Assembly: GCF_026262625.1 (NCBI RefSeq)
Contig: NZ_SHNN01000001.1
Coordinates: 682,001 to 746,000 of the forward strand
Reading direction: 5' to 3'
Source: Candidatus Litorirhabdus singularis
Lineage (GTDB): Bacteria > Pseudomonadota > Gammaproteobacteria > Pseudomonadales > Halieaceae
Length of the DNA stretch: 64,000 bases
Of the stretch, positions 1 through 64,000 are shown in pieces. The notes under the pieces were generated by a model. That model made no database searches, had not been told where the DNA came from, and saw only the letters and a program-made list of their open reading frames with translations. The first letter of the stretch is position 1; every line of letters starts with the position of its first letter. The position numbers were made by a program, and so were the translations under genes.

Positions 1-1431
1 CAGCGGCCACACACGCTGTTGTCAGGCTCCGGGCTCGATGTGGGGCTGCCTGACGGTCAAATGGGCAATTCCGAAGTAGGCCATATGAGCCTGGGTGCGG
101 GACGCGTGGTGTACCAAAACATGACCCGTATCGACGCTGCTATCAACGATGGTAGCTTCAACGAAAACACCGCCTACAACAGCGCCATTGACCAGGCTAT
201 CGACAATGGCGGCGCTGTGCATATATTCGGCCTGCTCTCGGAAGGCGGCGTTCACAGTCATCAACGCCACATTCAGGCAGCCATAGCACTGGCACATCAG
301 CGCGGCGCCACTAAAGTCTATCTGCACGCCTTCCTGGATGGGCGCGATACCCCTCCGCGCAGCGCTCTGCCATGCATTGCCGCCATGGAGTCACAGTTTG
401 CCGAGCTGGGCTGCGGCCGGGTAGCCTCTATTATAGGGCGCTACTATGCCATGGACCGGGACAATCGCTGGGAGCGCGTTGAGCAGGCCTGGGACCTACT
501 GACCAACGGTACCGCCCCCTATAAGGCCGCCAGTGCCAGTGCTGGCCTGGAGCAGGCCTACCAGCGCGGTGAGAATGACGAATTTGTCAAAGCCACGATT
601 ATAGCAGGCAGCGATGAAACAGCTGCAACGGTGGAAGATGGCGACTGCGTGCTGTTCATGAATTTTCGCGCGGATCGCGCCAGGCAATTAACACGCGCCT
701 TTGTGGAGGATGGTTTCACCCAGTTTGAGCGCAAAAAACAGCCTAAGTTGGCAGATTTTGTAATGACAACGGAATATGCCGCCGACCTGGATGCCAGCTG
801 CGCCTACCCGCCCTCCAGCTTGACCAATGTTTTACCTGACGTTCTCTCACAGAGCGGCAAAACCCAGCTGCGCATAGCTGAAACTGAAAAATACGCCCAT
901 GTCACTTTCTTCTTCAGCGGTGGTCGCGAACAGGAGTATGCGGGAGAAACTCGCATTTTGGTGCCATCTCCAGATGTCGCCACCTATGATTTACAGCCGG
1001 AAATGAGCGCACCGGAACTCACCGACAAGCTGATAGCAGCGGTCGAGTCACAGCAGTATGACCTCATCGTGTGTAATTACGCCAACGGCGATATGGTCGG
1101 CCATACGGGCAACTATAACGCTGCAATGGCCGCCGTCGAGGCCCTCGATACCTGCCTTGGGCGGTTGGAAAAAGCACTGCTGACGAGTGGCAGCGAAGCC
1201 TTGATTACCGCCGACCACGGTAACTGCGAACAAATGATCGACTACGATTCGGGACAGAACCATACCCAGCATACGACCGAGCTGGTACCCCTTGTATATG
1301 TGGGCAATCGCGATGCAAGCTTCAATGGTGCACCCGGTGTACTGGCCGATGTAGCTCCCAGTCTGCTGCAACTGCTGAAGGTCCCGCAGCCGTCAGAAAT
1401 GACCGGCAAACAGCTGCTCACGTTGGCCTGA
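1..1431 (+). CDS. gpmI: 2,3-bisphosphoglycerate-independent phosphoglycerate mutase (5' end cut by window)
   Basis: Interconverts 3- and 2-phosphoglycerate in glycolysis and gluconeogenesis, using two Mn2+ ions and a phospho-serine intermediate. The reading frame is open from base 1, so roughly the first 40 residues of the usual 510-515 lie outside the window; the TTG at 19 is not the real start. The motif QMGNSEVGH near the visible N-terminus carries the catalytic serine, DGRDTPP and GRYYAMDRD belong to the substrate lid domain, and [11 protein letters not shown] plus HTQHTTE near the C-terminus supply metal ligands. The stop overlaps the start of the next gene by one base (TGATG), indicating translational coupling with the EnvC-like gene, the usual gammaproteobacterial order. 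Confidence 0.96.
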
Positions 1432-2588
1432 TGCCGACGCCATCGCGCCTTTGCAGTCTGGCTGGCGCCGCGCTGCTGGCGCTGGCTCTACTAAACCCGC
1501 CCGCCTTGGCCGATGAAGAATCCGATGCCCGGGAAAAACTGGGACAACTGGAACAAGCTATCGAGCAGCTCAATGTGCAGCTGCAACAGGATCTTCGCAC
1601 CCGCGGCTCGCTGCAGGATGCCTTGCAAGTGTCTGAACGCAGCATTGCCCGCCTACAATCCGATATCCAGCGCACCAGAAGCGAGCTGAAACAAACCACC
1701 AATCGACTCGCCGCGCTGCAACTGCAGCGCGGCGACCTGGAAATCGCTCGCGGCGAGCAGGAACAGCTAATTCGGCGCGAACTGAAAACCGCCTACCAGA
1801 TGGGCCGTCAAGGCCAGCTCAAAATACTGCTCAATCAAGAACAACCCGACACGCTGGCCCGCAACATGGCCTACTACGAATACTTCTACCGGGCGCGCAA
1901 GGAACACATCGCGAGCTATCTGGAGACCATAGAGCGCATCAACCAATTGGAACCGGAGATAGCGAGCACCGCAGAGCGGCTGGCTGCCACCCAAAAGATG
2001 CTCGACCAGCAGCGCGGCGATCTGCTACTCGGTCAGCGCCAGCGCGAGCAAGACCTGGCTTCGCTCAACGCTGGCATTCAGTCAAAAGACGCTCAGCTAC
2101 AGAAGCTGAATGCCGACAGGAGCCAGCTAGAGCAATTGCTGGAGGTCATTGAAGCGGCGGTAGCGGATCTGGACACACCAGCAAGCTACCAGGGCTTTGC
2201 CGAGCTCAAGGGTCAACTGATCTGGCCTATTACCGGTAAACCACAAAATCGCTTCGGCAGTAGTCGCAGCGGCAGCCTGCGCTGGCAGGGCCTAATGATT
2301 CCTGCCCCAGAGGGCAGCCCGGTCAGCGCCATACATTACGGGCGGGTGGTATTCGCGGACTGGTTTCGCGGCTCCGGGCTACTGCTTATTATTGATCATG
2401 GAGACGGTTACATGAGCCTTTATGCGCACAACCAGACGCTATTACGCGATGTCGGCGAATGGGTAGCACCGGGCGCTGAAATCGCCACCGTGGGCAACAG
2501 CGGTGGGCGTCAGCAGGCCGCTCTATACTTTGAAATTCGCCAACAGGGTAAACCGACCAATCCCGGCCCCTGGCTGCGCGATGGCTAA
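1431..2588 (+). CDS. envC: EnvC-like murein hydrolase activator (degenerate M23/LytM protein)
   Basis: Periplasmic coiled-coil protein predicted to activate amidases that split septal peptidoglycan. A signal peptide ends near residue 27 (LLNPPALA). Residues about 28-250 are Gln/Glu/Leu/Arg-rich coiled coil. Residues about 265-385 form the LytM fold (GLMIPAPEGSPVSAIHYG, IDHGDGYMSLYAHN). The family's HxH zinc motif near the C-terminus is replaced by LYFEIR, so it should lack hydrolase activity and act as an activator like E. coli EnvC. That role is inferred from family knowledge. It is coupled to gpmI upstream and followed by ctpA after 152 bp. Confidence 0.88.
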   Translation: MPTPSRLCSLAGAALLALALLNPPALADEESDAREKLGQLEQAIEQLNVQLQQDLRTRGSLQDALQVSERSIARLQSDIQRTRSELKQTTNRLAALQLQRGDLEIARGEQEQLIRRELKTAYQMGRQGQLKILLNQEQPDTLARNMAYYEYFYRARKEHIASYLETIERINQLEPEIASTAERLAATQKMLDQQRGDLLLGQRQREQDLASLNAGIQSKDAQLQKLNADRSQLEQLLEVIEAAVADLDTPASYQGFAELKGQLIWPITGKPQNRFGSSRSGSLRWQGLMIPAPEGSPVSAIHYGRVVFADWFRGSGLLLIIDHGDGYMSLYAHNQTLLRDVGEWVAPGAEIATVGNSGGRQQAALYFEIRQQGKPTNPGPWLRDG

Positions 2589-2641
2589 ACCCACCCGTTT
2601 CGCACAGATCCTGCCTGGCCTTACCCCGGATAATTAACACC

Positions 2642-2647
2642 TATAAT
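2642..2647 (+). promoter_or_regulatory. Possible -10 box upstream of ctpA
   Basis: A perfect TATAAT lies 94 bp before the ctpA start in the only sizeable gap of the gpmI-envC-ctpA-yibQ run. No good -35 hexamer is seen at 16-18 bp (nearest TTACCC at 15 bp), so this is tentative. Confidence 0.3.
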
Positions 2648-2740
2648 GTAGCGATCATGACCAGAAACAGCGGCCTCGGTCACATCACCATCGCAGCCAA
2701 CTAGGGTACACTGTGAAGACTCGCACAAGGGTTCCACCGC

Positions 2741-4084
2741 ATGACACTAGTTTCATTACTCATCCGGCGCACGGCGCTGGTTTTGCTGGCCAGCGCCAGC
2801 CTGCATAGTCTGCCTTTAAGCGCGGCGGCAGATACCTCGCCCGAAGCCGATGCTGGCAGCCTGCCGTTGGATGAATTACGCACCTTCGCAGATGTTTTCA
2901 ACCAGATTCGAGTCGCCTACGTCGAAGAGATCGATGACAAAACACTACTCGAGCATGCTATTCGGGGCATGTTAGTCGGGCTGGACCCGCATTCCGCCTA
3001 TCTTAGTGCAGACGACTTTGAAGACCTGCAAACCAATACCAGTGGCGAATTCAGCGGGCTCGGCCTGGAAGTCGGCATGGAAAACGGCTACGTGAAAGTT
3101 GTCTCGCCCATTGACGACACACCGGCACAACGCGCCGGACTCGAAAGCGGCGATATTATTCTCAAGCTCGACAACCAACCTGTGAAAGGTATGTCACTGA
3201 ATCAAGCGATAGACCTGATGCGGGGCCCTACGGGTTCCAGTATAGAACTGACTATCGCCCGTGAGGGCCTCAATAAACCCTTCAGTGTCACCTTGGTTCG
3301 CGACCTCATACCTCTGCTTAGTGTGCGCCAGCGCTGGCTGGAGCCCGGTTACGCCTACGTCAGGATCGCACAGTTTCAGAAAAATACCGGCGAAGACGTC
3401 GGCAAGGCACTGGAAAAGCTCCAGCAAGAGCAGGCCCTCAAGGGCATAGTGCTGGACTTGCGCAACAACCCGGGCGGTGTGTTGCGCGCCAGCGTTACCG
3501 TAGCCGACCATTTTCTTGATGGCGGCACCGTGGTCTATACCGAGGGCCGCCTCGATGATGCACAGACGCGCTATAACGCTACGCCCAATGACACCACCAG
3601 CGGCGCACCGATTGTGGTATTGATCAATGGCGGCTCGGCATCGGCCTCAGAAATCGTCGCCGGCGCGCTGCAGGATCATCGGCGGGCAGTCATCATGGGC
3701 ACCGAAAGTTTTGGTAAGGGCTCAGTACAAACTATTTTGCCGCTCAGCGAAGAGCGTGCCATCAAGCTGACCACCGCTCTCTACTTCACCCCCAATGGTC
3801 GTTCGATTCAGGCGCAGGGCATCACTCCTGATATTGAGGTGGAAAGAGCCAAGGTCACCGCTTATGAAAATCTGCCACCACGTGTCTCAGAGGCCGACCT
3901 GGCCGGGCGCCTGGACAATGCCAATGACAAGTCCGAAGACGACTCCGAAACAGCGGACAAGACTCCGCCCAAACGCACACTCAATGCGCTGTTAAGTCGA
4001 GACAATCAACTCTATGAAGCGCTTACACTGCTCAAGGGTTTACATATTCTGGGCTTCAACAACACCGACACCAAAACCCTGTAG
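2741..4084 (+). CDS. ctpA: Carboxy-terminal processing peptidase (S41A, CtpA/Prc type)
   Basis: Periplasmic serine protease that trims or degrades envelope proteins and peptidoglycan hydrolases from their C-termini. The signal peptide is residues 1-30. A PDZ domain spans about 95-180 (GLGLEVG, GLESGDIILKLDNQPV), and the S41 core follows with the Ser motif GGSASASEI around residue 300 and the catalytic Lys in FGKGSVQT around 326. The length (447 aa) fits the CtpA group of 430-450 aa. The C-terminal tail (about 385-425) is acidic and low complexity. The start ATG has AGGG nine bases upstream. It lies between envC and yibQ, as in Pseudomonas. Confidence 0.95.
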   Translation: MTLVSLLIRRTALVLLASASLHSLPLSAAADTSPEADAGSLPLDELRTFADVFNQIRVAYVEEIDDKTLLEHAIRGMLVGLDPHSAYLSADDFEDLQTNTSGEFSGLGLEVGMENGYVKVVSPIDDTPAQRAGLESGDIILKLDNQPVKGMSLNQAIDLMRGPTGSSIELTIAREGLNKPFSVTLVRDLIPLLSVRQRWLEPGYAYVRIAQFQKNTGEDVGKALEKLQQEQALKGIVLDLRNNPGGVLRASVTVADHFLDGGTVVYTEGRLDDAQTRYNATPNDTTSGAPIVVLINGGSASASEIVAGALQDHRRAVIMGTESFGKGSVQTILPLSEERAIKLTTALYFTPNGRSIQAQGITPDIEVERAKVTAYENLPPRVSEADLAGRLDNANDKSEDDSETADKTPPKRTLNALLSRDNQLYEALTLLKGLHILGFNNTDTKTL

Positions 4085-4090
4085 CGCCAC

Positions 4091-4885
4091 TTGCGAACCA
4101 CCTGTATCCAAAGGCTGTTACTAGCCCTGATGTTGGCCGTAACGCTCCCGGGCGTTGCCGAGACACCAGCCGTTGTGCAGTTGGTGTTAATCATCGACGA
4201 CGTCGGCAATCATCGGCAGCGCGATCTGCGTGCTCTGCAACTACCCGGCCGCATTAATCTAGCTATTTTGCCACACACCAGCAACGCCACTACCATTGCC
4301 AATATGGCGAGCGCAGCAGGCAAAGAAGTCCTACTGCACGCTCCCATGAGTACGGTAGACAATCACCATCTGGGTCCCGGCGCACTCACCAGCGCCATGA
4401 CTGAGCTGGACTTCAGGGCCACGCTGGCAGAGTCTCTGCGCAGTACGCCGCACGTGCGCGGCGTCAGCAATCATATGGGTAGTGCTCTGACTGAACAGGT
4501 TGAACCCATGAGCTGGCTAATGGAAGAACTGGACGCGCGAGGTCTGTATTTCGTGGATAGCCGCACCAGTGTTAATACCGTAGCGGCGGCTACCGCCAGG
4601 CAACACCGCATACCGGTGCTGTCACGTCAGGTCTTTCTCGATAATGATCGCAGCCCCGAGGCTATTGCCGAGCGCTTCGAGGAATTCTTGCGTCGCGGAC
4701 GGGAACAAGGCATCGCCGTCGCGATAGGCCATCCTCACAGCAACACACTGGACTACCTGCAACAGGTACTGCCGGAACTTGAAGCACGTGGCTATCAGCT
4801 ACTGTGGATCTCAGAGGCCCTGCATACTGAACGTTACAACTATAGTCGCTTACCCTCTAATGAGAATCACACTGAGCAACCGTAA
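4091..4885 (+). CDS. yibQ: Divergent polysaccharide deacetylase family protein (YibQ)
   Basis: Secreted protein of the divergent polysaccharide deacetylase group, with a NodB-like barrel; its substrate is unknown. The TTG at 4091 is chosen because the next in-frame ATG would remove most of the signal peptide (LLLALMLAVTLPGVAE). Family motifs are VLIIDDVGNH, LAILPHTSNA, EVLLHAPMS, VSNHMGSALT and AIGHPHSNTLDYL. It lies 6 bp after ctpA and probably shares its transcript. Its 3' end meets hisF tail-to-tail with a single base between, so no room exists for a separate terminator. Confidence 0.85.
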   Translation: MRTTCIQRLLLALMLAVTLPGVAETPAVVQLVLIIDDVGNHRQRDLRALQLPGRINLAILPHTSNATTIANMASAAGKEVLLHAPMSTVDNHHLGPGALTSAMTELDFRATLAESLRSTPHVRGVSNHMGSALTEQVEPMSWLMEELDARGLYFVDSRTSVNTVAAATARQHRIPVLSRQVFLDNDRSPEAIAERFEEFLRRGREQGIAVAIGHPHSNTLDYLQQVLPELEARGYQLLWISEALHTERYNYSRLPSNENHTEQP

Positions 4886-4886
4886 G

Positions 4887-5660
4887 CTATAGCCGCACCT
4901 CGATACCACGCTCAGCCATGTAACGCTTCGCCTCGGGTACCGAATATTCACCAAAATGGAAAATGCTGGCGGCTAGCACTGCGTCGGCGCCGCCCTTGGT
5001 GACGCCTTCTACCAGATGGTCAAGACTACCCACCCCACCAGAAGCGATAACCGGTATTGAAACAGCGTCAGTAATGGCCCGGGTAACGCCTAATTCAAAG
5101 CCGTTACGGGTGCCATCACGATCCATGCTGGTCAGCAATATTTCGCCAGCCCCCAGTGCCGCCATTTTTTTTGCCCAGGCCACCGCATCAATACCCGTTG
5201 GCTTGCGCCCGCCGTGGGTAAATATCTCCCAGCGCGGCGCGCCATCCACGTCATCTACCCGCTTGGCGTCTATGGCGACCACGATACACTGCGAGCCAAA
5301 ACGTTCAGCGGCTTGCTGCACCAGCTCGGGATTGTGAATAGCGGCTGTGTTAATACTGACCTTATCGGCACCGGCGTTAAGCATCTGACGGATATCTTCA
5401 AGCTTGCGAATGCCCCCGCCTACCGTCAGCGGAATAAATACTTCGCGGGCGATTTGCTCCACCGTATGCACGGTGGTATCGCGGCCTTCATGGCTGGCAG
5501 TAATATCGAGAAAGGTTATCTCATCGGCGCCCTGCTCGTTATACCGCTTGGCAATTTCCACCGGGTCACCCGCATCACGGATATCGACGAAGTTAACACC
5601 CTTAACCACCCGCCCAGCTTCAACATCCAGGCACGGAATAATACGTTTTGCCAGCCCCAT
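4887..5660 (-). CDS. hisF: Imidazole glycerol phosphate synthase, cyclase subunit
   Basis: The HisF half of the HisHF complex; it uses ammonia channelled from HisH to close the imidazole ring, giving IGP and AICAR in histidine synthesis. It is a full (beta-alpha)8 barrel of 257 aa. The catalytic Asp residues lie in [15 protein letters not shown] (Asp11) and [11 protein letters not shown] (about Asp130); phosphate-binding loops GGGIRK and ASGGVG are present. The start overlaps the hisA stop by one base (ATGA). It is the last gene of the hisB-hisH-hisA-hisF run. Confidence 0.97.
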
Positions 5661-6415
5661 CAGGTCAGGCCGCCGGCCGCCATCGACCAGGTATCTGCCA
5701 TCGACTGGGCTTCGGTCAGGTCGAGCGTTCCTTCGTATATCGCGCGACCGGTGATCGCCCCAAAGATGCCATCGCTGGCATGTGCGGCGAGACCACGAAC
5801 GTCATTAATGGTGGTTATGCCGCCGGAGGCAATAACTGGAATAGAAGAGGCTTTAGCCATGGCCAGAGTGGCCTCAACATTCACACCCTGCATCATGCCA
5901 TCGCGCGCTATGTCGGTATAAATAATGGCGCTGACTCCATCGCCTTCAAAACGCTCGGCAAGATCCGTCGCCTTAAAATGCGATACCTCAGCCCAGCCAT
6001 CGGTGGCCACGTTGCCATCTTTGGCATCCAACCCGACGATAATCCGATCCGGAAACGCCTTACAGGCCTCGGCCACAAAGCGTGGCTCCTTGACGGCTTT
6101 GGTGCCCAGAATCACGTAACTGACTCCGGCCTTAAGATACTTTTCAATAGTCGCCAGATCACGCACACCACCGCCAATCTGGATCGGTAGGTCCGGGAAC
6201 GCCTGTGCTATGGCATTGACCACATCGCCGTTAACTGGCTCACCGGCAAACGCGCCATTGAGGTCTACCAAATGCAAACGCCTGGCCCCGGCATCTACCC
6301 ACTTGCGAGCCATGGCAACCGGGTCCTCGGAAAACACCGTAGACTCGTTCATCAGACCCTGCCGCAGGCGCACACAGTGGCCATCTTTTAAATCTATCGC
6401 GGGAATGATCAACAT
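5660..6415 (-). CDS. hisA: ProFAR isomerase (phosphoribosylformimino-5-aminoimidazole carboxamide ribotide isomerase)
   Basis: Opens the ribose ring of ProFAR by Amadori rearrangement to give the HisF substrate. It is a (beta-alpha)8 barrel of 251 aa starting [12 protein letters not shown], with catalytic Asp8 in PAIDLKDG and the second Asp in YTDIARDGM (about residue 130). The ATG at 6415 is chosen over an upstream in-frame start (6448) because it matches the family N-terminus and has GGAAGGG in front. It starts 4 bp after hisH and overlaps hisF by one base. Confidence 0.97.
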
Positions 6416-6419
6416 GGTT

Positions 6420-7076
6420 CTACCCTTCCTTGCCCGTCCAGGACACAAAATTCTTTAGTAACTGCAATCCAGCAGTATGACTCTTCTCTGGGTGAAACTG
6501 CACGGCGAACAAATTGTCACGCGCCAGAGCTGCATCAATGGACACCCCATAGTCTGCAGTAGCGGCTACCAGTTCACGTTGCTGTGCATGTACATAATAG
6601 CTGTGCACAAAATAAAAACGAGTGTCTTGTTCAATGCCAAACCATAGCGGGTGCTCACTAGTTTGGTGCACCTGATTCCAGCCCATATGCGGAACTTTCA
6701 ATCTTTCTCCGTCAGCAGCAAGCAGGGGATCACCAAAAAACTGCACTCGACCGGGCACAATATCCAGACAATCGACTCCGCCATTTTCTTCGCTGTGGCT
6801 CATTAACGCCTGTAATCCGACGCAAATTGCCAACACCGGACGGTGTTGTTCTTGCAGCGCAGCGATCAGCATTTCATCGCAGTGCAGCCGCTTGATTTCG
6901 GACATGCAGTCGCGCATCGCGCCCACTCCAGGGAAAACTACCCGATCGGCGTCTCGGATTACATTGTGGTCATGGGTAACCACCACGTGAGCACCGCCCA
7001 CGTGCTGCAGGGCACTCTCCACAGAATGCAAATTGCCCATGCCATAGTCAATAACGGCAATAACGTCAGTGGTCAT
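6420..7076 (-). CDS. hisH: Imidazole glycerol phosphate synthase, glutaminase subunit
   Basis: Class I glutamine amidotransferase that supplies ammonia to HisF. The nucleophile is Cys85 in AICVGLQAL; the His-Glu pair is in [12 protein letters not shown] near the C-terminus. The oxyanion strand PGVGAMRDC is present. GGAAGGG lies about eight bases before the ATG. It follows hisB after 48 bp and precedes hisA by 4 bp. Confidence 0.97.
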
Positions 7077-7124
7077 GCAAATACCCTTCCGGCTATGGTA
7101 ACAAATGTAGCGAGTGTCGTGAGC

Positions 7125-7718
7125 TTATAGAACGCCCTTGGTAGACGGCATCTGACCAGCCATCCGCGGGTCTGCAGACAGGGCCATACGCAGGGCACGG
7201 CCAAACGCCTTAAACACAGTTTCGGCCTGATGGTGTGTATTCTCACCGCGCAGATTGTCCACATGCAGAGTCACCTGAGCATGATTGATAAAGCCCTGAA
7301 AGAACTCATGGAACAAGTCGACATCAAAGCCGCCTACCTGGCCACGGGTAAAAGGCACGTGGAACTCCAGACCGGGACGACCGGAAAAATCAATTACTAC
7401 GCGAGACAAAGCCTCGTCCAGCGGCACGTAAGCGTGGCCATAACGAACAATACCAGTTTTATCACCCAGCGCCTGCGCCACCGCCAGACCCAGCGTAATA
7501 CCGATATCTTCCACGGTGTGGTGGTCATCAATATGCAGGTCCCCCACGGCCTTGACGCTAATGTCGATAAGACCATGGCGAGCAATCTGATCCATCATAT
7601 GCTCAAGGAACGGAATACCGGTATCAAACTCCACTGCACCCGTGCCGTCGAGGTTAACGCTCACGGTTATCTGGGTCTCGAGGGTGTCACGAGTCACTGT
7701 TGCCGTACGCTCGGCCAT
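7125..7718 (-). CDS. hisB: Imidazoleglycerol-phosphate dehydratase (monofunctional)
   Basis: Dehydrates IGP to imidazole-acetol phosphate using two Mn ions. The 197-aa protein is the stand-alone dehydratase, without the N-terminal phosphatase domain of the enterobacterial bifunctional HisB. Metal-binding His clusters are visible in [27 protein letters not shown] and [17 protein letters not shown]. The start MAERTATV matches the family; an in-frame start four codons earlier is less likely. It is the first gene of the minus-strand his group and is divergent from mutY. Confidence 0.97.
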
Positions 7719-7762
7719 GCCTATCTCCAATCAGATTCCCTCCGGGCGGAGGAAACCGCTGC

Positions 7763-7768
7763 ATTATA
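7763..7768 (-). promoter_or_regulatory. Candidate -10 box of the hisBHAF operon
   Basis: The minus strand reads a perfect TATAAT 45 bp before hisB, in the hisB-mutY divergent gap. The -35 region is poor (GTGAAT or TGAATT at 17-18 bp), so an activator or relaxed -35 would be needed. No leader-peptide attenuator with a His-codon run is seen. Confidence 0.4.
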
Positions 7769-7840
7769 GAAGAATCAGCCCACCAATTCACCGCCCCCTT
7801 ACAGTACAATTCACACGTTCAAAATACAGGAAGTAGTGTC

Positions 7841-8911
7841 ATCAAACATACCGATTCAACCAGTTTTCAACAGCGCGTGCTCAGCTGGTTCGACGACTAT
7901 GGCCGCAAGGACCTGCCGTGGCAGCAGGACATCAACCCCTACCGGGTTTGGGTATCGGAGATTATGCTGCAACAAACCCAGGTCAGCACCGTTATCCCCT
8001 ACTTCCATCGCTTTATGGAGTCGCTGCCAACCGTTGCCGAGCTTGCCGCTGCTGAAGAAGATACCGTATTGCACCTGTGGACGGGGCTGGGCTACTACGC
8101 CCGCGCGCGCAATCTGCACAAAGCAGCAAAAATGGTCGTTAATGAGTGCAGCGGCAAGTTTCCCGATACCGTTGCGGAGCTCTGCGAACTGCCCGGCATC
8201 GGCCGCTCTACCGCTGGCGCTATTCGCAGCATAGCCTTCCGCCAACCGGCCGCCATACTGGATGGCAACGTCAAACGCGTGCTGGCCAGACACGGTGCCA
8301 TCGCCGGCTGGCCCGGCAAAACCCCGGTTCTCAAAAATCTGTGGGAAGCCGCCGAGCACTATGCACCCTCTCACCGGGTCGCCGACTATAGCCAGGCCAT
8401 GATGGACCTGGGTGCAACCTTGTGCACCCGCAGCCAACCCGGCTGCGACCTGTGCCCGCTGCAGCAAGACTGCCAGGCACATAGCAACAGCACCCAGACT
8501 GACTACCCGGGGCGGAAGCCCAGTAAAAAGACTCCCGTCAAAACCACGGCGATGCTGATGATCTGCAGCCCTGACGGCGACGTCTATCTGGCAAAACGAC
8601 CGCCTACTGGTATCTGGGGCAGCCTGTGGAGCTTTCCTGAAGTCAGCGAGACCGACCCCGAGACCGCCGCAGAATATTGCCTGGACATCTTTGGCATACC
8701 GCCCAAGGAAATTACCCAGTGGCAGGTTTACCGTCACACCTTCAGCCACTACCACCTGGATATCACGCCAACGCAGGTAATTTTGCCGCAGGCGCCCAAC
8801 ACCATCATGGAAGCCGGACGACAGCTCTGGTATAACAGCGACCAACCGCAATCTGTTGGTCTGGCCGCACCCGTCGGTCGCCTGCTGGACCAACTACACC
8901 AACTGAGGTAG
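7841..8911 (+). CDS. mutY: Adenine DNA glycosylase MutY (apparent ATC start)
   Basis: Removes adenine mispaired with 8-oxoguanine. The HhH-GPD domain carries the catalytic Glu in [10 protein letters not shown] and Asp in [13 protein letters not shown] 4Fe-4S loop with spacing C-X6-C-X2-C-X5-C follows, and the C-terminal MutT-like domain has [12 protein letters not shown]. The start is a puzzle: homology begins [16 protein letters not shown], but the only standard in-frame starts are a TTG at 7700 (inside hisB) and a GTG at 7877 that cuts into the conserved helix. ATC at 7841, seven bases after AGGAAG, sits where the start is expected. It ends 4 bp before yggX. Confidence 0.95.
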
Positions 8912-8915
8912 AACC

Positions 8916-9188
8916 ATGTCACGCACCGTGTTTTGCAAGAAGTATCAGGCCGATATGCCAGGCCTGGAGAAGCCACCTTATCCAGGCCCCAAGGGTCAGG
9001 AAATTTTTGAACACGTCAGCGCACAGGCTTGGCAAGACTGGCAGGCACACCAGACCATGCTGATCAACGAAAAGCAGCTCAATATGATTGATGCCGAGTC
9101 GCGTAAATACCTACAACAGGAAATGGATAAGTTCATGGCCGGTGAAGACTACGATCAGGCCGAGGGTTACGTACCACCCAGCGCGTAG
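8916..9188 (+). CDS. yggX: Probable Fe(2+)-trafficking / oxidative damage protection protein YggX
   Basis: Small cytosolic protein (90 aa) implicated in protecting iron-sulfur clusters from superoxide. The N-terminal [20 protein letters not shown], with conserved Cys7, and the NEKQLN and [10 protein letters not shown] segments are diagnostic. It lies directly after mutY, an order conserved in gammaproteobacteria, and pairs functionally with an Fe-S repair glycosylase. Confidence 0.97.
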
Positions 9189-9194
9189 TCTGAC

Positions 9195-9223
9195 TTGACT
9201 CCCTTTGCGGGAGCGGGTTTAAT
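9195..9223 (+). promoter_or_regulatory. Sigma-70 promoter of the tRNA-Phe gene
   Basis: TTGACT (9195-9200), a 17-bp spacer and TTTAAT (9218-9223) form a near-consensus promoter 36 bp before the mature tRNA 5' end. The start region that follows is GC-rich (ACGCGCC), typical of stringently controlled stable-RNA promoters. The spacer also contains a CTCCC-TTTGC-GGGAG hairpin that could help end yggX transcription. Confidence 0.65.
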
Positions 9224-9259
9224 ACGCGCCTCTCGCGCCCTGCGGGACCTGCAAGATAC

Positions 9260-9335
9260 GCCCGGGTAGCTCAGTCGGTAGAGCAGTGGATTGAAAATCC
9301 TCGTGTCGGTGGTTCGATTCCGCCCCCGGGCACCA
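9260..9335 (+). tRNA. tRNA-Phe (anticodon GAA)
   Basis: A 76-nt cloverleaf: acceptor GCCCGGG/CCCGGGC, D-arm TAGCTCAGTCGGTAGAGC, anticodon loop TTGAAAA (GAA), T-loop TTCGATT, discriminator A and an encoded CCA. The anticodon stem (GTGGA/TCCTC) has one U-U mismatch at pair 28-42. The 3' end is copied in the tandem repeats that follow directly. Confidence 0.96.
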
Positions 9336-9647
9336 TTATTCAGAAAGTCTAAAACCTCAAAATAATCCCCGTCGGTGACCAACGTGGCCCGGTTATTCCA
9401 CCCCCGGGCACCATTATCTAAAACGCCCAAAACTTCAAAATAATCCCCGTCGGTGACCAACGTGGCCCGTTTATTCCGCCCCCGGGCACCATTATCTAAA
9501 AAGTCTAAAACCTCAAAATAATCCCCGTCGGTGACCAACGTGGCCCGGTTATTCCACCCCCGGGCACCATTATCTAAAACGCCCAAAACTTCAAAATAAT
9601 CCCCGTCGGTGACCAACGTGGCCCGGTTATTCCGCCCCCGGGCACCA
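9336..9647 (+). repeat. Four 78-bp tandem repeats carrying copies of the tRNA-Phe 3' end
   Basis: The string CCCCCGGGCACCATTAT recurs with exact 78-bp spacing (CACC at 9331, 9409, 9487, 9565, 9643); the first copy is the tRNA 3' end itself. Each unit runs from just after one CCA to the next and contains a conserved block (AATAATCCCCGTCGGTGACC) plus a degraded T-arm and intact acceptor tail. Units 1 and 3 resemble each other, as do 2 and 4, suggesting a later doubling of a 156-bp dimer. The arrangement recalls the tyrT locus of E. coli, where 178-bp repeats begin with the tRNA 3' end and yield rtT RNA. Confidence 0.9.
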
Positions 9648-9832
9648 TTATCTAAAAAACCCAATACCTCAAAGTCTTCCTACGGGAGTAACGAGCCGAC
9701 TATTTAACTTCCTAGAACTCAAAAAATCGATATCGGGAGGAAAAACCTCAATAAATTATTGGCCATAAGCGGTAATATCAGCCTCCAATTAAGGCGCGTT
9801 AGCGATAACTTAAACAAAGGAGATAGTGAATC

Positions 9833-11458
9833 GTGGCAATGAATTTTGGCGATCTGTACGACTACGTTGATGAGCAGCTGAGTCCCGATACCGTAGTCCT
9901 GATCGAAGAGGATGAAGAGGGTACCGGCCGCGTGTTTACCTCAGGTCAGATGCGCGACAGCAGCAATAATCTCGCTCGACAGCTCATTGCTATGGGTGGC
10001 GAGCCGGGGGACAAAGTTGCGATTTATTCCAAAAATCGTGCGGAGTATATTCAGGCATTGATTGCAGTTTTTAAGGCGCGTCTGGTACATGTGAATGTCA
10101 ATTTCCGTTACGGGCCTCAGGAATTGCAGTACCTGCTAGAAAACAGCGACGCGCGATTCGTGGTGTTCGAATCTGACTACGCGGATAATGTGAATGCTAT
10201 TCGTCCCCAGCTTCCTCTGGTAAAGCAATTCATTGAAATTTGTGATGAAGACAAGCCTGCCTTTGATTGGGCTGCCTCATTCAATGAACTGAGTGAAACA
10301 GGCAGCGGCGAAAAATTACAGATAGAAAGATCACCCGAAGATCAGATCTTCCTCTATACCGGAGGTACCACTGGCATGCCCAAGGCGGCGATGTGGGAGC
10401 AATATAACTTATGGAATATGATCGGCGTAAACCAAAAAAATCCCGAGATGCCGTCACCACAGTTGCCGGAAGAATTGGCACTCAGGCCAGAAGGTGGCGG
10501 CGCCAACGCTCTGGTCATAATGCCTCTGATGCACGGGGCTGGCCTGTATACCGTGATCAACGCTCTGGGCTACGGCAATACGTGTGTGTTATTGCGCACT
10601 CGTAGTTTTGATGCCGGCGTCGCCTTACGATGTATTGAAAAACATGGCATAGCGGCGATCACTATTGCCGGTGACGCATTTGCTCAACCTATCATCAAGG
10701 CCATGGATGTGGCGCAAGGTGCGTTCAGCCTGGCAAGCCTGAGGTTTGTCATTTCCAGCGCAATGATTTTTAGCCCCCACAACAAAAAGGCGTTACTTAA
10801 GCACTGTCCCGAAATCACGATCGTAGACAATATGGCCTCGTCCGAGTCATCAACATCTGCCTATGCCCGCTCTAACAGCGATTCTTCGCTTGAGGACGGC
10901 GCAGTGAAAATGCAGCTAGCTCCCAATGCCAAGGTGTTTACTAAAGATTTAAAGGAGGTGCAGGCTGGCAGTGGTGAGACTGGCTTTCTGGCTATCTCCG
11001 GCACTTTGCCGCTGGGCTATTACAAAGATGAACAGAAAACGGCAGAGACATTTATCACAGTCGATGGACTGCGTTACTCCATTCCAGGCGATTGGGTAGA
11101 GTTACATGCAGATAGCAGCCTGACATTCCTGGGCCGTGGCAATGTGTGTATTAACTCTGCTGGTGAGAAAATCTATCCCGATGAAATTGAGGCGACATTG
11201 AAGTCTCACGATTTAGTGGATGATTGCCTGGTGGTAGGCGTTCCCGACGAGAGATGGGGGCAGGCAGTAACGGCAGTTGTGCAATTAGCCGCTGACAGGC
11301 AAGTGGAGGCTGATACTTTGCGGGAACATGTTCGCCAGTTCGTAGCAGGTTATAAAGTTCCCAAACATGTTTTGTACGTGGACAAAGTGTTTCGTGGGGC
11401 AAATGGCAAAGCCGACTATCAGGCCACCAAGGCGCTTGCGGAGAAGGAACTGTCCTGA
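9833..11458 (+). CDS. Acyl-CoA synthetase (AMP-forming, ANL superfamily, FadD-like)
   Basis: Activates a carboxylic acid to its CoA thioester via an acyl-adenylate. The P-loop LYTGGTTGMPKAAMW is of the kind found in actinobacterial FadD3/FadD19-type ligases, which act on sterol side-chain or ring remnants and long-chain acids; the substrate here cannot be read from sequence. Also visible are DNMASSESST (A5-like), GDWVELHADSSLTFLGRG (A7/A8) and the catalytic lysine region GANGKADYQ near the end. GTG at 9833 is preferred because AAAGGAG stands ten bases upstream; the ATG at 9839 is 16 bases away. It is monocistronic and follows the tRNA repeat region. Confidence 0.9.
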   Translation: MAMNFGDLYDYVDEQLSPDTVVLIEEDEEGTGRVFTSGQMRDSSNNLARQLIAMGGEPGDKVAIYSKNRAEYIQALIAVFKARLVHVNVNFRYGPQELQYLLENSDARFVVFESDYADNVNAIRPQLPLVKQFIEICDEDKPAFDWAASFNELSETGSGEKLQIERSPEDQIFLYTGGTTGMPKAAMWEQYNLWNMIGVNQKNPEMPSPQLPEELALRPEGGGANALVIMPLMHGAGLYTVINALGYGNTCVLLRTRSFDAGVALRCIEKHGIAAITIAGDAFAQPIIKAMDVAQGAFSLASLRFVISSAMIFSPHNKKALLKHCPEITIVDNMASSESSTSAYARSNSDSSLEDGAVKMQLAPNAKVFTKDLKEVQAGSGETGFLAISGTLPLGYYKDEQKTAETFITVDGLRYSIPGDWVELHADSSLTFLGRGNVCINSAGEKIYPDEIEATLKSHDLVDDCLVVGVPDERWGQAVTAVVQLAADRQVEADTLREHVRQFVAGYKVPKHVLYVDKVFRGANGKADYQATKALAEKELS

Positions 11459-11722
11459 TTTGCGAGGGCAGAGCGCCTTAGGTCAGCTTAACTGTGGGTA
11501 AGCCCAGCTCGGTTCCTACGCAGTGGCAACAGTAACCGCAGGCTACCAAGCGCCCTGAGAGGCTAACGGGCAGTACTGTGACTCGTGTCGTGCATGAATT
11601 CTTATACGCTTATTCCTGGCCCATTATTCTTCCATCAATTTTGGGAGATTAACTGGGCGATACTCTACTAACAACATAGACGGCATGTGGCGCCCAACTG
11701 CGTCACAATTAGCTAGAACCCT

Positions 11723-11754
11723 AATGTCTGCTTTCGCCTACAAGCAGTCGTTAG
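11723..11754. repeat. Small palindromic repeat, copy 1 (GCTTTCGCCTA family)
   Basis: The core TCTGCTTTCGCCTACAAGCA forms a short hairpin (CTGCTT/AAGCAG). Related copies lie at 12722-12741, 12879-12908 and 13703-13768. It resembles the AATGTC-GCTTT-...-AAGC-GACATT hairpins scattered in many gammaproteobacterial genomes. Confidence 0.5.
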
Positions 11755-11780
11755 AGTATAAGGAGTTCATCGGCTTTATG

Positions 11781-11810
11781 AGCAAAAGCAAACGGCCCCC
11801 GAAGGAGCCG
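11781..11810 (-). terminator. Rho-independent terminator of the PEP-CTERM gene 11870-12547
   Basis: On the minus strand CGGCTCC-TTCG-GGGGCCG is followed by TTTGCTTTTGC; it lies 60 bp downstream of the stop. Confidence 0.75.
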
Positions 11811-11869
11811 CTGCGCTTGATGACTATCTCCGTCGCTGGAGGCGTTGGACGACAGCAGGCTTGAAAGGA

Positions 11870-12547
11870 CTAAACCTTGGCACCACGCTTTCGGCGATTC
11901 ATCCACAGGCTGACCAAACCCAACCCGAGCAGGGTTAGGGTTGCCGGCGCTGGTACCGACTCCGCATCGCGCACGAAGTATGCTCCCGCGCTTCCAAATG
12001 GTTCATCCAGCAGTGTTGTCTTATATGCCGTAGCGAAAACCGCCGCCTCAGCTCCCGGGTCAAGCAATTCGGTGATATTAACCTCCGGTGAAAACGCCGC
12101 AGGGGGTGTAAGACAACCAGCCGCGCTTAACGGGTCGCAATCACGGGATGACGTCCACCCGTAAAGATATCTGGTATCATCATCTTGGCTGATGGGTGTA
12201 AAATCGCCAAAAAAACGCGCGGCTAACCCTACGGCCGTGGCAAGCGAAAACCGATCAATCGAGGGAGCCGCACTGCTAAGGCCCGTGTACGTATTAAACA
12301 ACTCCTGCACCGTCTGCACTGATGCCCAAGACCAACCCTCAAGGGAGTAACCTTTAACTTCACTGGTCCTAGTACAGACGCCCTCAGGGCATTGTGTATT
12401 TATCGTGTTCCAGGTGACGCTTGTGAACAAATTAACCTGCGCCCACTCTTGATTGCCGACGACTACGGTGTCTGTTATGGGTATCGCATGGGCTGGTAAG
12501 ACAGAAGCTAAGATTGATAACAGGAAAGCGCAGCGCAGTAATTTCAT
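11870..12547 (-). CDS. PEP-CTERM sorting-domain protein
   Basis: Exported protein of 225 aa predicted to be handled by an exosortase. The signal peptide ends near AHA (residue 21). The C-terminus has the sorting signal VPAPATLTLLGLGLVSLW followed by NRRKR: VPxP motif, membrane helix, basic tail. The middle region (about 22-195) has no recognised domain and four cysteines, probably surface exposed. AAGGA stands nine bases before the ATG. It has its own sigma-54 promoter, upstream 17-bp elements and terminator. No exosortase gene is present in the window. Confidence 0.9.
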   Translation of the reverse strand: MKLLRCAFLLSILASVLPAHAIPITDTVVVGNQEWAQVNLFTSVTWNTINTQCPEGVCTRTSEVKGYSLEGWSWASVQTVQELFNTYTGLSSAAPSIDRFSLATAVGLAARFFGDFTPISQDDDTRYLYGWTSSRDCDPLSAAGCLTPPAAFSPEVNITELLDPGAEAAVFATAYKTTLLDEPFGSAGAYFVRDAESVPAPATLTLLGLGLVSLWMNRRKRGAKV

Positions 12548-12583
12548 TTCTCATCCTTGCATTAATAGTTCTCTTTTGTGTGA

Positions 12584-12599
12584 GGCAAAATGTATGCCA
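12584..12599 (-). promoter_or_regulatory. Sigma-54 (-24/-12) promoter of PEP-CTERM gene 11870-12547
   Basis: On the minus strand TGGCATACATTTTGCC matches TGGCAC-N5-TTGC with exactly ten bases between the GG and GC dinucleotides. It lies 37 bp before the start codon. Confidence 0.75.
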
Positions 12600-12660
12600 A
12601 TAAAAAACTTAAATAAAAACATAGGCTTAGTACTTGTATACTAGACACCTAAATCGAAAG

Positions 12661-12677
12661 TGTAAAAAAACCTGACA
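12661..12677 (-). promoter_or_regulatory. 17-bp upstream element, proximal copy (PEP-CTERM gene 1)
   Basis: On the minus strand TGTCAGGTTTTTTTACA, an imperfect inverted repeat (TGTcAg...tTtACA). Its centre is about 72 bp upstream of the -24 GG. The same 17-bp pattern stands in front of the other two CTERM genes. Confidence 0.7.
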
Positions 12678-12721
12678 CTTATAACCCCTAGTTATATGTG
12701 GTTATTCACATAACGTCGCAT

Positions 12722-12741
12722 GTGAGGTGAAAGCGGTCGTT
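12722..12741. repeat. Small palindromic repeat, copy 2 (inverted)
   Basis: GAGGTGAAAGCGG is the reverse complement of the GCTTTCGCCT-type core; the same text recurs at 13703. Confidence 0.45.
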
Positions 12742-12819
12742 GCGCCAGCTTTGGTACGTGAAAACGCTCCATAACAACGGTTTATATAGGATTAGACACT
12801 AATAGTCCGCAGTTCTAAG

Positions 12820-12836
12820 TGTAAAGTTTTCTGACA
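12820..12836 (-). promoter_or_regulatory. 17-bp upstream element, distal copy (PEP-CTERM gene 1)
   Basis: On the minus strand TGTCAGAAAACTTTACA, same 17-bp length and orientation as the proximal copy, 159 bp further upstream. Confidence 0.6.
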
Positions 12837-12878
12837 AAGCGGAAATGTCGCATAAGAGGTGTTAGCAGACATGGTCAG

Positions 12879-12908
12879 AATGACTGCTTTCGCCTAACAG
12901 CGGACATT
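12879..12908. repeat. Small palindromic repeat, copy 3
   Basis: TGACTGCTTTCGCCTAACAG with flanks AATG and GGACATT gives a near-perfect inverted repeat of about ten bp per arm. Confidence 0.5.
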
Positions 12909-12928
12909 AGAAACCTCAAATTTCAGGC

Positions 12929-12953
12929 AAAATAAAACCCGCTCTGTGGCGGG
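12929..12953 (-). terminator. Rho-independent terminator of PEP-CTERM gene 12976-13518
   Basis: On the minus strand CCCGC-CACAGA-GCGGG is followed by TTTTATTTT, 22 bp after the stop codon. Confidence 0.85.
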
Positions 12954-12975
12954 CTGTCAGGCAGCGGGCCTAATT

Positions 12976-13518
12976 CTATGAATGCTGTTTGCGTCTTGAC
13001 CAGCCAAGGCCAGCGAGTCCCAAGCCGAATAGGGCGAGAGTAGCGGGCGCTGGAACTGGTGAGGAAGAATCAATTCGTATTCCATAGTTGTTCAATACGC
13101 CGATCCAGCCCACACCGTCAAAAGTTCCGGGACCGCCACTGACAGCCCCGACCCAGTAATTGGTCCCTGCAATAAAGGTATTTACGCCGGACAAGGCTTC
13201 CGTTCTAACTTCACTTACCTGAGGGCCGGTGTTAGGGGCATTGAGCAAAACAGACTCTATCAAAGTACCCTTAGTACCAGCGGTGTCGTTATACAGATTA
13301 AAAGTTATTGTAGGTGAGCCGAAACGAAGTAAGTTAGCAGCTAAGCTGGTTGCCGTACCGGTTCCTGTGGCGGTGAATTGATAGCTAATTTCATTGGTTC
13401 GAACTATGGTACCGGTGCTTTTAAAGAGGTCGATATTGTCGAATATGATTGTCGCGTTTGCCGCTCCAGCCCATACCGTAATCGCTAATATCGCCAGCAT
13501 TCTAGTAAATACTTTCAT
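12976..13518 (-). CDS. PEP-CTERM sorting-domain protein
   Basis: Exported 180-aa protein. The signal peptide ends at ANA (residue 22). The body is Thr/Gly/Asn/Ser-rich, beta-type, without recognised enzyme motifs. The sorting signal VPAPATLALFGLGLAGLG plus SRRKQHS is at the C-terminus. It is not in an operon with its same-strand neighbour: each has its own terminator and sigma-54 promoter. The body differs from the 225-aa protein, so the two are unlikely to be recent duplicates. Confidence 0.9.
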   Translation of the reverse strand: MKVFTRMLAILAITVWAGAANATIIFDNIDLFKSTGTIVRTNEISYQFTATGTGTATSLAANLLRFGSPTITFNLYNDTAGTKGTLIESVLLNAPNTGPQVSEVRTEALSGVNTFIAGTNYWVGAVSGGPGTFDGVGWIGVLNNYGIRIDSSSPVPAPATLALFGLGLAGLGWSRRKQHS

Positions 13519-13570
13519 GTTAGTTTCACCCTTAGACTTATATAATCTTTAATTCGTTATCTAAGGGCAA

Positions 13571-13585
13571 GCAATATTCATACCA
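13571..13585 (-). promoter_or_regulatory. Sigma-54 (-24/-12) promoter of PEP-CTERM gene 12976-13518
   Basis: On the minus strand TGGTATGAATATTGC, with ten bases between GG and GC; 53 bp before the start codon. Confidence 0.72.
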
Positions 13586-13638
13586 CCCTAATGATTACTA
13601 CGCCTCCCGCTCTTCGAGCCTTTAATATAATCTGAAGT

Positions 13639-13655
13639 TGTAAAGAATCCTGACA
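13639..13655 (-). promoter_or_regulatory. 17-bp upstream element of PEP-CTERM gene 12976-13518
   Basis: On the minus strand TGTCAGGATTCTTTACA. The centre is about 63 bp upstream of the -24 GG. Confidence 0.7.
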
Positions 13656-13702
13656 CAATAACCCTATAGAATAAAGGGCTGTTAGCATCTGGTAAGGCTG
13701 CT

Positions 13703-13768
13703 ATGAGGTGAAAGCGGACGCTACGTCACTCTTGGAATCCAAGTAGGCCTAACGTCGGCTTTCGCCTA
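13703..13768. repeat. Small palindromic repeat, copy 4 (both arms)
   Basis: ATGAGGTGAAAGCGGACG at the left and AACGTCGGCTTTCGCCTA at the right form inverted arms around a 30-bp centre; this looks like the most complete copy. Confidence 0.5.
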
Positions 13769-13911
13769 TTTTGAGAGGTTATAGCTATTGTAGTAGGCTA
13801 CACGTCTACTGTCGGTCTTTCACTTCTGGCGAGAAAGGGGTGGTGAAAGGGGTTCTAGCCCTTTTCCGGTATTGCCGAAATTAGCTCTGACCCCATATTC
13901 CTGGAGGCTCT

Positions 13912-14475
13912 ATGTATACCAAGCTTATGGTTACCATCGCGTTGGCTGCGTTTTTTTCAACCACGGTTCAAGCCGAGCCGTTCTTCGCCCAAAGGGTGCT
14001 TCAAGGTGTCACTTTCCAGGTAGAGAGTCCCCATGACAGCTCGATCAATCAGGTGATCGTTCGCGCCAATATGTCCGGAGATTCCTTGGGGCAGATGCAA
14101 GCAGAGGCTGATGGCACCATCACCAATGTCGAGATCGAGGATCTCAACGCGGATGGCTACCCTGAAATTTACATCTACGTTAATTCGGCGGGCAGCGGCT
14201 CCTATGGGTCGCTGATCGCATACGCGTCCAACCGGAATAAATCTCTGAGCGAGGTTTATCTTCCATCGATAGAAGACAGCCCGGAGATTTCGCGGGGGTA
14301 CATGGGCCATGATGAATTCTTCGTTGGTGAGGGAACTTTTGTGCGCCGCTTTCCCCTCTACCAGAATGGCGACACCAACTCCAAGTCAACTGGCGGCACG
14401 CGGCAGATCCAGTACAAACTGTTGGCCGGGGAGGCAGGATGGATTTTGCGTCAGGACCGGGTCGTGGAATTTTGA
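13912..14475 (+). CDS. PliI-type periplasmic inhibitor of I-type (invertebrate) lysozyme
   Basis: Periplasmic protein (187 aa) expected to block the active site of host I-type lysozyme. The signal peptide ends at VQA (residue 21). The conserved core is visible: DLNADGYPEIYIYVNSAGSG, SYGSLIAYASN, KSLSEVYLP, GYMGHDEF and RRFPLY. The Ser-Gly-Ser-Tyr-Gly loop corresponds to the lysozyme-contacting region of the family. GGAGG lies about eight bases before the ATG. It stands alone, 394 bp from the divergent PEP-CTERM gene. Identity rests on recalled family motifs, not on a search. Confidence 0.72.
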   Translation: MYTKLMVTIALAAFFSTTVQAEPFFAQRVLQGVTFQVESPHDSSINQVIVRANMSGDSLGQMQAEADGTITNVEIEDLNADGYPEIYIYVNSAGSGSYGSLIAYASNRNKSLSEVYLPSIEDSPEISRGYMGHDEFFVGEGTFVRRFPLYQNGDTNSKSTGGTRQIQYKLLAGEAGWILRQDRVVEF

Positions 14476-14805
14476 TTCGACATTATCGACAACTGGATTT
14501 TCCACGCACCTATTTTCGAGTGAGGGAATCACCAGTTACCACATCAGTGATGCCCGGGTTTGGTTTAACAAGCGGCGGTTATACCAGCCGCCGCACGATT
14601 CAGATCGACATAGCCGTGAAGTTCGGCGCGCTCTAAGAGTACATATTGGAGTCCACCCAGGCTCAAAACAGACCCCTGCCAGGAAACTCAAACGCGGGCT
14701 ACCCCTCCGTCAGGCGTTATACTTACTGCAGTGCTATAGTTGCAAAGAGATTAGCAGAGCCGCCACTGCGGCCTGCTGCATACTGTAAGTTGAGGCGCGA
14801 TCACT
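14476..14805. other. Gene-poor interval with a possible receptor gene remnant
   Basis: No intact gene. In frame 14502-14636 a stretch ending GGYTSRRTIQIDIAVKF resembles the last strand of an Oar/TonB-dependent-receptor-like barrel and may be a leftover of a deleted gene. Nothing else is recognised. Confidence 0.3.
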
Positions 14806-15141
14806 ATGGGTGGATCATCCCAAGAACTGTATGATTCGGCAAAGCCATCACCGACGGATACTAGGGAAAATGTAAAATTGCTGGGTTGTATCACTTGCGA
14901 CGGCCCGGTTGCCTCCACGGCCAGCCAATGTAACGCCTGTGGTTCTCCGCTGTCCGGTAAAGAATTGAAATACATCGCGCGGCATAAGCCAGGCCCGGAT
15001 ATTCAGGGCATGCTCAAATGGTGGGGAATATGGAGCCTCGGAATTTTTGCTCTTGGAGGTTTTACTTTCAGCGTAGCGCCCACTTTGGCAATTATCGCAG
15101 TCAGTATGGTGTATCTGATAAGAATACTCCGCGCTTACTAA
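14806..15141 (+). CDS. Zinc-ribbon double-pass membrane protein, function unknown
   Basis: A 111-aa protein with a Cys4 zinc ribbon at about 27-46 (CITCDGPV...CNACGSPL), then two hydrophobic helices (about 70-86 and 88-107). GAGG lies some ten bases before the ATG. The N-terminus is polar and cytoplasmic. No family is recognised; such ribbons on small membrane proteins are often regulatory or scaffold parts. It converges with the AsmA-like gene, ending 34 bp from it. Confidence 0.6.
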   Translation: MGGSSQELYDSAKPSPTDTRENVKLLGCITCDGPVASTASQCNACGSPLSGKELKYIARHKPGPDIQGMLKWWGIWSLGIFALGGFTFSVAPTLAIIAVSMVYLIRILRAY

Positions 15142-15175
15142 GCTGCCTGCGGTGTAACCACGCTCTGATACGAGA

Positions 15176-18100
15176 CTACGGTGACGGGCACACCAGCGGC
15201 GACGACGCGATGGGTTGTTCACTAACGCATATATTCTCGCGTATTTTCACCCGTATAGCTTCGCAAGGGTCTGCGCTCGCCAGCACCCGGTTGTACATGC
15301 TTTCTCCCAAGATAGACATACCCACCGTCATATAGGCAGCCCAGCTCCTGAACAGCAAGCTGCCGGTATTGGGAACTATCTGCGGATGGCTCAACGGACC
15401 CTGAACGCTGACCGTATTGGAAAACGCGTTTCCAATCGAGATTCCCATTCCCTCCCGGCTTCTGGAGCGGAAGCTGGCCTTGATCTGCTCTCTACCAAGA
15501 TCAACTTCCATTTTACCCAACAGGTTGGCAGAGCGCGTGCGAGCTGCATAACCATAGGGTGTTATACCTACACCGTCTTTGAAGGTTCCCAGGGTAATAG
15601 CACAATTTAACTTTGGGGCTCTATGCTTGGCGCTCGGGATCAACCCTTTGACCAGGCTGCCAGCAACATCGGCCGTCAGAAAACCGATGCGGCCAAAATT
15701 GAAGGGCCCCTGACCCAACTCCAAATAGACCAGACCGTCAAGATTAGCCGCCAATGCAGCGGCATTGTCACCCTCACTGCGTAATTCAAAGTAGCCGCTT
15801 TGCGGATAACTCTGCTTCGCGCCGGTTTTGTACACGTCCTTGAAGCGCGCCAGGAGGCTAGCCTGAGGGGGATGCTGCACGCCGGCGTAGCGAACTTCCA
15901 GCAAGGCTTCACCACCATTAAGCGCTCCCACGCCAGCGTCAAATGACAGCGTGCCATCACGTAGGTTGGCCGCATAGGTTACATCCCGGGCAGTACCGGC
16001 CTGGCTGCGGATATGCTCCAGTGAGCCGTATAGCTTCACATTGAAACGACTCAGCAGGCTCAGATCATAGGGATCAGGGCGAAACACCGTGGTGCCCGAG
16101 GCCATACCTTTTGCATCACTGGAGTTCAACTGTCGATAAGGCGCGCTCAGTAATTCACGGACGGCTTCGGTAGTCGCGCGGGTAGCTTCCTGCAATAACG
16201 AGAGCTGCGCAGGTGGTTCAGCAGGTACCTTTACGACGCTCTCCCAAGGCTCAAGATTCAGCGTACCGGCTACCAGATTCAAGTCAATTTCTGCAGGATC
16301 GCCCCGGGTATAACTCAGCTCTCCACGCAGGTCACTGCCCGCCCAGACAAAGGCGCCAAGGTTGACGTCAACGCCATCGGCGCGGCGCGTAATATCCGCC
16401 TCAACATAACGCCGCTCATCCAACTGTTGACGCTTATTCGCCGCGGATTCAAGTCGCAGCTGAACCTGCAGATCGTTAACCAGATCTGTGAGGCTGCGAC
16501 CGTGACTGGCGATTTTCAATCCACCCTGCAAGAGAGGATTCGGGAGATCTGGGTTTGGCTGCAGCAAGCCTTCGAGTACTAACCCCTTAAAGTCAGCTGA
16601 CGCATTCAACGCGGTTTCCTCTGCATGCCAGTCGAGTTGCGCCTGACTGCTTACCTGGGCCCCTTCGTAATCAAAGTCGAGTTTGCTCACCCGAAACGCG
16701 TCTCTTTCGGCGTCAATGGTCATTGCAAGGTCGTGAACTTCAATACCACCGTATGTCACTTTTCCGGCATCAAGTGAAATCCTCGAAGCGCCCAGTTCGC
16801 GCAAAAAATCCAGTGGATCAGACTGCGGGTCAGAGGCTGGCAGAGAGTCAATCACTGGTCCGAGGTCAAGCTGGCTCGACCGCAACCCAGCGATTAGCCA
16901 GGGCGTTCTGTTGGCCTGCATGCTGATATCGCCGGTAACGTCCTGACTCAGCGAGGCGATTCTTAGCTCCGATATCTTTACACCAATAATACGGCTACTC
17001 CCAAGAATCAAACTAGCATGGCCCGCGAGCCCTATCTCGCTGTCAGTTGCTTCGTTCCTACTCCAACCATTTTCTGGAAGTAGTTTAACCGACAGATCTG
17101 CAGAGCCACGCATGGCCGTAAATATATCCTCCAGACCTTCGCCTGTACTGGTGAACTCAAGCGACCCATTGGTACGACTGTCCAAGCCATACCCGTCCTG
17201 ACCGAAAGTACGGTCCAGGTTGAGGTTCCGAAGTAGAATATCGAGTTTGACCTGAATGGGCTGGGCAGGCTGGTTTTCCCAGCTCAGCAGCATATCCAAC
17301 TCACCGCCGGTGTGGCCCTGAAGTTCAGCTTCAAGTTTACCTCCGGCAGCATCGCGAACCACCTTTATGCTGCTGCCAGCAAGATCCGCAATCGGAATTT
17401 TTATCGCTTCGAGCTCAATATCCCAATTCAGGTCAACGCCAGGATAACGCAGTAGAAACGCCGGCATGGCGACTCCTACTTGAGTGTCATCATCGGATGG
17501 GTTGAACATAAAACTGAGATCCAGCCCTCCTCCGCGCAGCGTAGTGTGAAGCCTACGATCACCCCCGCCGGCAAACTCCAGTCGCCCGAAGATGGCTGCG
17601 CTGCCTACTTCCAGCTGCAACGGCTGCAATACCAGTGACTTGGGACTGCGATCCAGTTGCGCTTTAAATAGCAGCGGAGTCCGCGTCTCCCCGAGGTGAA
17701 AGCCGGCCAGAGCAAACGCACCCTCTAGATCATCGACTAACGCACCCCAGCTACTACCTCGTCCGCTGACGCTGGCCGTACCCTCCTGCCATAACCATTG
17801 TGCATTCAAACGACTGGGTAGCAGACCCTTACCGTCTTCAGACGCAGTCAGCCGAGCTTCAAGCTCTAAGCTCAAACCCTGATCAAGATTGTGCAACCCG
17901 CCAGACCAGTTCAACACTCCACCCGGTCCGTGACTGATGGCAGATTCTACCTGCAGTCCACTCTCACCCGAGCTGAAAATTACCCTGTTATCAGTCAATG
18001 CGTCTCCGCTAATGGTCAGGCTGGAGATTTCCAGAATCGCCTGATGGCGGGGTAGAGCCAACTGAGGCACAGGCTTGAGTAGTTTTTCTTCCAGTGAGCT

Positions 18101-18943
18101 TGCTTCGCCTGTACCCATAAGGAAAGCGTAAAACTGCTGCAATGGCTCTGGATCCAAACGCTCGACCTTGGTCACCGAGCGCTGTGGTACCTCCCAGGGT
18201 GTGTCACTAAAGGCGGACAACTGCACCTGCATTTTGGCAAGGCGGCCGCTCGCCTTCACTGCGTAGCCTTGTTCAGGCACAGGCGCCAGACTAAAACCAA
18301 TATCCGCTCCGTCGACCCCCATAACTTGAGGTAGCAGTTTCAGGCGGCCTTCAATATCAGTCAGCTGCAGCAGGGCGGGCAAGGACGTAATATCGGCTTC
18401 AATACGTAAATCGCCGCCAGGGCGCGGGCTGGTCCAGTACAGACTGGCGCCCCCATCAGGCTGTCGACGCCAGCCGACCTGCATGATTGGCCAGGCCTTA
18501 TCATCCGCTGTCACATAGCGTCCCTGAGCCAGATCAAGCCGATTGGGTAACCACGGCTCCAGAAACTGATAAGCGTCGGGCGACGTATCCTGCTGTTGCC
18601 AACGCGAAGGCTTCACGGAGAGATCATCAACCGCAACCTCAATCAGGCGTATCTCGCCACGCAGCAGTTTCGCCCAGCTCAATCCTACTCTGACTGCAGT
18701 GGCATCGATCAGCGGGTCTTTGGGGTCGCCTAAAAGCACTCTGGCAGTACTGGCATTAAAACCAATGAGATCAACATCGATTTTCTCAATACTTACCGGT
18801 AGCCCCAAAATAGGAGTCAATCGACCCGCCAATTCGTAATCCAAAATCCCTCCGACAATGCGCTGGGCACTGGCGATCAGGACAATCAGTAAGAACAGCG
18901 AACTGCCGATGATGAGGAAGCGCTTCAGGGGTTGCTGTCTCAA
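15176..18943 (-). CDS. AsmA-family / DUF748-like inner-membrane-anchored periplasmic protein
   Basis: A 1255-aa protein with one N-terminal membrane helix (about 9-27) and a long repetitive beta-rich periplasmic part, as in AsmA, YhdP and TamB-like proteins thought to bridge the envelope and move phospholipids. The N-terminal segment GLPVSIEKIDVDLIGFNAS and the C-terminal AsmA-type block (about 1065-1200: GRIGFLTADVAGSLVKGLIP, NLLGKMEVDLG) support the family. The start is TTG without a clear ribosome site. In Pseudomonas an asmA gene stands next to mutY; here about 6 kb containing the tRNA repeats and PEP-CTERM genes separates them. Confidence 0.8.
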   Translation of the reverse strand: MRQQPLKRFLIIGSSLFLLIVLIASAQRIVGGILDYELAGRLTPILGLPVSIEKIDVDLIGFNASTARVLLGDPKDPLIDATAVRVGLSWAKLLRGEIRLIEVAVDDLSVKPSRWQQQDTSPDAYQFLEPWLPNRLDLAQGRYVTADDKAWPIMQVGWRRQPDGGASLYWTSPRPGGDLRIEADITSLPALLQLTDIEGRLKLLPQVMGVDGADIGFSLAPVPEQGYAVKASGRLAKMQVQLSAFSDTPWEVPQRSVTKVERLDPEPLQQFYAFLMGTGEASSLEEKLLKPVPQLALPRHQAILEISSLTISGDALTDNRVIFSSGESGLQVESAISHGPGGVLNWSGGLHNLDQGLSLELEARLTASEDGKGLLPSRLNAQWLWQEGTASVSGRGSSWGALVDDLEGAFALAGFHLGETRTPLLFKAQLDRSPKSLVLQPLQLEVGSAAIFGRLEFAGGGDRRLHTTLRGGGLDLSFMFNPSDDDTQVGVAMPAFLLRYPGVDLNWDIELEAIKIPIADLAGSSIKVVRDAAGGKLEAELQGHTGGELDMLLSWENQPAQPIQVKLDILLRNLNLDRTFGQDGYGLDSRTNGSLEFTSTGEGLEDIFTAMRGSADLSVKLLPENGWSRNEATDSEIGLAGHASLILGSSRIIGVKISELRIASLSQDVTGDISMQANRTPWLIAGLRSSQLDLGPVIDSLPASDPQSDPLDFLRELGASRISLDAGKVTYGGIEVHDLAMTIDAERDAFRVSKLDFDYEGAQVSSQAQLDWHAEETALNASADFKGLVLEGLLQPNPDLPNPLLQGGLKIASHGRSLTDLVNDLQVQLRLESAANKRQQLDERRYVEADITRRADGVDVNLGAFVWAGSDLRGELSYTRGDPAEIDLNLVAGTLNLEPWESVVKVPAEPPAQLSLLQEATRATTEAVRELLSAPYRQLNSSDAKGMASGTTVFRPDPYDLSLLSRFNVKLYGSLEHIRSQAGTARDVTYAANLRDGTLSFDAGVGALNGGEALLEVRYAGVQHPPQASLLARFKDVYKTGAKQSYPQSGYFELRSEGDNAAALAANLDGLVYLELGQGPFNFGRIGFLTADVAGSLVKGLIPSAKHRAPKLNCAITLGTFKDGVGITPYGYAARTRSANLLGKMEVDLGREQIKASFRSRSREGMGISIGNAFSNTVSVQGPLSHPQIVPNTGSLLFRSWAAYMTVGMSILGESMYNRVLASADPCEAIRVKIRENICVSEQPIASSPLVCPSP

Positions 18944-19054
18944 TAGGGGATTTTAAGCCAGCTTAGCAGACAGTGACGCCAGCCGAAATCATCAATGGCT
19001 CTGCTCGTGGCAGCGCCGAACTGTGACCAGCAAGGTAGGCATTGACGACCGTCT

Positions 19055-19078
19055 ATATGTCCACTATTCTAGACATAT
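19055..19078 (+). promoter_or_regulatory. Likely ArsR operator overlapping the arsR start
   Basis: Arms ATATGTC (19055-19061) and GACATAT (19072-19078) with a 10-bp spacer form an inverted repeat that covers the first bases of the arsR start codon. ArsR-family repressors bind such AT-rich dyads, so autoregulation is expected. Confidence 0.6.
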
Positions 19079-19442
19079 GGATATAAATAACGCCGTCTCA
19101 CTATTTGCCGCTCTGTCACAGGAAACCCGACTGCAAGCATTTCGCTTGCTGGTAAAAGCCGGGCTCCAGGGAATGCCCGCCGGCGCCCTCAGCGAGAAGC
19201 TGGGCACTCCGCACAATACTCTGTCCTTTCACCTGAACCAGTTATCTAGCTGCGGCATTATCAGCTCTCGCCGCGAAGGACGATCGATTATTTACACGGC
19301 AAATTTTGAAGTGATGCACGGCTTGATCGGCTTTATGGTTAAGGACTGCTGCAGTGAGGACTTCGCCAGTATCCAACAGGACCAGGCCAGCGGCTGTTCT
19401 ATTATCGAGTTGGACAATTGCTGCCAACCAACCGAGACATGA
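19077..19442 (+). CDS. arsR: ArsR-family arsenic-responsive repressor
   Basis: Winged-helix repressor (121 aa) of the ars operon. HTH region about 33-65 (LSEKLGTPHNTLSFHLNQL). The vicinal cysteine pairs CC at 91-92 and 115-116 near the C-terminus are candidate As(III) ligands, as in the proteobacterial ArsR subtypes with C-terminal cysteines rather than the CVC motif in the DNA-binding helix. The ATG at 19077 is chosen over an in-frame GTG at 19023 because homology begins there and the operator lies over it. First gene of arsR-arsI-arsC-acr3. Confidence 0.92.
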   Translation: MDINNAVSLFAALSQETRLQAFRLLVKAGLQGMPAGALSEKLGTPHNTLSFHLNQLSSCGIISSRREGRSIIYTANFEVMHGLIGFMVKDCCSEDFASIQQDQASGCSIIELDNCCQPTET

Positions 19443-19453
19443 AGGGGAATACC

Positions 19454-19918
19454 ATGAAGAGAATGCATATTCACGTCGGCGTTGAAAGCCTCAACCAGGG
19501 GGTTACCTTTTACAGCGCCCTGTTTGGCGCAGAACCTACCACTATCAAGGACGATTACGCCAAGTGGATGCTGGAAGATCCGCGTGTCAATTTCGCGATC
19601 TCAACTCGGGGCGACTCAACCGGTGTCGATCATCTCGGTATACAGGTGGACGATGATGCTGAATTGGATGGTGTTCGCGAGCGACTGAAAACAGCCGATG
19701 TCGCCTTGTTCGATGAGGGCGAGACGGTGTGCTGTTACGCCCGCTCAGAAAAGTCATGGGTTGAAGATCCCGCCGGTGTTGCCTGGGAGACCTTCAAGAC
19801 TATGGAACAGGCCGAGTTTTTCGGCCAGGTTGACGCCAGCACGGACGGCGCCTGCTGCGCGCCACAAGAGTCCCCAAAAGCCGCTGAAAAGGCGATTACA
19901 AGCGGCGGTTGCTGCTAA
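19454..19918 (+). CDS. arsI: ArsI/CadI-family VOC metalloenzyme (likely organoarsenical C-As lyase)
   Basis: Non-haem Fe(II) VOC-fold enzyme; ArsI cleaves the carbon-arsenic bond of trivalent methyl- or aryl-arsenicals, releasing As(III). Visible: His7 and His60 and a Glu in WETF as metal ligands, the As-binding pair CC at 93-94 in TVCCYARSEKSWVEDP, and a flexible cysteine-rich tail (CC at 134-135 and 153-154). AAGGGGA precedes the ATG. It overlaps arsC by one base (TAATG). CadI-type cadmium proteins are close relatives; the ars context favours ArsI. Confidence 0.85.
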   Translation: MKRMHIHVGVESLNQGVTFYSALFGAEPTTIKDDYAKWMLEDPRVNFAISTRGDSTGVDHLGIQVDDDAELDGVRERLKTADVALFDEGETVCCYARSEKSWVEDPAGVAWETFKTMEQAEFFGQVDASTDGACCAPQESPKAAEKAITSGGCC

Positions 19919-20328
19919 TGTTAACGGTATTGGTATTGTGCACCGGCAACTCCTGTCGCTCGGTAATGGCTGAAGCTCTCATCAATCATTTGGGTAAGGG
20001 CCGCTATCAAGCCTTTAGCGCCGGCAGTCACCCGGCCGGTTACGTGCACCCCGGGTCACTGCAAACCCTGACCCGTCACGGCATCGCCTTCGATGAGCCA
20101 TACAGTAAGTCCTGGAATGATGTTCTGGAGCAGCCGTTCGATATCGTTATCACCGTATGCGATGAGGCTGCCAACGAGACTTGCCCCGTGTTTTTGGGCG
20201 ACTGTAAAAAACTGCATTGGAGCACGCCGGACCCCGCTCACGTTGACGGCAGTGCAAGCGAGATAGACGCGGCTTTCGATCAGGCCTTTGACATGCTGCA
20301 ACAGCGCATTAAGAGCGAGCTACTATGA
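19918..20328 (+). CDS. arsC: Arsenate reductase, low-molecular-weight phosphatase type
   Basis: Reduces As(V) to As(III). N-terminal loop LCTGNSCRS (nucleophile Cys8), then Cys81 and Cys89 in [11 protein letters not shown], the same three-cysteine pattern as the thioredoxin-coupled ArsC of Gram-positive plasmids; the acid DP is in STPDPAH. Start ATG overlaps the arsI stop; its own stop overlaps the acr3 start (ATGA), giving a tightly coupled operon. Confidence 0.93.
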
Positions 20329-21380
20329 CCTCCGATAACACTTCGCCAATGGGATTGTTCGAACGTTACCTGTCGCTGTGGGTAGGGCTGTGCATCGCCG
20401 GCGGCGTGGTACTGGGCCTGCTTTGGCCTGGGCTGTTCACGGTGATCGCCGACATAGAATACGCCAGCGTAAACCTGGTGGTAGCCGTATTCATCTGGGT
20501 CATGATTTACCCGATGATGATCAATGTGGACTTTGCTTCACTGAAAGATGTTGGCAAAAAACCCAAGGGGCTATGCATAACCCTGGTGGTCAACTGGCTG
20601 ATCAAACCGTTTACCATGGCCGGGCTGGGCATACTGTTTTTCGAGGTCTTGTTTGCCGGACTGGTGGCTCCGGAAACCGCCAAAGAATACATCGCAGGCA
20701 TGATATTACTGGGCGTGGCTCCGTGCACCGCAATGGTATTTGTCTGGAGCCAGCTGGTGCGTGGCGATGCCAACTACACCCTGGTACAGGTATCTATCAA
20801 CGATATTATTATGGTTTTCGCATTTGCACCGCTGGCGGCACTGCTACTGGGCGTCACCGATATCATAGTGCCCTGGGAAACGCTGCTGCTGTCAGTGATG
20901 CTGTATGTAGTCATTCCACTGGCTGCCGGGGCTTTCACGCGCAAGCTGCTGAACGGGTCCGGCACCACGGAACGCATCGATGAGTTCACCCGGAAAATAA
21001 AACCGGCTTCGGTGATGGGTCTGTTGGCGACCGTGGTTTTACTGTTTGGATTTCAGGCACAAACCATTGTTGAGAAACCACTGGTGATCGTCCTCATTGC
21101 CATACCCCTGTTGATACAAAGCTATGGCATATTTGCGGTTGCCTATGGCTGGGCCTATCTATGGCGGGTACCGTTCAGCACCGCCGCGCCAGCCGCCTTG
21201 ATTGGTACTTCCAACTTTTTTGAGCTGGCGGTGGCGGTAGCTATCAGCCTGTTTGGACTCAACTCTGGTGCGGCTCTAGCCACGGTCGTTGGGGTGCTAG
21301 TGGAAGTACCTGTGATGTTATCGCTGGTAGCGCTGGCCAACGGCACCCGCCATTGGTTCGACAGTCGCACAGGCCAATAG
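20325..21380 (+). CDS. acr3: ACR3-family arsenite efflux permease
   Basis: Ten-helix inner-membrane transporter that exports As(III), driven by the proton gradient. The conserved TM4 motif [15 protein letters not shown] with the essential Cys and the TM9 region [21 protein letters not shown] with the essential Glu are present; 351 aa is normal. It completes the detoxification route: ArsI frees As(III), ArsC makes As(III) from arsenate, ACR3 exports it. No terminator is obvious after it. Confidence 0.95.
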
Positions 21381-21391
21381 ACCGGGCACCG

Positions 21392-21574
21392 CTAGGACTC
21401 AGGTTCCGGCGGCGTTAGCCGCTGGTTCAGATAAGACACGCCCAGCAGGCACAGCCCCATGAACGAGGCTGTTCTTAGCAAGCCTTCCAGCCCCGACATA
21501 TCCCACAGGAACAGTTTCGCTACAACCAGACACACCAGTACAACAAGAACAATCGCTACTGCAAAAAATTCCAC
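21392..21574 (-). CDS. Small two-helix membrane protein resembling the C-terminal end of DUF2339 proteins
   Basis: 60 aa from a GTG start; the frame stays open a few codons upstream but no ATG exists. The segment AKLFLWDMSGLEGLLRTASF followed by a hydrophobic stretch and YLNQR closely resembles the end of large DUF2339 membrane proteins. It is therefore either a relict of a larger gene or a free-standing small protein. It lies downstream of asnB on the same strand. Confidence 0.4.
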   Translation of the reverse strand: MEFFAVAIVLVVLVCLVVAKLFLWDMSGLEGLLRTASFMGLCLLGVSYLNQRLTPPEPES

Positions 21575-21671
21575 GCCAGAATCCCCGGTGCCAGCTAGGG
21601 AGCATACCTATTCATGCGCTGCCTGAAGTGACTAACTTGCCGTCAACACAATCGGTACTGGACCCAACGCT

Positions 21672-23606
21672 TTAAGGACTGCTCATACCGAAGCGCTGAT
21701 GCATCAGCGTCATACTCAGCACGCGATTCAACAAGTTATCCAATAGCGCTTGCTGCTCAAACGGCAGGTCGGGCATAGCGGCAAACGCCTTGCGCACGGC
21801 AGCGGGATCAAACACCGGTTGATCCTCCAGCGCCTTGCTATGAAATGTATCAGCGTACAACTGATACAGCCCGTCATTGTCACTGGCCTTAGCGGGCGGC
21901 GTTGCAAAGGGATGCTTCTCGCGGTTGTAGACCTCTTCAATGATCACATCCCGAGCAGCCTCGCGCAGAACGTGTTTTTCGCGCATGCCCTTTATTTTCA
22001 TGTGAATAGGCATATGCGCACTAAACTCCGCCACCCGAGTATCCAGAAACGGTACCCGGCCCTCAATGGAGTGTGCCATTTCCATGCGGTCACTGAGGAA
22101 GGTGAGAATAAAATTGGGTAGATGAATACGCGACCAGGAATACAACCCTTGATTGAGCGGGTCACGGCCGCTCATTTGACTGGCAACCGGCAGCCGCGCC
22201 AGACTCATGGCGTAGGGATTAATGCCGGCAACCCTGGCCGTCAGATCGGCACTGAACAGCTCTCGGGTTTTGTCACCCATGCCGGCAAATATCTCCATCC
22301 AGGACGGCACAAAACCCAGTTGCCGTTCTACCAGATCCAACTCAGCACAGCGCGCACCCTCATTACCCACCAAAGCGGGCACTGCCTTATTGCTCTCGCG
22401 CATTTCCGCCAACAATCGCTGCACCGTGGCTGGGTCCTGACTTTCACTGTTGTAGAGCAACAGATCGCGGCGAAACGGCACGTAGCCGCCCAACATTTCA
22501 TCGGCGCCCTCGCCGGTAAACACCACTTTTATGCCGGCGTCACGCACCGCACGGCTAAGCAGGTATTTGGCCACACCATGACCATTAACAAACGGCGTCT
22601 CTGCATGCCATACCGCATCACTGTAGTAATCGGCCAGGTCATTGGCACCAACTGGCACCGGATTATAATTGGCTCCACATAATTTCGCCTGCTGCTCAGC
22701 CAGCGCACTTTCGTCAAACAGAGCGTCGTCAAACGCCAGGGTAAACGCTCGAATCGGTTTCGTTGCCATGGTCTGAGCCAGGCCCAGTACTGCACAAGAA
22801 TCAATACCACCACTAAGATAGGAGGCCACTTCAACATCAGCCACCATGCGCTCAGATATGGCATCACTCAAAACTTCGCGAAAGCCCGCTACTACTTCCT
22901 CATCACTGCGCGAGTCAGTCGCCAGCTCCTCCGCGGTAGGGAAATCCATATCCCAGTACGGGTACAGCGAAACTTGACCATTCTGAGCCACCGCATAATG
23001 ACCTGGCGGTACCGTGTAAATACCCTGAAACAGACTATGGCTGTGCGGCCGCACCAGGTAAGACTCCTGCAGCAAAGCCTGCGGGCACCAGCGCGCCGGC
23101 ACACCCAATTCCAACAACGCTTTGATCTCAGAGGCAAAAAACACTTCGCCGTTATGCACGGCGTAATACAGGGGGTTAATTCCGAAGCGGTCACGGATGG
23201 CAATCATGGCGCGGTTGCGCTGATCCGCAATTAACACCGCATACTCACCGCGCAAGTGCTGACACATGTTCATACCTTCGCGCAGGTATAGGTGTAACGC
23301 GATCTCACTGTCGGAGTCGGTCTTGAATTGACAGCCCTCGCGTTGCAAATTTTCGCGGATTTTGCGGTAACCGTAGAACTCGCCGTTGACCACCATTTGC
23401 ACATTGCCATCGTGATCCGACAGCGGCTGCGATCCATTGTCGAGACCAATAATGGAAAGCCGGGTATGACCCAGAAAACTGGCTCCGTCCTCGGCTATCC
23501 AACGACCCCGCGAATCAGGGCCACGATGATGCAGGCTTTCCAGCGCCGCTTCCAATCGGCCCGACTCCAAGGTGCCGCGCAAGGTACCGCCAACTATTCC
23601 ACACAT
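21672..23606 (-). CDS. asnB: Asparagine synthase (glutamine-hydrolysing) family amidotransferase
   Basis: Two-domain enzyme of 644 aa: N-terminal class II glutaminase with Cys2 nucleophile (MCGIVGG, then HHRGPDSRG and MVVNGEFYG), and C-terminal synthetase with the PPi loop SYLSGGIDSC. AGGAAG stands about eight bases before the ATG at 23606; longer in-frame extension upstream is not homologous. The substrate may be aspartate, but paralogues also amidate sugars or peptides, and exosortase-linked AsnB-like proteins are known; since CTERM genes occur nearby that alternative stays open. Confidence 0.88.
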   Translation of the reverse strand: MCGIVGGTLRGTLESGRLEAALESLHHRGPDSRGRWIAEDGASFLGHTRLSIIGLDNGSQPLSDHDGNVQMVVNGEFYGYRKIRENLQREGCQFKTDSDSEIALHLYLREGMNMCQHLRGEYAVLIADQRNRAMIAIRDRFGINPLYYAVHNGEVFFASEIKALLELGVPARWCPQALLQESYLVRPHSHSLFQGIYTVPPGHYAVAQNGQVSLYPYWDMDFPTAEELATDSRSDEEVVAGFREVLSDAISERMVADVEVASYLSGGIDSCAVLGLAQTMATKPIRAFTLAFDDALFDESALAEQQAKLCGANYNPVPVGANDLADYYSDAVWHAETPFVNGHGVAKYLLSRAVRDAGIKVVFTGEGADEMLGGYVPFRRDLLLYNSESQDPATVQRLLAEMRESNKAVPALVGNEGARCAELDLVERQLGFVPSWMEIFAGMGDKTRELFSADLTARVAGINPYAMSLARLPVASQMSGRDPLNQGLYSWSRIHLPNFILTFLSDRMEMAHSIEGRVPFLDTRVAEFSAHMPIHMKIKGMREKHVLREAARDVIIEEVYNREKHPFATPPAKASDNDGLYQLYADTFHSKALEDQPVFDPAAVRKAFAAMPDLPFEQQALLDNLLNRVLSMTLMHQRFGMSSP

Positions 23607-23774
23607 AGCTCGTCTTCCTGAAATACCAGCAGATAGTGTAGACCATTGCCGTCGACGTGCATCAACCGAGCCGTGCTGGCTTCCGCGACCATCATGGCCA
23701 CGACTGCAGTTATCGTCGGTGTAAACTTCCTCGGACTGGCCAGCCCAGCTGATTACCGCAGTGTATTCCGGCAT
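23594..23774 (-). pseudogene. Possible frameshifted 60-residue gene overlapping the asnB start
   Basis: One frame begins MPEYTAVISWAGQSEEVYTDD; after a net one-base shift another frame continues MVAEASTARLMHVDGNG and HYLLVFQEDELCVE to a TAG ten bases inside asnB. Both parts look protein-like and the length from ATG to stop (181 bp) misses a multiple of three by one. No family recognised. Confidence 0.3.
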
Positions 23775-23886
23775 TGATCTGCCTGCTGTAAGATCACCCC
23801 AATAGACACAACACATATTGTTTGAACAGCTTAACACCGGCGCATTGCTGGCTGAATGACCTCTCGTATCCTAAAAGGACCACCCA

Positions 23887-24273
23887 ATGATCAAGTCACT
23901 GTATCGCGCGCTTCCCGTTACACTGGTAATGCTGACCGGCACGCACCTGCCCGGGGCGGCAGCCGACGAGCTTACAGATGCCTCCATGGCCTTATGCGAA
24001 AAAGTCCGTAGCTGTGTCATGGCCGAGATGGGCGGTCAGATCAGCCCCCAGATACAGGCCATGCTTGAACCAACTCTTGACCAGATGTGCGAAACCATGA
24101 AAAACCAGGTCACCCAGGTGCCTGCAGATCACGAGATGTATCAACCGGCGCTGGAATGCCTGCAAAGCCTTGAGAAAATCTCTTGCGCCACTATGACCAG
24201 CGGCGAAGACTTCATCACAGAGCCGTGCCGAAAATACGAAGATCGGGGTAAGCAGGCGCTCGGTATCGAGTAA
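23887..24273 (+). CDS. Secreted six-cysteine protein, function unknown
   Basis: 128 aa with a signal peptide cut near GAAA (residues 23-26). The mature part is helical and has six cysteines in the order C-x(n)-SC, QMC, LEC, SC, PC, compatible with three disulfides in the periplasm. AAAAGGA lies before the ATG. No family is recognised. It sits alone between the asnB and CrtC-like genes, which are both on the other strand. Confidence 0.7.
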   Translation: MIKSLYRALPVTLVMLTGTHLPGAAADELTDASMALCEKVRSCVMAEMGGQISPQIQAMLEPTLDQMCETMKNQVTQVPADHEMYQPALECLQSLEKISCATMTSGEDFITEPCRKYEDRGKQALGIE

Positions 24274-24282
24274 GCGGCCAGC

Positions 24283-25404
24283 TTAGTCTGCTACCGCCTC
24301 AAAGGAGTCGAAACCATAGGGATCATGAGCGCCAATGCTCATGTTCTCGAACATACCCCAGGTAACATCACCGGTGCTGGTCTCAAACCGCACCAGCGTT
24401 TCGTAGAGCGGCCCCAACTCATTGCGTGCCTCTGGCGTACTCACGTCAAACTCCAAGGCCTCCAGCTTCAGTTCGCCGTGGTACTGACCGTGAGTCCAGT
24501 CTGGCTTGGGGAAATAACCAGTGCCCGCCGCCAGGTAAGCACAGCTAAGCGCCTGCGCTTTGACCGTTATCGGCACGCCCTGATCGTCCTCAAAATACAG
24601 CTCCGCCGTTTCCAGCTCACGGGTGCCACTTCTGTACTTAATGGCGTGGCGTGGCTTGCCCATTTGATGCACGGCCCCACCACGCTCAAAACTGTCTATC
24701 TTGACGCACTCTTCCACCGTAATCTGACCATCGGCATCCTCTTCAATGAACACCTTCATCTGGTAATCATCAAACTGCAAGGGTGCCCACATATGAAAGA
24801 AACCGTACTTCTGGGTGTACTGATTGATATTGATACCCAGCGGCTCGGACTCACCGACCGGACGAATACCCCAGGAATGGTCGCGCACACCCAGATAATC
24901 ATCATAACCAATCTCGATGGCTTCACCTTTGACGCTGAGACTACCCTGCCACCGGCCCATTTGCGTGTAGCGCGAGGTATCCATGGTGATACGAGCACCC
25001 TTGCGCATTACCGTGCGCGGCTCTTCTACCGCCGGTGCGGTGCCGTCAAAGACCAGGTCAAAGGCAATGTCGTGCTCGTTATCCTCACAATAGATGCGCA
25101 GTGTCTTCAGACCTTCCAGCACTTCAACACCAAACGGCCCCACCGTGGTATCTGATCGGTCGCTGCCCAACTCACGTGAGCAGCGCAGCACATGTTGGGT
25201 GCCCTTATAGACAATACAGACAAACGCATCGGTAGTACCGAGATTGGGATACTGACCAATACTGAATACGACAAACAGATCACCTGACTTTGGATGCAGG
25301 TTAAAGTAATAGCGGTCATAGAAATTGCGATCACTGGTCGCAACCTGATCAAAGGTCTCCGGAGTCTGGTGCGCCAGAGTTTCATCCATCGGACTTATGG
25401 GCAT
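24283..25404 (-). CDS. CrtC/AttH-like lipocalin-fold protein (DUF7064/7065 type)
   Basis: 373-aa cytosolic protein built of two lipocalin-like halves. The signature GVRDHSWGIRPVG in the middle and FHMWAPLQFDDYQMKVFIEE are typical of the family containing hydroxyneurosporene synthase-like and sterol/terpenoid-associated proteins; enzymatic role here unknown. The ATG at 25404 has AAGGA eight bases upstream; the longer frame to 25569 is not supported. Such genes often accompany acyl-CoA and steroid-type catabolism, in line with the FadD-like ligase and other catabolic genes of the window. Confidence 0.7.
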   Translation of the reverse strand: MPISPMDETLAHQTPETFDQVATSDRNFYDRYYFNLHPKSGDLFVVFSIGQYPNLGTTDAFVCIVYKGTQHVLRCSRELGSDRSDTTVGPFGVEVLEGLKTLRIYCEDNEHDIAFDLVFDGTAPAVEEPRTVMRKGARITMDTSRYTQMGRWQGSLSVKGEAIEIGYDDYLGVRDHSWGIRPVGESEPLGININQYTQKYGFFHMWAPLQFDDYQMKVFIEEDADGQITVEECVKIDSFERGGAVHQMGKPRHAIKYRSGTRELETAELYFEDDQGVPITVKAQALSCAYLAAGTGYFPKPDWTHGQYHGELKLEALEFDVSTPEARNELGPLYETLVRFETSTGDVTWGMFENMSIGAHDPYGFDSFEAVAD

Positions 25405-25635
25405 ATCAATTTCCTTGTCGGTAGTTGTGCTTGACGCTGACGGTATAGAGTACGGATATTTACTGCAAATTGATCGAGCGCGGCAGCCGAACCACGAGCA
25501 GAATGGTGAAAGCTGCCACCCTGTCAGTATAGTTAAACCGAAGACGCGCCCCGCCGGCCTGCAAGCCAAGACCCAGCGGTAAGGTTAGACGCATTATCTG
25601 CCATACTGACCATCCGTCCCCATGCAGATAACGCC

Positions 25636-26616
25636 ATGAAGCCTTTCACAAGACTACTGCTGAGCCTTGCTTTGCTCAATACAGCCTCAGCACTTTACGC
25701 CAGCCCGGCTGCGCCAATTTCAACCGAGCAGTTTGATCAATGGCTGCAGCAAGTGTCCAACAATGGCCGCTGGGGCAGCGCTGACGAACTGGGCACGTTG
25801 AATCTGATACAGCCAGCGCAGCGCAAGGCGGCCGCTGTATTGGTGCGCGATGGCATCAGTATTTCCCTATCGCTGCCGCTGAACAAACACGGCGACGCTG
25901 TGAACACCTTGCCGTTTGAGCACAAACTGAAAGTGGAGTTATTTGGCAGTCAGGTGGTGGCCAGCGATCGCTACTCTATTGAATACCACGGCGCTGCCCA
26001 CTCACACATGGACGGCCTGCCGCATGTTCTCAGCAAGGGCAAAATGTATAACGGTTTTCCCGCCTCAGACTTACAGCCAAGCGGCGCCCTGCACCTGGGC
26101 ATTGAGAATGCCCATGCGGGTATTGTCTCGCGCGGCGTGCTGGTAGACATGGCCTGGTTCAAGGGCGTCGATTACCTGAGCGCAGGGACAGCTATCACCA
26201 TAAGCGACCTCGAAGCCTGGGAGCGTCGCACCCGCATAACGTTGGGCAGCGGCGATGTATTGCTGTTGCGCACCGGGCGCTGGGAGCAGGTGCGCCAAAG
26301 CGGCAGCGCTATAACACTGGCATCGGCGCCGGGCCTGCACGCCTCGGTGGCAACCTGGCTGCATGCACGTGGTGTGGCCGTACTGGGCAGTGATGTAGTA
26401 GCTGATGTCATGCCTTCAGGCATGGCCGATCGCGCAATTCCGCTGCACGAACTGGCACTGGCAGCCATGGGTATGCCACTGCTGGACAACCTCGATCTGG
26501 ACGCGGCTGCCGACTATGCCCGCCAGCAAGGGCGCTGGACCTTTATGTTTGTCGGCGCACCGCTGCGTATTCCTGGTGGCACCGGCTCGCCACTGAACCC
26601 GCTGGCAATATTCTAA
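25636..26616 (+). CDS. Exported cyclase-family metal hydrolase (kynurenine formamidase-like)
   Basis: 326 aa with signal peptide (cut near LYAS, residue 23). Cyclase fold with the metal motif region EYHGAAHSHMDGLPHV; the usual HxGTHxDxPxH is recognisable but altered (Ala for Thr, Gly for Pro position). GDVLLLRTGRW and GVAVLGSDVVADVMPSG are further family blocks. Likely a periplasmic amidase or lactone/cyclic ester hydrolase; the substrate is not readable. It converges with the DoxX gene with a four-base overlap of the 3' ends. Confidence 0.85.
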   Translation: MKPFTRLLLSLALLNTASALYASPAAPISTEQFDQWLQQVSNNGRWGSADELGTLNLIQPAQRKAAAVLVRDGISISLSLPLNKHGDAVNTLPFEHKLKVELFGSQVVASDRYSIEYHGAAHSHMDGLPHVLSKGKMYNGFPASDLQPSGALHLGIENAHAGIVSRGVLVDMAWFKGVDYLSAGTAITISDLEAWERRTRITLGSGDVLLLRTGRWEQVRQSGSAITLASAPGLHASVATWLHARGVAVLGSDVVADVMPSGMADRAIPLHELALAAMGMPLLDNLDLDAAADYARQQGRWTFMFVGAPLRIPGGTGSPLNPLAIF

Positions 26617-27026
26617 CCAGCCTTGCTAGCGGTGGTTTCCAGCTGCGTAGACGGCGCACGGGTACTCCACCAGATAACCCACAACAGCACCACCTGAATC
26701 ACCAGCCGAACGCTGAGCATCATTTCAGGCACATCCGGAAATAGTTCCGGGTGCAGCCACATATGCACATTGGCGGGCGTCACCGCCAGCACCAGCAGTA
26801 TCAGACAGTTGCCTGCCAGCTGACGCCAGCGCGGCAACAAAATACCCAGCGCGCCGAGAATCTCGAACACCCCGGAGATATAAACAATCTCCAGGTGCCA
26901 GCCGATCCAGGGCGGCATAATGGCAACAAAAAAATCTGCATTGGTAAAATGCTGTATGCCGCCGCCCATAAACCACAGGAAAACCACCGCCAACCCCAAA
27001 TACTGCCACCTGAACCAGCTAAACAT
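26613..27026 (-). CDS. DoxX-family membrane protein
   Basis: 137 aa with four membrane helices; the FMGGGIQHFTNADFFVAIMP and GVFEILGALGILLP segments are typical of DoxX/SURF4-like small membrane proteins. ATG at 27026 chosen: GGGGG lies six bases before it. It follows the haloalkane dehalogenase by 10 bp on the same strand and is probably co-transcribed. Role unknown; some relatives take part in quinone-linked redox stress pathways. Confidence 0.75.
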   Translation of the reverse strand: MFSWFRWQYLGLAVVFLWFMGGGIQHFTNADFFVAIMPPWIGWHLEIVYISGVFEILGALGILLPRWRQLAGNCLILLVLAVTPANVHMWLHPELFPDVPEMMLSVRLVIQVVLLWVIWWSTRAPSTQLETTASKAG

Positions 27027-27036
27027 TCGCAACCCC

Positions 27037-27978
27037 CTAATGACTTTCTGCTATAAATTGCTGTAAATCCAGCACCACTTGCGCCAACAAGCCTGGCTGA
27101 TCTTCCTGCACAAAATGCCCGGCACCGGATATTTCGCGCGATAAATGTTGGGCTTTTTTCGGCAGGCGTGACTGAAACACCGCCTCCCAGGCCTTGGTCG
27201 ATGGGTCAGAATCACTGAACGCAGTCACGCACGGAATGTCGAGCTGCTCCAGTATTGACCAAGCCGCGCGATTCTCGGCAATACCAGGCATAGTCTCGCT
27301 CAGTGGAATCAATGGCGGAAATGCCAGTGCCGCCGCTTTGTAGCTGGCATCGGGAAACGGGGCATCGTACCCGGCGATAACGTCATCATCCAGTGATGTC
27401 ACGCAGACACCGTCGACAATCGCCGCCACCGGCATATCTTTCATATCGCGCACCGTTGCCGCCCAGTTCCGCACCAACTCGCCGGGCCAATCAGCAATAC
27501 CCAAGGGCGGCAGTTGCGCATTGGGTAACAAGGTATTGGCAACAATAAGTCCGCTGAAACGATCCGGCATCTGGCTCAGCGTACGCAGCCCAATCGGGCC
27601 GCCCCAGTCCTGACACAGCAATGTAATTTGTTGGAGCTCGAGCTGCTCTACCAACGTCTGCATGCAATCGACAAAGAACTGGTAGCTGTAGTCAGTGACG
27701 TGCAGCAATTTGTCCGATTTGCCAAAACCAATATGGTCTGGCGCTACCACGCGATAACCAGCGGCACTCACTGCTGCGATAACCCTACGGTAGCCAAAGG
27801 ACCAGCTGGGTTCACCGTGTAGCATCAACACCACCGGCGCTGCGCGCGGCCCGATGTCCACATAATGCATGCGCAATTCGTCATAATCTGGGTGGCTAAC
27901 CACGGCGTAATTTTCTGCAAACGGATAGTCCGGCAGATTGGCAAAGCGTTCCTGTGGTGTTCGCAGCGGAGTCAACAT
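27037..27978 (-). CDS. Haloalkane dehalogenase, HLD-I (DhlA-like) subfamily
   Basis: Alpha/beta hydrolase (313 aa) that replaces halide by hydroxyl on haloalkanes. The nucleophile-halide pair Asp124-Trp125 is in LCQDWGGPIG, the oxyanion loop is HGEPSWSFGYR (Glu56), and the catalytic acid follows the last strand in FSDSDP (Asp256/258) with His288 in GAGHFVQED. These placements match DhlA almost residue for residue and separate it from epoxide hydrolases, which have two lid tyrosines. It is probably co-transcribed with the DoxX gene and preceded by a damaged small gene. Confidence 0.88.
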   Translation of the reverse strand: MLTPLRTPQERFANLPDYPFAENYAVVSHPDYDELRMHYVDIGPRAAPVVLMLHGEPSWSFGYRRVIAAVSAAGYRVVAPDHIGFGKSDKLLHVTDYSYQFFVDCMQTLVEQLELQQITLLCQDWGGPIGLRTLSQMPDRFSGLIVANTLLPNAQLPPLGIADWPGELVRNWAATVRDMKDMPVAAIVDGVCVTSLDDDVIAGYDAPFPDASYKAAALAFPPLIPLSETMPGIAENRAAWSILEQLDIPCVTAFSDSDPSTKAWEAVFQSRLPKKAQHLSREISGAGHFVQEDQPGLLAQVVLDLQQFIAESH

Positions 27979-27981
27979 AGA

Positions 27982-28139
27982 TCAGGTTCCCCTCAACGGA
28001 CTGTCCGCGGGGTCCAGCAGTGTGAGTTTTTCAAACAGGTTGGCGGCCAAAATCCGTGCCGCTTGAGATCATCCAGCACTTCGTCACGGCTGCTAAAGTA
28101 ATTGTGTACTACCTGCATAGGGCCCGGTTGCAACGCCAT
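27982..28139 (-). pseudogene. Frameshifted small gene directly upstream of the haloalkane dehalogenase
   Basis: From ATG 28139 (GGGAG six bases before) one frame reads MALQPGPMQVVHNYFSSRDE and VLDDLK, then the adjacent frame continues AARILAANLFEKLTLLDPAD and ends TGA four bases before the dehalogenase ATG. The span of 158 bp is one base short of a 52-aa gene. No family recognised. It could be a true one-base deletion or a sequence error. Confidence 0.5.
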
Positions 28140-28217
28140 GCTCATCTCCCAGAATTTTGCATAGTTAGTATTACCTCATAGGACCAAAGATTAGCACAGC
28201 TCACCCCCACCTACGCA

Positions 28218-30023
28218 TCACTCGGCAGGCGCGCAGCCAAGACGCTGGTATTCCCTGGCATCAAACAGCTCATAGCCTCGCCAAGGCGAGCGAAACAGGT
28301 TTATGAACATGGCGCAACGCTCAGCAACGTCCGCAAACCCCGCATCGGCCAACAGGCGATCAGTAAAATGTGACACTTCCAGACGCCCGGGTGACATGCG
28401 GATGCCACCATCCGTGTCAGTATCCAGAAACAGCACGCCACCTTCATCTGCTTGCCACGCCTGCCAGACTGGCTGCGCCTGATCCTGACCACCGCCCGGG
28501 TCACCGTTGCGTGCAAACTCGGCCCAGTAGCCCATCATGGCGGCAGAGAGTGTTTCACGGCCGGTCCGGTTAAAGGGGTTAAAGAACCAGGGTATAGGGT
28601 TGATGCGTTCGAAGTCGCCCAACACAAACGGTATCTCCATGCCATGAGCAGCACCTAAGGCCGTGCTCCAGTCAACCAGCAGCATGTTGCCGCCCTCATC
28701 CCAATCAAAACGATAGGCGAAGACCGGCGCGCCGGCGTTGCTGGCGATTACGTTGGCGGGGCTATCTACCGCCGCCAAGCGCCAACCGTCACTGAGGTAG
28801 GCTGTCACACGATCGAAGTTAGCCTGATCAGTTATCCGCGGTATCAAACCCCAGCGCAGCTCGCTGAATTCAGAGTTCATTGCTGCAAACAGTTTTTGCT
28901 CATCGCGGTTGGCGCCGGTGATCAAAGGCACATTGTTGTAACGCTTAGGGTCGGCAAAAACCTCCAGCAACGAATCTGCAGGCAGTACCACACCGTCGCG
29001 AAAGGTCTGAGGAACAGAATAACTACCTGCGCGTGCGCCAATATCAGTCAGCAGTTCTTGTGGACTGCGCGCGCGCAGAAATTCTGCCAAAGCGCCGACG
29101 CCCATAGTCTCATGCACCGCTTTCGCTGACTCTCGATCACTGGCCAACCCCGCCTGCTGTAGCAATGAGACCACGCGTTCGCCAGAGCTGTTGCGGTGAC
29201 CTGGGCTGGCTTCATCCCGGTAGTTCTCTGCCTCGGTCAGCGCCTGAGTGGCGATAGATCCGCTTTGCACAATGGCGCGGTGAAACAACCCCTGCGCCAG
29301 CGGGCTGGCCATCAGTGCATAGACATTGCGGCCACCCGCCGATTCACCAAACACCGTGACATTCTCAGAGTCGCCGCCAAAAGTCTCGATATTGCGCTGC
29401 ACCCATTGCAGCGCTGCCACCATGTCAAGCAGGGCAAAGTTGCCTGAAGCTTCTTCCGGGCTAGAGGCACTCGCGCCCAGAGCCGGGTGACTGAACCAAC
29501 CCAAAAAGCCCAGGCGATAATTGATGCTCACCACAATCACCTGCTGGCTGCCAGCCAGATGGCTCGCGGGATACCCCGCGGCGGTGCCGGCCGTATTGCT
29601 GCCGCCATGTATCCACAGCATCACCGGCAGCCTGGTGCCTGCATTCAGGGCGTCTCGCGGCGCCCACACGTTCAGGTACAGACAATCTTCACTGCCAATG
29701 ATATCGCCAGCCACACCAGTGTCTCGCGTCATAAAACTCCAGGGCTGGATGCAGGCAGCACCAAACTTCACGGTATCGCGCGTGCCCTCCCAGGCTGGAA
29801 TGGCGCCGGGCGCCCGCCAGCGGTCAGCCCCTACTGGGGGCGCCGCGTAGGGTATGCCCAGCCAGGCATAGACATCATGGCGGTCGGCAAATCCCATGAT
29901 TGTGCCGCTATCCAACAGCCGCTCTGAAGCCGGCTCAACATAGACCGACTCGGAGCGATCATCTCCAAGCAAAAACCATGCAACGAGCACAATGACCATG
30001 GCCAGCAAAATTTTCTTCAGCAT
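28218..30023 (-). CDS. Type B carboxylesterase with N-terminal membrane anchor or signal
   Basis: 601 aa. An N-terminal helix MLKKILLAMVIVLVAWFLLG targets it to the envelope. Catalytic triad of the family: Ser in FGESAGG, Glu in GANRDEQKLF, His in GAAHGMEIPF; oxyanion hole HGGSN; EDCLYLNVW signature. ATG 30023 follows GGAGAG; the frame runs further up but without homology. Substrate probably a carboxylic ester. Same strand as the dehalogenase, but a 240-bp interval with the damaged small gene separates them. Confidence 0.92.
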   Translation of the reverse strand: MLKKILLAMVIVLVAWFLLGDDRSESVYVEPASERLLDSGTIMGFADRHDVYAWLGIPYAAPPVGADRWRAPGAIPAWEGTRDTVKFGAACIQPWSFMTRDTGVAGDIIGSEDCLYLNVWAPRDALNAGTRLPVMLWIHGGSNTAGTAAGYPASHLAGSQQVIVVSINYRLGFLGWFSHPALGASASSPEEASGNFALLDMVAALQWVQRNIETFGGDSENVTVFGESAGGRNVYALMASPLAQGLFHRAIVQSGSIATQALTEAENYRDEASPGHRNSSGERVVSLLQQAGLASDRESAKAVHETMGVGALAEFLRARSPQELLTDIGARAGSYSVPQTFRDGVVLPADSLLEVFADPKRYNNVPLITGANRDEQKLFAAMNSEFSELRWGLIPRITDQANFDRVTAYLSDGWRLAAVDSPANVIASNAGAPVFAYRFDWDEGGNMLLVDWSTALGAAHGMEIPFVLGDFERINPIPWFFNPFNRTGRETLSAAMMGYWAEFARNGDPGGGQDQAQPVWQAWQADEGGVLFLDTDTDGGIRMSPGRLEVSHFTDRLLADAGFADVAERCAMFINLFRSPWRGYELFDAREYQRLGCAPAE

Positions 30024-30191
30024 TAAAGCTTCTCTCCGACGCGGTTCTAGCCCTTTGGAAAGCGACCGCAAATATTATTGTTATGCGCAACCTGCACGCT
30101 GCAGACCAGATATACCAGTGGCACAACAATTCCGCAAACAGGGAAGCTGAGGTAGAATGCCGCCATCAGGCAACCTGGCGAGCGAATCCCG

Positions 30192-31484
30192 ATCAAAACA
30201 CTGACTTTACAACCCATTCAGAAGGTCGCAGGTGAAGTTACCCTTCCCGGCTCCAAGAGCCTGTCCAACCGCATTTTACTACTGGCGGCATTGGCTACAG
30301 GCACCACGCAAATCGACAACTTACTCTACAGTGACGACATACGGCACATGCTGAATGCGCTGCAGGCATTAGGGGTAGAGTTTCAGCTGAGCAACAACAA
30401 CACCTGCTGCACGGTGACCGGCAACGGCGGCGCGCTAAACACGGCCACACCAGCAGAGCTCTTTTTAGGCAACGCCGGCACCGCCATGCGCCCCCTTACC
30501 GCAGCATTGTGCCTGGGAGCAGGGGAATTTAACTTACTCGGCGAACCGCGCATGTACGAGCGCCCGATTGGCGATCTCGTCGATTGTCTGCGCACGGCTG
30601 GCGCGGATATCAGCTATGGTGGCACCGAAGGCTATCCGCCACTGCACATAAGAGGCAGCGGCCTGACGGGCGGCAGAGTGAGCATTCGTGGCAATATTTC
30701 CAGCCAGTTCCTTACCGCCATGCTGATGGCGGCACCCTTGGCGCAAGGCGATCTGGTAATAGCTGTCGACGGTGAACTGGTCTCCAAGCCCTATATTGAT
30801 ATCACTCTGGACATCATGGCCCGTTTTGGGGTCACGGTGGAGAACAGCCATTACCAACAGTTCACCGTGCGCGGCAATCAGACTTACCAATCGCCGGGCA
30901 CTATTATGGTAGAAGGCGACGCCTCTTCTGCCTCTTACTTTCTCGCCGCAGCGGCCATCGGCGGTGGTCAGGTTAAGGTCAACGGCACGGGCACGGCCAG
31001 CGTACAGGGCGACGCCCGCTTTGCCGAAGTGCTGGAACTGATGGGCGCAAACGTGAGCTGGGCCGCCAATAGCATTACCGTAGAACGCGGCGAACTGCGT
31101 GGTGTAGACGTGGACCTGAACCATATACCCGACGCCGCAATGACCATTGCCACCACGGCGCTGTTCGCCCAGGGTCCCACTACCATCCGCAATATTTATA
31201 ACTGGCGTGTTAAAGAAACCGACCGTCTCAGCGCGATGGCGACCGAGCTGCGCAAAGTGGGTGCTGAGGTCGTTGAAGGCGATGATTTTATTACCGTGGA
31301 GCCACCCGCCAACATTCAATCCGCAGCGATAGACACCTATGACGATCACCGCATGGCGATGTGCTTTTCGCTAGCGGCCATGGGCGACAGTCCTATTACC
31401 ATCAACGATCCTGACTGCACCTCAAAGACGTTTCCCAATTACTTCGAGCTTTTCGCCAGTATCTGCCAGCCGTATCGGGGCTAA
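30192..31484 (+). CDS. aroA: 3-phosphoshikimate 1-carboxyvinyltransferase (EPSP synthase), apparent ATC start
   Basis: Joins PEP to shikimate 3-phosphate in the chorismate pathway. Class I, enterobacterial type: [44 protein letters not shown] and [12 protein letters not shown] are all intact. Upstream of TTG 30291 (which would delete the essential Lys of PGSKS) the frame is open to a TAG at 30153 but holds no ATG, GTG or TTG. The E. coli protein starts M-E-S-L-T-L-Q-P-I; here codons ATC-AAA-ACA-CTG-ACT-TTA-CAA-CCC-ATT align exactly, so ATC 30192 is the probable start (430 aa). Confidence 0.95.
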
Positions 31485-31499
31485 GCCAGCAGCACTAGA

Positions 31500-34424
31500 T
31501 TATCCCGTCGAGGCCCCGCGCGCTCGATAGAGCGATGGATCTATTTTGGCTAACATCTGCGGCTGAGCAGATACCTCCAGGCCAAGAAATTCAACGAGCT
31601 CTGCCACTATTACCTCCGGGGCATGCATTAAACCCGCGTGAGATATCTGCAGGGTCGGCACCGATTGGCGCAGCAAGCATTCGAGAGCAAAACCGTTGTG
31701 GCGCTCAAACTGCTCACGCAGCTTATCCTCAGACTGGGCATCGGCAGACTGGCCCAGTCGGGTCAACATTGTTGTTTGCGAAGCGATCAATTCATCCAGC
31801 TCACGCTGCATAAAGATCACCTTGTACTGCCAGCCCTGCGGTAAGTGCGGTAACAACGGCGAGACCACTTTCAGCGACTTACCACAGGCATCCTGTAGCC
31901 AGTTGTTAGACTTGGCCAGCCCCTTGACCCGTTCCAGCTCGAGATAACCTCTGGGGTTATTTTCATCCGCTGCCCTGGCGGCATCTGTCAGCGCCGGTAG
32001 GCCCGCCGCCTGCAACATCTGCATCATCAGCGAAGTACCAGAGCGAGGCAGCCCTGAAACCACGTAGATAGTTTGATCACCGTCACTCGCAGGGCGCACC
32101 ACGCCATTGTCGAGATCACCCAATCTTGGCTCCAACTCAGACACTGGCATTTCCGGCAGTGCAGTAGCGTAGTCAATGGCAGAATAGTCCGGCAGCTGCG
32201 GTGCCACGCGCTCCTCGCGCCGCTGCCGCTGCAGTTGTTCTAAATCTCGCGCATGCTGTAAGTGGTCAGCCGCCAACCCACTGTCTGCCAGTGCCTCACT
32301 GTAAAGGCCAGCCAGTCGGCGGTGAGCCTGTGCATAATTGGGGTTCAGCTCCAGCGCCCTTGCATAGGCCTCGCGTGCCAAATCCCAGGCGCCGGCGCGT
32401 GCCTCACAGACACCCAACACATAATGGGCGGGCGCCAGATGATACTTGAGAGCCAACGCTTTGCCTGCCTCCTCCCGCGCACGCTCATACTGTTCCAGGC
32501 CGAGATAAGTCTGGGCCAGACCCAGCACTGCGCCGGAGTCATGCGGATCAAGTGCCAGCACTGCCTCGTACGCCGCTAGCGCTTTTCGATAACGGCGTAG
32601 CCGCCGATAACATTCGCCCAACTGATAGTGATAACCAGCAGCCCCAGACTGGCGTTCCCCGGCCAGCTTAAGTAACGCCAGTGCTGCTTTATCATCGCCA
32701 CGGGCAACCGCGACCCAGCCATCCATATAGTCCAAGGCACTCACATTGCCGCGGGCAATGGAGCGCAGCTTCTTGATCACGCGCTGTTCTTCTAAGGTGA
32801 ACAACTTCTCTGCCGGGCTCTGCTTATCGTGCTCAGCAACCGCACCAGTTGGCTCCCTGGCTTTGGCCAAATCATCCATCAGCGCCCGGTGCTGCTCGCG
32901 CCGCTCCCTGGCATCAGCCGCAATGTCCGTCAACCGCTCGCGGCAAACAGTTGCCGCCTGCAACCAGCGCTGCCGAATATCAGCCACTGTGTCAGCCAAT
33001 TCCTCGACATGACCCAAGGCCTGCAGACACATGGCCAACTGAATGCCAAACCGAAACTCCAGTGGCTGGGCCTCGTAAAGGGTAACCAGCAGAGGTATGG
33101 CGTCACCAAAGCGCTGCGCATTCATGAAAGAGCGCGCCAAATTGTAGTTATTTTCAGTGCGGGCCGCGGCGGCCGCTTGCGCAGCGTCATCTCCGGGGCG
33201 ATCGATATACCCCAAAGCCACCAGTTGCTCGAGCGCTTCACTTGCCTCCTCAACTGCCAAGCCTGTACCAGGCGGATGCTCACCGGACGCACCGGGCACA
33301 TCATCCCAGCTGGGCACGGTCGTTGCGCTGACCGATTGCTGATAGATATCCAGTAGCGGCCTGCCGTCCATATCCTCTCCCACCGGCAGATCAAAAAGGC
33401 TCAATATGGTAGGCGTCACATCCAGCAAATTGGCTCCATGAATCAACACATCCTTGCGGATGCCAGGACCATGCACCAAAAATACGCCATGTTCACGGTG
33501 CTCTACCGCTGGGCCCGCAGGCTCATTGGGCAGCACTCGCCGCCGCAGGTGATCCGGATGAAACCCATGATCAGACACCAGCATCACCGTGCAATCCGGG
33601 CCCGCCTGCTCACACAACGTGCCCAGCATCATGTCGTGAAAAATATAGGTGGTGGTCACCACACTCTGGTAGATGTCGAAATCTTCCTGCGTAACCCAGT
33701 CCAGCTTGGGCGGGTGATAACGCATAAACCCATGGCCCATATGGTCAATGGCGTCGAGGTAAACCGCGGTAAAATCCCAGGGCTCCGCCTGCATCAAGTG
33801 AGTCACGCAGTTCTGCAGCGACGCACATTCCGAAATATTCTTGATAATGCTTTGCAAACGACTATCGTTTTGCTGATCGATGCGCTCTCCCAGCGGCACA
33901 AAGGCGCGCACCTGTTCGGCGCTAATATCAGCCGGATGCACTCTCAGCCCGGCGACGGTATCCAGCATTTGCGGCGGATGCACATGTCGCGCGGCCAGCG
34001 GCCACTCGCGATCCTGGGGATTTGCCGATCCCGTGTCGGCATAGTGGTTACTGACCATCACACCGTTGATCGGCTCCACCGGGCTGCTGGGCCACCAACC
34101 AACAACATTACTGCGCAACTCATTCTGACTGAGAATATTCCAGATTGCCTTGGTGGTGCGTGCAAGACTGGTTACCGGCTGCACCCCCTTGTCATCGGGT
34201 AAAGGCTCGGTAAAGCCGAGCACGCCATGGTTGAACGGACGCTTGCCGGTCGCAATAGAAGTCCACAGCATCGGTGACAAAATAGGTGACAAGGTCATCA
34301 GGTCACCGCTGACACCACCTTCCACCAACCGCTGCAAGTTCGGCATCAGGCCGGCATCCATAAGCGGGCCAATCAGCTTCCAGTCGGCGGCATCCCAGCC
34401 CACCAATAATAGCTTTCTACGCAT
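31500..34424 (-). CDS. Alkaline-phosphatase-superfamily phosphodiesterase - TPR - sulfotransferase fusion
   Basis: 974-aa three-part protein without a signal peptide. About 1-365: type I phosphodiesterase/nucleotide pyrophosphatase fold (LLVGWDAADW with metal Asp, LDAIDHMGHG, LVSDHGFHPDH). About 430-750: low-complexity hinge, then tetratricopeptide repeats (ALDPHDSGAVLGLAQTYLG, ALELNPNYAQAHRRLAGLYS). About 795-965: sulfotransferase domain with PAPS loop VVSGLPRSGTSLMM. It may cleave and re-sulfate a phospho- or sulfo-conjugate, or act on surface glycans; this is inference. It is divergent from the VPLPA-CTERM gene, 340 bp away. Confidence 0.82.
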   Translation of the reverse strand: MRRKLLLVGWDAADWKLIGPLMDAGLMPNLQRLVEGGVSGDLMTLSPILSPMLWTSIATGKRPFNHGVLGFTEPLPDDKGVQPVTSLARTTKAIWNILSQNELRSNVVGWWPSSPVEPINGVMVSNHYADTGSANPQDREWPLAARHVHPPQMLDTVAGLRVHPADISAEQVRAFVPLGERIDQQNDSRLQSIIKNISECASLQNCVTHLMQAEPWDFTAVYLDAIDHMGHGFMRYHPPKLDWVTQEDFDIYQSVVTTTYIFHDMMLGTLCEQAGPDCTVMLVSDHGFHPDHLRRRVLPNEPAGPAVEHREHGVFLVHGPGIRKDVLIHGANLLDVTPTILSLFDLPVGEDMDGRPLLDIYQQSVSATTVPSWDDVPGASGEHPPGTGLAVEEASEALEQLVALGYIDRPGDDAAQAAAAARTENNYNLARSFMNAQRFGDAIPLLVTLYEAQPLEFRFGIQLAMCLQALGHVEELADTVADIRQRWLQAATVCRERLTDIAADARERREQHRALMDDLAKAREPTGAVAEHDKQSPAEKLFTLEEQRVIKKLRSIARGNVSALDYMDGWVAVARGDDKAALALLKLAGERQSGAAGYHYQLGECYRRLRRYRKALAAYEAVLALDPHDSGAVLGLAQTYLGLEQYERAREEAGKALALKYHLAPAHYVLGVCEARAGAWDLAREAYARALELNPNYAQAHRRLAGLYSEALADSGLAADHLQHARDLEQLQRQRREERVAPQLPDYSAIDYATALPEMPVSELEPRLGDLDNGVVRPASDGDQTIYVVSGLPRSGTSLMMQMLQAAGLPALTDAARAADENNPRGYLELERVKGLAKSNNWLQDACGKSLKVVSPLLPHLPQGWQYKVIFMQRELDELIASQTTMLTRLGQSADAQSEDKLREQFERHNGFALECLLRQSVPTLQISHAGLMHAPEVIVAELVEFLGLEVSAQPQMLAKIDPSLYRARGASTG

Positions 34425-34581
34425 TACTCACCTTGTCTCGTCGCTGGTCCAGCACCGCATAATACACGCACCTCAGCAGTCTACCCCAGCTGACGTGCGT
34501 GGTTAGTGAACCGGTTCAAACTATGAACGGCCAATACAGCAAAGGCTGTGTCAGCAACCACCGTCAACCGCGCCGACGGAG

Positions 34582-34598
34582 TGTCAGAAATTTTTACA
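34582..34598 (+). promoter_or_regulatory. 17-bp upstream element of the VPLPA-CTERM gene
   Basis: TGTCAGAAATTTTTACA, same length and pattern as the elements before the two PEP-CTERM genes and in the same orientation relative to its gene. Centre about 75 bp upstream of the -24 GG. Confidence 0.7.
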
Positions 34599-34662
34599 AT
34601 GGGGCGCTGGCAGCCGAGAGGCCTCCACCTATACGGTTGTATTTAAACGATAAATTTTTCGC

Positions 34663-34678
34663 TGGCGCGAGACTTGCA
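34663..34678 (+). promoter_or_regulatory. Sigma-54 (-24/-12) promoter of the VPLPA-CTERM gene
   Basis: TGGCGCGAGACTTGCA: ten bases between GG and GC, TTGCA at -12. The predicted start is near 34689, leaving a leader of about 76 nt. Confidence 0.78.
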
Positions 34679-34764
34679 TGACGTAGTAGCTTACGCTGCA
34701 GTGACTTACGATGTGGTGAATTACACTGCAATGACCGTAAGCGAGAGAGTGAGGAGTTTTAACC

Positions 34765-35376
34765 ATGAGCGATTATAAGGTCGGTACCGCTATTGCAACG
34801 TTTGGCGTTGCCACCGCAAGTCTATACATGACGCCATCGGCGGAAGCCGCTGTGATAGACCTCACACCCAATCCCGCCTCGATTACACAAGGCTCCACTA
34901 GCTCGGCCGGTACGCTGGTAGAATTGGGCATACCCGGCGGTAATGCGGACCTGTTCCAATACAATGGACTGATAGCAGGTGATGGAGACCCCATCAACTT
35001 CAATGCTTTCACTGCCGGTAGTTTCAGCATATCTGGCAGCAACTACGTGTATGACATAGCCGGCTTCAGGACAGTTTCTGTCGGCGGCACTGTCAGTGTC
35101 AACGACTCCTTTGCTATTTCCAGGGGCCGTCGCGAGGGAATTCGGTACTGGGGCTTTCTGACCCGCGACAATAATGTCGGCTGGTTCAAGGTTGATTTGG
35201 GCACCGATTCCGACAACACCATCCGCTACCTGGATGGTGCCTGGGAAGACACCGAAGACTCGATCAGGGTCGGTGAAGTGCCATTGCCAGCCAGTCTGCC
35301 ACTGCTGGCGTCCGCCTTGGGCTTACTGGCCGCGGGTGCAACTCGCAAACGCACCAAGACCGCCGCCAACGTCTAA
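34765..35376 (+). CDS. VPLPA-CTERM sorting-domain protein
   Basis: Exported 203-aa protein. The N-terminal export signal ends at AEA (about residue 28). The C-terminus VPLPASLPLLASALGLLAAG plus TRKRTK is the VPLPA variant of the exosortase sorting signal. The body is beta-rich (many Gly, Ser, Asp, Asn), suggesting a surface or matrix protein. GAGGAG lies before the ATG. Its 3' end overlaps that of the convergent dehydrogenase-like gene by four bases. Confidence 0.88.
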   Translation: MSDYKVGTAIATFGVATASLYMTPSAEAAVIDLTPNPASITQGSTSSAGTLVELGIPGGNADLFQYNGLIAGDGDPINFNAFTAGSFSISGSNYVYDIAGFRTVSVGGTVSVNDSFAISRGRREGIRYWGFLTRDNNVGWFKVDLGTDSDNTIRYLDGAWEDTEDSIRVGEVPLPASLPLLASALGLLAAGATRKRTKTAANV

Positions 35377-36443
35377 CGCAGTTGCCGTGCGCCGCGTATC
35401 GGGGGTAAATCTGACAACGTAACAATACCCGGCCGCGCACTGCAGACAGCCGGAATAGCATTGACGATCCAGTTGGCCGCCGTGGCATTACCGCCACCAG
35501 CAGCGCCAGGCTCAAAATGATCCTCAGCGTGCACGCTGACATGTAGATCCGGGTTGCCGCTAATCACCACCTGATGACAACCACGCCCCTCGGCAGGATA
35601 AGGCCAGTCCGGCGCACATTCGTCATCGATACGTGTGACGTGCTCTATCACATAGCGCACCTCAGTTGCGGTATGGCCAATAATCTCAAATCGGAACGCT
35701 CCCTGGGTGCCCTCTTCAAAGGTACCCATACCATCGACCTCAATAGTGCGCAGTAACGGCCTGCGTTCTACTTTGACCTCTACCTGCGTCACTGACTGGC
35801 CGAGTTCATCGCCCACCACGCGCAACATAGGTGCCCACACCATCTCTATAGCAAAGTCATGCAGCATCAGCGGGAGGTCTTCTAAGGAACCACCAAAGCC
35901 AATGACATCACGCACCACCTGGGGCTGGTCGTACAAGGCGTAATTGAAAATTTCCCGACAGCGAATTTCACTAATATCGGCCACTGCACCACTGAGCATA
36001 ATCGGCAGCGCATCCATCGCCCAACCAGGATCTATTCCCGACACCAACAGCGAGGCGCCACTGGCCGCGCAGGCAGACTCCACTGGAGCGGTAACTTCTG
36101 CCGCTACCGAGCCCGGATGAAGGAAAGAATAAAACGATGTCGAAACCACGTTGATGCCAGCCGCCAGACAGGCATTGAGGTCTGCCATAGCCTCCTCTGG
36201 ACGTATATCCGCGGTCGCCGTGTAAATAACGGCATCGGCACCAACAGCAATCGCCGCCTTATAATCATCGGTAGCCAGTACACCAGTCTCTGGCAAGCCG
36301 GCCAGCGTACCTGCATCTTTCCCTACCTTGGCGGGGTTGCTGACGATCACTGCCACCAGCTCCAACTCACTGTGCGATTGCACGGCACGCAACGCTGGCC
36401 TGCCCACGTTGCCTGTACCCCAAACGATCACTTTCAGACTCAT
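35373..36443 (-). CDS. NAD(P)-dependent 2,4-diaminopentanoate dehydrogenase-like protein (DapB-type Rossmann fold)
   Basis: 356 aa. The N-terminal Rossmann fold has VIVWGTGNVGRPALRAV; the central part SGIDPGWAMDALPIMLSG and the C-terminal domain match the dihydrodipicolinate reductase/DAP-dehydrogenase-like family, often annotated as amine dehydrogenase. The substrate is uncertain: relatives occur in many marine and actinobacterial catabolic clusters rather than ornithine fermentation. It is followed (upstream on the strand) by a DUF1653 gene 4 bp away. Confidence 0.75.
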   Translation of the reverse strand: MSLKVIVWGTGNVGRPALRAVQSHSELELVAVIVSNPAKVGKDAGTLAGLPETGVLATDDYKAAIAVGADAVIYTATADIRPEEAMADLNACLAAGINVVSTSFYSFLHPGSVAAEVTAPVESACAASGASLLVSGIDPGWAMDALPIMLSGAVADISEIRCREIFNYALYDQPQVVRDVIGFGGSLEDLPLMLHDFAIEMVWAPMLRVVGDELGQSVTQVEVKVERRPLLRTIEVDGMGTFEEGTQGAFRFEIIGHTATEVRYVIEHVTRIDDECAPDWPYPAEGRGCHQVVISGNPDLHVSVHAEDHFEPGAAGGGNATAANWIVNAIPAVCSARPGIVTLSDLPPIRGARQLR

Positions 36444-36446
36444 ACG

Positions 36447-36686
36447 CTATTCGCTCCCTTCTATTTGTTCTGTGCCATTGTCCACCCACGCAAACCGCGG
36501 CTGCAAGCTGCCATCGTGCTGTACCTGCTCCACAAACATCGCAAGCGGACGCACCCACAATTTTCCTTCACCGTATAAAGGTCGGTAAACCACCAGCTCT
36601 TCTTCAGTTTCACTGTGCCTGGCCACATCAATCACCTGATAATAAGGCCCTTTATAATGCCGATAACGGCCCGGCTTAAGCTCCAT
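36447..36686 (-). CDS. DUF1653 domain protein
   Basis: 79 aa. GRYRHYKGPYYQVIDVARHS, then ELVVYRPLYGEG and WVRPLAMFVEQV are the DUF1653 consensus, a small beta protein of unknown function, frequent in gammaproteobacteria. It lies 4 bp before the dehydrogenase-like gene and 16 bp after selD on the same strand, so it may share the selU-selD transcript. Confidence 0.9.
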   Translation of the reverse strand: MELKPGRYRHYKGPYYQVIDVARHSETEEELVVYRPLYGEGKLWVRPLAMFVEQVQHDGSLQPRFAWVDNGTEQIEGSE

Positions 36687-36701
36687 AACTGCGCACTCCT
36701 G

Positions 36702-38900
36702 TTACTCTGCGACTAAAAACGGGCCGGCTGGCCCCGCTTCTGCAATTTCACCAATGCGGCAGACAGCGGTATAGCCAGCGCCGCGTAAAGCTACCAACAG
36801 CTGCTCAACAGCCTCGGATTTGACCGCCAGCAACAGACCGCCACTGGTCTGGGGGTCGAACAGCGCCAGTGCCTCTGGCCGGGTATCAACCAGCAATTCA
36901 GGCGCTATTGAGGCGGCGCAGCCGGCCAGATTACCGGGCTGCAGCGTACTGGTAATACCAGCATTGAATACCTGCTTGAGCCCCTCCAGTAGCGGTAAAC
37001 TGGCAATATCGAGGCGCATCTGCAAGGCCGGTGATCCCGACTCCGGTAACATCTCCAGCAAATGGCCCGCCAGACCAAAGCCGGTAATGTCGGTAGCCGC
37101 CGTGACCGCGTGTTCACTCGCGATCAACGCCGCGCCACGATTGCTGAGTAACATACTGTCCAGCGCCTGCTCAATCCAACGCCCATCGGCCACACCCTGC
37201 TGCTGCGCAGCAAAAAGCGCGCCCGTACCCAGCGCCTTGCACAGCACCAGCTGATCACCCGGGGCCAGACCCTGCTTGGGCAACAGCTGGCCGGTATCCA
37301 GACCATTCACGGTCAGGCCCAGATTCAACTCTGGGCCCTCCAGCGTATGGCCGCCCAGCAAACGACAGTCGGCGGCCTCAAGTTCAAACAGCACGCCCGA
37401 CAACAATTGCGATAAATCTCTTTGCTGAATGGCGGGACCGGCGTAGGGCAATGTCAGACTGCATAGTGCTGAATGTGGCTGCGCTGCCATGGCATACAAG
37501 TCACTCAGCGCATGTAGCGCAGCAATCCGACCCATCAACCAGGGGTCGGCAACCAATTCGCGCAGGATATCCACGCTCTGAAAGATCCTGGCACCGGTTG
37601 GCACTTCCAGCAATGCGGCATCTTCGCGCAGCTGCTCAACGGCAACTGCCTGTGGGTAGCGCGCTGCCAGTTCCCCCAGAGCACCGCGTAATAATGCTGC
37701 CGGCAATTTGGCGCCACAGCCACCGCAATGCATCGGGGCGTCAGCCGCGGCTGATGGCTTTGGCATTATTGGCTTGGCTGCGCTGAAGCGCTGCATAAAG
37801 CTGCGATCGATATGATCTTTCCAGCGCCACACCCAGCTGCCGCTGACACTCAGCCAGCTGCGGTCAGCTACCGCGCTGCGCTCACCAAGCGCCAACAGGG
37901 ATAGAAAACGTTGCTGCGGCCGGTAATTGCGCAGCGGTTTTTCTTGCAGGCTAGCCAGCAAGTTATGCGCTAATACCGGCGCCTGCCTTACCGCGAAAAC
38001 ACCTGCCTTGGGACGCGGATGGTCAGTCTGCGTGGCCACATCTCCGGCGGCAAACAGCTGCGGGTGGTCTTCCACCTGCAACGAATTCAACACCCGCAAA
38101 AAGCCATCAGATGTGCAGGGCAGACCGCTTTGCGTTAACCAGGGAGCCGCCACGGCACCAGTACACCAGAACAAAGCATCAAAGCCATAGCTGGCGCCAG
38201 CGCTGGTATGCAGCATGGCAGCATCAACCTGGGTAACCCGCTCCTGCTCCGTCACTGCAATGCCGCTGCGCTGACATGCCTGATAGACAGCGGCGCGGGC
38301 GCGGCTATTGTATTCCCGCAATAAAGACCCGGACGCCAGCAGTCGAATTTCAACATCGCGGTTATCAATGCAATGCCGCATGGCTAAAGCGATCTCGACG
38401 CTGCCGGCGCCGCCGCCTACCACCACAACCTGAAACCGCTGACCTTGCGGAAGGGCTGCAATGCGGTCACGCACCTGCAGCCAACGCTGATAAAACCCGG
38501 CCACCGGTTTAACCGCAGTCGCATGCTCACGCGCCCCGCTGACATCAGACCAACCCGGCTGCGCGCCAATGTCGACGGAAAGCACATCAAACGACAGTGG
38601 CGGACGTTGTTCAAACAATACTGTGCGCGCCTGGTAATCAATACCTGTTGCCGCCGCACGCACAAAGCGCACACCCAAACGGTCACATAACTGGCCTAAA
38701 TCTATATGGGTGTCGGCAAAGCTATAGTGGCCGCTGATCAGGCCCGGCAGCATCCCGGAGTATGGGGTAAAACTCTCTGGGCTGACCAGGGTCAGGCGGG
38801 TTTCTGCCGGCGCTTTCATAGCCAGCATCAATAGCGCGAGAGCGTGGCTATGGCCACCGCCCAGTAATACCAAATCCTGTTCCCGCAACGCCTGGTTCAC
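36702..38900 (-). CDS. selD: Fused FAD-dependent NADH dehydrogenase-like / selenide, water dikinase
   Basis: 732 aa. About 1-375 is a pyridine nucleotide-disulfide oxidoreductase (LVLLGGGHSHALALL, VVVGGGAGSVEIAL, FAAGDVATQ). About 390-732 is SelD, which makes selenophosphate from selenide and ATP: CGGCGAKLP holds the active Cys and Lys, followed by SVDILRELVADPWLMGRIAA and LLGGHTLEGPE. The fusion architecture is known in proteobacteria; the oxidoreductase may supply reduced selenium. The start overlaps the selU stop by four bases (ATGA). Confidence 0.93.
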   Translation of the reverse strand: MNQALREQDLVLLGGGHSHALALLMLAMKAPAETRLTLVSPESFTPYSGMLPGLISGHYSFADTHIDLGQLCDRLGVRFVRAAATGIDYQARTVLFEQRPPLSFDVLSVDIGAQPGWSDVSGAREHATAVKPVAGFYQRWLQVRDRIAALPQGQRFQVVVVGGGAGSVEIALAMRHCIDNRDVEIRLLASGSLLREYNSRARAAVYQACQRSGIAVTEQERVTQVDAAMLHTSAGASYGFDALFWCTGAVAAPWLTQSGLPCTSDGFLRVLNSLQVEDHPQLFAAGDVATQTDHPRPKAGVFAVRQAPVLAHNLLASLQEKPLRNYRPQQRFLSLLALGERSAVADRSWLSVSGSWVWRWKDHIDRSFMQRFSAAKPIMPKPSAAADAPMHCGGCGAKLPAALLRGALGELAARYPQAVAVEQLREDAALLEVPTGARIFQSVDILRELVADPWLMGRIAALHALSDLYAMAAQPHSALCSLTLPYAGPAIQQRDLSQLLSGVLFELEAADCRLLGGHTLEGPELNLGLTVNGLDTGQLLPKQGLAPGDQLVLCKALGTGALFAAQQQGVADGRWIEQALDSMLLSNRGAALIASEHAVTAATDITGFGLAGHLLEMLPESGSPALQMRLDIASLPLLEGLKQVFNAGITSTLQPGNLAGCAASIAPELLVDTRPEALALFDPQTSGGLLLAVKSEAVEQLLVALRGAGYTAVCRIGEIAEAGPAGPFLVAE

Positions 38901-40000
38901 TGCGCGACCAGCATCGTACGCGCCTGCTCGGTAATTTCCTGACGCGACCCACGGGCCATTATCTGCCCGTCACGCCGTTCCAGCTGATAGTCATACATCG
39001 GGTCATAGTATTTGACCAACAAATGTCGAATCCAGCCTTGGTGGTGCGAGGTCGCGTTATCGCGGTCCTGGGCAGTAAACGCTGCCTCCATCTCTGCTCT
39101 TAGCTCTACGTGCGCCGCGCCCCCCAGCCTTTTGCGAATACGGTCTAGCCCCTCCAGCAAATACTGTTGGTGCAGCTGAGTGCCCTCTGCGCCCCAGCGC
39201 TCTCGGTAGCGGCGGCCAAGATCAATCACGTAATCTTCTTCTACCACGGCAATACGTGATTCAACAGACTCTTCTACCACTAGCAGTGGCGCCTGTGTCA
39301 TTACCTCACGTAAAGCCTCCGGCAGCGCGCAGCGACCAATCAGATGACCCTCATCTTCCAACACCAAAGTATGCTCGCCACGTTCCTGGGCGCGCATAAG
39401 CGCAATACCCACCGCATTCTCAAAGTCGATTTGGCTGGGTTGTGGTTCCGGCAACTGCCCAAAGGTAGAGCCGCGGTGATGCGCAAGCCCCTCCAAATCA
39501 ACGGCGTCTGGCAGCGCTTCTATAACTCGGGTCTTGCCGCTGCCGGTTCTGCCCGCAACCAGAACTGTACGCATCGCCGCCAATGAGTGCGGCAATTCAT
39601 CGACCAGATAGCGACGTACCGCCTTATAACCACCCAGCACCAGCGGATATTCCAGCCCCGCTTCATGCAACCAGCGCTGCACAGTTTGGGAGCGTAAACC
39701 CCCACGAAAACAATATAAATAACCCTCAGGATGAGCGGTGGCAAAGGCCTGCCAGGCGGCTAGGCGCTGCGCCTTGAGTTCATCGGCAACCAGCTCTTCA
39801 CCCAGGGCTATCGCCGCCTGCTGGCCGGCCTGTTTGTACCTGATGCCAACCAGATGGCGCTCGTTGTCATCCATTAGCGGCAGATTAACCGCACCTGGAA
39901 ACGCGCCTCGAGCAAACTCTACGGGGGCCCGGGTATCCAGCAGGGGAGTGCCCGCCAATAGCAGCGCCCGATAATCATCGGTATCGTCTCTCTCAGCCAC
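38897..40000 (-). CDS. selU: tRNA 2-selenouridine synthase
   Basis: Replaces sulfur of 2-thiouridine at wobble position 34 with selenium from selenophosphate, via a geranylated intermediate. Rhodanese domain with active Cys in YCFRGGLRS, then P-loop AGRTGSGKTRV. The N-terminus AERDDTDDYRALL aligns with E. coli QERHTEQDYRALL when GTG 40000 is used; a TTG at 40012 is the alternative, and neither has a good ribosome site. Coupled with selD. No selA, selB or selC is seen in the window, so selenium may serve tRNA only. Confidence 0.94.
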   Translation of the reverse strand: MAERDDTDDYRALLLAGTPLLDTRAPVEFARGAFPGAVNLPLMDDNERHLVGIRYKQAGQQAAIALGEELVADELKAQRLAAWQAFATAHPEGYLYCFRGGLRSQTVQRWLHEAGLEYPLVLGGYKAVRRYLVDELPHSLAAMRTVLVAGRTGSGKTRVIEALPDAVDLEGLAHHRGSTFGQLPEPQPSQIDFENAVGIALMRAQERGEHTLVLEDEGHLIGRCALPEALREVMTQAPLLVVEESVESRIAVVEEDYVIDLGRRYRERWGAEGTQLHQQYLLEGLDRIRKRLGGAAHVELRAEMEAAFTAQDRDNATSHHQGWIRHLLVKYYDPMYDYQLERRDGQIMARGSRQEITEQARTMLVAQ

Positions 40001-40176
40001 AGGGTTTAACAACCATTGAGGTTATAAATCATAGCGGCCGCTCGCACTTTCGTCACAAGTCGTTGCTGCATGGGACTGCATCGCGTCGTCTCCGTTATTG
40101 AAGGCCTACCATTTAAGAGCAGCGGAGCGAGCATGACAAGTCATGGCCTTATAGTCAGACGCTGAGCCAGCACCGG

Positions 40177-41085
40177 CTATTCGGCAGCCTCGCCACCAAA
40201 CAGGTCGATAACCCGATCCTGCAGTTCGGTGATCACGTCTGACATCAGGGCAAAATCAGCATCAATCCGAGCCGCCGGATCAGCGTCCTGCAAGTCTTCG
40301 TTCTCCGCCACCAACTCATCGGCGAAGCGCAGTCGGCGTAAACACATGTCCTCGGACAGTACCAACTGCAGTTTTTCATCCCACTGCAGAGCCAGCTTCA
40401 CCACCTGCTTACCGGCATCCAGATGCACATCGACTTCGTCGCCGTCCAGTTCAACGCCCTTGCAGCGCACCACGCCACCCTCTTCGCTGGGCTCGCGCAT
40501 TTCAACTTCACGCGCAAGGGCAAAATCTTCAGGAATAGACCGATGCTGCAACCAGCCGGTCATCACCGCGGCCGGGGCGTGATTGACCTGCGGTAGTAAC
40601 AGCGGCAAGGTGCCAACCGATTCGCGTAGCAGGTTGATCAATTCTTCAGCACGCGCGGCGCTGGAGCTATCGACAAAAAGCCAGTTGGCGCGGGTATCAA
40701 TATACGCGTAGATCATGACCGAACGCGAAAACGCCCGCGGCAAACAGTCCTGAATGATCTCGTCCTTCATTCCTAAGCGCTCTTTGCGGTAGACCTTGCG
40801 GCCCTCTGCCTGCTCTATTTCCTCAACTTTCTCCGCCAATTGCTCGCGCACCACGGTGGACGGCAACAGCTTCTCTTCACGCCGGGCGCACAACAGCAAA
40901 CGACCACCCCCTGCCAACACCAGACTTTCACTGGAGCTGCCCAAAGGCGACACCCAGCCTATAGCCAGCGGTTGGGTTTTACCGCAGGGCGTGTAGGTAT
41001 GTGACTGCAGCAATTCATGCAATTGCTCCGCAGTCAGGGTAAAGGGGCTTGTGAGGCGGTAGGCGCGAACGTTCTTGAACCACAT
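40177..41085 (-). CDS. rdgC: Recombination-associated protein RdgC
   Basis: Ring-forming DNA-binding protein that limits RecA. 302 aa, starting MWFKNVRAYRLTSPF, with PCGKTQPLAIGWVSPLG, KVYRKERLGMKDEIIQDCLP-type core and LWWDEKL-like QWDEKLQLVLSEDMCLRRL, all diagnostic. Single gene. Confidence 0.97.
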   Translation of the reverse strand: MWFKNVRAYRLTSPFTLTAEQLHELLQSHTYTPCGKTQPLAIGWVSPLGSSSESLVLAGGGRLLLCARREEKLLPSTVVREQLAEKVEEIEQAEGRKVYRKERLGMKDEIIQDCLPRAFSRSVMIYAYIDTRANWLFVDSSSAARAEELINLLRESVGTLPLLLPQVNHAPAAVMTGWLQHRSIPEDFALAREVEMREPSEEGGVVRCKGVELDGDEVDVHLDAGKQVVKLALQWDEKLQLVLSEDMCLRRLRFADELVAENEDLQDADPAARIDADFALMSDVITELQDRVIDLFGGEAAE

Positions 41086-41266
41086 AGTATTTTCACAGTC
41101 AGGTTGTGCGTAAGGGTCGGCGATTGTACCTTAGCCTCGGGCTATTACCAGACATCGCTGCATCGGCGTGGTTGCCCCAGCGCAGCGCAGCTTCTAAGAT
41201 GTGCTGGATTGCTATAGCCCGTTATCCTGACAGGCCAGGGCACCCGTACAGAACAGGAAATTCTCC

Positions 41267-41707
41267 ATGCAATATCTACACACCATGATTCGCGCCAGCG
41301 ACCTTGATGCCACTCTGAGCTTTTACTGCGAGCAACTGGGACTAGCGGAGGTCAACCGCTACGACAGTGAGGCGGGACGCTTTACATTGGTTTTTCTGGC
41401 GGCACCCGCTGACCTCGATACGGCAACCGAGCATAACCGCCCCTGTATCGAAATCACCCACAACTGGGATCCTGAAGAGTACGACGGCGGACGTAACTTC
41501 GGACACCTGGCCTTTAGTGTCGACAATATCTATGACACCTGCCAGCGCTTGCAGGATGCTGGGGTCACTATTAACCGGCCGCCTCGCGATGGACACATGG
41601 CTTTTGTACGCTCCCCCGATGGTATTTCCATAGAGCTGCTGCAGGCTGGCCCCGCACTAGCCGCCACTGAGCCCTGGGCATCTATGGCCAATACCGGAGA
41701 ATGGTGA
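41267..41707 (+). CDS. Glyoxalase I-like VOC protein
   Basis: 146 aa. HTMIRASDLDATLSFYCEQLGL and GRFTLVFLAAP, EITHNWDPEEYDGGRNFGHL and GHMAFVRSPDGISIELLQ are close to lactoylglutathione lyase, with metal residues His6, Glu (IEITHNW), His (FGHLAF) and Glu (IELLQ) in place. It probably detoxifies methylglyoxal as its glutathione hemithioacetal. A paralogous housekeeping gloA could exist elsewhere. It lies 9 bp before the dioxygenase gene. Confidence 0.85.
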   Translation: MQYLHTMIRASDLDATLSFYCEQLGLAEVNRYDSEAGRFTLVFLAAPADLDTATEHNRPCIEITHNWDPEEYDGGRNFGHLAFSVDNIYDTCQRLQDAGVTINRPPRDGHMAFVRSPDGISIELLQAGPALAATEPWASMANTGEW

Positions 41708-41716
41708 GAAACCGAT

Positions 41717-42553
41717 ATGAGCAGCGAAAATTTGATAGCTACGCCATTGACGGCCGCCTTGGGGGCAGAAGTCACCGGTATCGATTTGACACAAAACATT
41801 TCAACCGAGCTTTACCAAGCCTTACGTAAAGCGTTGGTAGAACATCAGGTGTTGTTTTTTCGCGATCAGAATATCGAACCGAAACATCAAAGGGCGCTGG
41901 CGCAGCTGTTTGGCCCGCTGCAAACGCACCCCGCTTACGGCACGGTGCCCGGTCTGCCAGAAGTGACTATTCTGGAAAGTACCGCCCAGACTCCCAGTAA
42001 AATAGAGCAATGGCATACGGATATGACATTCCGGGCGCATCCGCCCATGGGTACCATACTGCGCTCGCGGGTAGTCCCCGAGCAAGGCGGCGACACTTTA
42101 TGGGCCAGCATGAGTGCCGCCTACGACGCGCTGTCACCAGCGCTGCAGAAGTTTCTCCAGCCCCTGACCGCGGCACACGATTTCCGGCATGGATTCCGCG
42201 AAAGCCTGGCTGAGCCGGGGGGTGAGGTGCGCTTGGCGCAGGCGATCACCGAAAATCCACCGGTGATACATCCGGTTATTCGCAAGCATCCAGAGAGCGG
42301 CAAGCGACTGATTTTCGTTAATGAATTGTTCACTACACATATCCGAGAACTAGCGCTCGCGGAAAGCGATCACATACTGGCTCTACTGTTTGAGCACATT
42401 CGATCACCGGAGTTCTGCTGCCGCTTCCAGTGGAGCGAAAACGCGGTGGCATTCTGGGACAATCGCAGTACCCAACACAAACCTATAAACGATTATTTCC
42501 CGGCGCACCGCCTCATGGAGCGAGTGACTATTGATGGTGACATGCCCTACTAA
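41717..42553 (+). CDS. TauD/TfdA-family Fe(II)/2-oxoglutarate dioxygenase
   Basis: 278 aa. Iron triad: His and Asp in EQWHTDMTFRAHPP and the distal His in NRSTQHKPIND; the 2-oxoglutarate Arg is in HRLMERVTIDG. Relatives hydroxylate taurine, sulfonates, alkyl sulfates or chlorophenoxy acids; the substrate is not clear. It is translated directly after the glyoxalase-like gene, 15 bp before the phosphatase gene. Confidence 0.9.
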   Translation: MSSENLIATPLTAALGAEVTGIDLTQNISTELYQALRKALVEHQVLFFRDQNIEPKHQRALAQLFGPLQTHPAYGTVPGLPEVTILESTAQTPSKIEQWHTDMTFRAHPPMGTILRSRVVPEQGGDTLWASMSAAYDALSPALQKFLQPLTAAHDFRHGFRESLAEPGGEVRLAQAITENPPVIHPVIRKHPESGKRLIFVNELFTTHIRELALAESDHILALLFEHIRSPEFCCRFQWSENAVAFWDNRSTQHKPINDYFPAHRLMERVTIDGDMPY

Positions 42554-42568
42554 CGGCGGCCAGATCTG

Positions 42569-44974
42569 ATGTCAGGCCACAGCCTCGCTACCCGCCTCAG
42601 CTACCTGCTAGCGGCCTGCATAGCGGGCATGGCGCTGTTAACCACTCTCGTCGACTATCAGCTGTCGCGGCGAGTTATTCTGGAACAGGTGGCCGCCGAC
42701 ACCAGCCGTATCATCAACGATACCCGCTATGATCTTGACGCCCAACTGCGCGGTGTTGAGCAAGCTACCCGGCTATTCGCCCAACTACTCGCCCGACAAC
42801 AATACGCGCCCGACGAAATCAAACAGCAGCTGCGCATTATGGTGGAGAGTCGCACCGATATCTTTGGTGGTGCGGTGGCAGTGGCACCGGCCTATACCGC
42901 CGACTACGCCGGGTTTGCACCCTATTACTATCGCCCGCCATCCGGTCCTCTGACTTATCTGAACCTTGCTGAGAGCATGTCCAATTACAGCGACCAGCCA
43001 TGGTTCAAGGATACGGCGAATACGGGTAGACCACATTGGAGCGAGCCTTACTACGACGCCGGTGGCGGCGAAACTCTAATGGCGACCTATTCGGTACCAC
43101 TGTATAGAGCGGACACCAACGGGCGCTCACTTATCGGAGTAGTCACCACAGATCTCGCCTTGACCAGTCTTAGCAGCCAACTAGAAGGGCTGCAGTTGGG
43201 TGAAGCCGGGTTTGCGCTGCTACTCAGCCGCCGCGGCATGATCATTGCCGGCCCCGCCAACGCCCTGCTGATGCAACCACTGCTCAATATGTTGCCTGCA
43301 GGACAAGACCCGCAGGTCTGGCAGACCCTGCTGGATTCTGCTGCAAACGCTATGCCCAACAGTAGCCCGGTGCCCTGCATCCGCCAGGATGGCGACTGTC
43401 TGGTCCATATGACGCCACTCGCCACCACCGGGTGGCCATTGGGTGTGTACTATTCTGAAACCGAAATGCTGGCGCCGCTACGCAGTCTATTGCTACGGAT
43501 GGCATTGTCTGAGCTTGCCTCTTTGATGCTGGTACTGGTGTTGGTTCACTTTTTAAGCCGGCAATTGACACGTCCATTGGCTGCACTGGTATCAGTTACC
43601 GACAATATTGCCAGAGGCTACCTCGACGCACCTCTGCCACGAACTCCGCGTGACGACGAAGTAGGCCGGCTGGTACGCAGCTTTGCTGCTATGCAGAGAA
43701 ATCTGCGCGAACATATAGCCAAATTGCAGCGCGAAACCGCCAGCCGCAATCGTTTGGAGGGCGAGTTAGACGCAGCCCGCGACATCCAGTACGCCATGAT
43801 TCCGGACGCAGGCAGCACTCGCGTCTATCGGGAGCGTGTGTCGCTATGGGCAGAGCTACGGCCTGCCCGCTCCGTTGGTGGAGATTTTTACTGGTACCGC
43901 TTGGCCGGTCAGCAGCTGCTGATTGTGGTGGGCGATGTTTCTGATAAGGGGGTTCCCGCAGCCCTTTTCATGTCCCGTGCCATAACACTGTTACAGCAAC
44001 ACGCAGCAACTGCCAGCGACCCGAGTCTGCTAATGGCAGCCCTCAATGATGAGCTCTGCGAGGGCAACGACAATTGTATGTTCGTGACCCTGTTTTGCGG
44101 CATCATCGATCTGGATTCGCTGGTATTGCGCTTTGCCAGTGGCGGGCATACCCCCGCGAGTTTGGTGCGCGAAGGGCAGAGCATTAGCCTTGATCAAGAC
44201 ACCGGCCCAGCGCTGGGGCTACAAGACGAACAGGATTTTCCAATCAATGAGGTGCAACTAAAGGCCACCGACCGGCTGGTGGTATTTACGGATGGCATTG
44301 ATGAAGCTTTCAACCCGGCCAAAGAGCAGCTGGGCCTGGATCGCTTCAATCAGCTGCTGGGCGACGGCTACGCGCAGGTAATCGAGCAAGCTGGCGCTGA
44401 GGCTTTAATGGCGGTAGAACGGCATGCCGACGGTGAAGCCCAGTCTGATGACATCACTTTGCTGCTACTCGACTTAATGCCCGCCAAGACGAAAGATGCG
44501 TGCTATCAAATACCCGCGCCGGCAGCTGCAAAAACCTCCACTGAGGTCACCCCTGTTGCGGACGGTACCATAGGCCCACTGCTGGACTGGCTGCAAGCAC
44601 AGACTGCAGGACCTTTGTCCGACGCCGCCCAGGGCGAGTTAATGCTGGTTACTGAGGAAGCCGTAACCAACGCGATTAGATACGGGCGCTTGGCTGACGA
44701 CAGCGCTATTGCGATCTCTCTGGTTGTGTTTCCCGACTACCTGCTCATACAGATCAGCGACCCGGGTATTGCTTTCAACCCACTGGAAGAAGCAAAGGGT
44801 GCCGAATTGGGGCTGGAGACAGCGGCTGCCCCGATTGGGGGGCTTGGTGTACACTTACTGAAAACCCTAACCGACCACCAAAGCTATCAACGTCAGGCCG
44901 ACCGCAATATACTGCGCCTGACAAAAACATTGCCCTCAGCGGAAGAAAAACATGGAATTGACCACTCACATTGA
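42569..44974 (+). CDS. Membrane sensor with Cache, HAMP, PP2C (SpoIIE) and RsbW-type kinase domains
   Basis: 801 aa. Helix about 8-28, periplasmic Cache-type sensor about 35-305 (YYRPPSGPLTYLNLAESMS, KDTANTGRPHWSEPYYDAGG), helix about 312-332, HAMP about 333-385, coiled linker, PP2C/SpoIIE about 425-640 with metal Asp residues in SVGGDFYWY, VVGDVSDKGVPAAL, VFTDGIDEAF and SDDITLLLL, then a GHKL ATPase of the RsbW kind about 675-795 (LVTEEAVTNAIRYG, ISDPGIAFNP). Phosphatase and kinase for one STAS protein lie in a single chain; the STAS gene overlaps its 3' end. Confidence 0.9.
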   Translation: MSGHSLATRLSYLLAACIAGMALLTTLVDYQLSRRVILEQVAADTSRIINDTRYDLDAQLRGVEQATRLFAQLLARQQYAPDEIKQQLRIMVESRTDIFGGAVAVAPAYTADYAGFAPYYYRPPSGPLTYLNLAESMSNYSDQPWFKDTANTGRPHWSEPYYDAGGGETLMATYSVPLYRADTNGRSLIGVVTTDLALTSLSSQLEGLQLGEAGFALLLSRRGMIIAGPANALLMQPLLNMLPAGQDPQVWQTLLDSAANAMPNSSPVPCIRQDGDCLVHMTPLATTGWPLGVYYSETEMLAPLRSLLLRMALSELASLMLVLVLVHFLSRQLTRPLAALVSVTDNIARGYLDAPLPRTPRDDEVGRLVRSFAAMQRNLREHIAKLQRETASRNRLEGELDAARDIQYAMIPDAGSTRVYRERVSLWAELRPARSVGGDFYWYRLAGQQLLIVVGDVSDKGVPAALFMSRAITLLQQHAATASDPSLLMAALNDELCEGNDNCMFVTLFCGIIDLDSLVLRFASGGHTPASLVREGQSISLDQDTGPALGLQDEQDFPINEVQLKATDRLVVFTDGIDEAFNPAKEQLGLDRFNQLLGDGYAQVIEQAGAEALMAVERHADGEAQSDDITLLLLDLMPAKTKDACYQIPAPAAAKTSTEVTPVADGTIGPLLDWLQAQTAGPLSDAAQGELMLVTEEAVTNAIRYGRLADDSAIAISLVVFPDYLLIQISDPGIAFNPLEEAKGAELGLETAAAPIGGLGVHLLKTLTDHQSYQRQADRNILRLTKTLPSAEEKHGIDHSH

Positions 44975-45326
44975 TCTTGACGCAGACAAGTCGCTGGCGC
45001 GGGTTGCGCTTATCGGCAGCCTCAACACCGACACTGCCCCGGGCTTCGCCCTGCGACTGGACGAGGCAATAGCTGCAGAAATGGATCTTACCGTACTGGA
45101 TATGGCGGAACTGGACTACATCAGCTCTGCTGGCCTGCGCGTCATTTTCAAAGCCGCCAAACAAATCAAAGGCGCCGAGCGTAAATTGGCAGCGGCTAAC
45201 CGCAAGCCCCATATCGACAAGGTTTTTGAGATTCTCAAAGCGCTGCCCGACATTGCGGTGTTTGCGGACGACAGCGAAATGGATGAATATCTAACCGCCA
45301 TGCAGGACCAAGTGCGCGACGAATAG
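44952..45326 (+). CDS. STAS-domain anti-sigma factor antagonist
   Basis: 124 aa. The STAS core is LDMAELDYISSAGLRVIFKA; the serine in ISSAGLR is the expected phosphorylation site switched by the upstream kinase/phosphatase. Its start lies inside the end of that gene (23-bp overlap). The output of the pathway, often biofilm, motility or a stress sigma factor, is not encoded nearby. Confidence 0.92.
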   Translation: MELTTHIDLDADKSLARVALIGSLNTDTAPGFALRLDEAIAAEMDLTVLDMAELDYISSAGLRVIFKAAKQIKGAERKLAAANRKPHIDKVFEILKALPDIAVFADDSEMDEYLTAMQDQVRDE

Positions 45327-45327
45327 C

Positions 45328-46029
45328 TCAAGCGCGCAGAAAGTTAAGTATCCAGCGCGCTACCCGACCCCGATCCAATGGCAGTGACAGGGACGCCATG
45401 CCACCGCGGTAATTGTCTTCGCCGATAATGTCACGACGAATATTCAGTAAATTTTCCGAGTAGGCCGGCACAAATTCAGGGTGCCCCTGAAACGTCAGTA
45501 TGTGATCACCTATCTGACACACCGCATTTTCACAGAATTCACTGCCTGCCAATATTTTGGCCTCCGGCGGTAACTGGGTTACCTGATCTTGATGGCTCAC
45601 TAACAAACGAAATTCCATAGCATCATCATCAGACCAGTTCGGTCGCGCGCTGAAGGTCGCCGCGTGCACGCCCACCCCCCAGCCCTTACTGGATTTTTCC
45701 GTTGCGCCGCCCAGCGCCTGAGCAACCAACTGATGACCAAAACAGATGCCAACCAACTTTCTTCGCTCCTGATGCAGCCGCTGCACCAGCTGCTGCAGCT
45801 GGTGTATCCACGGCTTATCTTCATACACGCTGGATTTGCTGCCGGTAATCAGCCAGCCATCGGCTACATCCAGTTGCTGCGGAAACTCACCAGCCTCCAC
45901 ATCGAAAACAATGAACTCCAGCTCCGGGTCGACTGCGCGCAATAGTTGCTGAAACATACCCGGATATTCGCCAAATTCATCCACTAATTCGGCTCTTACT
46001 GAGTCTGTTTTGAGAATACCGATTTTCAT
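45328..46029 (-). CDS. Class I glutamine amidotransferase (GMP synthase-like, GuaA N-terminal type)
   Basis: 233 aa. Triad: Cys in VGICFGHQLVAQ and His-Glu in TFQGHPEFVPAY. Stand-alone domains of this type include gamma-glutamyl-type hydrolases and putative partners of amide-forming enzymes; no synthase partner is adjacent. ATG 46029 (MKIGILKTDSV) fits the family, with CGGAG upstream; the frame runs on upstream without homology. Divergent from the symporter gene, 28 bp apart. Confidence 0.85.
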   Translation of the reverse strand: MKIGILKTDSVRAELVDEFGEYPGMFQQLLRAVDPELEFIVFDVEAGEFPQQLDVADGWLITGSKSSVYEDKPWIHQLQQLVQRLHQERRKLVGICFGHQLVAQALGGATEKSSKGWGVGVHAATFSARPNWSDDDAMEFRLLVSHQDQVTQLPPEAKILAGSEFCENAVCQIGDHILTFQGHPEFVPAYSENLLNIRRDIIGEDNYRGGMASLSLPLDRGRVARWILNFLRA

Positions 46030-46057
46030 GCAGGGCTCCGTGCTTGTAGAATGAGAC

Positions 46058-47527
46058 ATGTTAATAAAAAACGACGCCGGTATCGACGCGGCAATCAACG
46101 ACGCCTTCGCACCTATTGCCGAGGCCATGTCCAGCTTCATCTTCTATAGCGTAAGCATCGGCGGCACTGAGGTACCGCTGATCGTCGTCTGGCTGATTGG
46201 CGGCGCCCTGTTCTTCACGGTTTATTTGGGCTTTCTCAATGTGCGCGGGCTGGGCCACGGCATCAGTCTGCTGCGCGGCAGCAAAAAAAGCGAGCAGCAT
46301 GACGGCGAGGTTAGCCATTTTCAGGCCCTGGCAACGGCTGTATCGGGTACCGTCGGTATCGGCAACATTGGCGGGGTCGCGATCGTCATCAGCATTGGTG
46401 GCCCGGGTGCGACTTTCTGGCTGATGTTGGCGGGCTTTCTGGGCATGTCCACCAAGCTCGCAGAATGTATTGCCGGCGTAAAGTATCGACGGGTGAACCC
46501 CGATGGCACTATCTCTGGCGGCCCCATGTACTATCTTGAAGCGATACTGCGTGAGCGCGGCATGGCTCCAATCGCCAAGGCAATGGGCGGCTTTTACGCG
46601 CTGGCGATTGTCATAGGCTGCCTGGGTATCGGCAATATGTTCCAGTCCAATCAGGCATTTAGCCAGTTTCTGGTGGCTACCGGTGGCGAGGGAAGTCCTT
46701 TCACTGACAAAGGCTGGGCCTTTGGTCTGGCAATGGCGGCCGTGGTGGGCGTGGTCATTATTGGCGGACTGCGCTCGATCGCTGCGGTGACCAGTCGCAT
46801 GGTGCCGTTTATGGCACTCGCCTACGTCATTGGCGCCATCACCATTATTTTTCTCAACGCGGAGCGCCTACCCTGGGCAATTGGAGCCATCTTCAGCGAA
46901 GCCTTCAATCCGCAGGCTATGTCCGGGGGTGCCGTTGGCGTCATGATTTTGGGCTTTCAGCGCGCAGTATTTTCCAATGAAGCAGGTATCGGCAGTGCTG
47001 CTATAGCACACTCAGCGGTGCGCACCGACCAACCGGCGACGGAGGGCTATGTCGCACTCATGGAGCCGTTCATCGACACAGTGATTATCTGCACTCTGAC
47101 GGCTCTGGTCATACTCACCACCATTTACGAGCCAAGCCTGGCCGGGTCCGGCATTCAGGGCATTGAGATGACCTCACGCGCGTTTGCCAGCACGCTGTCC
47201 TGGTCAACCTTGCCACTGTCAGTCATCGCCATGTTATTTGCCTTCAGTACCATGATCTCGTGGTCTTACTATGGGCTCAAAGGCTGGACCTATCTGCTCG
47301 GCGAAGGCCGGATCAAAGAGTTGGTGTTCAAGGCTATGTTCTGTGTCTTTGTCGCGCTTGGCTGTACCGTCCAGTTGGGCGCCGTGTTGGAGTTTTCAGA
47401 CGCCATGGTATTTGTCATTGCAGTGCCGAACCTCATTGGTCTCTACCTGCTGGCGCCCACCATCAAGCGCGAACTCAAGTCCTATCAACAACACCTGAAA
47501 ACACAAGCTGCGGCCGAGCGCAGCTGA
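46058..47527 (+). CDS. Sodium:alanine/glycine symporter (AGCS family)
   Basis: 489 aa, about 11 helices. TVGIGNIGGVAIVISIGGPG, the family signature AVSGTVGIGNI and NEAGIGSAAIAHSA are typical of AgcS/AlsT carriers that import alanine or glycine with Na+. Sodium coupling agrees with a marine setting. No glycine riboswitch fits in the 28-bp upstream gap. Confidence 0.93.
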   Translation: MLIKNDAGIDAAINDAFAPIAEAMSSFIFYSVSIGGTEVPLIVVWLIGGALFFTVYLGFLNVRGLGHGISLLRGSKKSEQHDGEVSHFQALATAVSGTVGIGNIGGVAIVISIGGPGATFWLMLAGFLGMSTKLAECIAGVKYRRVNPDGTISGGPMYYLEAILRERGMAPIAKAMGGFYALAIVIGCLGIGNMFQSNQAFSQFLVATGGEGSPFTDKGWAFGLAMAAVVGVVIIGGLRSIAAVTSRMVPFMALAYVIGAITIIFLNAERLPWAIGAIFSEAFNPQAMSGGAVGVMILGFQRAVFSNEAGIGSAAIAHSAVRTDQPATEGYVALMEPFIDTVIICTLTALVILTTIYEPSLAGSGIQGIEMTSRAFASTLSWSTLPLSVIAMLFAFSTMISWSYYGLKGWTYLLGEGRIKELVFKAMFCVFVALGCTVQLGAVLEFSDAMVFVIAVPNLIGLYLLAPTIKRELKSYQQHLKTQAAAERS

Positions 47528-47555
47528 TGTATTAACCACGGGAAATATTAAGCCC

Positions 47556-48809
47556 ATGAGCGCAACGATTCGAATCGCCGACCTCGCCAACCCGGTTCTA
47601 TCCGACACCCAACGCATGGCGCTGGACTACGGTGACAGCCTACAGCTTGAGTTCACTGAATCTGCGGTGCTGGGGCAGGCTATAGCCACAGCCGGGGTCG
47701 ATGATTTTGGTGATGATGGTTTTCGCGAGCGGTTAGGACTACTGCTGAATGAATGGGATAGCGATGCCCAACTTACCGGTATTGGTAGACTCACGCTGCA
47801 CAACAAGCTGGTGCAACACGCCACCTCGCGATTGCTGATACAAGACATGCTGCACAAGCATCCGGAGATTCACGAGGTAGAAATACGTGAGCCAGTGATT
47901 GTCGCCGGCCTGCCGCGCTCGGGCACCACCCATCTGCTGAACCTAATGGCTGCCGACACCCGCTTTCGATCACTGCCATTATGGGAGTCCTACGAGCCGG
48001 TGCCGCGCCCGGGCGAAGCCGGTCATCCGCGCGGCCCCGCGGACCCACGCTGGCAGCGCTGCGAAGAAGCCTGGCAGGGCATGCAGATGAGTACCCCTTA
48101 TCTGGCCGCCATGCACCCTATGGAGCCCGATCATATTCACGAGGAGCTGGAGCTAATGGGACCGGATTTCGCCTCCTACAACTACGAGTGGCTGGCCCCT
48201 TCACCGCGCTGGCGTGACCATTATCTCAGCCATGACCAAACCCCACACTACGAATATATGAAAACCGTTCTTAAGCTCCTGCAATGGCAATGTGGCCCGA
48301 ATCGCTGGGTGCTGAAGTGCCCGCAACACATGGAGCAGCTGCCGGTGCTGCAAAAAGTCTTCCCCGACGCCACCATCGCTATCACCCACCGCGATCCGGT
48401 AGCCGTGATTCAATCTGCCATTACCATGCTGGGCTATGGCCAGCGTCTGAACCGCAAAAATGTAGACCTGCCTGCCCTGCTGGAATATTGGAGCGACAGG
48501 ATTGAAACCCTTCTGCGCGCCTGCGTTCGCGACCGTGACAGCCTGGATAGTGCGCGCACTGTCGATGTGCCCTTTGACAAGTTTATGGCCGATGATATTG
48601 GCATGGTTGGCAACATCTACGCTTGCGCTGGTATCCCTTTCACGGCTCAGGCTCGGGCCGAGCTGGAGGCCTTTATGGCCGCTCATCCGCGCGGCAAAGA
48701 AGGCCGCATCGTTTACGACCTGGAGGGTGATTTTGGGGTCAAACCAGAGCAGCTGCGCGAGCGCTTCGACTTCTATTTCGAACGTTTTCCCGCTGCGCGC
48801 CCGCGCTGA
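47556..48809 (+). CDS. Sulfotransferase family protein
   Basis: 417 aa. PAPS 5'-phosphosulfate loop VIVAGLPRSGTTHLLNLMA; the 3'-phosphate segment is ITHRDPVAVIQSAITML. The family (Sulfotransfer_3 type) contains many marine bacterial members that may sulfate lipids, glycans or small molecules. It starts 28 bp after the symporter gene and is likely read through from it. Confidence 0.87.
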   Translation: MSATIRIADLANPVLSDTQRMALDYGDSLQLEFTESAVLGQAIATAGVDDFGDDGFRERLGLLLNEWDSDAQLTGIGRLTLHNKLVQHATSRLLIQDMLHKHPEIHEVEIREPVIVAGLPRSGTTHLLNLMAADTRFRSLPLWESYEPVPRPGEAGHPRGPADPRWQRCEEAWQGMQMSTPYLAAMHPMEPDHIHEELELMGPDFASYNYEWLAPSPRWRDHYLSHDQTPHYEYMKTVLKLLQWQCGPNRWVLKCPQHMEQLPVLQKVFPDATIAITHRDPVAVIQSAITMLGYGQRLNRKNVDLPALLEYWSDRIETLLRACVRDRDSLDSARTVDVPFDKFMADDIGMVGNIYACAGIPFTAQARAELEAFMAAHPRGKEGRIVYDLEGDFGVKPEQLRERFDFYFERFPAARPR

Positions 48810-48959
48810 GCCACCACCGTTGCCGCCCCTGATCGCCACAGGCACGATTTACGCTGTGGGCGGCGTCGAACCGCGACTGGGCCAACGCCCTATGCCTTAT
48901 CTTGGACATGCCTCGCAGATACGTTAAGGTAGCCCGACCCGACTCATCTGGATCTGATT

Positions 48960-51236
48960 TTGTCTGCACGTTTCTCTGATTTCTGCCTCGCCCTGGCCGC
49001 GGCACTGGCGCTCTGTGCAATACCGGCTCTCGCCTCTACCGTACAGCAAGTCGACAACCCGGAGTTTGCCGGTACACCGGCTTGCGCCGGTTGCCACGCT
49101 GAAGAACACAGCGCCTGGACCGGCTCTCACCATGACCTGGCCATGCAGGTGGCCAACGAGGCTACCGTACTCGGGGATTTTGACAATGCCAGCTTTTTGT
49201 ATAACGGCATCACAACTCGGTTCAGCCGTCGCGATGATAGCTTCTGGGTGACCACCGACGGGGCGGACGGCAAGCTGCAAGATTTTAAAGTGGATTATGT
49301 GTTTGGTGTCTACCCGCTGCAACAAATACTGCTGGAATTGCCCGGCGGTCGTCTGCAGGCGCTCAGTATCGCCTGGGACAGCCGCAGCGCGGAAGGCGGC
49401 GGACAGCGCTGGTATCACCTGCACGCCGATGAAGCGATTGATGCCAGTGACCCGCTGCACTGGACCGGCCCCTACTATAACTGGAACGCCCGCTGCGCCG
49501 AATGCCACAGTACTGACCTGCAGAAAAACTATAATCCCGCAGATCAGAGCTACCAAACCACCTGGGTAGAAATTAATGTTGGCTGCGAAGCCTGCCACGG
49601 TCCCGGCGCCAAACACGTAGATCTCGCACGCACAGGCAAATTGGGTGCAGCTAGCAATGGCGGCTTTGGTGTGTTTTTGGCTGAGCGCGGTGAATGGGCG
49701 TTCGCAGAGAACGAGAGTATTGCCAAGCGCCGGCAGCCAATGGACTATTCCAGGCAGGTGGAGAGCTGCGGACGCTGCCACTCACGGCGCGGCAGTTTTG
49801 GGCACTACAACTACGGTAAGCGCCTGCTGGATAATCACCGTCTGTCGCTGCTAGAAGATCCGCTCTACCATGCAGACGGCCAGATTCTTGACGAGGTCTA
49901 CGTCTATGGCTCCTTCGTGCAGAGCAAGATGCACCAACAGGGCGTCGTCTGCAGCAATTGCCATGAGCCGCATAGCAATGAGCTGCGCGCAGACGGCAAT
50001 GATGTCTGCGCTCAATGTCATGTGCCTACGGTTTACGATAGCGAGCAACATCACCATCATGCGCCCGAATCGAGCGGCGCGCAGTGCGCCAACTGTCACA
50101 TGCCAGAGACAACGTATATGGGCGTTGACCCGCGTCGTGATCACAGCATGCGTATTCCCCGACCTGACCTGAGCGTCGTTATTCAAACACCCAATGCCTG
50201 CAACATGTGCCATCAGGACCAGAGTGCAGACTGGGCATTGAACAGCCTGCGCGACTGGGGTGTCACTTTTAGCGATACCACCGAGCACCCGGCACGGGCC
50301 ATGCATCAGGCACGGCGCAGCGATGCCCGCGCCGTACCGCAACTGCAACAGCTGGTTGCAGACAGCAGTTTACCCACAATTCTTCGCGCTACCGCCATGG
50401 TAGAACTGGGTAGCTTTGCCGGACGCGAGGCCTACGACGAAGCGATACGCCTGCTGCAGTCGCCAGACCCTCTATTGCGCGTCAGCGCGGTGAGAACTTT
50501 GGAATTTTTGCCCAGCCAGCAACGCTGGCAGCTTCTTAGTCCGCTAGTGGCAGACCCCATCAAAGCGGTGCGACTGGAGGTTGCACGTGTAGTTTCCCCC
50601 ATGCGGGTGGAGTTACTGGAGCCCAGTGAAGCAGCTGCATTGCAGGCTTTGTACAAGGAGTATCTAGCCAGTCTGGATGAAAACTCAGACATGCCAGGCG
50701 CTGTCCTCAACAAGGCTACGTTCTTCACAGCCCAGCAACGCTGGAAGCAGGCTCAGGCCGCCTACGAACTTGCACTGCAACTGAACCCGCAATTACTGCC
50801 TGCTCTGCTCAACCTGGCGGACCTGCACCGAGCCTTTGGCCGCGAGGCAGAAGCTCGCGTAACGTTGCAAAGAGCGCTGGGCATCGCTCAGGATCAACCC
50901 CACGTACATCAGGCCATGGGCTTATTAGAGAGTCGAGCCGGTAATCGCGATGCGGCCTTGTCGCATTTACGCAAAGCCGCGGAACTTGAAAAGAACGGCG
51001 TCCGCCATCGCTATGTTTATGCCATTGCCCTACATGACTACGGCCAGCCGACGCTAGCTATCAAGGAGTTACAGGCACTGCAACGTAATGCACCTGAGAA
51101 CGCCGATGTGTTGCTCGCACTGGTCAACTATCTGCAGGAAGTAGGTCGCAACGATGAGGGGCGCCGCTACGCCGGTAAACTTCTTGAACTGTTTCCCGAT
51201 AACGAAGATTTCCAACGACTCTATAACAACCTCTGA
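48960..51236 (+). CDS. Octaheme c-type cytochrome with HEAT and TPR repeats
   Basis: 758-aa exported protein (signal peptide cut near ALAS, residue 26). Eight CXXCH haem motifs start at about residues 42, 179, 209, 270, 331, 350, 376 and 414. About 440-580 are HEAT-like helices and about 585-755 tetratricopeptide repeats (AALNLADLHRAFG-type). Multihaem-plus-TPR proteins are known in marine bacteria as probable periplasmic electron carriers or reductases; the substrate is unknown. Start TTG 48960 has no better alternative that keeps the signal peptide. Confidence 0.88.
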   Translation: MSARFSDFCLALAAALALCAIPALASTVQQVDNPEFAGTPACAGCHAEEHSAWTGSHHDLAMQVANEATVLGDFDNASFLYNGITTRFSRRDDSFWVTTDGADGKLQDFKVDYVFGVYPLQQILLELPGGRLQALSIAWDSRSAEGGGQRWYHLHADEAIDASDPLHWTGPYYNWNARCAECHSTDLQKNYNPADQSYQTTWVEINVGCEACHGPGAKHVDLARTGKLGAASNGGFGVFLAERGEWAFAENESIAKRRQPMDYSRQVESCGRCHSRRGSFGHYNYGKRLLDNHRLSLLEDPLYHADGQILDEVYVYGSFVQSKMHQQGVVCSNCHEPHSNELRADGNDVCAQCHVPTVYDSEQHHHHAPESSGAQCANCHMPETTYMGVDPRRDHSMRIPRPDLSVVIQTPNACNMCHQDQSADWALNSLRDWGVTFSDTTEHPARAMHQARRSDARAVPQLQQLVADSSLPTILRATAMVELGSFAGREAYDEAIRLLQSPDPLLRVSAVRTLEFLPSQQRWQLLSPLVADPIKAVRLEVARVVSPMRVELLEPSEAAALQALYKEYLASLDENSDMPGAVLNKATFFTAQQRWKQAQAAYELALQLNPQLLPALLNLADLHRAFGREAEARVTLQRALGIAQDQPHVHQAMGLLESRAGNRDAALSHLRKAAELEKNGVRHRYVYAIALHDYGQPTLAIKELQALQRNAPENADVLLALVNYLQEVGRNDEGRRYAGKLLELFPDNEDFQRLYNNL

Positions 51237-51327
51237 TAGAGCTAACTAACCTAATATAAGCTACAGAGTTGAATTCGGTCTGGCGACCAAATACGACGAC
51301 GCCTCATAATTTCAAGATCTTCCAAGC

Positions 51328-51358
51328 CAAAAAAAAGCCCACTCCAAAAGAGCGGGCC
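51328..51358 (-). terminator. Rho-independent terminator after the RsuA-type gene
   Basis: On the minus strand GCCCGCTC-TTTTG-GAGTGGGC is followed by nine T; 38 bp after the stop at 51396. It ends the long minus-strand block of the right half. Confidence 0.85.
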
Positions 51359-51395
51359 TTCACACTGCACACTAAGGTGCTAGAAGTAGAACCGG

Positions 51396-52130
51396 TCAGC
51401 TCTGATGTCCTTGCACTGTACACTGAGTCATCAACGATTGAGACTCCTCTATTGTAAGTTGCCTACTGTTACTCATCTCAAGTCCATCCAGCGAGAATGG
51501 CCCCACAGAAACCCGATGCAGCGCTAACACTTCGTTTTGGAAAAAACCAAACATGCGCTTAACCTGGTGATACTTACCTTCAACAAGTGAGAGCCGGGCA
51601 GAGAACTTGGATATGATTTCTAAACTTGCCGGCAGAGTAGTCATGTTTTCATAAGCAAAGTAGATGCCCTGTTTAAACGCTGCAACATATTCGTCAGTTA
51701 TTGGCTGCGCCAAAGTAACCTCATATGTTTTGGAGAGCTTGGTTTCAGGCAGGCTTATCTTGCGCGACCAAGCTCCATCGTTGGTCAATAGCACCAGCCC
51801 TGTAGTATTGAAATCGAGGCGTCCAACAATGTGCAATTGATCTTTTTGAGGGTGCTGAATCAGGTCAAGCACAGTGGGATGCTTGAGATCTTTAGTCGCG
51901 CTAACAACTCCACGCGGCTTATTCAGCATCATGTAGACCGGCTGCTCATGTTGCAAGGAGATGCCATCCAGCTCTACATGAGTGAATTGCGCCACTTTTT
52001 GTTGAATTGAGTGAGCTAGATGTCCGTCTAAAAGGATTCGTTTCTGCGCAATTAAAAACCGGGTGTCTGACAGCGAGAAATCGCTGTTCTGGCTAATAAA
52101 TCGATCGAGGCGGCTGGTCCTGGGCTTCAT
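51396..52130 (-). CDS. RsuA/RluB/RluF-type rRNA pseudouridine synthase
   Basis: 244 aa. N-terminal S4-like RNA-binding domain (RLDRFISQNSDFSLSDTRFL) and the catalytic domain with Asp in VGRLDFNTTGLVLLTNDG; KTYEVTLAQP and EGKYHQVKRMFGFF are family blocks. It most resembles RsuA, which makes pseudouridine 516 in 16S rRNA. The sequence is rather divergent and AT-rich compared with the core genes of the left half. Single gene with a clear terminator. Confidence 0.88.
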   Translation of the reverse strand: MKPRTSRLDRFISQNSDFSLSDTRFLIAQKRILLDGHLAHSIQQKVAQFTHVELDGISLQHEQPVYMMLNKPRGVVSATKDLKHPTVLDLIQHPQKDQLHIVGRLDFNTTGLVLLTNDGAWSRKISLPETKLSKTYEVTLAQPITDEYVAAFKQGIYFAYENMTTLPASLEIISKFSARLSLVEGKYHQVKRMFGFFQNEVLALHRVSVGPFSLDGLEMSNSRQLTIEESQSLMTQCTVQGHQS

Positions 52131-52249
52131 GGAATACGTTCACTTAACCAAAACCCTGATCCCCTAACACGGCACTATCAAAAACCACCTGAACAGATTC
52201 TTACAGCCGGCGGCAAAGACGCCGCGCTGCATGGGTTTATCGGCTCCCT

Positions 52250-52516
52250 TCAAATACCCAAATTTCTAGTAAGAACCTCAGCAGATTCTATAATTCGATT
52301 GGTCCGATAAAGCTCAGGATGCTTTTCGCTGTCATCGTATCCTACGGGTTCTCCGGCACCAGTGTTTACAAACCACGAATTCTCCGGTGTACGATCACCC
52401 AGCAGCTTCTTTAGTTCGGGCGCTTTAATACCCAGAGCTTTAGCGGCTGCATTATACGTACAGCGAGTCTTAACCTTGTTCAGGTAGTCTCGGATAATAG
52501 TAATTTTGTCCTGCAT
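52250..52516 (-). CDS. Small protein of unknown function with HTH-like N-terminus
   Basis: 88 aa. Segment TRCTYNAAAKALGIKAPELK could be a helix-turn-helix; the rest (ENSWFVNTGAGEPVGYDD) looks like a compact cytosolic domain. I do not recognise the family. An AGGA sequence overlapping the stop of the small upstream frame lies 13 bases before its ATG. Confidence 0.6.
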   Translation of the reverse strand: MQDKITIIRDYLNKVKTRCTYNAAAKALGIKAPELKKLLGDRTPENSWFVNTGAGEPVGYDDSEKHPELYRTNRIIESAEVLTRNLGI

Positions 52517-52529
52517 AAAAAGGTAATTC

Positions 52530-52685
52530 CTAAAAAGTTAACGTCGTAGTGACGTGACAAACACACCAGAGCTTAATACTGCATGATCCTCTGAGGTGGC
52601 TTTTGGTAAACCAATACTTAGCATACACGGGTTCCGCACCTGCCTCTTCTGCCAGTCTACCAAATTCGGCTTCATCCACTACCAT
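52530..52685 (-). CDS. Possible 51-aa small protein preceding the 52250-52516 gene
   Basis: Begins MVVDEAEFGRLAEEAGAEPV; charged and amphipathic at the N-terminus, with a Cys-rich, less convincing tail. The stop TAG overlaps the AGGA of the next gene. The frame is open further upstream (RQSEAR before the ATG), so it may also be the end of an eroded gene. No family recognised. Confidence 0.35.
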   Translation of the reverse strand: MVVDEAEFGRLAEEAGAEPVYAKYWFTKSHLRGSCSIKLWCVCHVTTTLTF

Positions 52686-52858
52686 ACGCGCTTCAGATTG
52701 GCGGCTCAACCGGCAGCAGGAACCCGTTTTGAGTGTATCTGGCTGTCACTGTACCGATTTGAGTAGGTCAGCGAGCTTTAATAGCGTCGATTATGGGGTC
52801 GAATGTAAGCTAGCTTGGCGGTATTAGCCGAGAAAAACTGGCTAATACGTTCGCCAAA

Positions 52859-53224
52859 TTACACAAGGGTAGCTTCATCAACTGCTTCATTGTTGTCGTT
52901 CACAAAAACCAGAGTAGGTGTGAATGTAGCGTTTTCTTCAGCATCAAGTTGACAATATGCCATGATAATAACCTTGTCATCTACCTCCGCCAGTCTTGCA
53001 CAGGCGCCGTTCAGGCATATTCCACCAGCGCCACTTTCGCCAGTGATGACGTAAGTCTCAAATCGTTGTCCATTGGTAATGTTGACGACTTGAACCTTTT
53101 CGTACTCTTGAATGCCGCTTGCTGTCAATAAATCGCTGTCTATAGTAATGCTGCCAACATAATTTAGATTGGCATCGGTTACAGTTGCTCGATGAATTTT
53201 GGCCTTCAGTTTTTCAATTAGCAT
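52859..53224 (-). CDS. panD: Aspartate 1-decarboxylase (pyruvoyl enzyme)
   Basis: Makes beta-alanine for pantothenate. 121 aa; self-cleavage site Gly-Ser in LNYVGSITID, creating the pyruvoyl group, and the Lys/Tyr active-site region KIHRATVTDANLNY. GAGGA stands before the ATG at 53224. The text (HRATVTDANLNYVGSITIDS, ICLNGACARL) resembles Firmicutes-type PanD more than the usual gammaproteobacterial form, and no panB or panC is adjacent, so acquisition by transfer is likely. Confidence 0.92.
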   Translation of the reverse strand: MLIEKLKAKIHRATVTDANLNYVGSITIDSDLLTASGIQEYEKVQVVNITNGQRFETYVITGESGAGGICLNGACARLAEVDDKVIIMAYCQLDAEENATFTPTLVFVNDNNEAVDEATLV

Positions 53225-53245
53225 ATTTTCCTCATTTAGAATTCC

Positions 53246-53268
53246 GCATAACCCCAAAGCCGTTATGC
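53246..53268. repeat. Palindrome GCATAAC-N9-GTTATGC upstream of panD
   Basis: Perfect 7-bp arms identical to the outer core of the attC sites further right, but with only nine bases between. It may be a collapsed attC site or an operator 22 bp before panD. Confidence 0.45.
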
Positions 53269-53476
53269 CTTACATGATGTTCTACCGTGAAGAAAGCTCA
53301 GACCCATTTCGTCAGGTTCCCGTGACAATCGACAGCTTTCGCTAGGTTCAAACCGTAAATCGGCGCTGATTGTAAAACCTGTTGATATAAGAACACAATG
53401 ACGTTGTTGACTCATGCAATCCAGCAATTACCAGCGCAGTAAGCGTAGTGCTCTTCGCCATATTGAGGGGTGGCTC

Positions 53477-54232
53477 CTATACAGAAGATTCAGCTTCCGG
53501 CTGCTGAGGCTTTTTCGGATTCTCCGCAACAAAGTAAACCTCGGGCATTAACGCAGTACCAAGCGCTGTAAATGGGCTGGAAGACACCTTAAGAGGATGG
53601 AAGTAACCGCCCAGGATTTCTCTAAAGCGGCGGAAATCGAAGCCCATGTGCTCAAAGTAATAGCTAAATCCAGGCGCTATTTCATGCGTGGGCCGAGTTT
53701 TTGGCGGGCGCCAAAGAAAAGCACTAACGACGTTTTTCAGGCTAGCATCAAAACCACCATATCGGCGTGACATTCTGAAAATTCCTTTATACAGCGCCGG
53801 AATTCCAACTTCCACAGGAACGCCTATAACAATTTTCCCATCTGGTTTTAACAGATCACAAATTGTTTCGAGCGCCTCGCTGGTCTGCGCTGGCGGGAGA
53901 TGCTCAAAGACTTCGAGGCAGAACACAACATCAACCGTTCCACTTGTAACCTTCCGTATATCATCACAGAATTCGACTGACGCTAACGTTGCCAAGTTTT
54001 CTCGGGCTTCGGATAGCAGGCTCGGCATCGGTTCGTAACAAATTAGCTTTGTGTTCTGGTAGTGGCCTGCCAACAGCTTACACAGTTCACCGTTACCAGA
54101 ACCAAAATCACAGATGGTGTCTGGTGTTGACCGCGACTGACCACATAATTGCACTGCCGAAACCAGCCGTTGCTCTTGTAGCCAACGTTTGATCGGATTT
54201 TTGTCTCTGAAGGTAAGATCGGCGTAAGACAT
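53477..54232 (-). CDS. Class I SAM-dependent methyltransferase
   Basis: 251 aa. SAM motif I ICDFGSGNGELCKLL, motif II around LICYEPMPSLL, motif IV DVVFCLEVFEHLPP and LLKPDGKIVIGVPVE. The substrate is unknown; the EHLPP form is common in methyltransferases of quinone, lipid or glycan pathways. It lies 19 bp after the SDR gene on the same strand, likely same transcript. Confidence 0.85.
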   Translation of the reverse strand: MSYADLTFRDKNPIKRWLQEQRLVSAVQLCGQSRSTPDTICDFGSGNGELCKLLAGHYQNTKLICYEPMPSLLSEARENLATLASVEFCDDIRKVTSGTVDVVFCLEVFEHLPPAQTSEALETICDLLKPDGKIVIGVPVEVGIPALYKGIFRMSRRYGGFDASLKNVVSAFLWRPPKTRPTHEIAPGFSYYFEHMGFDFRRFREILGGYFHPLKVSSSPFTALGTALMPEVYFVAENPKKPQQPEAESSV

Positions 54233-54251
54233 CAGCTATTTACGTACCCAT

Positions 54252-55022
54252 TCAGTATGGAAGACTAGCGATTGCGCCGCCGTCCACTACCATCTCCGCG
54301 CCCGTAATAAACTGACTGTCCGTGCTAGCAAGAAAAACGACCATATCACCAATATCATCCGGGTTGCCGATAATGCCCAGCGGTGTTTTCTGCTCAATCT
54401 GGTTCGTAATCGCTGCCGCTTGATCTCCAGCCGCTTCAAACAATGCGTCCAACATAGGAGTCTGGATGATACCTGGATGTATTGAATTACAACGAATTTT
54501 GAACTCGCCATTTTCTACAGCCACGGTTTTTGTCAAAAGAGCCACGGCCGCCTTTGAAGATCCATAGGCGCCGTTACCGGCTTGCCCTCGCTGCCCAGAA
54601 ACGGAGGATAAGTTGATTATCGAGCCTCCGCCCGAGTCTGGATTAGCCCGCATAGCTTGAACACCATGCTTGCAACCCAAAAAACAGCCAGTGAGATTGA
54701 TATCAATCACACGGCGAAAGTCCTCGAGGGAAGTTTCATCGACCCTGGAAGAATGGAAGATTCCAGCATTGTTAACCAGTATATCCAACCTGCCATATTG
54801 AGCGACAACATTATCCATTAACGCCCTCCACTGATCCTCCTCTCCCACATCGTGCTGATAGAACTTGGCCCCATATTTGGTAGCAGTTTCAGCACCTCTT
54901 GCCGCATTGGTATCACACAGCAGCACTAGGGCCCCTTCTCGAGTCAGCCCCTTTACTGCCGCTTCTCCCAACCCTTGCGCACCGCCTGTGACGATAGCGA
55001 CCTTACCTTCAACCCGCGCCAT
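54252..55022 (-). CDS. SDR-family oxidoreductase
   Basis: 256 aa classical SDR: VTGGAQGLGEAAVKGL for cofactor binding, NNAG, catalytic Ser in NLSSVSGQRG and Tyr-Lys in AYGSSKAAV. It resembles 3-alpha/20-beta-hydroxysteroid or 3-ketoacyl reductases; Asp in LLCDTNAARG suggests NAD(H). The start directly abuts the stop of the small membrane protein gene (TAAATG), so the two are coupled. Confidence 0.92.
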   Translation of the reverse strand: MARVEGKVAIVTGGAQGLGEAAVKGLTREGALVLLCDTNAARGAETATKYGAKFYQHDVGEEDQWRALMDNVVAQYGRLDILVNNAGIFHSSRVDETSLEDFRRVIDINLTGCFLGCKHGVQAMRANPDSGGGSIINLSSVSGQRGQAGNGAYGSSKAAVALLTKTVAVENGEFKIRCNSIHPGIIQTPMLDALFEAAGDQAAAITNQIEQKTPLGIIGNPDDIGDMVVFLASTDSQFITGAEMVVDGGAIASLPY

Positions 55023-55265
55023 TTATAGGCCCCCATTGTCGTTTTGATTCATTGACCTGACAGATTCCGAAAAAGTCACTGATGCTAGATTTAGAAAACC
55101 TGCCCCCATGCAAACTAAGGCGGGCAAAAATAGCACGTGTTCCCACATGGCAACAGCCGTTGAGTTAGAATTTCCATAGGTCAAACCAAACAACGCCAAA
55201 CCTATTGCCATGGAAAAGGCACTGACCCCGGTTAGACATTCAGTGATTCCGGCATTTTTCATCAA
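55023..55265 (-). CDS. Small membrane protein, function unknown
   Basis: 80 aa with two hydrophobic helices (about 13-30 and 42-62) and a polar C-terminus. No family recognised. It is translationally coupled to the SDR gene and may be a membrane partner or accessory of it. Confidence 0.55.
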   Translation of the reverse strand: MMKNAGITECLTGVSAFSMAIGLALFGLTYGNSNSTAVAMWEHVLFLPALVCMGAGFLNLASVTFSESVRSMNQNDNGGL

Positions 55266-55321
55266 TTAGATCCTCTCCATATTTCCCAGGACCCGACGTG
55301 GCCAAAACGAAGCCTATCTGA

Positions 55322-56050
55322 CTAGAACGGACAAATACACTGACCGTGGATAATTTCTCCACTGGTGGGGTGCTTAAAATATAAGTCACTAGCGTGCAGT
55401 TGCAGGCGCGCTGACATTTTCTCACTATAATCATTTTTGTAAAGATCACATCCAAGGATAGGGTGACCCATAGTCTGGCTATGAATACGTAGCTGGTGTG
55501 TACGCCCCGTGAGAGGCGTAAATTCAACCAAGCTCCGGCGCGGGCTCTCCAGTCGGCGCAATACAGTGTACTCAGTGATGGCTGCCTTGCCGGTTACGTT
55601 ACAAATTTTTACCCTGGGAAAAAGATCTGCGTCTTTTGCTATGGCTGCGCTAACCCGGCCCCGCTCGTCGGCAAGCCAGCCGCAAAGAATCGCCCTATAA
55701 CGTTTTTTGACGGTACGCGCCTGAAACTGCCTGTTCAGATGTTGCGAAGACGCAGCATTCAGGCCGACCACCATAATACCTGATGTCCCAAAATCTAATC
55801 GATGTGGTAGCTTTGCCTCCGAAAAAGCCGCGGTGACCCCCTTCTGGCCGTTTACCAAACGGTGGTGCACCGAATCCCGGTTCAGCGGGTTTTTGCCCGA
55901 CAAACTAAGCAGGCCGCTGGGTTTATTGATCAGTAAGATGTCGTCGTCCTGATACAAAATCTCGACAAGATCATCACACGCTGGTGCCACGAAGGCGTCA
56001 ACTATGCTTGATTTGGTCGAGCGGGCGCTATGTCCGGTCAAATCACTCAT
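55322..56050 (-). CDS. RluA-family pseudouridine synthase
   Basis: 242 aa. Catalytic Asp in LPHRLDFGTSGIMVVGLN; ILLINKPSGLLSLSGK and PLTGRTHQLRIHSQTMGHPI are RluA-family blocks. It lacks an S4 domain. Short RluA-like enzymes of this kind modify tRNA or 23S rRNA; the target is uncertain. The second pseudouridine synthase in the right-hand block. 11 bp downstream of the 89-aa gene, so probably co-transcribed with the phytanoyl-CoA dioxygenase-like gene. Confidence 0.88.
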   Translation of the reverse strand: MSDLTGHSARSTKSSIVDAFVAPACDDLVEILYQDDDILLINKPSGLLSLSGKNPLNRDSVHHRLVNGQKGVTAAFSEAKLPHRLDFGTSGIMVVGLNAASSQHLNRQFQARTVKKRYRAILCGWLADERGRVSAAIAKDADLFPRVKICNVTGKAAITEYTVLRRLESPRRSLVEFTPLTGRTHQLRIHSQTMGHPILGCDLYKNDYSEKMSARLQLHASDLYFKHPTSGEIIHGQCICPF

Positions 56051-56061
56051 TGCTCGTTACT

Positions 56062-56331
56062 CTAGATGTCTATCCGCCGCTCGAAGATGAATTCATTAAC
56101 GAGATATGAAACCTCATGCTCCGTACCGGGATGAAGTGCTAGCGGCGAAGGCGATTGCATAAGGAACCAGCCATCCTGCAACGCGGCTAATCCACTTACA
56201 TAGGGAGGCTCTTCGTCTGGAAGCTGCGGACCATCGCCATCGGTGCCATCGTGAAAGGCCCAACCAATAGTTTCTGTGTCCAGAGCACCTTCAGCAAGCC
56301 AGAGATACAGAACTTGTTGTCGCTTTGTCAC
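56062..56331 (-). CDS. Small conserved-looking cytosolic protein, function unknown
   Basis: 89 aa, acidic, with two tryptophans in LWLAEGALDTETIGWAFHDG and GLAALQDGWFLMQSP. It overlaps the stop of the dioxygenase gene by one base (ATGA coupling), suggesting a joint function. The family is not recognised. Confidence 0.65.
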   Translation of the reverse strand: MTKRQQVLYLWLAEGALDTETIGWAFHDGTDGDGPQLPDEEPPYVSGLAALQDGWFLMQSPSPLALHPGTEHEVSYLVNEFIFERRIDI

Positions 56332-57248
56332 TAGCTAGACTCCTCTATAAGGCGCACACGCTGCTCGATCCGCGTATGGTAATAGTCAACGTCAAAACCG
56401 GGGTCGTTGCTCAAGTAGCGCCAGACTAGCGCGCGCTGCATCTGTTCGTAGCGCGCCTCATGCCCCTTTTGCCAAGGCTGCAGCGAGCGCAGAATCTGAG
56501 CAACGCTGTCATGGCGCATTCTTGCGAAGGTGTGGTCACTGGAGTCATTGTGGATATCATCGAAATCTTCCATATTCCACTGTCTGACCTGCGAGACACG
56601 CGGGTTGAGTCGAATTTTGTACATCCAGCGATCAACATCGCTGGGGTTAGGTTGACCGGCGTGCCATAGACCATGATGAAAAACCATCAAGGTACCCGCC
56701 TCTCCGCTGAACTGCTGCTCTCCCAGCAAGTGTTGATAGCGGCCCACGCCCTCGGCCCTCGTACGACGCAAATGGGTAGCTGGCACGAAGCGTGTGCCGC
56801 CAGCGCCGGGCGCAACGTCCTGGGGAAAATAAAATAACTGAATGTCGAAGCTTGGGTCGGCACTGTCCACCACAGCGTCAACATGCAGGTGCTGTTTATA
56901 TTCACTGCCGGCCTGCAGCCGGTGTACAAAGTCATGGTCAAACAGCGGGTTGGGCCCAACCAGTGATTCGACAATACCTAGCACCTCCGGCAGATTCAGC
57001 AATTGCCCGAGAAAGGACTGCGGCGGGTAGCACTCGGATAAAGGCGTCAGGCTTGCAGGTAGTTGGAGTCCACCAGCCTCTGGAGGTTGTCCAACAATCT
57101 GCAGAATCTTATTCGACTCAAGCAGCGAAAATTCCCTGATGATGTTCTGGTTAATCTCGCTCGGAATCAATTTATCAAAACGCAGGTAACCGTCGGCGAC
57201 GAAACGAGCCATCTCCTGCGTTGTTAATTTGTGGTTGGATACTGGCAT
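56331..57248 (-). CDS. Phytanoyl-CoA dioxygenase (PhyH) family Fe(II)/2-oxoglutarate enzyme
   Basis: 305 aa. Iron ligands His and Asp in KQHLHVDAVVDSAD and the distal His in VFHHGLWHAGQPN. The start segment TTQEMARFVADGYLRFDKLI is typical of PhyH proteins. Many members act on small metabolites rather than phytanoyl-CoA. First gene of the unit PhyH-89 aa protein-RluA-type synthase. Confidence 0.88.
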   Translation of the reverse strand: MPVSNHKLTTQEMARFVADGYLRFDKLIPSEINQNIIREFSLLESNKILQIVGQPPEAGGLQLPASLTPLSECYPPQSFLGQLLNLPEVLGIVESLVGPNPLFDHDFVHRLQAGSEYKQHLHVDAVVDSADPSFDIQLFYFPQDVAPGAGGTRFVPATHLRRTRAEGVGRYQHLLGEQQFSGEAGTLMVFHHGLWHAGQPNPSDVDRWMYKIRLNPRVSQVRQWNMEDFDDIHNDSSDHTFARMRHDSVAQILRSLQPWQKGHEARYEQMQRALVWRYLSNDPGFDVDYYHTRIEQRVRLIEESS

Positions 57249-57584
57249 AGCATTGGCCTTTACCTATTTTTCAATTTGCTATCGATCTGCAGGATGATTG
57301 GCACCATCGCAGGTTGGAATATACAGTATTGTTAGTAGGTTTATGCTCTCCAAGCACGCTACGTTGAAACCATATTGCGCCGGTTTCGACCTGCGTGGAT
57401 GGTGAGTATAAACGCCACAATGGCAGCAATTGCCATTGTGTACTCACGGAATTTATAGAGCGCTTCAAGTGGGCGTCTGGATAGAAAGTTTCGCTACCCT
57501 AAAGTCGCTGTGTTGGCATTCGCCAGAATTTTTGATAGACAGCGGCGTACTGCCGCTTCGCATAGTCCTGTAGATTCCCTATCT
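57249..57584. other. Gene-free interval with two strong hairpins
   Basis: No gene seen. It contains a large inverted repeat at 57402-57447 and a short hairpin AGCGGC-GTACT-GCCGCT at about 57541-57557, just after the methyltransferase stop on the minus strand but without a T-run. Confidence 0.5.
57402..57447. repeat. Long imperfect inverted repeat
   Basis: Outer arms GTGAGTA/TACTCAC and inner arms CACAATGGCA/TGCCATTGTG around a 5-base loop (GCAAT), with a 7-base bulge (TAAACGC) on the left side. Total stem 17 bp. Confidence 0.8.
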
Positions 57585-58211
57585 TTAAGTTTTACGCGCA
57601 ATCATGAAAACATCGATATCTTTCAGTCCGTGATGCCACTGACTCTCAATGGTAAAACCAGCATTTTTAACCTCGCTCGCCAACTCGGATTCCGTCAGCA
57701 CAAAGACGTCAGGCATAAGACCGAGAGCTTTTCCTAGTGGTAACAACAGGGTAATAAAGCGTAGGTAAGAACTGCCCAGGCAGCCTGTGCTGCTAACAAA
57801 AATACCCCCAGGCTTAAGAATTCTCGCCACCTCAGTGAGCACCGAGTGCCTGTCTGGCAATAAATGAATAACATTTAGACCCAGAACAGCATCCAAACTG
57901 GCAGTCTCTGCGTTGAAATCAGTTAAAGTTCCACGAGTGAATGTAATGTTATCAACATTTGACTCGCGGGCTCTTTGGCGACCAATCTCAAGCATATTCT
58001 CAGAGATATCTATCGCATCAATGTGAAGTACTTCTGGCGCGTGATGAACTGCTGTGGAACCTGTTCCGCAACCAAATTCCAAAACTCGCATGTCTGGAGC
58101 GAAATGTTTTTGTGTTTCTGTGAGTTTCCTCTGATAAGTTTCCTCATCGGAAACCGGGCTCGCGGCATACCCTTGCGCCTTTTTGTCCCAAAACTTGTCG
58201 GATTCACTCAT
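57585..58211 (-). CDS. Class I SAM-dependent methyltransferase
   Basis: 208 aa. Motif I RVLEFGCGTGSTAVHHA, post-I DAIDISENMLEIG, IV LDAVLGLNVIHLLPD, VI ILKPGGIFVSSTG. Common UbiE/Methyltransf_11 type; substrate unknown. It is a monocistronic-looking gene at the edge of the cassette region; no attC is seen on either side. Confidence 0.85.
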   Translation of the reverse strand: MSESDKFWDKKAQGYAASPVSDEETYQRKLTETQKHFAPDMRVLEFGCGTGSTAVHHAPEVLHIDAIDISENMLEIGRQRARESNVDNITFTRGTLTDFNAETASLDAVLGLNVIHLLPDRHSVLTEVARILKPGGIFVSSTGCLGSSYLRFITLLLPLGKALGLMPDVFVLTESELASEVKNAGFTIESQWHHGLKDIDVFMIARKT

Positions 58212-58302
58212 ATCAACCTCTATTGGTATCTACTGTATTGTAGATTGCGGTGTCACAGGATTATCACTCATAGCACAAGGCCGAGCGCGACAATGGCCGC
58301 AG

Positions 58303-58632
58303 CTAATGGGCAATAATGTCGTCGGTACAAATGATATTGGCGTTGAGCACCTGCATTGCCGCCAAAGCGTTTTCGTGCAAGCTTGCATCTAACGTAGCAC
58401 ACGCATCATCAACTACGAACACTGTATATCCCAGGTCAAGCGCTACCCTTGCTGTATTCTCAACGCAAGCATGGGTGAGGACACCAACGATGACAACTTG
58501 CTCTACTCCCTTTTCGAGCAGAAACCCATCGAGTGGGGTGTTGATAAACGCGCCACTTCTGGATTTTTGTAGGAGTAACTCGTCTTTCTGTGGCTTGAAG
58601 GCAATAGTTAAAGACGCGGCGCGGTAATCTGT
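58303..58632 (-). pseudogene. 5'-truncated isochorismatase-like cysteine hydrolase
   Basis: About 109 residues in one open frame ending TAG at 58303: QKSRSGAFINTPLDGFL, then VVIVGVLTHACVENTARVAL with the family's catalytic Cys, and YTVFVVDDACATLDA. The N-terminal half with the catalytic Asp is missing and no standard start codon precedes the homologous part. An attC-like core (GTTATAG) lies at 58649-58655, just upstream of the truncation. Confidence 0.65.
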
Positions 58633-58758
58633 GTGAGTTCTGCGTCTTGTTATAGCTAGGATGGATATATTGCATAGCCACCTTTTAGCCCGCCTTGCAA
58701 AATATTATCCCCACAGAACAATGAGAATACGTTGCCTTGCTATATGGCTGATACACGA

Positions 58759-58950
58759 CTATTTCCTACCCTCTGCCAATGAAGATACCAGCTCACTTGC
58801 GCTTGTCTCATAACTTCCCGGCACTAGACCGTGCACAAATGCCATTAACGCCGCTTTGAGGCAACGAAGGCTGTAGTTGAAAGCCACGGATTGATGCTCA
58901 AAATAGTCTTCGCCGACTTCTTCCAGATGCGATTTACTTGATTCGAACAT
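58759..58950 (-). CDS. DUF6356-like small protein
   Basis: 63 aa: SKSHLEEVGEDYFEHQSVAF, then SLRCLKAALMAFVHGLVPG and S-A-S-E. The pattern SK-HL-EVG-Y--H is that of the DUF6356 family of short, possibly membrane-associated proteins. GGAG lies seven bases before the ATG, which sits inside the preceding gene (17-bp overlap), making a two-gene cassette. Confidence 0.65.
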   Translation of the reverse strand: MFESSKSHLEEVGEDYFEHQSVAFNYSLRCLKAALMAFVHGLVPGSYETSASELVSSLAEGRK

Positions 58951-59233
58951 TTTTTATCTCCGGAAGTGCTTTGATTCTTTCCAAAGCACGCTTTAGGCGT
59001 GATAACTCGTTTGCTTCTCCGTGCTCCATATCTACCACAATAGTAACCTTGTCACTTAGCGTCTCCCGCGGAATCTCTTCGTACGCGTCCCATTGCTTTA
59101 GCTCTATTTGTCCTACCTGCCCAAATTCTTTTAGTGTTTCAATAATAGCCGCAATAGTTGATTGCGCTTCCGGGCTTTCTGAGGATACATCGCTCGCGAA
59201 AACCGCAAAGTCGGTGAATCCTTTTGTCAGCAA
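58934..59233 (-). CDS. Cassette protein of unknown function
   Basis: 99 aa from TTG 59233; alternating beta and helix (FAVFASDVSS, KVTIVVDMEHGEANELSRLK, RALERIKALPEIKNVRIK). The C-terminal third looks like an ACT- or NapD-like ferredoxin fold but no family is recognised. It overlaps the DUF6356-like gene by 17 bp. Confidence 0.5.
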   Translation of the reverse strand: MLTKGFTDFAVFASDVSSESPEAQSTIAAIIETLKEFGQVGQIELKQWDAYEEIPRETLSDKVTIVVDMEHGEANELSRLKRALERIKALPEIKNVRIK

Positions 59234-59264
59234 GGAAATTATCCCAGTAGCCTTTTATAACTCC

Positions 59265-59342
59265 TCAGGCAACCGTTCCCAGGATCACCAGGAGACCAGT
59301 AATCAATAGCACTCCGACTTGAGTATTCTTTGCCTCACTCAT
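59265..59342 (-). CDS. 25-aa single-helix membrane peptide
   Basis: ATG 59342 to TGA 59265: a polar start (MSEAKNTQ) followed by a 16-residue hydrophobic helix (VGVLLITGLLVILGTV). GAGG is close to the ATG and AGGAG lies further up. It is the first frame of the cassette that also holds the 99-aa and DUF6356-like genes. Short one-helix proteins of this kind are common as regulators of membrane proteins or toxins. Confidence 0.5.
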   Translation of the reverse strand: MSEAKNTQVGVLLITGLLVILGTVA

Positions 59343-59379
59343 CGCCTCTTCACTCCTATGATCTGCAAACGGATGCTGC

Positions 59380-59437
59380 TGAAGCCAGCGTTATAGGCGC
59401 GAGCTTGCGAGCGGCCCTATTAACGCTCTTGTTATGC
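59380..59437 (-). other. attC-like site (after the 143-aa membrane gene)
   Basis: Core GTTATGC at 59431-59437 contains the stop codon of the gene; inner arms GCGTTA/TAACGC are visible. The other outer core is not clear. Confidence 0.5.
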
Positions 59438-59863
59438 GCGTCCCCACCTACACAATCCCCAACCTGCACACAAAGCCAGAGTCGCTACACCGAAGGTAAA
59501 CACATTCAAGTCCAGCCCTATAATGGTATGGCCAATACCTCCTTCATGATCCGATAGCGCACCGCCATACAACCCGATAGTTAAGCCACTTAGAAAAAAG
59601 GAACCGTAAACAATGGCGCCAAGTACTCCCGCGAGGTTTTCACTAAATTGAGAATCTACCTTACGAAACCAAAGTAGATAGAGGGCTAGCAGGCCGACAC
59701 TAGAAGCAAGCCCCAAAAGCCAAACCGTATGCACTCGTGCATGGGGCATCCATCCAGGGTGAAAAACATGGGTATCGGTAGCAAGATCAGCTAGAGGTGG
59801 GATGAACGTGAAAACCGCTATTGCCAGTGTCATCAATATTTTTCCGAGCGTGTTCACACTCAT
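59432..59863 (-). CDS. Four-helix membrane protein (DUF6640-like)
   Basis: 143 aa, four membrane helices. HPGWMPHARVHTVWLL, with the conserved Pro-His-Ala-Arg-x-His between helices 1 and 2, resembles small membrane proteins annotated DUF6640. Function unknown. Its TAA lies in the attC core to the left; an attC site also precedes it on the right, so this is one complete cassette. Confidence 0.6.
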   Translation of the reverse strand: MSVNTLGKILMTLAIAVFTFIPPLADLATDTHVFHPGWMPHARVHTVWLLGLASSVGLLALYLLWFRKVDSQFSENLAGVLGAIVYGSFFLSGLTIGLYGGALSDHEGGIGHTIIGLDLNVFTFGVATLALCAGWGLCRWGRA

Positions 59864-59893
59864 AGTCTCACCTCTTCAGCCGGCACACATCAA

Positions 59894-59959
59894 ACCTAAA
59901 GCAGCAGCGCGCTAACGCGTCCAGCCGCGGGGTGGCATTGCTGCCTTGACCTGTTATGC
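59894..59959 (-). other. attC-like site with damaged inner core
   Basis: GTTATGC at 59953-59959 and ACCTAAA at 59894-59900; the centre (CGCGCTAACGCGTCCAGC) is nearly the same as in the site at 62109-62183. The expected AAC/GTT is AAA/TTT at the left end, which removes the recombination G. Confidence 0.65.
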
Positions 59960-59983
59960 AATTTTGGATGGGGCGAGTAATTC

Positions 59984-60345
59984 TCATAGAATTTCACCCG
60001 TTGCGAGCCACTGGGCACGTTCACTACTGAGCTCTTTTATAGCAAGAGGCTCATACTTAGAAGCCTCCTCTGCGCTTAGGACATTAGGCCAACGACCGTT
60101 CGTTCCTCTATGAATGAAAGTTTTTGCACCTCCCTCCCAAAACGGCCACCAGGGATGACCATTTTTATCGAGCCAGTTATGGTAGTTATGACTTATCGAT
60201 GATGGTGACATTTTCGCCACTTCCACTCCTTCATCGCCATTGAACAATAGCTGAGAAATCATCTGCTGCAACCAGGCTGTACCCGATTTGGCATAAGTTG
60301 AAACGACAATATCGTCGTCTCAAAATTTTGGTCGTTCCAGATTGT
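59984..60345 (-). pseudogene. Internally deleted and frameshifted sulfotransferase
   Basis: Minus-strand text reads FDSTIWNDQNFE in one frame, then shifts to DDDIVVSTYAKSGTAWLQQM (PAPS loop) and jumps from VAKMSPSS to NYHNWLDKNGHPWWPFWE and the C-terminal NGRWPNVLSAEE. An intact enzyme would be about 250-300 aa; most of the centre is missing and the N-terminus is out of frame. The 95-aa open frame at 59984-60271 is its remainder. Confidence 0.6.
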
Positions 60346-60364
60346 GGAATCAAAATGATGATTT

Positions 60365-60416
60365 TGAAACTCTCGGAGTGTGACTGGCGCGCGCAGTGTG
60401 CTTGGCCTTGTTATGT
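60365..60416 (-). other. Degenerate attC-like site (after the 60411 gene)
   Basis: GTTATGT at 60410-60416 overlaps the stop of the GNAT gene; the hairpin centre GGCGCGCGCAGTGTGC is present but the left outer core is not recognisable. Confidence 0.4.
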
Positions 60417-60911
60417 TTTTTTGCACAGCATCACTGTGTTTCGTGATCCTGACGACCTCTTCTTAGGATCGTGGAAAGTGTCAACTATCTCAAATCCCGC
60501 TTTTCGCATCATCCCGGCTGAGGCCACATTGTCTTCATGCCGCTCAATGTAAACAGAATCACACCCATCTCTGCTTGCCAGAGATACTGCTTCCAACAAA
60601 AGATCGCACCCTAAACCTTTGCCGCTGTGTCTGGCGCTTACGACAACATCGTTGATGTATGCAGTTTGCGCCAGCAACGAGTATTTCTCCACCTTACCAG
60701 AACAAGCTCCTCGAAAAATGAGCACCGAAAAGCCCACTATGCGATCACCCTCTGCAAGAACAGCAATGGCTTTCTCCTCCTTGATTAGACTGAACTGGTG
60801 ATCAATGCTCTCGTGCGTCAGGTAATTCCATTCGTTGGGGCCTTCTTCCAATAAGAGTGCCCGCATATCTTTGAAATCAACGTCGTTCAGTTTTCTCGAG
60901 TGTACCTTCAA
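60411..60911 (-). CDS. GNAT-family N-acetyltransferase (cassette)
   Basis: About 166 aa. YINDVVVSARHSGKGLGCDLL is the acetyl-CoA loop (motif A), ERHEDNVASAGMMRKAGFEIV motif B. Homology starts with LKVHSRKL, so TTG 60911 is chosen; a GTG at 60956 inside the preceding stop would add 15 residues encoded by the attC remnant. Substrate unknown; may be amino acid or peptide N-terminus. Confidence 0.8.
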   Translation of the reverse strand: MKVHSRKLNDVDFKDMRALLLEEGPNEWNYLTHESIDHQFSLIKEEKAIAVLAEGDRIVGFSVLIFRGACSGKVEKYSLLAQTAYINDVVVSARHSGKGLGCDLLLEAVSLASRDGCDSVYIERHEDNVASAGMMRKAGFEIVDTFHDPKKRSSGSRNTVMLCKKT

Positions 60912-60948
60912 TCTCCTCGCACCCTGCACACAGCTCGCCTTGTTATGT
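60912..60948 (-). other. Short attC remnant (after the 60953 gene)
   Basis: GTTATGT at 60942-60948 plus inverted CTCGC/GCGAG; too short for a full attC and without second core. Confidence 0.35.
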
Positions 60949-60952
60949 TCAG

Positions 60953-61537
60953 TCACTCTGCCAACAAGCCTGCGTTCATTCGAACCAGCCCTGCTGAAGT
61001 CGATATCTGTTGCATGAACATTTCTATCTCAGCGTCACTGCCTGGATCAAAAGACAAAATCCCAGCTTTTGGAGAGGATGGCATTCGGATCTCGCTGGTA
61101 AAGATATAAGCGGTCTTACCTTCAACCAAAACGCTCATGTCTGTAAACGCGCCATAAGGTTTGCCCACTATTTGCGCACACATGACGCGACCAACGTACG
61201 CGTTACCACCCGAATCCAACGGAAACTTCTCAGGGCCGTTGTAAAGCACATCCGTGCAAGCGGACCTAGCTATTCTGAAAATAGACTTAATGTACTTCTT
61301 GGAGGATTGTTTTTTGGGAAGCTCGAGTTTCTGCTTTACAAGAAGCCATTTCGCACTTTCGATGTCTTCACCCTCACGCACCCACTCCTTTAAGTAGTTT
61401 TCTGCATCATATTGATGCGTGACTAGCTGCCAGTCGTATTCTGAAGGTAAAGACACTGACTCACTTTCTGAGTCTTGCGCATTAGCTTGTGCCACTACAA
61501 AAATAAACAAAGCAATCAGTGCTCCGAATTTACGCAT
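60953..61537 (-). CDS. Secreted protein of unknown function (cassette)
   Basis: 194 aa with a clear signal peptide (cut after ANA, residue 20). Two cysteines (ARSACTDVLY and GRVMCAQIVG). The segment DMSVLVEGKTAYIFTSEIRM suggests a beta domain. No family recognised. Cassette gene next to a degenerate attC at 61552-61611 on its 5' side. Confidence 0.65.
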   Translation of the reverse strand: MRKFGALIALFIFVVAQANAQDSESESVSLPSEYDWQLVTHQYDAENYLKEWVREGEDIESAKWLLVKQKLELPKKQSSKKYIKSIFRIARSACTDVLYNGPEKFPLDSGGNAYVGRVMCAQIVGKPYGAFTDMSVLVEGKTAYIFTSEIRMPSSPKAGILSFDPGSDAEIEMFMQQISTSAGLVRMNAGLLAE

Positions 61538-61551
61538 TACTTCACTCCTGT

Positions 61552-61611
61552 CTATTACGTTCAGCGCAAAGGAGCATATTTATGCGCTTCCTGTCACGCC
61601 GCTTGTTAGGC
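61552..61611 (-). other. attC-like site (after the 61606 gene)
   Basis: GTTAGGC at 61605-61611 contains the stop of the gene; the left end CTATTAC is a weak partner core; 60 bp. Confidence 0.55.
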
Positions 61612-62091
61612 ATCACCTACGAGGCCAACGTCATCAGCCGAGATCATCGACTGCACCAGAATGTTAAATCGGGGACTGAAGTGGTTTCGACTTGCTTTCC
61701 AGTGCTCCAACAGTCCTTGATCTGCACCAATAACCATCGTGAAATACGCAAGTTGTCCTAGCCAGATTTCTTCATCCAACGCGTCACTTAGAAATTGGAA
61801 ATGAATAAACTGCCATTGCCGTAGTACGTTTACGTAGAAAACCCTGAGTCTGAACTCTTCATTTTCTGTGAGCACTGCGCGTGTTCGACCCTTGATAAGC
61901 AAACCAGAAAAATCTGCATCTCCAGCAATTAACATTTCTATGTCTGCGAAGCTGGTATTGAAATTGCTCGCAGCTTCCAGTTGAGTAGCAACTGTATTCT
62001 GCTTAAGTTCATAAGCAAGAAACACAATGCCCGCAAGCACCCCAATATTTGCGACCAGAATGAGCCACTTATTGACAGTATCAAGCTTCAT
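61606..62091 (-). CDS. Single-helix membrane-anchored protein, function unknown (cassette)
   Basis: 161 aa. N-terminal helix LILVANIGVLAGIVFLAYEL with the typical E-L-x-Q-N ending, then a helical cytosolic domain. Proteins with this anchor and about 160 residues are frequent as unknowns in marine gammaproteobacteria and in cassettes. AGAGGGA lies before the ATG. Stop codon inside the attC core; bounded by attC on both sides. Confidence 0.7.
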   Translation of the reverse strand: MKLDTVNKWLILVANIGVLAGIVFLAYELKQNTVATQLEAASNFNTSFADIEMLIAGDADFSGLLIKGRTRAVLTENEEFRLRVFYVNVLRQWQFIHFQFLSDALDEEIWLGQLAYFTMVIGADQGLLEHWKASRNHFSPRFNILVQSMISADDVGLVGDA

Positions 62092-62108
62092 GCAATTTTC
62101 CCTCTTAA

Positions 62109-62183
62109 ACCTAACGTCTCAAGCAGAGGCGCGCGTTAGCGCGTCCAGCGACGAAGTGGCTTTGCTGCATCGACCTGTTAAGC
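62109..62183 (-). other. attC site (best preserved)
   Basis: 75 bp: ACCTAAC (62109-62115) and GTTAAGC (62177-62183) as outer cores, with GCGCGTTAGCGCG in the centre. It contains the stop of the VOC gene and ends 18 bp before the next start. Confidence 0.8.
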
Positions 62184-62543
62184 ATTGGTCGTATAGAAAC
62201 ATATTTTATTTTTGTCTAAATCTCTTGCGTAAGCCGAATGCATATTAGAGCGTATTCCAGGCTCTCCTTCAGATATACCTCCCAAATCAAGAGTTTTTTT
62301 ATGTAATCGATTAACCTCTTCAATAGAATCGACATGAAAGCCAAGCATAGTGCCATTTCCGTTTGATGCTGGGTTTTCGTCGAACGGCTCTGCTACGGAA
62401 AACATAAAGTCTTCGTTACCCCATAGCGCCATTCGTCCTTCCTCGTTAATTTTATTTAACCCAGACCCATCAAATAATTCATCATAAAACGCCACTGCCT
62501 TCTCTTTATTATTTGTTCCAAATACGAAATAGTTCATTTTCAT
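62178..62543 (-). CDS. VOC-superfamily protein (glyoxalase/bleomycin-resistance fold, cassette)
   Basis: 121 aa. KMNYFVFGTNNKEKAVAFYD at the start and GTMLGFHVDSIEEVNRLHKK, SAYARDLDKNKICFYT in the second half show the paired VOC repeats. It resembles the PhnB/glyoxalase-like proteins common in cassettes; possible metal ligands are weak (no His in the first strand). TAA lies in the attC core. Confidence 0.8.
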   Translation of the reverse strand: MKMNYFVFGTNNKEKAVAFYDELFDGSGLNKINEEGRMALWGNEDFMFSVAEPFDENPASNGNGTMLGFHVDSIEEVNRLHKKTLDLGGISEGEPGIRSNMHSAYARDLDKNKICFYTTNA

Positions 62544-62568
62544 GGTAAATACTCTAGATAACTAGGAG

Positions 62569-62650
62569 GCTTAACGCCGCGGTAAACGGCGGCGCTTTAA
62601 CGACGTCCGTTAGAGGCCGGACCGGAAGAAATTTCAACGCCTTGTTATGC
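62569..62650 (-). other. attC site
   Basis: 82 bp: GCTTAAC (62569-62575) and GTTATGC (62644-62650), with inverted CGCCGCGG/CGGCGGCG-type arms. It contains the stop of the GNAT gene at 62645. Confidence 0.75.
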
Positions 62651-63154
62651 GTCGCCATAGAATGCCTCATGGAAAGAGAATTGACCCTGAGCAACACCAG
62701 ATGATAACTGTTTTAGCATAAAAAACTCAGCTGGCTCATTCGAAGGCGCATTTTCTGGCGCCAACTGAAACCCGAATTTCTTATAGTACGCAGGATTACC
62801 CGTGAGAATGCAGCCGAGCGCGTTCATACTTTTTAGTTGGGCCAGGCCATTTTCGATCAAAGCACGCCCTACGCCTTTGCATTGCCGCTCTGGAATAACA
62901 GATACAGGACCCAACGCAAACCACGGGCATGAGCCATCGCTTGTCGTTGCTGGAGAGAATGCAATGTGGCCAACGACCTCTTCTTCAATGACCGCAATCA
63001 AAGACAGCGTTAGCGCATTCGCGGATCTTAGGCGATCAATGACGTCCTGCTCATCTCCGCCAGCGTAAGGCATGCCACGGAACGCACTGACAGTAATTGA
63101 ACGAATAGAGTCGCAGTCAGCCGCACATTCTTTACGTATAAGCAGTTCAATCAT
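62645..63154 (-). CDS. GNAT-family N-acetyltransferase (cassette)
   Basis: 169 aa. Acetyl-CoA loop VIPERQCKGVGRALIENGL; GHIAFSPATTSDGSCPWFAL and NPAYYKKFGFQLAPEN match the YhbS-like acetyltransferases, which acetylate small molecules or tRNA. Complete cassette with attC on both sides. Confidence 0.9.
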   Translation of the reverse strand: MIELLIRKECAADCDSIRSITVSAFRGMPYAGGDEQDVIDRLRSANALTLSLIAVIEEEVVGHIAFSPATTSDGSCPWFALGPVSVIPERQCKGVGRALIENGLAQLKSMNALGCILTGNPAYYKKFGFQLAPENAPSNEPAEFFMLKQLSSGVAQGQFSFHEAFYGDA

Positions 63155-63159
63155 CGCTA

Positions 63160-63250
63160 CTCATGACTCCGCGGTAAAAGGCCAGCCGTGCAGTGGCGAG
63201 TCCAACGGAACGTTGAAGGCGTGGCGCGATTTTTCATCGCCTTGTTACTC
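63160..63250 (-). other. attC-like site
   Basis: GTTACTC at 63244-63250 overlaps the stop of the GFA gene; the left core is CTCATGAC, then CCGCGGTAAAAGGCC, close to the site at 62569. About 90 bp. Confidence 0.6.
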
Positions 63251-63643
63251 ATTTTTGTGCCTCTCAAATTGAGGATAGCTATCGATAATTTCGTACCATG
63301 ACGCTTTTGATGCCGAGAATATGTGATATTTGTTCTCACAGATAAAAGGAGTTTCCACGGAGCCTATTCGTAGACGCTTGATATGGGGTAGATCCTTTCG
63401 TGCACTGTACAGAGGACTGCCGCAATTCGAACAAAATGCCCTTACCTTGTTCTCGTTGGACTCCAACTCCCTGATAAATTCCTTACCCGATATTTCCAAT
63501 TTATCTGCGTCAATAGGACTATTCGTGGCAAAGGCGCCTCCTTGAGCTTGCCGGCACTGCGAACAATGGCAGATTGCAATCTCACAGATATCACCATGAT
63601 AGGTGTAACGGACTTTGCCACACAAACAGCCACCCTGAATCAT
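63245..63643 (-). CDS. GFA-family zinc protein (CENP-V/GFA domain, cassette)
   Basis: 132 aa. Zinc ligands in GGCLCGKVRYTY, CHCSQCRQAQGGAF and RAFCSNCGSPLY, with the rest of the fold complete. Related to glutathione-dependent formaldehyde-activating enzyme; most members of this length have no proven reaction. Complete cassette. Confidence 0.92.
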   Translation of the reverse strand: MIQGGCLCGKVRYTYHGDICEIAICHCSQCRQAQGGAFATNSPIDADKLEISGKEFIRELESNENKVRAFCSNCGSPLYSARKDLPHIKRLRIGSVETPFICENKYHIFSASKASWYEIIDSYPQFERHKNE

Positions 63644-63661
63644 TCGAACTCCCGATGTGAT

Positions 63662-63760
63662 GCATAACGCCGGAGTTCAACAGCAGATTTGCAGCGCGCA
63701 GTTTTTGGGCAGGCAAAAAGTGTGACCTGTGAATATGTCCGCTGCAACGATTTGTTAGGT
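63662..63760 (-). other. attC site
   Basis: 99 bp: GCATAAC (63662-63668) and GTTAGGT (63754-63760). The stop of the 74-aa gene lies in the right core. Confidence 0.7.
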
Positions 63761-63979
63761 GTTGTTACTTGCATCGTCTTTGTGACCCTTAAATACAAAC
63801 ACGATCGTAGCGATGGTACCTAATATCCATACTGCGGTTCTGAGCACGACTATGGCTAGAACTACTTTACTTTCTGAAGATACACCTAAATTTAGGTCAA
63901 ACTGTTGTGAAAACTGCACGGCACCCAAGAGCATCAAATATAAAAGCACGGACACAGCTGTATAGAGAGTTGCGATCAT
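63755..63979 (-). CDS. Two-helix membrane protein, function unknown (cassette)
   Basis: 74 aa with helices about 5-24 and 43-63 and a basic-acidic tail GHKDDASNNT. No family recognised. It is the rightmost cassette gene seen; its start lies 21 bp from the window edge, so a preceding attC would fall outside. Confidence 0.6.
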   Translation of the reverse strand: MIATLYTAVSVLLYLMLLGAVQFSQQFDLNLGVSSESKVVLAIVVLRTAVWILGTIATIVFVFKGHKDDASNNT

Positions 63980-64000
63980 ATACTGAAGTGATCTGGCCAG

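Follow-up and report, generated by a model that had tools for sequence, protein, structure and literature searches.

A pair of conserved boxes upstream of proteobacterial PEP-CTERM genes is already on record (Haft et al. 2006; PMC1569441). It consists of motif 1, which is 17 nt long and ends in TTTACA, and of motif 2, a sigma-54 motif, with a spacer of 62.8 nt on average (SD 10.6) between them. PrsK and PrsR were named as the matching regulators (Haft et al. 2006), and the profile identifiers given for this system are TIGR02915 and TIGR02916. For Aquincola tertiaricarbonis, the dependence of the PEP-CTERM gene pepA on RpoN was shown by experiment (PMC9850573), and regulation by PrsK-PrsR is reported for Zoogloea (PMC9012009). 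Furthermore, DVUA0057, the PrsR homologue of Desulfovibrio, was enriched in DAP-chip at all five predicted PEP-CTERM targets (PMC3333781).

As far as the available parts of the Aquincola and Zoogloea accounts go (PMC9850573; PMC9012009), both systems resemble the one treated here in having a CTERM gene, a −24/−12 promoter and a predicted upstream enhancer. Unlike the genome studied here, they are presented in these parts as PEP-CTERM systems only, and neither VPLPA cargo nor a third promoter element was found there. The two-box switch and the role of PrsR at PEP-CTERM genes are already published; what is added here, on evidence that is sequence throughout, is that in one genome two kinds of tag which are processed by different enzymes probably stand under one switch.

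The focal promoter and its counterparts in the window

The window, a stretch of 64,000 nucleotides from Candidatus Litorirhabdus singularis, contains the focal gene and two linked PEP-CTERM genes (Table 1). Judged by their sequence, the focal boxes are the two motifs of Haft et al. (2006; PMC1569441), motif 1 being the predicted PrsR site and motif 2 the sigma-54 promoter. The pair as such was therefore already known, and that description together with the later work on PEP-CTERM genes makes the focal site one more instance of an established switch. The site criteria taken from Haft et al. (2006) were a motif 1 ending in TTTACA, a −24(GG)/−12(GC) motif 2 after 32–92 nt, and PrsK and PrsR encoded in the genome. 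The focal site shares with the sites of 2006 the 17-nt motif 1, the sigma-54 box at a spacer near 63 nt (here 64), the large intergenic region, the single-gene unit and the presence of PrsK/PrsR. It differs from them in that the switch of this genome also stands before VPLPA cargo of the XrtD type, that its spacer is locked to the helical turn and that it has a third, IHF-like element.

Both boxes had been claimed to precede the VPLPA-like gene in the same relative orientation, which holds at the coordinates of Table 1. The distance of 75 bp given in the sequence-only reading has to be corrected to a gap of 64 bp (34599–34662), or to 81 bp from start to start. About 340 bp of non-coding DNA lie upstream of the focal gene, from the start of a divergent ORF at 34424 to 34765; the next ORF (35373–36443) is convergent to it, and the focal gene forms a single-gene unit. 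Read directly, the focal copy of the IHF-like element agrees with the consensus at 6/9 positions, and its register is the standard one that is conserved in other pairs. All three CTERM genes of the window have the common architecture ascribed to them, namely a TGTCAGN5TTTACA box followed by a sigma-54 box 53–64 bp further on.

The focal protein carries the VPLPA-like C-terminus and is yet sub-threshold, since it reaches 19.4 bits with the TIGR03370 model in the protein scan (15.3 in the genome scan) at a cut-off of 25.35. The statement that two types of sorting signal are involved is borne out by the genome as a whole, where 23 VPLPA-CTERM matches exceed this cut-off, but has to be taken with caution for the focal protein itself.

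Table 1 Promoter elements and CTERM genes in the window
Feature	Sequence	Position	Strand	Remarks
Motif 1, predicted PrsR site	TGTCAGAAATTTTTACA	34582..34598	+	Exact TGTCAGN5TTTACA; fits motif 1 of Haft et al. 2006 (PMC1569441)
Third element, weakly IHF-like	TATACGGTTGTAT	34630..34642	+	31 nt after motif 1, 33 nt before sigma-54 box
Sigma-54 (−24/−12) promoter, predicted	TGGCGCGAGACTTGCA	34663..34678	+	11/12 specified positions of TGGCACGNNNNTTGCW
VPLPA-like CTERM surface protein, 203 aa	VPLPASLPLLASALGLLAAGATRKR	34765..35376	+	C-terminal sequence as given, plus short tail; signal peptide by inspection
PEP-CTERM protein, 180 aa		12976..13518	-	TIGR02595, 24.8 bits (protein scan), cut-off 16
Motif 1 of gene 12976-13518	TGTCAGGATTCTTTACA	13639..13655	-	Pattern match
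Sigma-54 box of gene 12976-13518	TGGTATGAATATTGCT	13570..13585	-	Spacer 53
PEP-CTERM protein, 225 aa		11870..12547	-	TIGR02595, 20.5 bits (protein scan), cut-off 16
Proximal motif 1 of gene 11870-12547	TGTCAGGTTTTTTTACA	12661..12677	-	Pattern match
Extra distal motif 1 upstream of gene 11870-12547	TGTCAGAAAACTTTACA	12820..12836	-	Pattern match
IHF-like element of gene 11870-12547	TAAGCCTATGTTT	12617..12629	-	7/9; 31 nt after motif 1, 30 nt before sigma-54 box
Sigma-54 box of gene 11870-12547	TGGCATACATTTTGCC	12584..12599	-	Spacer 61

Distribution of the box pair and the regulator genes

The genome to which the window belongs (G000) comprises 4.83 Mb in 20 contigs; all of it was searched by pattern, and matrix scans covered selected stretches. 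TGTCAGN5TTTACA occurs exactly at 36 sites, and none of the matches listed for the reversed pattern is exact, so that chance similarity of the boxes, already held to be unlikely in the sequence-only reading, is ruled out. With up to one mismatch there are 64 matches to the forward pattern versus 8 in all to the reversed one. Thirty of these 36 exact sites precede CTERM genes, and the clustering that a genome scan had been expected to reveal is found for CTERM genes of both classes.

For the scoring of CTERM candidates a pair matrix was used which leaves out positions 5–11. It places a box pair before 12 of the 15 PEP-class candidates, a set that contains two doubtful CTERM calls, and before 21 of the 31 VPLPA-class candidates, against none of 46 reversed controls. 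The positives score at least 28.9 bits, the remaining candidates at most 15.2 and the reversed sequences at most 13.9. One VPLPA gene (C18:70323) uses the promoter of its upstream gene jointly. No pair is present in the upstream DNA examined of the VPLPA-class genes C15:342765, C17:124018, C1:1650200, C1:1671482, C1:1839531 and C11:1310849, nor in that of C1:1876332, where the DNA examined stops short of the gene start. At least seven VPLPA candidates being boxless, the switch does not take in all cargo.

Genes other than those for CTERM proteins are also preceded by a box pair (C11:419553, C11:1008585 and C1:10304). An exosortase-associated acyltransferase (TIGR03694; C11:419369–420311, L109) has its own pair upstream with a spacer of 64, and a protein with a leukotoxin-LktA-family filamentous adhesin domain (NF012204; C11:1008585, L044) stands behind a complete pair. 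Upstream of a LEPR-XLL domain protein (C1:10304, L101) motif 1 has one mismatch, the sigma-54 box matches at 12/12 positions and the IHF-like element is exact; by these boxes the regulon may extend to surface proteins without a CTERM tag.

The proposed check for rpoN, prsK, prsR and xrt genes had a positive outcome. One protein each exceeds the cut-off for PrsR (715 bits, C11:449928–451256), PrsK (720 bits, C11:451307–453316) and RpoN (495 bits). XrtA is over its cut-off with 356 bits, and XrtD (TIGR04152), which is VPLPA-specific, is encoded at C11:131242 and reaches 555 bits against a curated cut-off of 400. A third exosortase-like protein of 746 aa (L003, C15:280233–280976) reaches the cut-off of no specific exosortase class; its N-terminal half, which is joined to the exosortase domain, resembles fatty acid hydroxylases and has a weak match to the ornithine lipid hydroxylase OlsE.

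Helical phasing and a third element

At NtrC-family promoters with IHF, activator site, bend site and promoter follow one another in fixed order, and a bend between the activator site and the sigma-54 box is the classical role of IHF there. The G000 pairs have an activator site, a bend-like site and a promoter in the same order. Unlike those promoters, the regulon as a whole is arranged in one-turn steps from one predicted activator: the spacers measure 43, 50–53, 61–66, 73–75 and 86 nt, i.e. they differ by one helical turn (43/53/63/74/86). At a period of 10.5 bp the mean resultant length is R = 0.81, versus a maximum of 0.55 among 5,000 jittered sets. The third element between the boxes, YAANNNNTTGATW, is the reverse complement of WATCAANNNNTTR, an IHF consensus in wide use of which nine positions were scored. 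A match of at least 8/9 is present in 21 of the 38 G000 spacers; shuffling gives 2.5 on average and 7 at most, and the reverse strand gives 3. The usual starting points of the element are 31 or 41–42 nt downstream of motif 1 and 22 or 32 nt ahead of the sigma-54 box.

Another 44 pairs, from other genera, were chosen by the two outer boxes only. They are phased with R = 0.76 at a phase nearly equal to that of G000, and 20 of their spacers contain a match of at least 8/9 (2.9 by shuffle; 9 on the reverse strand), mostly 32 nt before the sigma-54 box. The conserved core of the third element outside G000 looks nearer to YAANNNNNTGAWTT.

The locking of the spacer to the helical turn and the precisely spaced IHF-like element appear to be new. 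Helical phase and IHF are both absent from the main text of Haft et al. (2006; PMC1569441); in the open-access literature no paper was found that mentions XrtD, or that mentions IHF alongside PEP-CTERM, which does not in itself prove that the third element and the PrsR types are new.

PrsR types and boxes in other genomes

A class sample of 274 genomes served for comparison. The strict pair, a pattern too narrow for other lineages with differing boxes, is found in 17 of them, and PrsR is over the cut-off in 13 of these 17 versus 60 of the 257 others (p = 1e-5). XrtD exceeds its cut-off in 31 of the 274 genomes, 20 of which also have PrsR, and in eight XrtD genomes a PrsR gene is no more than about 11 kb away from that of XrtD. 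The eight PrsRs linked in this way, together with one further protein, G179_C165, make up one side of a branch with a support of 99/99 in the PrsR tree, in which the G000 protein groups with the XrtA-side proteins. Where PrsR is linked to XrtD, position 5 of the box is G in 17 of 21 VPLPA boxes versus 1 of 10 PEP boxes (p = 3e-4, a value from eight genomes that is inflated by kinship), the VPLPA form being TGTCG and the PEP form TGTCA/C. All 21 scored VPLPA boxes of G000 have A at this position (TGTCA). One residue of the helix-turn-helix also splits the clades, with K in 9/9 XrtD-side proteins and N or Q in 17/17 others, a contrast whose significance is likewise inflated by kinship among the genomes.

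Because the only PrsR of G000 is of the XrtA side and its VPLPA boxes all read TGTCA, one PrsR probably drives both classes here. A matrix trained on PEP boxes only finds pairs at 25 of 80 VPLPA genes of PrsR-positive genomes and in none of the 80 reversed sequences. The proposal of one regulator for PEP and VPLPA cargo thus draws support from the single PrsR, from the motif sites at both classes and from this recovery of VPLPA pairs elsewhere. In PrsR-negative genomes 1 of 15 VPLPA genes has a pair (p = 0.06), a difference that is only suggestive as few such genomes have VPLPA genes.

Among genomes with an XrtA-side PrsR only, clear VPLPA boxes exist in G000, G094, G088 and possibly G212; in seven others, of which few genes were sampled, no VPLPA box of like score and register was found. 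On this distribution the single-switch arrangement, real in G000, is lineage-specific. The sharing of one PrsR by both cargo classes is not general, for in many other XrtD genomes PrsR is of a distinct type that goes with another box, or the VPLPA genes sampled show no recognisable boxes. More than one PrsR occurs in G122, G237, G156 and G179 (L272–L276, L388, L399, L400): one copy is encoded close to XrtD or groups with the XrtD-linked proteins, and another groups with the XrtA-side proteins, which suggests dedicated regulators.

A probable common switch for two cargo classes

We consider it very probable that the focal boxes form a PrsR/sigma-54 promoter and that one PrsR of the XrtA type serves the cargo of XrtA (PEP-CTERM) as well as that of XrtD (VPLPA-CTERM), with an IHF-like bend. 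The histidine kinase PrsK would phosphorylate the NtrC-type activator PrsR, which would bind motif 1. The spacer would be folded by a DNA-bending protein, for which IHF is the likeliest candidate to judge from the third element, and the fold would let PrsR on the correct helical face touch the RpoN-RNA polymerase at the −24/−12 box, whereupon the promoter would open. As the single XrtA-side PrsR would act on the cargo of both exosortases, both sets of surface proteins should switch on together.

Motif 1 of the VPLPA genes could instead be the target of another sigma-54 activator, a paralogue of PrsR, and two parallel regulators would then use similar boxes. The genome does encode seven further proteins of the RpoN-activator type, which score 216–367 bits on the PrsR model and stay below its cut-off, and the XrtD loci of other genomes own a PrsR. 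However, a single protein exceeds the PrsR cut-off, the VPLPA and PEP boxes of G000 are alike in consensus and spacing register, and none of its VPLPA boxes has the TGTCG form of the XrtD-linked PrsR, which makes a second activator improbable. Still harder to credit is that the boxes merely came along with duplicated CTERM genes, by copying and not through selection or one regulator. The tandem CTERM paralogues C16:7507 and C16:9044 are indeed alike in their upstream DNA, but 36 of the 38 pairs remain distinct after similar spacers are collapsed and the phasing persists; moreover, the spacer lengths vary by whole helical turns and unrelated non-CTERM genes have the boxes as well. Plain inheritance with duplicated genes is mostly rejected on the number of distinct pairs.

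There is more room for doubt about the protein at the third element, which might be a conserved AT-rich contact for HU, Fis, the alpha subunits of RNA polymerase or PrsR itself. This is rather unlikely, though a good deal less so than the two foregoing readings. In its favour, more than half of the spacers outside G000 fall short of 8/9, and the core found there appears to depart towards YAANNNNNTGAWTT. Against it stand the exact copies of YAANNNNTTGATW, seven in G000 versus a shuffle mean of 0.12 and five elsewhere versus 0.2, and the established role of IHF in bending the DNA between activator site and sigma-54 box.

With one PrsR acting through an IHF-type bend as the preferred reading for G000, a wider history can be drawn, for and against which we see the balance as even. 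PrsR would have two ancient types, neighbours of XrtA and of XrtD respectively, which differ at position 5 of their boxes (TGTCA/C versus TGTCG) and perhaps also in a single helix-turn-helix residue (N/Q versus K). In the present lineage the XrtA-side type would have taken over the XrtD cargo via box changes, by which two sorting regulons merged, and most promoters of this kind would have a helically phased IHF-type bend.

Exosortase cargo builds the extracellular matrix of bacteria that form flocs and biofilms, but the link between cargo and sorting enzyme is little understood. With the phased third element the geometry of the enhancer becomes testable, and the two PrsR types, whose boxes differ at a single position, give direct access to the rewiring of activator specificity. 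One switch for two exosortase pathways predicts a coordinated display of surface proteins.
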